IMG/VR virus record: IMGVR_UViG_3300030389_002849
Location: 1 to 24,735 of that record
Direction: 5' to 3' (one strand)
Source of the DNA: a virus
DNA length: 24,735 nt
Shown piece by piece: positions 1 through 24,735 of this stretch. A program made the position numbers and the translations under genes. How positions within the stretch are numbered: the stretch's first letter is position 1; each line of letters opens with the position of its first letter. The notes under the pieces are model-generated. The model had not been told where the DNA came from. It saw only the letters and a program-made list of their open reading frames with translations, and did not search any database.

Positions 1-2506
1 AGGTGCTGCCGATTGTCAGGTTGGGGACTGCACCTGTAAGTTGTAAAACAATAGCCGTGCCATAGTTTGAGTTTCCTTCGTCACGGTAGGTAATTACATT
101 CCTATTAACACCAGCGTTGAAAGAAATCGCAATATTTGTAGAGCTTGCGGCGTTAAAAGTTACAGGAGTGTCAAAACTTATGCTTGTGCCGCTTACAGTA
201 CCAATAGCATATTTTCCATTTTCAGGAACAGGGTCTTCGTCACGATAAGCAACAATGATCCGGCCAGCACTTGAGTCAAAGGTAATGGCTTGAGAATCGC
301 CATCATTTAAAACAGCGATAGTGGTAGGACTCCCGAAAGAAATAGACGTTCCCGAAACTGTACCGACTATTGCGGTTGGGTTTTGAGGACTTGAACCTCT
401 ATAATGAATTACTACCTTGTCATTTGACGAATCATAAACAATTTCGTTTTGAAAAGTCGTAGCAGAACTGAAAACTGTTGCGGTCCCAACACTCGGTGTA
501 GTCCCACTAACACTTACAACAACTGCCGTGCCGTAGTTTGAGTTACCCGCATCTCTGTAGGACACGACAAACTTGTCGGCTGTAGTATCGTAAGTCACAC
601 TTTGCTGATATACAGTACCAGAGGTTAGATTAGCGGTTCCTCCCACTGACACTGATGTCCCAGATACGGTTAATACTGTTACTTTAGATGTGCTGCCGTT
701 TGTGTTGTACGTGGTTATATGATTAGCGGTATCAGGACTGTATGCTAAAGTACCAAAAAAGCCGCCATCATTAGCGCCATATATTGTTACGGCTGACCCA
801 AATGAGATACTGGTTCCACTGACAGTGCCAACGATAGCCTTACCCTCATCCGGTGCACTATCGTCTTGGTAAACAATCAAGACCTTATCTTGTCCCGTGT
901 CATAGCTGATAGCTATGTACTTAGTGGTAACACTATTAAAGGCAACAGGAGTACCGTAAGTGATGGAGTTGTCAGAACCGACAGTCGCAACCACAGCGTA
1001 GCCGTAATCACTTGTCCCCTCCCAAGCAATAATTGTTTTGCCGCTGTCTGGGTCATAACAACTAGCGGTATATGTTGTGTCAGCCGTTTGAAAGACAGCT
1101 TCAGAACCAAGCGTTCCTGTATAAGCCAAAGGCAACAACGACCCGTTAGTAATCACCCCGCCCTCGACAACCACTTCGCCTGATGCAGAGTTGTTGATAG
1201 CTTGGTTGGTGATGCCTACGAAGTCGGAGGAGGTTGATGATGTTGACGTAAATAGAACGCCCTTACCTGTATTACTTTCAATATATACAATAAGAGAGGC
1301 ACTAGCATTAGCCGCATATGCTACTGTTGCACTATGTGAAGAGCCACTTGTTAAAGATGTTCTTGTTCCTATTGTTGGTGTAGTTCCACTTATGGTAACA
1401 CGACATACTTGAGGTATATCTGCATCAGCACCAGAACTAGATCGAAATACTAGTGTAGTTGCACTCGCTGTTGCATCATATGCAACATGAACGTCACTTA
1501 CTGTTAATCCACTTATATCAGCAGGTGTTCCAAAAGACATAGTAGATGTACTTGTCTCAGTGCCTGCTGCAACTTCTAAATCATTATCACTGTTACTTCT
1601 GTAAGCAACTAAGTATTTGCTTTGGCTTGTATCGTAAGCCAAGCTAATATATTGCGTGTCATCTATTCCTGAAGTTGCTGCGCTTCCAAAACTAAGTGAG
1701 CCGGGACTTCCAGCATTGTAGCTAAAACGAATATAGAACATAGGGCTTGAGCCGGAGTACGTTCGCCACATGCAAAGCATGTTGTAGTTACTACCCCCAT
1801 ACGTACCACCACTAGTGGCAAGAGCTAAATGCCCTGCTGTTGCACTCCCATTTATTTCATATTCGCCGCTGCTAGTAATCGCATTACCAGATGACGCTGC
1901 GAGTAGTTGAATGACGCCTCTATCGCTATAACCGCCTTTACTGTATGCCCAAACGAACCTGTGCGCGTATGTTGGATTATCTGGAGTAGGGCTGATATAC
2001 ATCATATCAGGTTGAGAAGGTGTGCCTTCTGAAACAGGAACGGTTGGTGTGCCAAATGTAATAGTAGTACCTGAAATAGTTCCGGCAACTGCGGTAGGAT
2101 AATTAGAATTACCACCATCAACGTATCCAATTACAACCTGACTATTGCCTGCTGCAATTGCAATATTGTAAGAATTAGCTGTTTCAAATACTACGGGTGT
2201 ACCCCAAGTAATCGTAGCGCCAGAAATAGTGCCAACTACCGCTGTACCGTAATTACTGTTTCCGGCATCGCGGTATGCGGCTACAACTTTACCGCTTGTT
2301 GCGTCATAAGTGACATCAAGATTATTAATCGAATTTGACACAAAAGTAGCGGGAGTTTGCAAACCTCCTTGTGTTTCCGAAATAGCCTTCACAGTACCGT
2401 CACTCTGCAACATCACGGCCTGACCCGTAGCCAGATTACCACTGGCCGTGGCCGTTATGACTTTTGCGCCAGCACCCGCTGGAAGTAGATCGCTTAGATT
2501 GCTCAT
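1..2506 (-). CDS. Tail fibre / receptor-binding protein with two propeller-like repeat sets, partial (C-terminus off the left edge)
   Basis: The frame stays open from an ATG at 2506 to the window edge, giving at least 835 residues. The N-terminus (MSNLSDLLPAGAG, then a GQAVMLQSDGTV-like segment) matches the starts of the next two upstream genes, so all three probably share a virion-attachment domain. Repeats of about 50 residues follow, with a Y-D-x-x-x-x-K-V-V-x-A-Y core, then GNSNYGTA and VSGTSISFGT. Near residue 428 there is a partial copy of the module found at the C-terminus of its paralogs (DFVGITNQAINN). A second set of seven repeats then runs to the edge. It therefore looks like two fibre proteins joined, or one that gained a second propeller. 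The start overlaps the upstream stop as ATGA. The role in receptor binding is inferred from architecture and position. Confidence 0.8.
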   Translation of the reverse strand, partial: MSNLSDLLPAGAGAKVITATASGNLATGQAVMLQSDGTVKAISETQGGLQTPATFVSNSINNLDVTYDATSGKVVAAYRDAGNSNYGTAVVGTISGATITWGTPVVFETANSYNIAIAAGNSQVVIGYVDGGNSNYPTAVAGTISGTTITFGTPTVPVSEGTPSQPDMMYISPTPDNPTYAHRFVWAYSKGGYSDRGVIQLLAASSGNAITSSGEYEINGSATAGHLALATSGGTYGGSNYNMLCMWRTYSGSSPMFYIRFSYNAGSPGSLSFGSAATSGIDDTQYISLAYDTSQSKYLVAYRSNSDNDLEVAAGTETSTSTMSFGTPADISGLTVSDVHVAYDATASATTLVFRSSSGADADIPQVCRVTISGTTPTIGTRTSLTSGSSHSATVAYAANASASLIVYIESNTGKGVLFTSTSSTSSDFVGITNQAINNSASGEVVVEGGVITNGSLLPLAYTGTLGSEAVFQTADTTYTASCYDPDSGKTIIAWEGTSDYGYAVVATVGSDNSITYGTPVAFNSVTTKYIAISYDTGQDKVLIVYQDDSAPDEGKAIVGTVSGTSISFGSAVTIYGANDGGFFGTLAYSPDTANHITTYNTNGSTSKVTVLTVSGTSVSVGGTANLTSGTVYQQSVTYDTTADKFVVSYRDAGNSNYGTAVVVSVSGTTPSVGTATVFSSATTFQNEIVYDSSNDKVVIHYRGSSPQNPTAIVGTVSGTSISFGSPTTIAVLNDGDSQAITFDSSAGRIIVAYRDEDPVPENGKYAIGTVSGTSISFDTPVTFNAASSTNIAISFNAGVNRNVITYRDEGNSNYGTAIVLQLTGAVPNLTIGST

Positions 2507-3993
2507 GTGCTGTAATCCAGATTGATACTTGTGGCTGACATTGCTTTACCAGCTTCTACGCTAGGTGTTGCCGCAGATGTAGCTAACGTGCCGTCCCTTT
2601 GAACATAATAAGTTGATCCAGGTGTCAAACTGCTCAGACCGTTGGAGGCAATCCCGCCCTTCATCGTGACGTTCCCGCTTGCTCCGTTTGATATAGCTTC
2701 GTCTGCTATGCCCAAGAAGTTAGTAGCAGTAAGATTAGTGTTATCAAAACCTACTTGGAACACTACCCCTGTTCCGTAGTTAGAGTTGCCTTGATCTCGA
2801 TAACCAATCGCTACCTTATTTAAGTTAGAGTCAAATGTTGATGTAATACGACTTGTGGTTGCAGATTCAAAAACTACTTCCGTCCCAAAGCTAATACTGG
2901 TTCCGCTGACTGTGCCGACAATCACTGTACCGTAGTAAGAATTGCCACCATCTCTGTACGCAATAATGGTTTTTTCTGCGTTAGAATCGTATGTTGCCGA
3001 TAACCAAGCAGTGTCATTATTTCCGTTGATAAGCACCGCTGAACCATAGGATATAGATGTCCCGCTTACCGTACCAACCTGAGCATATCCGTAACTGTTC
3101 GTGCTTTGTTTGTAAGCTACAACGACTTTATTTGCGCTTGCATCAAAAGCTGCTGTAAGATCGTCGTTACTTTGCACGTTTCCAGCATATATTGTAGCAG
3201 CACTCCCATAAGTTATACCTGTTCCACTGACTGTCCCTACTATTGATTTTAACTGACTGTCATCTCCATCTACATACGCAATCACAACTTTGTTGTTAGA
3301 GGAGTCGAATGTCGCAGCTATTTTTTGAGTATTACCACTGTCAAATATCGCTTTAGTTCCAAACGATATGCTTGTTCCGCTTACCTCGCCTACAATAGCA
3401 TTACCCGCACCTCCTGTTGCTCCTGAGGCATCTCTAAAAATAATAACCACTTTATTATTAGAAGAGTCAAACACGGCCCTAATGTAGTCTGCGGAAGATG
3501 CCCTGAATACAACCGCAGTGCCAAAAGAAATAGAAGTCCCACTAACAGTGCCAACGATTGCTGTCCCGTAGTTTGAGTTGCCGTTATCCGTATAAGCAAT
3601 GACAACTTTGTTGTTAGACGAATCAAATGTGGCCGCTGTGTTGTAGTTTGTGTCCGCAGATTCAAAAACAACAGGTGTGCCAAACGATATTGAATTATCA
3701 CTTGCTACAGTGCCAACTACTGCGGTTCCGTAATTAGAGTTACTTTGATCGACGTATGCAAAAACCACTTTGTTATTAGATGAGTCAAACGTGGCTGATG
3801 TGTAATTAGTGGTTCCAGACTCAAAAACCACTGGCGTCCCTGCTGCTTCGGTTGCCGAAGTACCTGTAACCTGCGTAACCGTGCCGTTAGTGTTCAAGAT
3901 AACAGGCTTACCTTGTGCAACAGCCCCACTCGCAGTAAAACTAAGCTGCTTACTGGCCGCACCTGCTGGTAAAAGATCGCTTAGATTTGTCAT
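2503..3993 (-). CDS. Tail fibre / receptor-binding protein, seven-repeat beta-propeller-like paralog
   Basis: This 496-residue protein has three parts. Residues 1 to about 45 are the attachment-like segment shared with its two neighbours. The middle holds seven repeats of about 48-52 residues with a FDSSNNKVVIAY core, a GNSNYGT turn and a GTVSGTSISFGT strand pair. About 75 C-terminal residues contain FLGIADEAIS, GSTYYVQRDGTL and a final AGKAMSATSI segment. As I recall, this last module is common at the ends of marine phage fibre proteins. Seven similar four-strand units suggest a seven-bladed propeller, which is an inference. Start and stop both overlap neighbours as ATGA, so the three fibre genes are probably translated in a coupled way. 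The strong internal DNA repetition could promote recombination among the paralogs. Confidence 0.82.
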   Translation of the reverse strand: MTNLSDLLPAGAASKQLSFTASGAVAQGKPVILNTNGTVTQVTGTSATEAAGTPVVFESGTTNYTSATFDSSNNKVVFAYVDQSNSNYGTAVVGTVASDNSISFGTPVVFESADTNYNTAATFDSSNNKVVIAYTDNGNSNYGTAIVGTVSGTSISFGTAVVFRASSADYIRAVFDSSNNKVVIIFRDASGATGGAGNAIVGEVSGTSISFGTKAIFDSGNTQKIAATFDSSNNKVVIAYVDGDDSQLKSIVGTVSGTGITYGSAATIYAGNVQSNDDLTAAFDASANKVVVAYKQSTNSYGYAQVGTVSGTSISYGSAVLINGNNDTAWLSATYDSNAEKTIIAYRDGGNSYYGTVIVGTVSGTSISFGTEVVFESATTSRITSTFDSNLNKVAIGYRDQGNSNYGTGVVFQVGFDNTNLTATNFLGIADEAISNGASGNVTMKGGIASNGLSSLTPGSTYYVQRDGTLATSAATPSVEAGKAMSATSINLDYST

Positions 3994-5474
3994 GTCAAAT
4001 CCATCATGTTAATTGTTGTGGCAGTGACAGCCTGTCCTATCTTCACGGCTGGACTTGTGCTGGTAGTAGAGACACTGCCATCAGCCTGAACGTAATAATC
4101 AGAGCCTATAGTCAGCGAGGACTGCTTGCTGTTGATGCTGCCCTTGACGTTGATCTTGCCTGTTGCAGTATCGGATATCGCAGCATCTGCTAGGCCGATG
4201 AAGTCTGCTACACCCGCTCCCGTTGCTGAATTAAAAACAAAACTTATTCCAATGTCCGTACTTCCTTTCCGAACAGCAGCAATATAGACGTTGGCAGTAG
4301 TATCATAGACTAAACTATCTTCAGCAGGGTCTGCTCCATTTGTTTCCGTATAAACTGCTACTGGTGTGGTTCCTGTCAAACTTGTGCCTGATACAGTCAC
4401 GGTTACTGTTTCAACAGCGTAGTCATTAGCAGCCCTGCCAAATATAATTTTAGAAGTTCCGGCATCGGGACTGTATGCAATAGAAACTCTAGTATTTATT
4501 GTAAAAGAGGTTAGATTATCTACTATCGATCCGAATGAGATACTGGTTCCAGACACAGTAGCTACAACAGCACCCACTTTTGCAGCGTTAGTGTCATTAG
4601 CAAACGCAACAACGTGTTTGTTAGCAGTCGCATCGAAAGTGGCATCGTGACCGTTTATACCATTGTCTGAGTTAGCGTTTGCTACTGTCCCGTAACTAAC
4701 TGTCGTTCCGCTTATAGACGCTACTATACCTTGCAGATATTGATTGTTACCGCGATAAAAAATAGCTGTTTTACCAGCAGCAGTGTCATAACTGGCAATG
4801 ACGTTGCTTATGTCATACCCTGAGGTGTTGTCGGTATCAAACCTCGCTGCCGCAGCAGAAAAAGCCACAGATGTACCGCTGACCTGACCTGCTCTGGCGT
4901 ACCCTTTGAAATTGCTATCGTACTTATTGTAAGCAATTAATACTCTGTCTACGCCAGTATCGTAGACGATTGAAGTGCTGTTCACGTTTGCACTTTCAAA
5001 AACAACTTCGCTCCCCATAGACACTGTAGTGCCACTTACTGTTAAGACGCGGCAGGTTCCATAACTGCTGTTACCCTGATCTCTGTACGCAACTATGCAC
5101 TTGCCAGAGTCAGGATCAAAACACATGCTTATTTGTTCGGTATCTGCTGAGTTAAACTCATAAATGCTGCCATAAGTAATGGTTGTTCCTGAAACAACAC
5201 CGACCACCACCTTGCCTTTATCGCCATCATCGTCGTCTATGTAAGCGACAACTAATCGATTATTCGTAGTGTCGTGAACGGTTGCTATACCTCTTGGAGC
5301 ATCTATAGCCCCAGTTTCAAAAGTAGCAACAGCACCTATTGGAGCAACTATGGGACTAACTGTACCATCGCTATTAAGACCCACAGTCTGACCGCTAGAT
5401 ATAGCCCCACTCGCCGTGAAATCAACAATGTTCTGCCCACCACCGCTGGGCAGCAGATCAGAAAGGTTACTCAT
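3990..5474 (-). CDS. Tail fibre / receptor-binding protein, seven-repeat beta-propeller-like paralog
   Basis: This 494-residue protein is the first of three tandem fibre paralogs in the direction of transcription. It opens with MSNLSDLLPSGGG and has seven repeats of roughly 50 residues, more diverged than those of the next gene. The core is Y/F-D-x-x-x-x-K-x-x-V-A-Y followed by VSGTSISFGS-like strands. It ends with the shared C-terminal module (FIGLADAAIS, GSDYYVQADGSV, TATTINMMDLT). Its ATG shares one base with the upstream stop (TAATG). The divergent repeats with conserved ends fit a receptor-binding protein under diversifying selection, but that is inference. It could instead be a virion decoration fibre. 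Confidence 0.82.
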   Translation of the reverse strand: MSNLSDLLPSGGGQNIVDFTASGAISSGQTVGLNSDGTVSPIVAPIGAVATFETGAIDAPRGIATVHDTTNNRLVVAYIDDDDGDKGKVVVGVVSGTTITYGSIYEFNSADTEQISMCFDPDSGKCIVAYRDQGNSSYGTCRVLTVSGTTVSMGSEVVFESANVNSTSIVYDTGVDRVLIAYNKYDSNFKGYARAGQVSGTSVAFSAAAARFDTDNTSGYDISNVIASYDTAAGKTAIFYRGNNQYLQGIVASISGTTVSYGTVANANSDNGINGHDATFDATANKHVVAFANDTNAAKVGAVVATVSGTSISFGSIVDNLTSFTINTRVSIAYSPDAGTSKIIFGRAANDYAVETVTVTVSGTSLTGTTPVAVYTETNGADPAEDSLVYDTTANVYIAAVRKGSTDIGISFVFNSATGAGVADFIGLADAAISDTATGKINVKGSINSKQSSLTIGSDYYVQADGSVSTTSTSPAVKIGQAVTATTINMMDLT

Positions 5475-6607
5475 TACACGCTCCAGCCTATGGTGCCGTT
5501 GATGTAGACCAACGTGATCTCAGCGAAGTTCTTGTCGAAAGTAAGATCACTAGCACTTGATGCAATGTTGCTTGAATTACGACCCACAGTAAAACTCGTA
5601 GTTTCTGCTGCACCCGTACCATCTTTTATGGTCACGTAGTCACCTGCACTGGGACTAGCGGGTAGCGTAATAGTAATCGACCCCGCGCTCGCCACAATAA
5701 ACTCACCGACAACAGCAGTATAGTTGGCACTTTTTAATTGTGGCGCAGAATACTGAACAACAGTATCAAACGCTAGTTTACCTGAGCCATCGGAGGCTTT
5801 AAGAAACTGACCTGTACTACCTACAGCATTTGGTAGTTCTAAAGAGTAGGTTGCTCCTGCGGAATGTGGTGGGCCTTTTAGCGTTACACCGTGGCTGTTG
5901 CTTTCACAGTTGAAGCGAATAGCACCTGCGTTAGTATTGCCGTAAAGCTCAGTAAAGCCTGTGCCGTTTGGAAAGAGCTGTATATTACCGTTGGTGTTTG
6001 TAGATTTGACCGCGTTTGCGTCTATCTGAATATTATCTACATCAAGCTCGTTAGCGACTATCTGACCTGCGGAGCCGTATATGACAGCCTTTGAATTAAC
6101 TACGGTATCAGCAGCCGATCCGTCAACCAGGTTTAGTTCTGATGCGCTAGATGTGACATCTGTAAGCTGAGTGACAGCGACTTGAGGACTCGCTAAAACC
6201 ACCGCTGCACCAGACCCTGCACCGTCTAAATAAACTAGCGCAGTCTTGCCATTAGCTATGGTGACGTTTGCTCCAGACCCCTGACTAATATTTATTGACT
6301 GACTGCCTGTCGTAGCGTTTTCGATAAACATCACGCGAGAAACAGTGTTAGGCGCAATCGTTAAAGTTCTGGTGGTGCTAAGACTTGTGCCAGAAGTTAC
6401 TTTGAAATACAACGCTCTGGCAGGGTCAGCAGCCCCATCTGCAACTGTAGTGGTTACATCCGCATCTGAACTAAACGAGGCTTGTGTGTTAAACCCTAGC
6501 GCATCTGCTATAAGCTCAAGGTTGGTATTTGTGCTATTACCCCACGTACCGTCCTCATCACCAGTGGTTATTTCTTTGAGTCTTAAATTGTTTACATAAG
6601 TAGCCAT
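5474..6607 (-). CDS. Phage tail fibre / tail-associated structural protein
   Basis: This 377-residue protein begins MATYVNNLRLKEITTGDE then GTWGNSTNTNLELI. I recognise this N-terminal segment from fibre-like proteins of marine phages. The middle contains SSASELNLVDGSAADTVV and a beta-rich stretch with LFPNGTG and TYSLELPNAVGSTGQFLK, typical of triple-stranded fibre shafts. The C-terminus has a small domain ending YINGTIGWSV. AGGAG lies 7 bases upstream of the ATG. It sits directly before the three propeller paralogs, so it may be the fibre base to which they attach; that is an inference from gene order. Confidence 0.78.
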   Translation of the reverse strand: MATYVNNLRLKEITTGDEDGTWGNSTNTNLELIADALGFNTQASFSSDADVTTTVADGAADPARALYFKVTSGTSLSTTRTLTIAPNTVSRVMFIENATTGSQSINISQGSGANVTIANGKTALVYLDGAGSGAAVVLASPQVAVTQLTDVTSSASELNLVDGSAADTVVNSKAVIYGSAGQIVANELDVDNIQIDANAVKSTNTNGNIQLFPNGTGFTELYGNTNAGAIRFNCESNSHGVTLKGPPHSAGATYSLELPNAVGSTGQFLKASDGSGKLAFDTVVQYSAPQLKSANYTAVVGEFIVASAGSITITLPASPSAGDYVTIKDGTGAAETTSFTVGRNSSNIASSASDLTFDKNFAEITLVYINGTIGWSV

Positions 6608-6616
6608 CGTTAGCTC

Positions 6617-7417
6617 CTAAGCTGCTTTGTCCACATCCACCCAACTAGGTGTTTGTGTATCTGTTACATTTGTCCAGTTAGGTGTCTGGCTATCGTCTAC
6701 GTTAGTCCAACCACCTCTAGTTATCGTTCCAACTGCTCCTGTTCCTACTACGCCCGTAGGTACAACACTACCAGTATAAGTTACACTTACGGTGCCTACT
6801 GCACCTGTGCCTGCTGTGCCTGTAACTGTCGGTAGTACAGTAGCTGTGCCTGTTCCTACTGCGCCTGTGCCTGCTACACCCGTTGGGACAATAAGCTCTG
6901 CAAAAGACAGAACCACCGTGCCTACTGCGCCCGTGCCTTCTACACCTAGTGGGATTATCGTGTCATCTCTGATAATCCCTACAGCACCTACTGCGCCTGT
7001 GCCTTCTACACCTGTAGGTACGATGTTCTTATTCAGGGCGATACTTACAGTGCCTACAGCACCAGTACCTGCTACGGATATATTCCCGTTAGCCCCCCAA
7101 GCAGCTTCTCCCCAGCCGCCTTTACCCCATACCGCGCCGAGGTAAACAATCGCATCGTAGCCCAGAGTGGTGATGCCTATCGCACCTGTACCTGCTACAC
7201 CCGTTGGAACAACGATTCCAGATCGGTTTATAGTAACCGAACCTACCGCACCTGTACCTGCTACACCTGTCGGAACAATACTATCGTCCAGCAGGATGCT
7301 TACAGTTCCAACCGCACCCGTGCCTGCTGTGGAGATGTTTCCGTTATCTCCCCAAGCAGCATCACCCCAGCCGCCTTTACCCCAAACGGCTCCTAATAGT
7401 ACGGTCTTATCTGCCAC
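6617..7417 (-). CDS. Gly/Val/Thr-rich repeat structural protein
   Basis: The 266-residue product is almost entirely repeats. Nine copies of a GTGAVG/GTGAIG unit occur, usually preceded by IVPTGVA or IVPTGVE. A longer block, GAVWGKGGWG then A-A-W-G-x-N-G-N-I-S, occurs twice, near residues 8 and 95. The C-terminus carries three tandem WTNV-like units (WTNVDDSQTPN, WTNVTDTQTPS, WVDV). The start is GTG at 7417 with AGAGG upstream. Such regular beta-strand repeats suggest a fibrous or adhesive virion component, and the position between head-tail and fibre genes agrees. I do not recognise a named family. The DNA is strongly repetitive, so copy number may vary between relatives or be misassembled. 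Confidence 0.7.
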   Translation of the reverse strand: MADKTVLLGAVWGKGGWGDAAWGDNGNISTAGTGAVGTVSILLDDSIVPTGVAGTGAVGSVTINRSGIVVPTGVAGTGAIGITTLGYDAIVYLGAVWGKGGWGEAAWGANGNISVAGTGAVGTVSIALNKNIVPTGVEGTGAVGAVGIIRDDTIIPLGVEGTGAVGTVVLSFAELIVPTGVAGTGAVGTGTATVLPTVTGTAGTGAVGTVSVTYTGSVVPTGVVGTGAVGTITRGGWTNVDDSQTPNWTNVTDTQTPSWVDVDKAA

Positions 7418-7426
7418 GTTTAGCCT

Positions 7427-7882
7427 CTAGGCAATACGAATAATAGCGGTAGAAGCACCGGCAGCGGGGAACTGAATCTGGAAATCACCTGTGCTTACAG
7501 TTTGATCTCCACCAAAACTTAATACCGCAACCGCAGAGTTAGAGTTGTTTGTGTTATATATGACAGCACCGCACGTAGTAAAAGATGCGCTCGACCAAGT
7601 AGTGTCATTAAAATCACAAACAGCGGTTGTGCTACTAGCTACTGGAGTTATGTTGGTAAGAGTGTTACCACCTGCGCTGTAGCCAGAACCACTAGTCTCG
7701 TCACTGTTTCCAGTTACGGTGGAATAATTTGTAGTTGCAGCACCATATGTCCCGCTGCCAGAAGCAGTAGCTTTTAGCAACGCTATCTTTAGGGTGTCTG
7801 CGCCGTTCTGTAAATCATGCAAGCCCTTCAACAGTTCAACTTTAAAGCTGGTGGGCATCGCTGTAGATATGGTAATAGCCAT
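7427..7882 (-). CDS. Conserved phage virion protein of unknown function
   Basis: This 151-residue protein is Ser/Thr/Gly rich and probably all-beta. It starts MAITISTAMPTSFKVELLKG and contains KIALLKATASGSGTYGAAT, a GYSAGGNTLTNI segment and an aromatic FNDTTWSSASFTT segment. I recall proteins of this layout in the structural regions of many tailed phages, but without a settled function. GGAGACT precedes the ATG by 4 bases. It may be a neck, tail-tip or decoration protein. There is no signal peptide or membrane segment. Confidence 0.72.
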   Translation of the reverse strand: MAITISTAMPTSFKVELLKGLHDLQNGADTLKIALLKATASGSGTYGAATTNYSTVTGNSDETSGSGYSAGGNTLTNITPVASSTTAVCDFNDTTWSSASFTTCGAVIYNTNNSNSAVAVLSFGGDQTVSTGDFQIQFPAAGASTAIIRIA

Positions 7883-7883
7883 G

Positions 7884-8171
7884 TTAAGTCTCCAATAGTT
7901 TTACAAGTTCCGAATGCCCAGCGGCCCGAAATTGATTTGCCAAAGTAGTGCGATCAGATCGAACAGCCTGCTTCATATACTCTATTAACACACCACGTAT
8001 CTGGTTTTTAAAAGCCTCTGCTTGCTCTTGTATGGCTGGATGGCAGTTGCTTCCTACATAAATAATTTTATCTAACGCCTGCTCTGCAAGCTCGTCAGGA
8101 GTAAAGCCTCTTCTGGATATTGTTTTTACTGTAACGTCACCCAACTTTAATGCACCATTAGCACTTATCAT
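7884..8171 (-). CDS. Small conserved phage protein of unknown function
   Basis: The 95-residue product has a short beta-like N-terminus (NGALKLGDVTVKTISRRG) and a helical remainder (TPDELAEQALDKIIYVGSN, then HPAIQEQAEAFKNQIRGVLI). It ends in an RSDRTTLANQFRAAGHSEL segment. I recall similar small proteins beside adaptor genes in marine phage genomes, but know no function for them. The ATG shares one base with the upstream stop (TAATG), which supports the start. A head-tail joining or tail-completion role is possible from context only. Confidence 0.65.
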   Translation of the reverse strand: MISANGALKLGDVTVKTISRRGFTPDELAEQALDKIIYVGSNCHPAIQEQAEAFKNQIRGVLIEYMKQAVRSDRTTLANQFRAAGHSELVKLLET

Positions 8172-8797
8172 TACGATACCTCTCTCCTGGCTTGTCCAGA
8201 ACGATACGTATCTTCACGTAACTTACCGTCACCCAGATTTTTAAGTAACGCCAACGCTTGAATATACTGCTCTGTATACAGCTTAACCATATCGGCTTCG
8301 CCTTTTTGGAAACGTATGGCTTCGACTAAAGCTCCATTTAATAACGCAGAGTCAAAGTTAGTACCTAACCAAGTAGTTCCAGCAGTCACTATAGACTCTG
8401 GGTAATAAGCAAAATGTAACTCCGCAGAAAAACTAGCGTTAGGTGTTGGGCCTACAATAAATGTATCCGAATCAAATATGGCGTAATGCTTAGGTATCCC
8501 TGTTGTTGCTGGGTTAGGATAAGCCTCACGTATAAAGTTAGAGTCTTTGTCCAACAAGTATATGTAATCACTGCCGCTTATAATTGCTAGAGAATATACA
8601 TACAGCATATTAGTCGGCATCGTTAAGTACTTGTTACCAGACGTAAGCGTGCCGGTCTGGTTTTTACGAAGTGCAGGAAGCTGTACAGTGTTGTATATCT
8701 TTTGCTCTGCTTGTTGAGCGAACATAGCGTGCTGATCTGCCGTGAACGTCTGTTCGCAGATGTCTTCTACATTTGCTTTTAGCTCAGTGTAGTTCAC
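8171..8797 (-). CDS. Head-tail adaptor / neck-like protein
   Basis: This 208-residue protein starts at GTG 8797, which overlaps the stop of the small upstream gene by one base (TAGTG). Helical ends (MNYTELKANVEDICEQTF and LYTEQYIQALALLKNLGDGKLR) flank a beta-rich middle (NKYLTMPTNMLYVYSLAI, GIPKHYAIFDSDTFIVGPTP, ELHFAYYPESI). This layout resembles the adaptor proteins that sit under the portal in short-tailed phages such as SU10. The assignment rests on memory of the family and on its neighbourhood. A second protein of similar organisation is encoded at 9300-9992, so the two may form successive neck rings. Confidence 0.6.
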   Translation of the reverse strand: MNYTELKANVEDICEQTFTADQHAMFAQQAEQKIYNTVQLPALRKNQTGTLTSGNKYLTMPTNMLYVYSLAIISGSDYIYLLDKDSNFIREAYPNPATTGIPKHYAIFDSDTFIVGPTPNASFSAELHFAYYPESIVTAGTTWLGTNFDSALLNGALVEAIRFQKGEADMVKLYTEQYIQALALLKNLGDGKLREDTYRSGQARREVS

Positions 8798-8970
8798 TAC
8801 GCCATTGGCCCTCGCGCCATTGTGCCTTTAGTAGCCGCACCAGTGCCACGTATTTTAATGCCGCTAGTTTTCATGTTGATCGGCTTATTAACATCCGTGC
8901 CAGCGTCATACATCGTTGGTTGATTTGGCTGCTCCATAATTTTGGGGTCTTTTTTAGTTTCGCGTTTCAT
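8797..8970 (-). CDS. Small basic phage protein, 57 aa
   Basis: A short frame starts MKRETKKDPKIMEQ and ends TMARGPMA. AGAGG precedes the ATG, and the stop overlaps the GTG of the next gene by one base (TAGTG). It fills the gap between two otherwise contiguous genes, which supports it being real. The product is polar and basic, lacks predicted membrane or globular features, and contains a Gly-rich SGIKIRGTGAATKG segment. The function is unknown. It may be a structural accessory like the other tiny basic proteins of this operon. Confidence 0.6.
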   Translation of the reverse strand: MKRETKKDPKIMEQPNQPTMYDAGTDVNKPINMKTSGIKIRGTGAATKGTMARGPMA

Positions 8971-8979
8971 AATGTGCCT

Positions 8980-9297
8980 CTACGTAATTGAGATTGTTAC
9001 TTCTCCTACATGCCCAAACCCACATACTATGGAAGGGTCTATTGGCTCTATGTGTGCCCTACTAGCCGGAAGTTCTGCAAAATCCGGTCTAGGATTTCTT
9101 ATAGCTTGCGGGTCATCTACTGGAAACTCACCCAATCTATTTTGTGGATGATCCGGGTTCCAACATTCAGGACACGCTTTTAATTCCGTAACTTTGTTCT
9201 TCTTTACTAAGTTCCTAAGCTCTCTTAATTCATACTGAAAGCCACATATATCACATATGGCTAACGCTCTCTGGCTGGAAGCAAAACGCTGTGTCAT
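8980..9297 (-). CDS. Zinc-ribbon-like phage protein
   Basis: The 105-residue product has two CxxC knuckles, Cys15/Cys18 (CDIC) and Cys42/Cys45 (CPEC), separated by a helix rich in Leu, Arg and Lys. That is the classic spacing of a treble-clef or ribbon zinc site. The remainder (PDHPQNRLGEFPVDDPQAIR and a C-terminal beta stretch) has no motif I know. I recall similar proteins next to adaptor genes in environmental phages. It could be a minor virion protein stabilised by zinc rather than a regulator, since it lies within the structural operon. Confidence 0.65.
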   Translation of the reverse strand: MTQRFASSQRALAICDICGFQYELRELRNLVKKNKVTELKACPECWNPDHPQNRLGEFPVDDPQAIRNPRPDFAELPASRAHIEPIDPSIVCGFGHVGEVTISIT

Positions 9298-9299
9298 GC

Positions 9300-9992
9300 C
9301 TACCTCACGCCATACATACGCGGCACTAAGCTAATAGATGCCTTTTCTCTATCCTCTTGTGCAGCTAGATCGAACTGTCGTTCATACTCTGTCTGTAGCA
9401 TTGGTATACGCGGTGCCAACTCTGGGTCTTTTTGCGATATGTAATACGCAAGTCCCGCAACCAGGCAAGGTAGAAACCTAAAATTCACATCCGCATCTTC
9501 TACGCCGCTACCCGCATCCTGTATACGCCGCATCCTGTAGTATTTTAAAACATACGTGCTGGACGCATCTGGCACAGGCCACACAGTAACAGAGGGATTA
9601 GCTTGCCCTCTGTCTATGTATATTTGTATAGGGCGACCCTGGGTTAGTTTATTAGGTATACTGGCGTAAGTAGAAACGCTTATACGAGATATACTGAGAT
9701 CAGACTGAGTAGACACATTACCGCTACCAGTGCGTATAACATGCTCAAGCAAATCAATGGTATCCGCCGGTAGGTCATACGACGAAGTTCCTTGTACCAA
9801 GCTGATGGTGCCTTCATCGATAGTCCACATGTTGATACCACGGTTCTGCCACTCAATAGTGAGTAGGTTCATTGACCTACGTGCAGTACGCAGGTCATAA
9901 CCCGAACGCATCTCACGGCCAGCACGTTCCCACGCTTCTTCAGCGATTTCCGTGAAGTCCATATTGAATGTGGCAGTTCCCGAGGTAGCCAT
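9300..9992 (-). CDS. Head-tail adaptor / neck-like protein
   Basis: The 230-residue protein opens with a helical region (FTEIAEEAWERAGREMRSGY, then DLRTARRSMNLLTIEWQNRG). A beta-rich core follows (GTSSYDLPADTIDLLEHVIR, GRPIQIYIDRGQANPSVTVW, YVLKYYRMRRIQDAG). It ends in a helical C-terminus (FLPCLVAGLAYYISQKDPEL). This pattern matches what I remember of SU10-like adaptor proteins in marine podovirus-like genomes. It lies between the small basic gene cluster and the zinc-ribbon gene. The upstream ribosome-binding site is weak (AAGAAG-like). A neck role is likely but not proven. Confidence 0.65.
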   Translation of the reverse strand: MATSGTATFNMDFTEIAEEAWERAGREMRSGYDLRTARRSMNLLTIEWQNRGINMWTIDEGTISLVQGTSSYDLPADTIDLLEHVIRTGSGNVSTQSDLSISRISVSTYASIPNKLTQGRPIQIYIDRGQANPSVTVWPVPDASSTYVLKYYRMRRIQDAGSGVEDADVNFRFLPCLVAGLAYYISQKDPELAPRIPMLQTEYERQFDLAAQEDREKASISLVPRMYGVR

Positions 9993-9995
9993 TGT

Positions 9996-10172
9996 TTACT
10001 TCTTCTTTTTACGGCGCATTGCAGCTTTCTTTTTAGCTTTACCGCCTTTTTTCATGCCGGGGACTTTTTTACCTGCCATGCCAGCCATTCCACCACCACG
10101 CATACCGCGCATACCTGGTCTACCACCTTTCTTCATGCCTTTCTTCATAAAACCTTTTTTAGCACCGGGCAT
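9996..10172 (-). CDS. Tiny Lys/Gly/Met/Arg-rich basic protein, 58 aa
   Basis: A frame from ATG 10172 to TAA at 9996-9998 encodes a product beginning MPGAKKGFMKKGMKKGGRPG and ending in a poly-Lys tail. Nearly half the residues are basic and the rest are mostly Gly, Met and Ala. TAGGAGACT lies 7-12 bases upstream, a strong ribosome-binding site. It overlaps the upstream gene by 14 bases and ends 3 bases before the next start. Such a peptide could bind DNA in the capsid or act as a flexible virion linker, but no function is known to me. Confidence 0.7.
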   Translation of the reverse strand: MPGAKKGFMKKGMKKGGRPGMRGMRGGGMAGMAGKKVPGMKKGGKAKKKAAMRRKKKK

Positions 10173-10731
10173 CTTTAAGTCTCCTATAAAAGTTAGTACG
10201 CAATTCGTACATGTGTTTTACATCATATTCTTGAAAATACTTATCGTAATATCCAAGAGGTCTTAACTTCTCTGCGGCTTTCTCTAGTTTAGATAGCCGT
10301 TGCACAAACAATAGTGCGTATTCAGTATCTGCTTGAGGTTCGAACTCTCCCTCATCAAACAACTCATTAGCTTCATCTTCAGGGTGAAACCCCATCACCC
10401 ACATGTCTCTGTCTCTAAACACGTTGTTTGCTATGGCTTCATTAACGCTATCTACAAACTCGTGGAACTCGTCTTGATCTTCTATAAAAGCAGTATCTGC
10501 TATTACCACTAAATCTTTTTTATCACTCCAGTTATGAAGTGCCATGTACAATCTTTTAAAATCGTTCGCTTCAAACTTAAATACTATATCTACTTTGTTC
10601 TCTTGCCATGCTGCTTTCGCATACGGACATGGCGGTAAATTATTGAACTCTGGGTTACTAACTTCTAAAGTATGTTTAGACCACTCTTTTATTTCTTCGA
10701 CTATGTTGTTGCGTTCTGTCCAGGTAATCAT
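10159..10731 (-). CDS. Protein of unknown function with resemblance to DUF1415
   Basis: The 190-residue protein is soluble, acidic in the middle and not obviously structural. It has an LPPCPYAKAAW motif near residues 32-42, a hydrophobic LVVIAD strand, EFHEFVDSVNEAI and then WVMGFHPEDEANE. The order of a CPxAKA motif followed by an FHP(D/E) motif recalls the bacterial DUF1415 family (LCPFAKA ... SFHPDY) from memory. The identity is low and I am unsure. The C-terminal half is helical (FVQRLSKLEKAAEKLRPLGY). It overlaps the preceding gene as ATGA. Its role in a late operon is unclear; it could be an auxiliary metabolic gene or a virion component. Confidence 0.6.
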   Translation of the reverse strand: MITWTERNNIVEEIKEWSKHTLEVSNPEFNNLPPCPYAKAAWQENKVDIVFKFEANDFKRLYMALHNWSDKKDLVVIADTAFIEDQDEFHEFVDSVNEAIANNVFRDRDMWVMGFHPEDEANELFDEGEFEPQADTEYALLFVQRLSKLEKAAEKLRPLGYYDKYFQEYDVKHMYELRTNFYRRLKDARC

Positions 10732-11021
10732 TTCTTCTTTACGCTCTTTCTCGCTTTGCGTAATGACTCCTTTCCTCTTTTGGCTATGGCAGCTTGCTGT
10801 GGTTTTCCTGCAACCTTGGCTCTTTGTTCTAATACCGTTAGTATTTGAATTTTCCTAGCGAAAGGTTTGTTTACATTCTTAACCTTTCTTACTGTATCTC
10901 TGGCGTCCTGCACAGTAGCGTATTTAATACCCACCGTGTCTTTTGGATTCTCGTCAGTGTATAATCTTCTGCCACTACCTTTCGGTTTCTTTCCTGTTCC
11001 TTTCTTCGGGTCTTTAGCCAT
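10728..11021 (-). CDS. Small basic conserved phage protein
   Basis: This 97-residue, strongly basic product starts MAKDPKKGTGKKPKGSGRRL. A conserved-looking central segment follows (YTDENPKDTVGIKYATVQDA, then NKPFARKIQILTVLEQRAKV) and it ends in a Lys/Arg tail. I recall very similar proteins in many marine phage genomes, without a known function. The start shares one base with the upstream stop (TAATG) and the stop overlaps the next gene as ATGA. The length and charge suggest nucleic acid binding or packing inside the capsid. Confidence 0.7.
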   Translation of the reverse strand: MAKDPKKGTGKKPKGSGRRLYTDENPKDTVGIKYATVQDARDTVRKVKNVNKPFARKIQILTVLEQRAKVAGKPQQAAIAKRGKESLRKARKSVKKK

Positions 11022-11326
11022 TATCTTTTCTTGGCAACCTTTTTCTTAGCAGTCTTCTTTCGACGCGCCGCTTCTACTCTTCTGGGTTTACCCGCTGGTT
11101 GTCCTAGGCGTTTCTTCTGTGCAATCCTTTTCTTTTTCTCTGCTGCGGTCATCTCACCAGAAGTTTTGGGTGTCTTACTGGAGACTCGTTTAGACGGTCT
11201 ACAATAAGGAGTTCCACGCTTTTCACCTTTCTGTCGCCCACACGCTTTACCCGTGCGAACGTCTTTCCAATCCTCTTTGAACCAGCGTTTTAACGCCAGC
11301 CCTTTCTTAGTTTTTCTTACGGCCAC
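11021..11326 (-). CDS. DUF5872-like small basic protein
   Basis: I favour a GTG start at 11326, giving 101 residues beginning (V)AVRKTKKGLALKRWFKEDW. The frame also has an ATG at 11380, but that would overlap the upstream gene by 74 bases and add residues unlike those of relatives. Key features are RWFKEDWKDV, two cysteines (GKACGR and TPYCRPS) and a RVSSKTPKTSGE motif, which together recall DUF5872 of phages and large DNA viruses. The C-terminal third is Lys/Arg rich. The Cys pair could bind a metal. Function unknown. Confidence 0.68.
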   Translation of the reverse strand: MAVRKTKKGLALKRWFKEDWKDVRTGKACGRQKGEKRGTPYCRPSKRVSSKTPKTSGEMTAAEKKKRIAQKKRLGQPAGKPRRVEAARRKKTAKKKVAKKR

Positions 11327-11507
11327 GAGACTTGTTCCCGTAGTTCTTAGCACCCACTTTACGGCACTTAGCGATAGCACCCGAAGCGTATGCAGAAGGA
11401 AATACCCTGTAGCGTGCCTTTACCTTGTGGTAGCACGCATCCTTAGTAGACCCGCCTTTCTTAAAGGCTATGGGTCTAATCTTGCCCATACCTCTGGACT
11501 TCATCAT
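11307..11507 (-). CDS. Small basic protein with SAYASGA motif
   Basis: This 66-residue product contains CYHKVKARYRVFPSAYASGA followed by KCRKVGAKNYG and a basic tail. The Y-x-V-(W/F)-P-S-A-Y-A-S-G-A segment is widespread in small proteins of marine phages and some large viruses as I recall, with no assigned role. The start (MMKSRG) overlaps the upstream stop as ATGA and the C-terminus overlaps the next gene by about 20 bases. It may bind nucleic acid or coat packaged DNA, as its charge suggests. Confidence 0.7.
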   Translation of the reverse strand: MMKSRGMGKIRPIAFKKGGSTKDACYHKVKARYRVFPSAYASGAIAKCRKVGAKNYGNKSRGRKKN

Positions 11508-11821
11508 GCTCGTGTTCTTCCGCGCTGTGCTATGCCATCACGAGGACATTTTGTCATGCCTCCGTGTTTCATTTTCTTTACATTGCCACCTGCGGCCATC
11601 TTACCTTTTCCATCAGCAGCGTAAAAAGGAACTCTTTGGCCTTCATCGTTAGTTACCATCTTTAGCTTATCGTCTGCCATACCGCCTCCTGCAAACCGAC
11701 CTTCGTCGGCCCTCATAAACTCGCGTCCCACACTCTGTGGAACACCTGTCTCTTTGGCGAACTTAGGGTTATTAGCCACTGCCGCCATGAACTTATGTTG
11801 CTTCTTAGATTTACTAGGCAT
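11504..11821 (-). CDS. DUF3008-like small protein
   Basis: The 105-residue protein begins MPSKSKKQHKFMAAVANNPK, then FAKETGVPQSVGREFMRAD. This N-terminal pattern (MPSKSKxQxxFMxAV ... PQSVGxEF) recalls DUF3008 and many marine phage proteins. The rest is Gly/Lys/Met rich (GRFAGGGMADDKLKMV, KMAAGGNVKKMKHGGM). The ATG at 11821 shares a base with the stop of the PqqA-like ORF (TAATG), so the two are probably translated in a coupled way. Function unknown. Confidence 0.7.
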   Translation of the reverse strand: MPSKSKKQHKFMAAVANNPKFAKETGVPQSVGREFMRADEGRFAGGGMADDKLKMVTNDEGQRVPFYAADGKGKMAAGGNVKKMKHGGMTKCPRDGIAQRGRTRA

Positions 11822-11892
11822 TAACTATTTTTAAAGTACATAGTGACTTCAAAACCTAAGCGAATCTTTTCGTATGTTGGTTTAGTCCACAT
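11821..11892 (-). CDS. pqqA: PqqA-like peptide: putative pyrroloquinoline quinone precursor
   Basis: A 23-codon frame runs from ATG 11892 to TAA at 11821-11823. The peptide opens MWTKP and contains RLGFEVTMYF, with Glu15 and Tyr19 in E-x-x-x-Y. In bacterial PqqA these two residues are cross-linked by the radical SAM enzyme PqqE and become PQQ. Canonical gammaproteobacterial PqqA peptides are also 23-24 residues and share MW-x-K-P, L/I-R-x-G and EVT-x-Y, from memory of the family. GGAGAGG immediately precedes the start and overlaps the upstream stop; the stop overlaps the next ATG as TAATG. No pqqB-E genes are visible, so maturation would need host enzymes. Alternatives are a competitor of host PqqA, or a peptide repurposed for the virion. 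The match is strong for so short a peptide, but activity is untested. Confidence 0.8.
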   Translation of the reverse strand: MWTKPTYEKIRLGFEVTMYFKNS

Positions 11893-11895
11893 AAT

Positions 11896-11902
11896 CCTCT
11901 CC
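11896..11902 (-). promoter_or_regulatory. Ribosome-binding site of the PqqA-like ORF
   Basis: On the minus strand the bases read GGAGAGG, then ATT, then ATG. The GGAG core lies 6 bases from the start. The first G belongs to the TAG stop of the preceding gene. This strong site supports real translation of the 23-codon frame. Confidence 0.7.
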
Positions 11903-12192
11903 TAACATTTCCATCGTTTTCTAGCTTGGCGCAGCCTTGAATTAGGGTTCTTAGCTGCTTTTGGAAACTTTTTCATTTGTCCCGCAGAACGCGCACAAAA
12001 AGACTTACGGCGCTTTGCGGCTTTACTGCCTTTCTTAACCTTACCAGTAACGGCTGTCTGGAGTTTAGAACCAGGGTTGTCCCTACGATATTTAGCCACA
12101 CCCTTCTTGGTCATACCTGCGCCAGCCTTAGTTGGACGCTTGTGACCACCTTTAATGGTGTGGCCTTTCATAGTTCCCTTTTTCTTAGCCAC
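11902..12192 (-). CDS. DUF6321-like small basic protein
   Basis: The 96-residue product starts at GTG 12192 (MAKKKGTMKGHTIKGG) and overlaps the end of the previous gene by 8 bases (GTGGCTAA). The region GMTKKGVAKYRRDNPGSKL, then QTAVTGKVKKGSKAAKRRK and SFCARSAGQMKKF, is a highly conserved block I recall from phage proteins assigned to DUF6321. It ends RLRQARKRWKC. The two cysteines and extreme positive charge suggest nucleic acid or metal binding. The function is unknown. It lies immediately upstream of the PqqA-like ORF. Confidence 0.72.
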   Translation of the reverse strand: MAKKKGTMKGHTIKGGHKRPTKAGAGMTKKGVAKYRRDNPGSKLQTAVTGKVKKGSKAAKRRKSFCARSAGQMKKFPKAAKNPNSRLRQARKRWKC

Positions 12193-12784
12193 AGAACACC
12201 GTTACGTTAGTAATATTGGTTAGTGTCAGAATCGTAAAATCACTACCGCTATTACTGCGCTGCGTGAGAATACCTTCATCCGGTATGGTCACACTGTCAG
12301 CAAAAGAGGACGAAGAAGCGGGGGTATCTACTTGCATGAGCAAAGTTCCACTAGTGCTGTTCAAGTTAAACTTCAACGACCCCGCAGAACCTGCGCCTAC
12401 ATAATAGACACTCTTGATTCTAGTGCGCCCAAACGCTAGCGAACCTGTAGTGCCTATACTGACATTACCAGCAGACGCACCACTGGCTACTATGCTAGTG
12501 ACCACTGTATAAAAGTTAGTAGAAGTAGCTGTACTAGCATTAGCACCTGTGACTACTTCCGTAGTTGCTTGCCCATGCAAGCTACCAACCTTTATTCCTG
12601 TGATGGTAAAAGTTATGCCTCTGTCATCTCCGGCAGAGGTAAACAACAACTTATACCCAGTTCCAAAAGGACTCACATCATTAGTAACCAATGTGATAGC
12701 CCCTGCACCAGATATAGATGCCGCTGCTTTTAGTAACGTAGCACTAGTAGACGGAGTGATGGCGAAAATATCACCTTTAGACAT
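12185..12784 (-). CDS. Virion structural protein of unknown function
   Basis: The 199-residue protein is rich in Ser, Thr, Gly and Ala and appears all-beta (GAGAITLVTNDVSPFGTGY, RGITFTITGIKVGSLHGQAT, SLKFNLNSTSGTLLMQVD, NITNVTVFCG). There is no signal peptide or membrane span. AAGGAG, located inside the end of the upstream small gene, precedes the ATG. Being downstream of the capsid genes, it is plausibly a decoration, head-completion or tail protein. I do not recognise a named family. Confidence 0.68.
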   Translation of the reverse strand: MSKGDIFAITPSTSATLLKAAASISGAGAITLVTNDVSPFGTGYKLLFTSAGDDRGITFTITGIKVGSLHGQATTEVVTGANASTATSTNFYTVVTSIVASGASAGNVSIGTTGSLAFGRTRIKSVYYVGAGSAGSLKFNLNSTSGTLLMQVDTPASSSSFADSVTIPDEGILTQRSNSGSDFTILTLTNITNVTVFCG

Positions 12785-12787
12785 GAT

Positions 12788-12916
12788 CTACTCCTTAATT
12801 TCGCCACGCAAAACAGCAGCTTTGTGCTCAGCAGTGCCGGGTACAAGACTGTTTGTTGCAGCTTTCTTAGGGGCCGCTTTCTTTTTAGCGGGTGCCTTTT
12901 TCTTAGCCGTAGTCAT
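12788..12916 (-). CDS. Tiny histone H1-like basic peptide, 42 aa
   Basis: A frame from ATG 12916 to TAG at 12788-12790 encodes MTTAKKKAPAKKKAAPKKAA followed by a short non-repetitive tail ending LRGEIKE. The Lys-Ala-Pro repeats resemble histone H1 tails and bacterial H1-like proteins, which bind DNA through charge. A GGGGGT run upstream is a usable though unusual ribosome-binding site. The end of this gene contains the AAGGAG site for the next one. It may help condense packaged DNA; this is inferred from composition. Confidence 0.65.
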   Translation of the reverse strand: MTTAKKKAPAKKKAAPKKAATNSLVPGTAEHKAAVLRGEIKE

Positions 12917-12928
12917 AACTACCCCCTA

Positions 12929-13630
12929 TTAGCGTGTTCTAGCGCCCATTAAATAGTCAATGGTCGTTACACGAGTGCCTGAAGCACTGCCAGACAAACT
13001 CATTGCAGCAATAGCCAGATTCTCATCGTCAGGTATATTGGTGCTGTGAGTAGCTACAAGTTTGTCGTTAACAAAGAACTCAACTGTACCTGTGCCTGAG
13101 CATGATATACCCAACTTAACGTAGGTATCGTCAGCCATGTCTATACCAGAATCAGTAGATGTTTCAGTGCCGTCTTTCTCTGTCTTACACAGGATAGATG
13201 CATCCCCATCATTGACTTGGAAAACGATACGATCCGTAGCAGTCAACATATTCTCTGGGTTAGTTGCAAAATTGAGTGTAAATCCAACACATATGTCAGA
13301 CTGATCTACATCATTGTTCTTGATGCGAGTCTGAAAAAACATGTCTTTGCCTGTAGCAACAGCGAATATCTCATTCCCCTGCACTGAACCACCATCGTTA
13401 TCGGTAGTACCTGCTGATGTAATAGCAAGCTCTCCACCTATAGTGTCAGCTACGATTGCTACAGTAGCGCCAGAATCTTTGACAACTACCCAGCCGGTAT
13501 CGAGTTCATAAACGAAATCGTCTTCTATGCAGTAGTAGTCGGGATTGATTGATATGGGCATTTCGCGCAGGTCTTTAAAACCGGACGCAAAGCCGCTGTA
13601 CAACACGGGAGTATTGTGATGAGTAGCCAT
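12929..13630 (-). CDS. Virion protein with a LamG/concanavalin A-like beta-sandwich (predicted)
   Basis: The 233-residue protein has a beta-strand-rich core: DDFVYELDTGWVVVKDSGA, GGELAITSAGTTDNDGGSV, KDMFFQTRIKNNDVDQSDIC, VGFTLN, TGTVEFFVNDKLVATHSTNI. The order of a damaged-signal-like N-terminus, an F-x-T-R-I strand and a V-E-F-F-V-N-D strand fits concanavalin A/LamG-like sandwiches found in marine phage virion proteins. AGGAGACACAT precedes the ATG. The gene is the first after the capsid terminator. It could be a decoration protein binding glycans; the fold assignment is by eye. Confidence 0.65.
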   Translation of the reverse strand: MATHHNTPVLYSGFASGFKDLREMPISINPDYYCIEDDFVYELDTGWVVVKDSGATVAIVADTIGGELAITSAGTTDNDGGSVQGNEIFAVATGKDMFFQTRIKNNDVDQSDICVGFTLNFATNPENMLTATDRIVFQVNDGDASILCKTEKDGTETSTDSGIDMADDTYVKLGISCSGTGTVEFFVNDKLVATHSTNIPDDENLAIAAMSLSGSASGTRVTTIDYLMGARTR

Positions 13631-13690
13631 ATGTGTCTCCTGTCGTGGCTAAAGTCTGCCGCCTCCCCAGTGGAGCGCAGTCAGGATGAT

Positions 13691-13719
13691 TTTATAGTAT
13701 AGCAAAGAAAAGGGGGCAA
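13691..13719 (-). promoter_or_regulatory. Weak candidate promoter downstream of the capsid gene
   Basis: On the minus strand TTGCCC (13719-13714) and TATAAA (13696-13691) are separated by 17 bases. The -35 lies in the downstream arm of the capsid terminator hairpin, so the two signals overlap. It could restart transcription for the small-protein and tail genes, but the match is modest. Confidence 0.3.
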
Positions 13720-13730
13720 CAAGTGCCCCC
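13704..13730 (-). terminator. Rho-independent terminator after the major capsid gene
   Basis: In the leftward direction GGGGGCA (13730-13724), a 5-base loop and TGCCCCC (13718-13712) form a 7-bp G/C-rich stem, followed by TTTTCTTT. It starts about 15 bases after the capsid stop. It would let the packaging and capsid transcripts end here, or reduce expression of the downstream tail genes if it is leaky. Confidence 0.8.
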
Positions 13731-13745
13731 CTCTCAGTCACACCT

Positions 13746-14657
13746 CTAGCTTGCGCCAGGTGATCCGAAGATACCCAGCGGATCAGATACACCAAAGCTG
13801 TAACGCTCACGGGCCTTGTACCGGCTGTTGCCAGTATCAAAATCGGCATCCATAGAGGTTTGCATTGGAGTTCGCACAAAGTGCTTCAGACCATTAGGAA
13901 TATCAGTCATCAAGAACCACGCGTTAGTGTCAGTCAGATAATGGTTAACAGTGTAACCTTCTGGAATTGACCCCATGCTTCGTAGCGCATTGATGTCGTT
14001 ATCGGCGGTGTTCACACGAAGCTCAGTCTCAAGCAAACGAGTTGCCACAAACTGAAGATCGGGCGGAACAACCAGCTTAGTGGGCCTAGATGCGATAAGC
14101 AGGCCGCGCTCGTCAGTCCATCCAGCAATCTGGATAACAGATGCTTCCAAGGAAGTCTCGTTCAGATCAGCACCAGTAGCAGGCTCGTTAGAGTTAGTGC
14201 CACCAGACACCAGAGGGTGTGCAGTAGAACAAAGCTCTACACCATCGCCATAAGTTACTGCGGGATCGAACGCACTGTTCAAAATTGCAGCAGCTTTAAC
14301 TTGCTTGGTGTAAGCCATAGCTCGTGCCAATGCTTTGGTATAACGTGCAGACAATGAATCATACAGGTTGTCTTCAATAGCCTCTTCGGTTATTGAGAAT
14401 CCCATAGAAATTGTCTCGTGGTTATACCTAGCAGTGAACGCTTCTTGGGCGTTGTCATACGAAATGGCCGCACCTTCGTTTTTAACAGGTGCTGCACCAA
14501 AGCCAGACAGCTTGGTTTCTTCTTCAAAAGAACGCTCTGAAGTTTCAGTTTCAAAAATTTCAGCGTGCTCTTCACCGTATTTCTCATACTCCATGCCAAA
14601 TAGGGCATTTAGACCCGGTAGGAGTTCTTTGAGTAGTTGCGCTCTTGAAATAGCCAT
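13746..14657 (-). CDS. Major capsid protein
   Basis: This 303-residue protein begins MAISRAQLLKELLPGLNALF. It has an E-rich N-arm (YEKYGEEHAEIFETETSERS), an AYTKQVKAAAILNSAFDPAV helix and a VVPPDLQFVATRLLET segment. Late beta regions read AWFLMTDIPNGLKHFVR and YKARERYSFGVSDPLGIFGS. The length, helix/strand pattern and VPPxLxxxA...LL motif match HK97-fold major capsid proteins of environmental phages. It follows scaffold and decoration genes and precedes a terminator, the usual capsid position. AAGGAG lies 9 bases before the ATG. It would form hexamers and pentamers of the head shell. Confidence 0.85.
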   Translation of the reverse strand: MAISRAQLLKELLPGLNALFGMEYEKYGEEHAEIFETETSERSFEEETKLSGFGAAPVKNEGAAISYDNAQEAFTARYNHETISMGFSITEEAIEDNLYDSLSARYTKALARAMAYTKQVKAAAILNSAFDPAVTYGDGVELCSTAHPLVSGGTNSNEPATGADLNETSLEASVIQIAGWTDERGLLIASRPTKLVVPPDLQFVATRLLETELRVNTADNDINALRSMGSIPEGYTVNHYLTDTNAWFLMTDIPNGLKHFVRTPMQTSMDADFDTGNSRYKARERYSFGVSDPLGIFGSPGAS

Positions 14658-14670
14658 GTCTCAATACTCC

Positions 14671-15276
14671 TTATATACCAGTCTTGTTGGTGTATGAGTG
14701 CGAGTCAGGATTGAACTTAACGATCAAATCTGTAAACGCATCACCAACGGTGGACAATGGCCCGTCAACAAAATCTACGATTCTGAAAGCAAAACCAGAG
14801 GTTACAGCAGTTGTAGCAGTTACCGCACTAGTGGAATTACCAGTAGTGGTGCTTCCTGTGTTAGTAGACTGTACCGCAGCCAAGTGAGTATTTTGACCCA
14901 GATCAGCCTGAGTTACAGCGCCATCGGCCTGTACTTGGAACAAGCAATCTGGATCATCCACAATATAAGCCATAGCATCAGACGCTACAGTGCTGGCAGG
15001 CCAGCTCTGACGGAAAGTTTTTTGGCTAGTATTGGGGTCAGTATAGGAACAACCTACGAACACACCGATAGTACCGGCGGGGAAACCCGTAGAGTTGTCT
15101 CCATTTGTGGTCACTATTTCGATTGTGCCACCAGCAACAATGGCTACGATAGAGCCATTGAATATGTTAGTGCCATAACCGGAAGCGATCTTAATCTGAC
15201 GGGTGGAGCCTGCAAAAGGCTGTCCTCCTATCAGATTCAACGGTCTTAGACCGTAAGGGGCAGCAGAAGTTGCCAT
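14671..15276 (-). CDS. Probable head decoration / capsid-associated protein
   Basis: The 201-residue protein starts MATSAAPYGLRPLNLIGGQP, with QIKIASGYGTNIFNGSIVAI next. This is a small beta-barrel-like opening I recall from proteins encoded immediately before marine phage capsid genes. Later segments include GVFVGCSYTDPNTSQKTF and a Thr/Ser/Ala-rich linker near residues 135-160. AGGAG precedes the ATG. It ends 13 bases before the capsid start. A role as a capsid-stabilising decoration protein is inferred from position and fold pattern. Confidence 0.68.
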   Translation of the reverse strand: MATSAAPYGLRPLNLIGGQPFAGSTRQIKIASGYGTNIFNGSIVAIVAGGTIEIVTTNGDNSTGFPAGTIGVFVGCSYTDPNTSQKTFRQSWPASTVASDAMAYIVDDPDCLFQVQADGAVTQADLGQNTHLAAVQSTNTGSTTTGNSTSAVTATTAVTSGFAFRIVDFVDGPLSTVGDAFTDLIVKFNPDSHSYTNKTGI

Positions 15277-15289
15277 GATAGACTCCTAG

Positions 15290-15742
15290 TTAACCTTTAC
15301 CGAAAGATACCGTCGATTTCCTATCATTAAATATAGGCATACGAGGATCACTTTCTCGCATTAAGTTATTGTCAACAGATTGCATCTGAGCAGCAGTTTG
15401 CTGCTTATAATATTCGTTGCGCTCGTTGACCATCTCTTCTGGGGCTTTACATAGCATCAGTCCACCGATCACGATATTGTCTTTAAACCTGTCATCTGAG
15501 ACAGAATCAGCAAATATCTCGGGGTGAACATCGGCTCGCACCGGCTCCCAGCCTTCGCGTATTTTGGAGGAGACATTGGTGGCATCAGTTACGCCTCGCG
15601 TGCTTACGCGAATCCATCGATAACAATACCCGTCTTCTGGTGTAGGATTAGGCAATACTTCTGGCCTTTCCCACGCTTTCTTACGCGTATTTGCCTCTCT
15701 GCTTTCGCTTTCACGCGGCATACGTAATTTATTATTAGCCAT
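15290..15742 (-). CDS. Conserved phage protein between scaffold and capsid genes
   Basis: The 150-residue product has a basic N-terminus (MANNKLRMPRESESREANTR), then WERPEVLPNPTPEDGYCYRW and IREGWEPVRADVHPEIF. These segments I recall from a family conserved in marine phages at this same gene position. The C-terminal part is helical (EEMVNERNEYYKQQTAAQMQ). It overlaps the scaffold gene by 8 bases (ATGGCTAA). It may be a minor head protein or assembly factor. No enzyme motif is visible. Confidence 0.7.
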   Translation of the reverse strand: MANNKLRMPRESESREANTRKKAWERPEVLPNPTPEDGYCYRWIRVSTRGVTDATNVSSKIREGWEPVRADVHPEIFADSVSDDRFKDNIVIGGLMLCKAPEEMVNERNEYYKQQTAAQMQSVDNNLMRESDPRMPIFNDRKSTVSFGKG

Positions 15743-16793
15743 TTTGTTCCCTCGCTAATTTTAGAGCTTGTTCCGCATACCTGGTTGGAGGTACGTTTAA
15801 TCGTTTCGCCACAGCGAGCTGTGACTTTGTTAGCTTCACCTTATTAGGTGAGATACTGCGCGTAGCTGGTGCAACTACGTTACTAGGTTTCTGCTGCGGT
15901 GCCGCTTCCGGTTCCGCGTTTGTTTTCCCTTCAAATTCTTCAGGGAAGAGTTGTCGAGCGCGAGAGTTAATTCTCTCGTAGTATTCGTCGGATTGGGTGT
16001 TTATACCAGCGTCCTCCAACGTCCTGTGCATACCTAAAGCCCAAGCTGTCATTTCGTGATTTTGCCCGAACCAGGCGTTGTTTTGTCGCCATGCTTCAGC
16101 TTTTTCGTCACGAAAAACTTCGCCTTCAGGTATAGGTGCCTGAGATTGAACATTATTTTCTTTAGGTTGTAAAGCCTCTTTACTTTGTTCAATAGCTTTT
16201 GGTTTAAGTGCACTAACTTTGTCTGAGCGTATCTGAGCAGTGTTCAACGCTTGTTGTGCTGTAACTATTGATTCCGTGTCACCAGACTCATACGCTTTCT
16301 TGTATTGTTCAGTGGCAAAAGCCAACTCAGACTCAACCTGCTTTTTTGCAGACTCAATTAAAGCATTATGGCTTTGGTCGGATTTAGTTTTAAGTTCTTC
16401 ATTTTCTTGAACTAACTGTTTAGCGTACTGCTCAAGAGCCTCACGCTCACGCATGACTGTTTCTTTGGCCCTACGCTCATCGTGATAAGTACGAGAAAGC
16501 GTCTTCATTCTCTCCTGTACTTTCTTACTGTACTCGGAAAGCTCTTCTTCCTGTAAATCTTGAGGCGGCAATGCCGTTTTGCCCCTATCGGCAGGGGGTG
16601 TGTCGTCCTCAATCTCGATCTCTATCTCGGCAGGGGCGGCTTTTTCGGAGGGCTTTTCTATAGTCTCACGCCCTACAGCCGCCTCTATTTCAGGCTTTTC
16701 CGGCTCTTCTTCAGGTGCCTGTACTTCTACCTCTTGAAGGTTCTCTTCTTTGTCGGGATTAGGAAATTCATACTCTACTTGTTGCATTGGCAT
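15735..16793 (-). CDS. Capsid scaffolding protein
   Basis: The 352-residue protein is highly charged. Residues 1-80 are Glu/Pro rich and disordered. Residues about 85-185 form a long coiled coil (LSEYSKKVQERMKTLSRTYH, MREREALEQYAKQLVQENEE). Linker and helical regions follow, and a basic C-terminus (LTKSQLAVAKRLNVPPTRYA) could be the helix that binds capsid subunits. Acidic disorder plus coiled coil plus C-terminal basic helix, between portal and capsid genes, is the standard scaffold arrangement. GAGGA precedes the ATG. An internal start at the third codon (MQQVEY) is also possible. Confidence 0.8.
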   Translation of the reverse strand: MPMQQVEYEFPNPDKEENLQEVEVQAPEEEPEKPEIEAAVGRETIEKPSEKAAPAEIEIEIEDDTPPADRGKTALPPQDLQEEELSEYSKKVQERMKTLSRTYHDERRAKETVMREREALEQYAKQLVQENEELKTKSDQSHNALIESAKKQVESELAFATEQYKKAYESGDTESIVTAQQALNTAQIRSDKVSALKPKAIEQSKEALQPKENNVQSQAPIPEGEVFRDEKAEAWRQNNAWFGQNHEMTAWALGMHRTLEDAGINTQSDEYYERINSRARQLFPEEFEGKTNAEPEAAPQQKPSNVVAPATRSISPNKVKLTKSQLAVAKRLNVPPTRYAEQALKLAREQNG

Positions 16794-16803
16794 AATCTAG
16801 TCC

Positions 16804-17220
16804 TCATGCGCGAGTAAGTTTACTCGTGTCTTCAATCACGGCTTCGATAGAGTCATCGTTCATCAAACGATACTCTTCTTTGCCGACCTTAAAACGCGTG
16901 CCAGTGTTAGCACGGAACATCACATAGTCTCCCTCTTTACACCAAGGGCCATCTGGAAACCGCTCTTTATCCTTATAGGCTTGATCGCCCATATCGGTTA
17001 CAACCCCTACCATAGATAAAATGTACTCTTCTCTTATAGTAGAAGCAGCTTTAGCTATGCCGCCTTCAAACGTATCTTCTACAGAAGGCAACAACACCAG
17101 CACCCTATAGCCCACGGGTTTAGGGACATGTTTATCCAGTACCACTTCAGAGGCTTGTTGATCCTCTATCTTCCGCTTACGCTTTGCTTCGAGCGCAGTC
17201 ATTTCAATCGCTTCAGTCAT
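16804..17220 (-). CDS. GroES-like co-chaperonin
   Basis: I choose the ATG at 17220 (138 residues, MTEAIEMTALEAKRKRKIED). It has GGAAG 6 bases upstream and overlaps the upstream stop in ATGACTGA; a farther in-frame start at 17247 lacks these. The fold region is PKPVGYRVLVLLPSVEDTFE, a GGI-containing loop at about residues 53-55, MVGVVTDMGDQAYKDKERFP, GPWCKEGDYVMFRANTG and RLMNDDSIEAVIED. This matches Cpn10: an N-terminal beta strand, the GGI mobile loop that docks on GroEL, a GxG(D) turn and the Y-V-x-F strand. It probably partners with host GroEL in capsid folding, as T4 gp31 does. Confidence 0.78.
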   Translation of the reverse strand: MTEAIEMTALEAKRKRKIEDQQASEVVLDKHVPKPVGYRVLVLLPSVEDTFEGGIAKAASTIREEYILSMVGVVTDMGDQAYKDKERFPDGPWCKEGDYVMFRANTGTRFKVGKEEYRLMNDDSIEAVIEDTSKLTRA

Positions 17221-17410
17221 CTGAGTCTTCCATATAGTTACGCGCAAGGTCTTCGATCTCTCGGCGTGCGGCAGCTAGACCTCGTATCACTCCGCACGAC
17301 TCCTTGTATTCGGGAAAGTCTTTAGCTCCCCCGCTTGAAAGGAATTCTTCTTGTTGCGCTTGCATCTCTGCAAGTTTGTTGTTCAACACGTCAAAGACGG
17401 TTTGTGCCAT
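17213..17410 (-). CDS. Small acidic helical phage protein
   Basis: The 65-residue product is mostly helical: VFDVLNNKLAEMQAQQEEFL, then GGAKDFPEYKESCGVIRGLA and REIEDLARNYMEDSDD. I recall similar proteins, with the KDFxEYKExCGVIRGL block, between the portal and assembly genes of environmental phages. It lies 3 bases after the portal stop and overlaps the co-chaperonin start. A head-assembly accessory role is possible. No further motif is visible. Confidence 0.68.
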   Translation of the reverse strand: MAQTVFDVLNNKLAEMQAQQEEFLSSGGAKDFPEYKESCGVIRGLAAARREIEDLARNYMEDSDD

Positions 17411-17413
17411 TTA

Positions 17414-19786
17414 TCACTGTCTCCTGGGAGGCGTTTGCTGGGATTTAGCTAAATCTAATATGGCTTTAGCCTCATCCAAGTCCTGTTTAGCATTAGCCTG
17501 TTCTACCTGTCCCGCTACCCTAGTGGCTTCTATAGCAGCCATACGCTCTGCTTTTTCTTTATCCAGCTTCAAACGTGCCGCATCCATCGCCGCTTCTGCC
17601 TGATCCTTGGCCGCTTTCCGCTGCTGTTCTTGCGCTTTAAGCTGTAGTTCTGCCTGCTGCATCTGGAACGCAGGGTCTTGCGCTTGTTGCTGTGCAGCCG
17701 CTTGCGCTGCCTGCTGTTGTTTCTGCTGTGCCAACTGCGGCCCGGCTTTAGCCATACTTTGAGATAACAGTTTTTCTATCTCCTCAGGGAGCTGTTCTTC
17801 AAACTCAGGTAGCTCAACACCTAGTTTAGCGGCCATCTCCTCTCTATATAGATACGCCATATGCTCCGCAATGTGCGCCTGTAATGCAGCTATCACCTGT
17901 TGCGCCGCTCTGCTTTGCCCTACAAAAGCCATAATCTGTGGGTCTTGTAAGAATGCCTGGTGTACCGCTATATGTGCCCTATGGTCTTGATAAGCAAAAA
18001 CTTTTATAGGTTTACCCATTAGTACGGCCATATTCTCGCTAACTGGATCAGCCGGAGTTATGTCATCTTTAGTGGGTACGAGCTTATCGGCATCTTTAAT
18101 GCCCAAGACTTCAATCATCTGTCGGTGTAACTGCGGTAGGTCGTATATCTGAGGTGCGCCCTGTGCCATTTGTAGCACTGCTTGATATTGTACAACCCGC
18201 TGCGCCATCGTACTGCTGTTAGGATCACTGACCGGAATGACCTCTACCATGCTGTAATCTGCCTTGCGTGCTCTAGGCGCAGCGCGATCTGGCAAGTACA
18301 TATATTCTTCAGGGGCGTACTCCCCGATAATAGCCCTAAGCAGTTTAAACTCCTGCTTCATAGCGTAATGGACACGAGCCTGAACCGCCGCCATAGGCTT
18401 GAGAGTGCGCTCTAGTAAAGCGAGTGTAGTACCGACAGGCGCGTTGGCGCTCATATCGGAGATGTTCATATCACTGATCGCCCCCAAACGCCGCCCTTCT
18501 TCGGTGATCTGCTTCAATAATGCAAGAAGTGTCTGACTAGGCTCAGTGTAGGGGAGCGTCATTATATTGTCGCGGATAGACCCAGACGGGACATCCACGT
18601 CACGAAACTCGCCGGGGCCAATAGGAGTATCGTCCCCCTTGACTCTCAGACCACGAGACTTCAACCCTCCAGGTAAGTTAGCCAGTGTACCTGCGTCAAC
18701 TAACTGACGGATGATCGATGTGCCTGCTTTAGCATATCCACCAATAATGTGAATTAAACCAAGACCATAGAAGCCAAAACCAGGGACGTATGCGTAATGA
18801 ACAAAATGTTGACGCTTGAGCGTCAAAGGATCGTCAGGATTCCAGTTACGACGAATAGATAAAACCTTGCCGGAGCCTTGCTCAATGGTAACTACATAAG
18901 GTTTTGCTATCTGTAAGTCCCCACCTTCCTGATCTACTTCGTCTATAATCAGGTCTGCGTGGACTTCTAAGACCGTATAACGGTCGTCAGCGTTGAGGGT
19001 GTACCCCCCTTCCTCTGCTTTTTTCTCTTCTATATCGGTGTGGTAGGAAAGAGGCTCGCCTAACTCCTCTTCTATATAGAAACCAGCAGCCTGCAACTTG
19101 ACTAATTCGTTCTTGGTTTTACGCATCACATGCGTGACACGCTCCGCAGTCTCTATGTTAGACGCGCCGTAAGGGACAATGACATCCTCCGCTGGGATGT
19201 ACATAGCTACCTGTCTACCAAGATTAGGGTCGAAATAGACCTTTTTAAAAGCTGACCCTGCAAGACCAAGAGAATAGAGTAACCGTTCATGTTCGGGACG
19301 ATACTCAACCATGACATCCGTTAACTCATAGTTCATATCCGTCCGAACCCGAAGGGCAGCATCTTCTTTCTCTTTGGTTACTTCTCCTAGTATCTTGGTC
19401 TTGACAGGGCCAGCGGCAGGGAAAGTTTCACTCATTGCCTCCGCTTGGAAACGGATGGCTGCTTCAGCTAATACGTTAGAATATACACCGCAGGCATCTT
19501 CCCAGGGTTCAACGCGCTCTTCATATTTGAAGCCGAGCACATCCAGCCCCTTTACAAACGAATCTGCCCATTCTTTTCTGCTGGATGTGTCGGCCTCGAC
19601 ATAACCTATAAGCTCTGACGCTATCTCTGTCAAGGTGCCTTCATTCAGGTACTCCGCAAGATTTGCGTCAAACGGCGCACCTATAGTCTCTTCAAGCCCC
19701 TGCTCGGGCACTAAAGTAATCTCAACGCTACCATCGTCCATTGTCACCATGTCAGGGTTGACAATGCCAAGTTCTAATTCTGCCAT
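17414..19786 (-). CDS. Portal protein
   Basis: The 790-residue protein contains PWEDACGVYSNVLAEAAIRF and AMSETFPAAGPVKTKILGE near residues 94-135, and the segments YSLGLAGSAFKKVYFDPNLG and GFGFYGLGLIHIIGGYAKAG. These are typical of large portal proteins of short-tailed phages. About 115 C-terminal residues are Gln/Ala/Lys rich and helical (QLAQQKQQQAAQAAAQQQAQ), probably a coiled-coil barrel projecting into the capsid as in P22. The ATG shares a base with the terL stop (TAATG). Twelve copies would form the DNA entry vertex and bind the terminase. Confidence 0.88.
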   Translation of the reverse strand: MAELELGIVNPDMVTMDDGSVEITLVPEQGLEETIGAPFDANLAEYLNEGTLTEIASELIGYVEADTSSRKEWADSFVKGLDVLGFKYEERVEPWEDACGVYSNVLAEAAIRFQAEAMSETFPAAGPVKTKILGEVTKEKEDAALRVRTDMNYELTDVMVEYRPEHERLLYSLGLAGSAFKKVYFDPNLGRQVAMYIPAEDVIVPYGASNIETAERVTHVMRKTKNELVKLQAAGFYIEEELGEPLSYHTDIEEKKAEEGGYTLNADDRYTVLEVHADLIIDEVDQEGGDLQIAKPYVVTIEQGSGKVLSIRRNWNPDDPLTLKRQHFVHYAYVPGFGFYGLGLIHIIGGYAKAGTSIIRQLVDAGTLANLPGGLKSRGLRVKGDDTPIGPGEFRDVDVPSGSIRDNIMTLPYTEPSQTLLALLKQITEEGRRLGAISDMNISDMSANAPVGTTLALLERTLKPMAAVQARVHYAMKQEFKLLRAIIGEYAPEEYMYLPDRAAPRARKADYSMVEVIPVSDPNSSTMAQRVVQYQAVLQMAQGAPQIYDLPQLHRQMIEVLGIKDADKLVPTKDDITPADPVSENMAVLMGKPIKVFAYQDHRAHIAVHQAFLQDPQIMAFVGQSRAAQQVIAALQAHIAEHMAYLYREEMAAKLGVELPEFEEQLPEEIEKLLSQSMAKAGPQLAQQKQQQAAQAAAQQQAQDPAFQMQQAELQLKAQEQQRKAAKDQAEAAMDAARLKLDKEKAERMAAIEATRVAGQVEQANAKQDLDEAKAILDLAKSQQTPPRRQ

Positions 19787-21321
19787 TAGTAGTACCCGCC
19801 TTTACGTTGCTTGAAGTATTGCACTTCGTCTTCTTCATCCGAAGGCAATCTTACGAACCCGCCCTTCCTGTATCTCATCAATGCCAGCGATACAGAGTCC
19901 ACATAGTCATCATGCTCCCCCGCCGGGAACGCCGCAACCTCGTCAATCACCGCTTCTGCCCAGCTAGTGTTGGGTGCCCAGACCATACCAGAAGCAAACA
20001 AGTCAGATACCGCGTTTAATCGCGTAATCTTGTCGTTGCCTTTAGTCGGAGTAAACTCCTGCACTGGTATACCCATAGCCCGCATCTCGTATATCAGCGG
20101 TGCGCCCGATGCTTTCTTCTCTACAATGAGTGTATCGGGTTGCCACTCATCATATTCTTCGACCGCTACGCGTTTCAGCGTAGGAAACTCCATCCTATCT
20201 CTAAATGCGTTGAGGAGTATGATGTTTGCCTGCTCCACACCGTCTTCATCCGGTGTATAGAACACTCCCCACGTTGTACAGGCCGAATAATCCGCCCGAT
20301 TTGTCTTTTCAAACGCCGTATCCCACGCCATTAGTAGGAAATCACACGGCGGAGGCCGTTCTTCTTCCCATGTACGCCACCATTCGCGCTTTACGATAGC
20401 TGATGTCTCTGCGGTTGGCTCTTGTTGGTACTGAGCCATCCATTTTGCGTTGGGAAGTTCCTCTTTTAGCGCCCCAAGCTCGTCTTTTGACCAAAATTCC
20501 GGCCATAAAGGGTTGCCAGACGGCATAATAGCCGGAAATTCAATGACTTCCCACTCATCACCACCTCTTTGGGCGCTGGCTTTGAGCACTTTTGCCGTTA
20601 AATCGCGCAAACTCCAACGAGTCATCACAATAACGATGGCTCCGCCAGGTTGTAAACGCTGCCGAGGCCCGGATGTGTACCATTCGTAGGTCTTATCGTA
20701 GATATCCGGGTTTATTTCAGCTAATGCGGCCTCCTGTTCCGAGTGCGGATCGTCAATAATGAGCAAATCCGCGCCCTTTCCAGTAACCGCACCCCCGACA
20801 CCTATCGCAAAGTAGTCTCCACCCTTACTTGTGTTCCATCTTCCTGCCGCTTTACTGTCCGAAGACAGGTGTAGGTCAGGAAATATCTCATGGTACTCGT
20901 CTTTATCTACTAAATTTCTTACTTTTCTGCCAAAACCAACCGCAAGTTCTGCGGTGTGGGACGTTTGGATAACCTTTTTGTGAGGAAATTGTCCCAAAAA
21001 CCAAGCAGGAAGTAGATAACTGGCAAATTCAGACTTAGTATGACGAGGGGGCATATTAACAATAAGCCGTTTACACTCGCCCCGAGCCACTCGTTCAAAT
21101 GCTTCAGCCATCCTCGCATGGTGTCGCCCACTAATAAACGTAGGCCACATCTGTTTAGTAAAATCTATAAATCTAGTTTGAGCTTTGCGCTGTTTTCTAA
21201 GTTTTTCCAGAACTTTTAATTCTGCCAGGAGCTTCTCCTGCTCTACCTGCGAAAGCAGGGGTAACACCTTCGGTATATCTTTTAACGTGATATTGTCAAA
21301 GGGCGATGTCGGAGTCGTCAT
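19786..21321 (-). CDS. terL: Terminase large subunit (ATPase and nuclease)
   Basis: This 511-residue motor protein packages DNA into proheads. Walker A is about residues 90-98 (MPPRHTKSE) and Walker B about 185-192 (DLLIIDDP). A coupling motif MTRWSLRDL is near 233. The RNase H-like nuclease residues are visible as Asp334 (MAWDTAF), Glu401 (LIVEKKASG) and the Asp471/Asp472 pair (GEHDDYVDS). All catalytic positions appear intact. The start overlaps the small subunit gene by 26 bases. The protein acts at the portal with the preceding terS-like product. Confidence 0.92.
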   Translation of the reverse strand: MTTPTSPFDNITLKDIPKVLPLLSQVEQEKLLAELKVLEKLRKQRKAQTRFIDFTKQMWPTFISGRHHARMAEAFERVARGECKRLIVNMPPRHTKSEFASYLLPAWFLGQFPHKKVIQTSHTAELAVGFGRKVRNLVDKDEYHEIFPDLHLSSDSKAAGRWNTSKGGDYFAIGVGGAVTGKGADLLIIDDPHSEQEAALAEINPDIYDKTYEWYTSGPRQRLQPGGAIVIVMTRWSLRDLTAKVLKASAQRGGDEWEVIEFPAIMPSGNPLWPEFWSKDELGALKEELPNAKWMAQYQQEPTAETSAIVKREWWRTWEEERPPPCDFLLMAWDTAFEKTNRADYSACTTWGVFYTPDEDGVEQANIILLNAFRDRMEFPTLKRVAVEEYDEWQPDTLIVEKKASGAPLIYEMRAMGIPVQEFTPTKGNDKITRLNAVSDLFASGMVWAPNTSWAEAVIDEVAAFPAGEHDDYVDSVSLALMRYRKGGFVRLPSDEEDEVQYFKQRKGGYY

Positions 21322-21907
21322 CCTTTTCGTCCAAAGTTAACACGCCGAGCATTTCGTCCAAATCTTCGTCTGTAGTCGCTGCCCCCAGAGGCACTTCGTC
21401 CACCACTGTGGCGTTAAGCAGGTTCTTGACTCGCTCTTTTATCGCAGCTTCCAAATCCTCTGGACTCTTGTAGTTAATAGTGACTTCACTGCGCTCGGTG
21501 AATATACCGATATCACTGTGTTTACCCAGTAGCTCAAGTGCTTTTAACTCGTACCTTGGGTCTCCGCAGTCTGCTATCTCCATCAACTTGTGAGTTATAG
21601 CTGCTCTGGCCTGGGCCGCGTCCATAGCTAGCTGCGAGCCATATGTGCGCAAGAAAGCTGCGGCTGCAAAGGCGGTGGTCTGATTGGTGAGGTTGTTGGG
21701 CTTCTTGGCTTCAGCAACTGCTTTCAGCAACTCCTTCTCACGCTCAATGTCACCTTCGGTAACATCTAAAGCTGCGCCCAGAGATTCTTGTAGTTCCGCT
21801 GTGTTACCGGCTACTGCCATCTCTTCAAGCAGAGTCGCAGGTTTCTCCTCCGACAGGTCGTAAGGAATCGGGTGATCCTTGGTGGGTTCCACTTGAACAA
21901 CGGCCAT
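21296..21907 (-). CDS. Terminase small subunit-like protein
   Basis: The 203-residue protein precedes terL and overlaps it by 26 bases, the usual terS position. Segments AARAAITHKLMEIADCGDPR-like (residues about 103-121), YELKALELLGKHSDIGIFTE and SPEDLEAAIKERVKNLLN resemble small terminase proteins of environmental phages, including the GKxxDxxxFxE pattern. The N-terminus is acidic. There is no obvious helix-turn-helix by eye, and the start at 21907 has only a weak ribosome-binding site. It would recognise the packaging site and load TerL. It is the first gene of the leftward transcript. Confidence 0.7.
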   Translation of the reverse strand: MAVVQVEPTKDHPIPYDLSEEKPATLLEEMAVAGNTAELQESLGAALDVTEGDIEREKELLKAVAEAKKPNNLTNQTTAFAAAAFLRTYGSQLAMDAAQARAAITHKLMEIADCGDPRYELKALELLGKHSDIGIFTERSEVTINYKSPEDLEAAIKERVKNLLNATVVDEVPLGAATTDEDLDEMLGVLTLDEKDDDSDIAL

Positions 21908-22022
21908 ACGCAGGTATCCGGAATACCAGTTTTTGCGAAGTCTAACATATAGTTACGTAATGACAACATACGCATGGTGCCGCAAATAATTATTTCCGTC
22001 ACCACCTTACGGGACTCCTGAC

Positions 22023-22091
22023 GGGGGGTGTTTCCTGTATTGAGGGGGGTGGGGTGCGACCTGGACGGGTATAAACAAAAGGGGGTGGGGG
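22023..22091 (+). other. G-tract cluster in the leader of the leftward transcript
   Basis: Runs of six, six, four, three, five and five G residues occur on the plus strand at 22023, 22044, 22051, 22067, 22081 and 22087. Four or more tracts of at least three G can form a G-quadruplex. The leftward RNA carries the C-rich complement. No function is known. Confidence 0.5.
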
Positions 22092-22106
22092 TAAGTCATT
22101 GATTTT

Positions 22107-22134
22107 ATTAGAGTTTAGCATTTGAGTTTGTCAA
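22107..22134 (-). promoter_or_regulatory. Leftward sigma70-type promoter for the packaging/structural operon
   Basis: On the minus strand a perfect -35 TTGACA (22134-22129) is followed after 16 bases by TCTAAT (22112-22107), one base from TATAAT. An alternative -10 TAATAA lies 18 bases away. Transcription would start near 22100, leaving an untranslated leader of about 190 bases before the terS-like gene. Confidence 0.6.
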
Positions 22135-22227
22135 GTTGGTATATTGATTGTGCATATTATTATGTATATAGCGCCGCAGGCGACTTCCGGATAGTGGGGA
22201 TAGGGGGTGCGGTAGGGGGCCGATTCC

Positions 22228-22258
22228 TTGCATATACTAGAATAGGGGGTAGTATATA
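22228..22258 (+). promoter_or_regulatory. Weak rightward promoter candidate for the 262-aa gene
   Basis: TTGCAT and TATATA are separated by 19 bases, longer than ideal. The palindrome begins 30 bases after the -10, similar to the 38 bases seen at the stronger promoter at 23688-23716. A second candidate, TTGATT and TATAGC, is at 22144-22172. Confidence 0.3.
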
Positions 22259-22287
22259 ACCAAGTCGAGCAATTACTGCTCTGGCCC

Positions 22288-22308
22288 AAGGTACGGAATC
22301 CGTACCTT
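22288..22308. promoter_or_regulatory. Palindrome copy 1 (upstream of the 262-aa gene)
   Basis: A perfect 10-1-10 inverted repeat has the core GGTACGGAATCCGTACC and AA/TT flanks, with A at the centre. It lies 30 bases before the ATG at 22338, between the candidate promoter and the ribosome-binding site. It could be an operator for a dimeric regulator or an mRNA hairpin. Confidence 0.8.
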
Positions 22309-22337
22309 TCCTATTAATATTTTTTGGAGTTATAAAG

Positions 22338-23126
22338 ATGACTACAATCGTAAGTGAATTACGCGATGACCTACAGAATGCTGTGCATGCCGCTATCGAG
22401 GCTAAGTCGGAAGAGGATAGAGCCACCACCGAGGCTGAGAAGCTGGCGGCCGAGGCCGGCTCTAGGTTTCAGGATGCGGCCGATATCATTACCGATATCG
22501 CCCCAGCGTTTCCATTAGTGAGCGCCAAGGCGACTCTTGGTGGTATTGGCAAATTCCTCGAGAATTACGGCGGTAACGTGCTCTGGCCTACCGTTGACGA
22601 GGCTATGCTAGCGTATACCGCAGCTCTCGATATGAATAAAACCTTGAAGCAAATCCACGAGGATAATGACGAGCCTTGTGGCGAGTATAAAACCTTCAAG
22701 CTGCGTTTCACGGAGTGTATGCCTACTTACGCAGGGCGTAGCAATTTCAAGGCGGCCGCTAAAGAACGCGCTATTGAGATGGGTCTGGATCAGCCGGGCA
22801 GTATTATCAATCCTTGCTTTGATCCAGTCGAAATTGCGAAAGCTGAGGTCAGAGAGGCCAAGGCAGCTGAGGCCAGGGCAGCGCGAGATGAGTACAAAGA
22901 TAAGGCTATCGGTGGTCAGATCAGGGCTGATCTGCGAGCTGTGCTCAATCGCGTCACTGCCTACCTGCCTACGCTGAGAGATGCGGCCGGTATTGCTGAA
23001 ATTCCGCTTGATCCTGAGCATGAAAAGCAGATCAATCTTATGAAAACTCGACTGGCTAATGCAGTCGAAACGATGGAATCACAGTCTATCTGGGCTGACG
23101 ATTTCTCAGATTACAAGTGTAAGTAA
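22338..23126 (+). CDS. Protein of unknown function, 262 aa
   Basis: I do not recognise this protein. It begins MTTIVSELRDDLQNAVHAAI, has Ala/Glu-rich helices (residues about 10-45), then a more hydrophobic segment (ITDIAPAFPLVSAKATLGGI) and a central region with Cys residues (EPCGEY, TECMPTYAGR, NPCFDP). A charged probable coiled coil (AKAEVREAKAAEARAARDEY) and a helical C-terminus follow. No signal peptide or membrane span is visible. TGGAG lies 8 bases before the ATG. The gene stands alone between two palindrome copies and has its own terminator, and it looks more GC-rich than its surroundings. It may be a separately regulated early gene or an inserted cassette. Confidence 0.8.
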   Translation: MTTIVSELRDDLQNAVHAAIEAKSEEDRATTEAEKLAAEAGSRFQDAADIITDIAPAFPLVSAKATLGGIGKFLENYGGNVLWPTVDEAMLAYTAALDMNKTLKQIHEDNDEPCGEYKTFKLRFTECMPTYAGRSNFKAAAKERAIEMGLDQPGSIINPCFDPVEIAKAEVREAKAAEARAARDEYKDKAIGGQIRADLRAVLNRVTAYLPTLRDAAGIAEIPLDPEHEKQINLMKTRLANAVETMESQSIWADDFSDYKCK

Positions 23127-23134
23127 TCTATCTG

Positions 23135-23159
23135 GCAAGGTACGGAATCCGTACCTTGC
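23135..23159. promoter_or_regulatory. Palindrome copy 2 (after the 262-aa gene)
   Basis: This is the longest copy, a perfect 12-1-12 inverted repeat around the GGTACGGAATCCGTACC core with GCAA/TTGC flanks. It starts 9 bases after the stop and lacks a T tract, so it is not itself a rho-independent terminator. Like copy 1 it has A at the centre and a TCTGGC stretch just upstream. Confidence 0.8.
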
Positions 23160-23169
23160 TTTCTTCAAC

Positions 23170-23202
23170 CGGCTCGGGCCTCACGGCTCGGGCCGTTTTT
23201 TT
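23170..23202 (+). terminator. Rho-independent terminator of the 262-aa gene
   Basis: Bases 23170-23195 fold into an 11-bp stem (including two G-U pairs in RNA) closed by a UCAC tetraloop, followed by seven T residues. The stem arises from a near direct repeat of CGGCTCGGGCC. It would end rightward transcription and isolate the gene from the operon beginning at 23784. Confidence 0.85.
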
Positions 23203-23215
23203 GTGCCCAAAAAAA

Positions 23216-23321
23216 GTGATAGTTCCGGAAGTTCCTGGCCCAAACGATGATAGTTGCGGTGGAGTTCCTGCGCCATACGCCTATTAGAGAACATGATAGT
23301 TGCAGTGGAGCGACCGCGCCA
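23216..23321 (+). repeat. Three imperfect ~29-bp direct repeats
   Basis: Units start at 23216, 23247 and 23293. Each begins (A/G)TGATAGTT and ends with a C/G-rich part finishing CCA. Units 2 and 3 share ATGATAGTTGC, GTGGAG and GCGCCA. The spacings (31 and 46 bases) are unequal. They lie between the terminator and palindrome copy 3. Confidence 0.7.
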
Positions 23322-23325
23322 TGCA

Positions 23326-23350
23326 ACAAAGTACGGATTCCGTACCTTGT
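23326..23350. promoter_or_regulatory. Palindrome copy 3 (inside the gene-free stretch)
   Basis: This 25-base inverted repeat has one mismatched pair, with core GTACGGATTCCGTAC and outer ACAA/TTGT flanks. The centre base is T, so it is in the opposite orientation to copies 1 and 2. It overlaps by two bases the first GTACCACAATGTTAT element. Confidence 0.75.
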
Positions 23351-23681
23351 ACCACAATGTTATGTAGTTTACATATTGTTATGCATTAATGTTATGAGCT
23401 ATGCCATTGAAACACAAAGCAAAAGAGCCTATTGTGTAATGTTATAAGCAAAATGACATACTCACGCTTTTTCCCTCCCTCTTTCCCCCCTCTCCGCAAG
23501 TGAAACTTTGCAAAAGAAATGTGTATGTTTTTTTCTATTTTCTTTATCAATATAACAATACATACATAACAAAGCTACACACCACAGAACACGGGGCTTT
23601 TCATTTGTACCACATTGTTATAGCCCCCATAACAATACCCCCCATTTTTATAACAATATATCACTGTACCACAATGTTATA
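23349..23681. repeat. Iteron-like cluster of TGTTAT/ATAACA motifs
   Basis: The hexamer occurs at 23358, 23377, 23390, 23440, 23616 and 23675 on the plus strand and at 23552, 23566, 23629 and 23650 on the minus strand: ten copies in 323 bases. Three are in a longer element GTACCACAWTGTTATR (23349-23364, 23607-23622, 23666-23681). Such clusters bind replication initiators or repressors. Confidence 0.7.
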
Positions 23682-23713
23682 AGGGTATTGACAAAGGTGG
23701 CTATTTGTGGTAC
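23666..23713. promoter_or_regulatory. Inverted GTACCACAA operator-like arms around the promoter
   Basis: GTACCACAA at 23666-23674 and its inverse TTGTGGTAC at 23705-23713 lie 30 bases apart. The first is upstream of the -35 and the second overlaps the start of the -10. A regulator binding both arms would cover or loop the promoter. Confidence 0.5.
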
Positions 23714-23716
23714 AAT
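23688..23716 (+). promoter_or_regulatory. Strong sigma70-type promoter of the rightward small-gene operon
   Basis: Consensus TTGACA is followed after exactly 17 bases by TACAAT, one mismatch from TATAAT. Transcription would begin near 23723, leaving about 60 bases of leader that contain palindrome copy 4. Host RNA polymerase could use it directly, as expected for an early phage operon. Confidence 0.8.
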
Positions 23717-23753
23717 AAGGACAGTGGGAATTCGCCCACGATACAGCAACACA

Positions 23754-23772
23754 AGGTACGGATTCCGTACCT
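23754..23772. promoter_or_regulatory. Palindrome copy 4 (leader of the small-gene operon)
   Basis: This perfect 9-1-9 inverted repeat has T at the centre and is followed at once by AGGAGAACG and the ATG at 23784. It lies in the transcribed leader of the promoter at 23688-23716. Copy 5 has the same palindrome and ribosome-binding-site arrangement. Confidence 0.8.
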
Positions 23773-23783
23773 AGGAGAACGCT

Positions 23784-23969
23784 ATGAACTTAGAACGTGT
23801 ATTGTATTCAACTCATTACAAGAGCCGATACCCTTCAATCCTTGAGCGGTATCAGAAGTATCGTGACCGTAGTGCTACTACACTAGATGCTAGTCTACGT
23901 GGCTGGCGCAAGTCACTTGCCGGATACACGCGGATACCCACAACCCCATATAGAGGGAGCAATGTATGA
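23784..23969 (+). CDS. Small basic protein, 61 aa, first gene of the rightward operon
   Basis: The product begins MNLERVLYSTHYKSRYPSIL and is rich in Arg, Tyr and Ser (ERYQKYRDRSATTLDASLRG). It is probably helical and basic with no membrane span. AGGAG lies 6 bases before the ATG, directly after palindrome copy 4. The stop overlaps the next start as ATGA. Early phage operons often encode such small host-takeover proteins, but there is no motif to support a specific role. Confidence 0.72.
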   Translation: MNLERVLYSTHYKSRYPSILERYQKYRDRSATTLDASLRGWRKSLAGYTRIPTTPYRGSNV

Positions 23970-24169
23970 CTACTTGCATCAAATGCGGCAAACCCTACTC
24001 ACCCGCCCGAGCCAAGCTAGGTATTCAGACCTGTCTGATATGTGGCGACTACGAAGCTATTGCCGAACGCATCAACTGGTGCGTGGCGCAGGAGTACAGC
24101 AAAGGCGCGTATCAGTTGGTGACTAACCCAGATACGCTGAAGCAAACAAACCCAAAGAGGACAACCTAA
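23966..24169 (+). CDS. Zinc-finger-like protein, 67 aa
   Basis: Two CxxC pairs are at Cys4/Cys7 (CIKC) and Cys23/Cys26 (CLIC), with PYSPARAKLGI between them. This is a treble-clef-like zinc site typical of small phage proteins I recall from marine genomes that begin with CxxCGxxxSxARxxLGxxxCLxCG. The C-terminal half is polar (VTNPDTLKQTNPKRTT). The start overlaps the preceding stop as ATGA, and GAGGGAG lies about 10 bases upstream. It may bind nucleic acid; the function is unknown. Confidence 0.75.
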   Translation: MTTCIKCGKPYSPARAKLGIQTCLICGDYEAIAERINWCVAQEYSKGAYQLVTNPDTLKQTNPKRTT

Positions 24170-24375
24170 TGAAGAAGAGTAACCACGCAGTAGGCGAGTG
24201 CTACAAGACCATGAACCTGCACGACCCACACAATCAACATAAGTGGGCAGACGAGAGACCTTGGTGGGTGCGCCCGCTACAGGTACTGGGCTTTGTGACT
24301 ACTGCCGTAGGTATAGTCACATTCTTCTGGTTTGTCGTCACACTTATGCTACTTCTGGAGGGCTACCCATCGTGA
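24169..24375 (+). CDS. Small single-pass membrane protein, 68 aa
   Basis: A polar N-terminal half (HDPHNQHKWADERPWW) is followed by one hydrophobic span at about residues 38-63 (VLGFVTTAVGIVTFFWFVVT) and a five-residue tail. It has no signal peptidase site. It could be a host membrane modifier or a holin-like protein. A lysis role is not favoured because no endolysin gene is adjacent and the operon looks early. The ATG shares one base with the previous stop (TAATG). Confidence 0.7.
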   Translation: MKKSNHAVGECYKTMNLHDPHNQHKWADERPWWVRPLQVLGFVTTAVGIVTFFWFVVTLMLLLEGYPS

Positions 24376-24521
24376 ATATGTCAGACCCTGATAACGAAGT
24401 AACACTGGCTGATCTATTGGCCGAGTACGATCCGTCGATCCTGCGCCAATGGCTGCGGGATCAGGAGCAACAAGAGCGGAAGCAGGAGCTTCCCGACAAC
24501 CCATCAACTGAAGAGAACTAA
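24372..24521 (+). CDS. Small acidic protein, 49 aa
   Basis: I choose the GTG at 24372, which overlaps the preceding stop as GTGA and has GGAGGG 9 bases upstream. An ATG two codons later (24378) is the alternative. The product is acidic and helical (EVTLADLLAEYDPSILRQWL, then DQEQQERKQELPDN). No motif is recognised. It ends immediately before palindrome copy 5. Confidence 0.62.
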   Translation: MNMSDPDNEVTLADLLAEYDPSILRQWLRDQEQQERKQELPDNPSTEEN

Positions 24522-24538
24522 GGTACGGATTCCGTACC
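24522..24538. promoter_or_regulatory. Palindrome copy 5 (between operon genes)
   Basis: This perfect 8-1-8 inverted repeat, GGTACGGATTCCGTACC, starts at the base after the stop of the 49-aa gene. It is followed by AAGGAGAACG and the ATG at 24552. No clear promoter is visible just upstream, so here it may act in mRNA rather than as a promoter operator. Confidence 0.8.
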
Positions 24539-24551
24539 AAGGAGAACGAAA

Positions 24552-24735
24552 ATGTTTGGAGGATTTACCGATATGCCCAGTCTGTATACCTATGAACAGG
24601 CTTTGGCGCATCACGACAGCATAAAGCCCCTACGGGGGCGAAGCGTCAGGCCCATCTGCAATACCAAGAATGGCAGACGCAAAACCCACATGACCATCCA
24701 CAAAGAGGGGAACAGCGTGACCTGTCAAATCAACA
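24552..24735 (+). CDS. Unidentified phage protein, partial (runs off the right edge)
   Basis: A frame opens at ATG 24552 after GGAG and continues for 61 codons to the window end without a stop. It starts MFGGFTDMPSLYTYEQALAH and contains a basic KPLRGRSVRPICNTKNGRRK stretch. The last residues (MTIHKEGNSVTCQIN) look like a beta hairpin. No family is recognised from this fragment. The ribosome-binding site and palindrome leader match those of the 61-aa gene. Confidence 0.7.
   Translation, partial: MFGGFTDMPSLYTYEQALAHHDSIKPLRGRSVRPICNTKNGRRKTHMTIHKEGNSVTCQIN

Follow-up and report, generated by a model that had tools for sequence, protein, structure and literature searches.

At the left end of the window (the whole 24,735-base stretch that was analyzed, IMG/VR record IMGVR_UViG_3300030389_002849 from an uncultured virus), three array genes follow a tail-fiber gene, and each encodes a small domain, hereafter the frame, that is predicted to hold one or two beta-propellers in its loops. 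The explanation that we consider best, at a probability of about 0.7, is a conserved three-frame fiber tip displaying exchangeable, probably glycan-binding propellers. The trimeric assembly, virion location, and ligand of the array proteins are elements that we infer. Among related phages, propellers appear to have been exchanged, gained, or lost.

Gene organization and genomic context

The fiber gene P0004 is followed on the minus strand by the coupled genes P0003, P0002, and P0001. The junctions P0003/P0002 and P0002/P0001 were both ATGA, in agreement with the three tandem paralogs and ATGA starts reported in the sequence-only reading, and the P0004-P0003 junction was TAATG. Insertion sites in the frame were lettered a to f, lying between strands 1-2, 2-3, 3-4, 4-5, 6-7, and 7-8, respectively, by comparing profile positions with the P0002 model. 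The features, with predicted domain borders, are as follows (L with a number designates a locus gathered by similarity to the array family).

5474..6607, minus strand: P0004, tail-fiber gene immediately preceding the array, 377 aa (phrog_31104, E 3.6e-52)
3990..5474, minus strand: P0003, array gene 1 (494 aa) with a single site-c propeller
5349..5474, minus strand: P0003 frame, N part, residues 1-42; intact propeller-free counterpart in L196:4421-4783
4215..5348, minus strand: P0003 propeller, site c; at most 42% identity to any propeller in the propeller comparison
3993..4214, minus strand: P0003 frame, C part; blastn matches start at 4202-4211 in 8/10 relatives
2503..3993, minus strand: P0002, array gene 2 (496 aa) with a single site-c propeller; AlphaFold2 pLDDT 90.4
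3868..3993, minus strand: P0002 frame, N part; joined to the C part, 24.7 bits to PF09956 (cut-off 24)
2731..3867, minus strand: P0002 predicted seven-bladed propeller, site c; 7 repeats; BP39L lectin Z 32.1, PLL lectins Z about 30
2506..2730, minus strand: P0002 frame, C part
2..2506, minus strand: P0001, array gene 3, 835 aa, two propellers, truncated at the contig edge; complete relative L086:2711-5245
2381..2506, minus strand: P0001 frame, N part; blastn matches stop at 2377-2391 in 7/10 relatives
1235..2380, minus strand: P0001 propeller, site c; at most 39% identity to any propeller in the same comparison
1145..1234, minus strand: P0001 frame, first half of the C part; blastn matches start at 1224-1240 in 6/10 relatives
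32..1144, minus strand: P0001 second propeller, site e; 7 repeats; 73% identity to the L086 site-e propeller
2..31, minus strand: P0001 frame, opening stretch of the C part's second half, truncated at the contig edge

P0004 also matched phrog_972, tail fiber proximal subunit (E 5.1e-9), and its residues 2-148 shared 51.7% identity with a tail fiber domain-containing protein of Roseobacter phage CRP-902. Upstream of P0004, a 266-aa protein (window 6617-7417) showed internal repeats, seen as multiple off-diagonal blastn matches; family searches gave no match for it.

The nearest relatives of the terminase and portal were found in Pelagibacter phages HTVC023P/HTVC027P and in a small number of similar phages (about 40-58% identity). 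Two distinct proteins matched PF24175, the SU10 adaptor family (window 8171-8797, E 4.1e-20; 9300-9992, E 6.2e-14), and this likeness suggests a phage with a short tail. The portal gene was adjoined by a gene for a GroES-like co-chaperonin (window 16804-17247; phrog_3188, E 3.1e-13). A genome scan for the array family returned seven loci, every one on a MAG contig, and a phage-collection search with P0002 retrieved only Lentibacter phage ICBM2 (two records) and Marine virus AG-345-O18, weakly. In addition, a 2350-aa protein containing frame and propeller (L115:6108-13157) was located on a Euryarchaeota MAG contig.

Propeller fold of the array proteins

Seven repeats per set, as expected for a seven-bladed propeller, had been read from the sequence beforehand, and structure prediction had been proposed for counting the blades. 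A repeat HMM found 7 repeats in P0002; in P0003 it detected 6, where the spacing predicts 7. In P0001, 4 repeats were detected in the first set, though its span (residues 43-424) is seven repeats long, and 7 were detected in the second set (residues 467-825), where seven further repeats had been anticipated. The AlphaFold2 model of P0002 (mean pLDDT 90.4, pTM 0.85) is a propeller of seven blades, and its residues 47-418 superposed on seven-bladed propellers in a structure comparison. With repeats, confident model, and superposition in agreement, the middle of P0002 is predicted to be a seven-bladed beta-propeller, as the earlier reading held.

Among the top VIA rows were the lectins BP39L, PLL/PHL, and CV39L (Z about 29-32 over approximately 310-323 residues), with BP39L reaching Z 32.1 at 3.0 Å over 323 residues of the P0002 model. 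These lectins have seven blades, as has P0002, but unlike the array propellers they are not inserted in a phage frame domain. Searching the PDB by phmmer with P0002 and P0003 as queries gave no PLL chain and no sequence match to propeller lectins. Likewise, no informative match was obtained for intact P0001-P0003 in Pfam and PHROGs, or for P0002 and P0003 in the PDB. YncE, WD40, and integrin propellers scored about as well as lectins against the propeller models; since YncE scores the same as the BP39L lectin, the fold alone names no ligand.

The Foldseek rows also included sialidases and L-rhamnose-alpha-1,4-D-glucuronate lyase, and an endosialidase tailspike is carried by phage K1F, according to an excerpt of PMC12632334. 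The propellers might accordingly be read as enzymes (sialidase- or lyase-like depolymerases) instead of lectins, but lectin, WD40, and YncE propellers scored at least as well, and the PDB and Pfam gave no sequence match supporting an enzyme; we judge this quite unlikely.

Frame domain

The conserved N- and C-terminal modules are, judged from sequence, two parts of one small beta-strand domain of about 115 residues that is split by the propeller. When the propeller was removed from P0002, the joined frame matched PF09956 (Phage_cement_2, formerly DUF2190) at E 3.1e-5 and 24.7 bits over residues 16-116, a marginal result that exceeds the Pfam cut-off of 24 by only 0.7 bits; whole P0002 gave no PF09956 match in Pfam. 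Nine of 12 joined frames matched this family at E 0.1 or better, and only the best of the 12 is known to lie above the threshold. None of the eight natural empty frames tested passed the threshold (best 23.3 bits), and three of the eight were without a match at E 0.1 or better. A joined-frame profile gave weak matches only in the PDB, the best to a designed protein (E 0.089); another was to a neck fiber protein (E 0.83). The frame thus appears remotely akin to phage cement/decoration proteins; unlike PF09956, it is interrupted by large insertions and situated next to or on a fiber, and its natural empty form scores below the cut-off.

Twelve small propeller-free frame proteins (115-157 aa) were found within or beside arrays, this number being the 14 rows classed as empty minus two longer proteins (L116, L212). 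These natural frame-only proteins argue more strongly than the marginal PF09956 score for the frame being a unit. One of them, L196:4421-4783, resembles the P0003 frame and occupies the gene 1 position in an array of three genes that follows a 377-aa ORF, as in the window.

The double gene P0001

The leftmost gene had been described as having an internal copy of part of the C-terminal module near residue 428. Such a segment was indeed recovered, as a profile match at residues 428-474 (E 1e-5); its boundaries are set here at 425-454. The copy is, as the sequence reads, the first half of the sole C module, interrupted by a propeller in a frame loop. The module's other half begins with 'NLTIGST' at the contig edge (within window 31-2), and its continuation in L086 is 'NLTIGSTYYVQDDGTLSTTSSSVTAGKAIANTTLLLKG' (translated by eye). 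L086:2711-5245 is a complete double with 54.7% identity across P0001 residues 1-835. In complete c+e doubles the C module was interrupted, not duplicated, giving the plan N-7R-(half C)-7R-(half C). Such independent complete doubles indicate that the double set is real, with a small remaining chance of misassembly.

A C-module fragment between two repeat sets had led the sequence-only reading to gene fusion or internal duplication. Fusion of two paralogs predicts N-7R-C-N-7R-C, but there is no second N module, and in complete doubles the C module resumes past the second propeller. Further, the two P0001 propellers share 30% identity with each other, whereas the second and the L086 propeller at the same site, e, share 73%. 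Fusion or internal duplication is therefore extremely improbable, and an additional propeller at site e is the reading retained for P0001.

The model of the L086 protein contained two propellers (46-405 and 444-804), and the region equivalent to the P0001 site-c propeller was modeled as a propeller. The frame was poorly predicted (block pLDDT about 38-68) and the double model as a whole had a pTM of 0.51, so this model gives no proof of a split-frame fold.

Insertion sites among relatives

To classify insertions, 415 complete ORFs were surveyed; each scored 130 or more and covered the frame profile from position 25 or lower through position 108 or higher, and identical ORFs were counted once. 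A cut-off of 90 was used for array counts. Sixty shuffled family proteins scored 65 or less, and 657 non-family ORFs scored 52 or less, except for an empty frame in L103 (237). The dynamic-programming alignment sometimes split one propeller into two; neighboring fragments were joined, and some of the a/b/c labels are still approximate. The loci were gathered by similarity to the array family, and class frequencies are thus not population frequencies.

The main form, one propeller at site c, accounted for 300 of the 415 proteins. Two-propeller forms were c+e (24, plus some split rows) and c+d (23), and propellers at sites a and b were rarer. A second propeller family occupied site f (10 proteins) or site e (5), and an SBBP propeller (PF06739, E 6.8e-32) was found at site c in L264.

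An ORF of approximately 85-94 aa accompanied arrays (L015:7696-7959, L144:5771-6034, L103:7223-7486, L086:5252-5509, L224:6240-6524), located between array genes 1 and 2 in some loci and past the array in others. It is possibly an assembly helper.

Exchange of propellers

In blastn comparisons of the window with ten relatives (best 14 matches per locus), matches stopped at the frame/propeller borders. Among the matches listed, they started at 4202-4211 in 8/10 relatives (border 4214), ended at 2377-2391 in 7/10 (border 2380/2381), and started at 1224-1240 in 6/10 (border 1234); in the remaining loci the sequence was absent there, or no match was among those listed.

For 163 protein pairs with frames 80-90% identical, the median propeller identity was 43%, compared with 44% in 300 random pairs. 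The nearest frame relative stood at the same gene position in 228/230 cases (101/102, 100/101, and 27/27 by clade), whereas the nearest propeller relative did so in 98/225 (41/98, 41/101, and 16/26), chance being about one in three. In this test, five near-duplicate arrays were dropped and the two clade D arrays have no figures; clade C propellers were less mixed (16/26 at the same position).

Among related proteins, propellers vary more than frames, as would be expected if propellers merely evolved faster and no cassettes were exchanged. Such saturation is not the sole cause, because in 124 of the 188 propeller pairs with at least 75% identity the frames were below 70%. The same held for 29 of the 65 pairs with at least 88% identity, and propeller pairs at 93-95% DNA identity crossed both loops and gene positions. 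For example, the L017 site-d and L149 site-c propellers were 92% identical in protein and 93.4% in DNA over 1092 bp with unlike flanks, and the L060 gene 1 propeller and the site-c propeller of L076 gene 3 were 94.7% identical in DNA over 1088 columns. Faster evolution by itself is thus very unlikely, and exchange of whole propellers is preferred.

Array composition and link to the tail fiber

Seventy-three distinct arrays had more than 1.2 kb of flanking sequence on both sides, and 53 of them comprised three frames. Three frames are not a strict rule, as the other 20 arrays differed (one frame in 14, two in 5, and four in 1). A repeat-based count had given arrays of three or one but never two, and this statement was dropped when the frame-based count yielded the five two-frame arrays. 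Of the one-frame arrays, 11/14 had an N-terminal extension, and single-frame proteins were often fused to fiber-like sequence. Three-frame arrays carried two, three, four, five, or six propellers in 3, 26, 16, 7, and 1 cases, respectively. A trimeric tip, in which three genes supply three chains or one gene a homotrimer, would account for these frame numbers. The earlier suggestion of a mixed fiber is reasonable as a hetero-oligomeric reading and stays at that level.

The array was linked to tail fibers both in the genome and covalently. P0004-like ORFs lay within 20 bp of the array start in 22/51 cases. In L009, L010, and L079, frame, propeller, and a P0004-like stretch (71, 63, and 83% identity) were in one ORF, and in L041 and L044, frame and propeller shared an ORF with phrog_38058 tail fiber sequence. 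The receptor-binding context proposed earlier is thus supported by the upstream fiber gene and the fiber fusions of relatives.

The array proteins could instead decorate the capsid as cement, with the propellers on the head and the fiber neighbor incidental. The frame has a likeness to PF09956 and a weak one to other cement/minor capsid families, head-decoration PHROGs were matched at E 0.035 and worse, and decoration proteins can act in target-cell binding (an excerpt of PMC7602432). Nevertheless, the array stands behind a fiber gene, approximately 8 kb from the capsid gene (13746-14657), and relatives carry the frame on a fiber shaft within one ORF. Genome context and fusions favor the tail over the capsid, and a capsid location is rather unlikely.

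Proposed function and significance

The fiber neighbor and the fiber fusions, together with the fold, point to an adhesion role for the propellers, which are probably glycan-binding. The receptor-binding protein Gp45 of Staphylococcus phage phi11 likewise pairs a propeller with a receptor-binding role, and its receptor is a glycan; according to an excerpt of PMC4901313, it is a five-bladed homotrimer of one protein, so the seven-bladed array propellers fall outside the Gp45 type. Known propeller adhesins such as Gp45 may function similarly, but their architecture differs. No paper on a propeller in a cement-type fold or in this frame was found among the open-licence papers searched.

In the proposed mechanism, each array gene supplies a frame with a predicted seven-bladed propeller in the strand 3-4 loop (site c), to which P0001 adds a second in the strand 6-7 loop (site e). 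The frames would come together at the tip of the P0004 fiber, most likely forming a heterotrimer, and the propellers would bind host surface glycans. The conserved frame flanking the c propeller on both sides could serve as homology arms for same-site exchange, and recombination of whole propellers would alter host attachment. A stronger version is possible but held only tentatively: the three position-fixed frames may form an obligate heterotrimeric socket with loops as ports, in which whole propellers assorted by recombination between ports and between gene positions yield a combinatorial receptor-binding repertoire without a diversity-generating retroelement.

Variable genome regions of marine phages have been described as metaviromic islands, for which tail fiber and host recognition are often mentioned in an excerpt of PMC3909814. 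In contrast to the islands as described there, the variable unit here would be a single propeller cassette in a conserved frame. Propeller-bearing phage adhesins and mosaic fiber genes were already known; in this family, natural sequences reveal the exchange unit together with its borders, its empty state, and several alternative sockets. The frame points to natural insertion-tolerant loops in one small domain. Swap, gain, and loss of propellers probably alter which cells the phage attaches to, and how phages change attachment specificity without breaking fiber assembly becomes testable.

Follow-up and report, generated by a model that had tools for sequence, protein, structure and literature searches.

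Cyanophages carry psbA and hli, small host-derived auxiliary metabolic genes that sustain an energy function during infection. In bacteria, the gene for PqqA, the peptide consumed in PQQ synthesis, usually (but not universally) is located with pqqB, C, D and E. PqqE cross-links a Glu and a Tyr of PqqA (work cited in PMC9851590). One methylotroph has five pqqA copies, three of them away from the operon (PMC9851590); because such orphan copies exist, adjacency to pqqB-E is not required for PqqA. A virus-encoded PqqA also is on record. Lake Baikal virus VP_266, a freshwater methylotroph virus, encodes PqqA together with methanol dehydrogenase, and the peptide was proposed to support PQQ-dependent methanol oxidation (PMC7678222). 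That report dates from 2020, so an earlier sequence-only reading of the present locus was apt to doubt whether its phage PqqA was the first. A reservoir study of 2026 also includes PqqA in its list of viral genes (PMC13188868).

Unlike psbA and hli, the phage pqqA considered here would supply a consumed substrate peptide, rather than an enzyme or a photosystem protein. It shares with VP_266 the virus-encoded PqqA, but here the peptide is encoded alone, in many phage lineages, and probably for a second host group. Like the orphan methylotroph genes (PMC9851590), it lies apart from the other pqq genes and may provide extra precursor dosage; those copies, however, are chromosomal.

The pqqA reading frame and its late-gene setting

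The window (the whole stretch of DNA analysed, a 24.7-kb IMG/VR virus record with 46.6% G+C) encodes, in minus-strand order, terminase, portal(-like) and capsid proteins, then PqqA, and then tail-like proteins. The terminase, portal, capsid and tail-like genes share the strand of pqqA, which agrees with the late virion operon described in the sequence-only reading. The relevant features are as follows.

11504..11821, minus strand: 105-aa protein, the downstream late gene; its ATG overlaps the pqqA stop (TAATG)
11821..11892, minus strand: pqqA, 23 codons plus stop TAA, peptide MWTKPTYEKIRLGFEVTMYFKNS; identified by family models, conservation and pN/pS
11893..11904, minus strand: Shine-Dalgarno leader, in which the upstream-gene stop TAG runs into TAGGAGAGGATT, followed by the pqqA ATG
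11902..12192, minus strand: DUF6321 small basic protein, 96 aa, the upstream late gene; 5' boundary of the pqqA insertion
13746..14657, minus strand: major capsid protein, a late-operon marker
19786..21321, minus strand: terminase large subunit, at the head of the late region

The closest terminases and portals are those of phage 023Pt_psg01, phage DSL-LC04 (Gammaproteobacteria), pelagiphages HTVC023P/027P, three cyanobacterial-phage records, and roseophages. The amino terminus of the 105-aa protein matches virion structural PHROGs. Elsewhere in the window, a GroES-type co-chaperonin (16804-17247, minus strand; phrog_3188, E 3e-13) is encoded between the portal and capsid genes, and a 266-aa tail-region protein with imperfect GTGAVG repeats (6617-7417, minus strand) has no PHROG match.

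The 23-codon frame, its ribosome-binding site and its TAATG overlap were all confirmed at the coordinates given in the sequence-only reading, which did not state the strand; they lie on the minus strand. The ATG occupies positions 11892-11890, downstream of a GGAG Shine-Dalgarno sequence, and the stop TAA ends at 11821 (nucleotide context TAG GAGAGGATT ATG TGG ... AGT TAATG CC). The spacing that it had claimed for the reactive residues also holds: Glu is residue 15 and Tyr residue 19, with three residues between. The proposed likeness to PqqA is confirmed by hidden Markov models, in that the peptide scores 38.6 bits against Pfam PF08042 (hmmscan; gathering cut-off 21.1) and 42.6 bits against the NCBIfam equivalog TIGR02107 (cut-off 20). 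In a six-frame search of the window record, the PF08042 match has an E-value of 2.5e-10, and so is far beyond chance. No PHROGs family and no solved structure matched the peptide. No promoter near pqqA emerged from a scan for the sigma-70 consensus; this fits a gene within an operon, as weak evidence. Judged from these family scores and signals, the frame at 11821..11892 is a genuine pqqA gene, evidently acquired by the phage.

The phage peptide resembles bacterial PqqA (PF08042, TIGR02107) in its length, its MWT(K)P start, its R-x-GFE(V/I)T(M)Y core, its Glu15-x3-Tyr19 spacing, and its family scores. The closest bacterial peptides, MWTKP(S/T)YQKIRLGFEVTMYFK(A/S/T)V, are those of marine Gammaproteobacteria. 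The carboxyl termini differ (phage NS, NR or SR versus bacterial AV, SV or TV), and phage pqqA is identical to the closest bacterial genes found at 51-53 of 66 nucleotides. The phage gene further differs in lying within phage late genes, with pqqB, C, D and E not adjacent.

Selection, reactive residues, and presence among relatives

Selection was evaluated in 15 window-lineage contigs, comprising 12 distinct nucleotide sequences. The pN/pS ratio is 0.13 in the pqqA frame, whereas the other five frames give 0.29 to 4.2. Of the 19 inferred changes (the minimum per codon column, rather than a tree reconstruction), at least 13 are synonymous and 6 non-synonymous, against an expectation of 20-26% synonymous; the P value of this excess varies with the transition/transversion ratio, from 8e-6 to 1e-4. 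In the window lineage, then, pqqA is under purifying selection. The gene has its own start, its own ribosome-binding site, and a frame under selection.

The reactive residues were examined with a bait independent of both: a ribosome-binding site followed by MWTKP. The IMG/VR scan returned 120 stretches, 116 of them with a full frame. All 116 encode Glu15 (GAA in 106, GAG in 10) and all encode Tyr19 (TAT in 61, TAC in 55); positions 6-10, 12, 16, 18, and 20-23 are variable. The core claim of the sequence-only reading thus withstood both of the refuting conditions set there: the peptide scores as PqqA, and relatives keep the reading frame, Glu15 and Tyr19. Two deviant short peptides, MWTKPTAKPVALNMEVSLYVTQA (L433) and MWTKPVIKEIHVGLEINCYACAEL (L467), retain Glu15 and Tyr19 with little else of the PqqA core.

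Relatives of the window were surveyed at the junction between the DUF6321 and 105-aa genes, using as bait a 190-aa neighbor protein that is independent of pqqA. The gene is present at this junction in 15 contigs (window included) and absent in at least 14 others. The empty junctions are clean (TAGTG, TAATG or TAAAAATG), with the 105-aa gene starting directly at the DUF6321 stop. Sister phages with pqqA keep the Shine-Dalgarno leader; in L342, pqqA is missing and its usual leader, TAGGAGATTATT, directly precedes the 105-aa gene, as after precise loss of pqqA. None of 80 capsid relatives has pqqA, although 55 of these extend 2 kb or more downstream; this establishes only that the family as a whole does not share the gene. 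Present in some close relatives and absent from others, pqqA is an accessory gene, and is not essential, because many close relatives of the phage lineage lack it.

Across phages whose neighboring genes are unrelated, the DUF6321 protein (11902-12192, minus strand; L260-L339) keeps about 75-100% identity, as if its gene were moving as a module. It was tried as bait and rejected: spread across unrelated phages, it was uninformative except for an empty site in L271, and the 190-aa protein served better.

Phage carriage, partner genes, and hosts

A motif scan of IMG/VR identified at least 120 viral contigs with a short PqqA-like frame, nearly all with a recognisable ribosome-binding site, and further scans raised the number with the peptide gene to more than 230. 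Neighbor clustering of 164 loci gave 20 context groups; sampled neighbors include T4-type DNA polymerase, UvsX, a major head protein, a baseplate hub, and several terminases, portals and capsids. A minority of the contigs, those with CHASE2-cyclase neighbors, probably are host DNA. In L250 and L043 (and likely in L220, L243 and L257, which are in the same context group as L250), an orphan pqqA lies upstream of a CHASE2-adenylate cyclase gene; these contigs reach 340 kb and probably are host DNA. The 72-kb L043 contig (G030) also encodes a PQQ methanol/ethanol-type alcohol dehydrogenase, and was not counted as support because its pqqA adjoins the bacterial-type cyclase gene.

Among 50,697 phage records, matches were found in nine Methylophilales/Methylophilaceae phages (Venkman, P19250A, MEP301, MEP401, MEP402, and four Melnitz variants), one environmental phage genome, and two mislabelled Acinetobacter records. 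All of the phage-isolate matches therefore are Methylophilales/Methylophilaceae phages. The 'Acinetobacter phage MD-2021a' record (L494, CAKLQF020000010.1) contains ppk and a full pqqABCDE set, and was rejected as a bacterial contig. In most of the matching phage records pqqA is unannotated; its length of 23 codons would explain why gene callers mostly overlook it. In Melnitz-1 (L126, MZ577095.1, 74848-74943), the annotated frame is antisense to the real pqqA, MKWTKPVAQEMRFGFEVTMYIMTR, which has the ribosome-binding site AAGGAGG. With cellular homologues, and with a place in bona fide virus genomes (a window with terminase and capsid genes; complete phage genomes), pqqA has these marks of an auxiliary metabolic gene.

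The viral gene lacks the usual pqqB-E neighborhood. By tblastn, PqqB, C, D and E had no match around the IMG/VR viral pqqA loci; the same search of bacterial control loci found pqqB and pqqD in 9 of 10, most of them also with pqqE and pqqC (in the tenth, pqqA lay at the end of the fetched stretch). Searches of 42 entire viral records and 7 complete phage genomes yielded no PqqE, although each of the two bacterial controls gave a match; PqqB likewise is missing from the window and from 21 further viral records (22 in total). Nor was a quinoprotein alcohol dehydrogenase found in the seven phage genomes or in two window-lineage records. Since none of the genuine phage records tested contains pqqB, C, D or E, pqqA is a solo substrate gene.

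In a genome collection of 84,980 species, the window core RLGFEVTMYFK occurs in only 10 contigs, each bearing a title of marine-type Gammaproteobacteria or Proteobacteria MAGs/SAGs (Halieaceae, Pseudohongiella, and others). In 9 of the 10, pqqB lies downstream, with operon order pqqB-D-E-C. Their G+C content is 46.6-52.1%, versus 46.6% for the window, and one of these genomes encodes about ten or more quinoprotein (PQQ) alcohol dehydrogenases. The window phage thus would infect a marine gammaproteobacterium of this kind, with a full pqq operon. Other members of the window phage family encode a Methylophilales-type peptide, ATEMRFGFEVTMYVMNK, at other positions, which suggests that pqqA probably was gained more than once, matching the host.

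Possible roles of the phage peptide

The probable role of the phage gene is that of a stand-alone auxiliary metabolic gene, topping up PqqA for host PqqB-E and thereby sustaining PQQ late in infection. That unrelated phages, among them phages cultured on marine and on freshwater methylotrophs, have pqqA and lack the other PQQ genes suggests that they feed the host's own cofactor pathway. The evidence comprises family membership, purifying selection, the conserved reactive residues, the absence of those partner genes that were searched for, the clean insertion, and the methylotroph hosts of the cultured phages. In this model, translation of pqqA would occur on the late transcript. Host PqqD and PqqE would receive the peptide and cross-link its Glu15 to Tyr19; other host Pqq enzymes would then complete PQQ. 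The phage gene would thereby maintain cofactor supply as host gene expression fails. PQQ would serve host periplasmic quinoprotein dehydrogenases (for methanol and other alcohols), which would deliver electrons to respiration during virion production. Each PQQ made uses up one PqqA; the cheapest way to sustain the supply would therefore be a small gene that is strongly translated. The model predicts that pqqA is expressed in infected cells, that host enzymes process the peptide, that PQQ rises, and that the phage benefits. In Acetobacter, overexpression of pqqAB increased PQQ by 29%, but the full pqq cluster raised it far more than did pqqA plus pqqB (PMC7936290); hence, PqqA alone may not be limiting. 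Two further results weigh against the model: many close relatives do without pqqA, and no gene for a PQQ-using enzyme turned up in the genuine phage genomes tested.

The same contacts could serve the opposite end. As a decoy, the phage peptide would occupy PqqD/PqqE, dampen host PQQ synthesis, and redirect metabolism. A competitor would bind the same partners, and all of the recognition residues are conserved. However, it need not keep both cross-linked residues, yet Glu15 and Tyr19 are always kept, which disfavors competition; moreover, the carriers with known hosts infect methylotrophs that depend on methanol dehydrogenase. Competition therefore is unlikely. Rather improbable, too, is that host PqqE processes the phage peptide for an end other than top-up: a PQQ surge against superinfection, or a cross-linked particle peptide.

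A PqqA-derived peptide, modified or not, might instead be packaged in the virion or help to build it. This would explain the late position, and in several lineages, that of the window among them, pqqA adjoins capsid or other head genes. Its position varies among phages, however: in the replication/recombination region of Venkman and MEP301, on the strand opposite to the flanking genes; at the end of a recombination-gene cluster in P19250A; beside a tRNA in Melnitz; ahead of structural genes in MEP402; and after the capsid gene in the L028 type. This variety of positions (replication, tRNA and head regions) disfavors a particle peptide, as do sister phages that have the same head genes without pqqA. 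A structural role thus is very unlikely.

It is likewise very improbable that pqqA is a functionless passenger, either a recently captured host fragment or misfiled host DNA. Such material does occur, as the probable host contigs of CHASE2 type in IMG/VR and the full pqq operon of 'Acinetobacter phage MD-2021a' attest. Nevertheless, phage genes flank the window-type pqqA in 15 contigs, the phage collection includes complete genomes that have the gene, and the low pN/pS contradicts a lack of function. Finally, PQQ released by infected cells might block other phages, as in E. coli, where PQQ blocks a phage with PqqU as its receptor (PMC12124388), but superinfection control of this kind presupposes both PqqU in these hosts and its use by competing phages, and is scarcely to be expected.

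Of competition, a particle peptide and substrate supply to host PqqB-E, the evidence supports substrate supply as the apparent best fit. In the published accounts of Melnitz, MEP301, MEP401/402, and Venkman, pqqA goes unmentioned. As far as the open-access literature shows, several elements are new: the breadth of carriage, the solo form, carriage by cultured methylophages, the unselected test of Glu and Tyr, the clean presence/absence site, and a probable second host group, marine Gammaproteobacteria. Because cultured OM43 phage-host pairs exist in which the phage bears pqqA, substrate supply is directly testable.

If substrate supply is correct, then unrelated phages of methylotrophs and of other quinoprotein-rich marine bacteria would repeatedly have taken the sole gene whose product PQQ synthesis uses up. 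This would provide a clear example of a phage that contributes not an enzyme but a RiPP substrate that is consumed. Moreover, pqqA would be a host-linked marker for methylotroph phages, and its carriage would tie viruses to marine methanol and alcohol oxidation.
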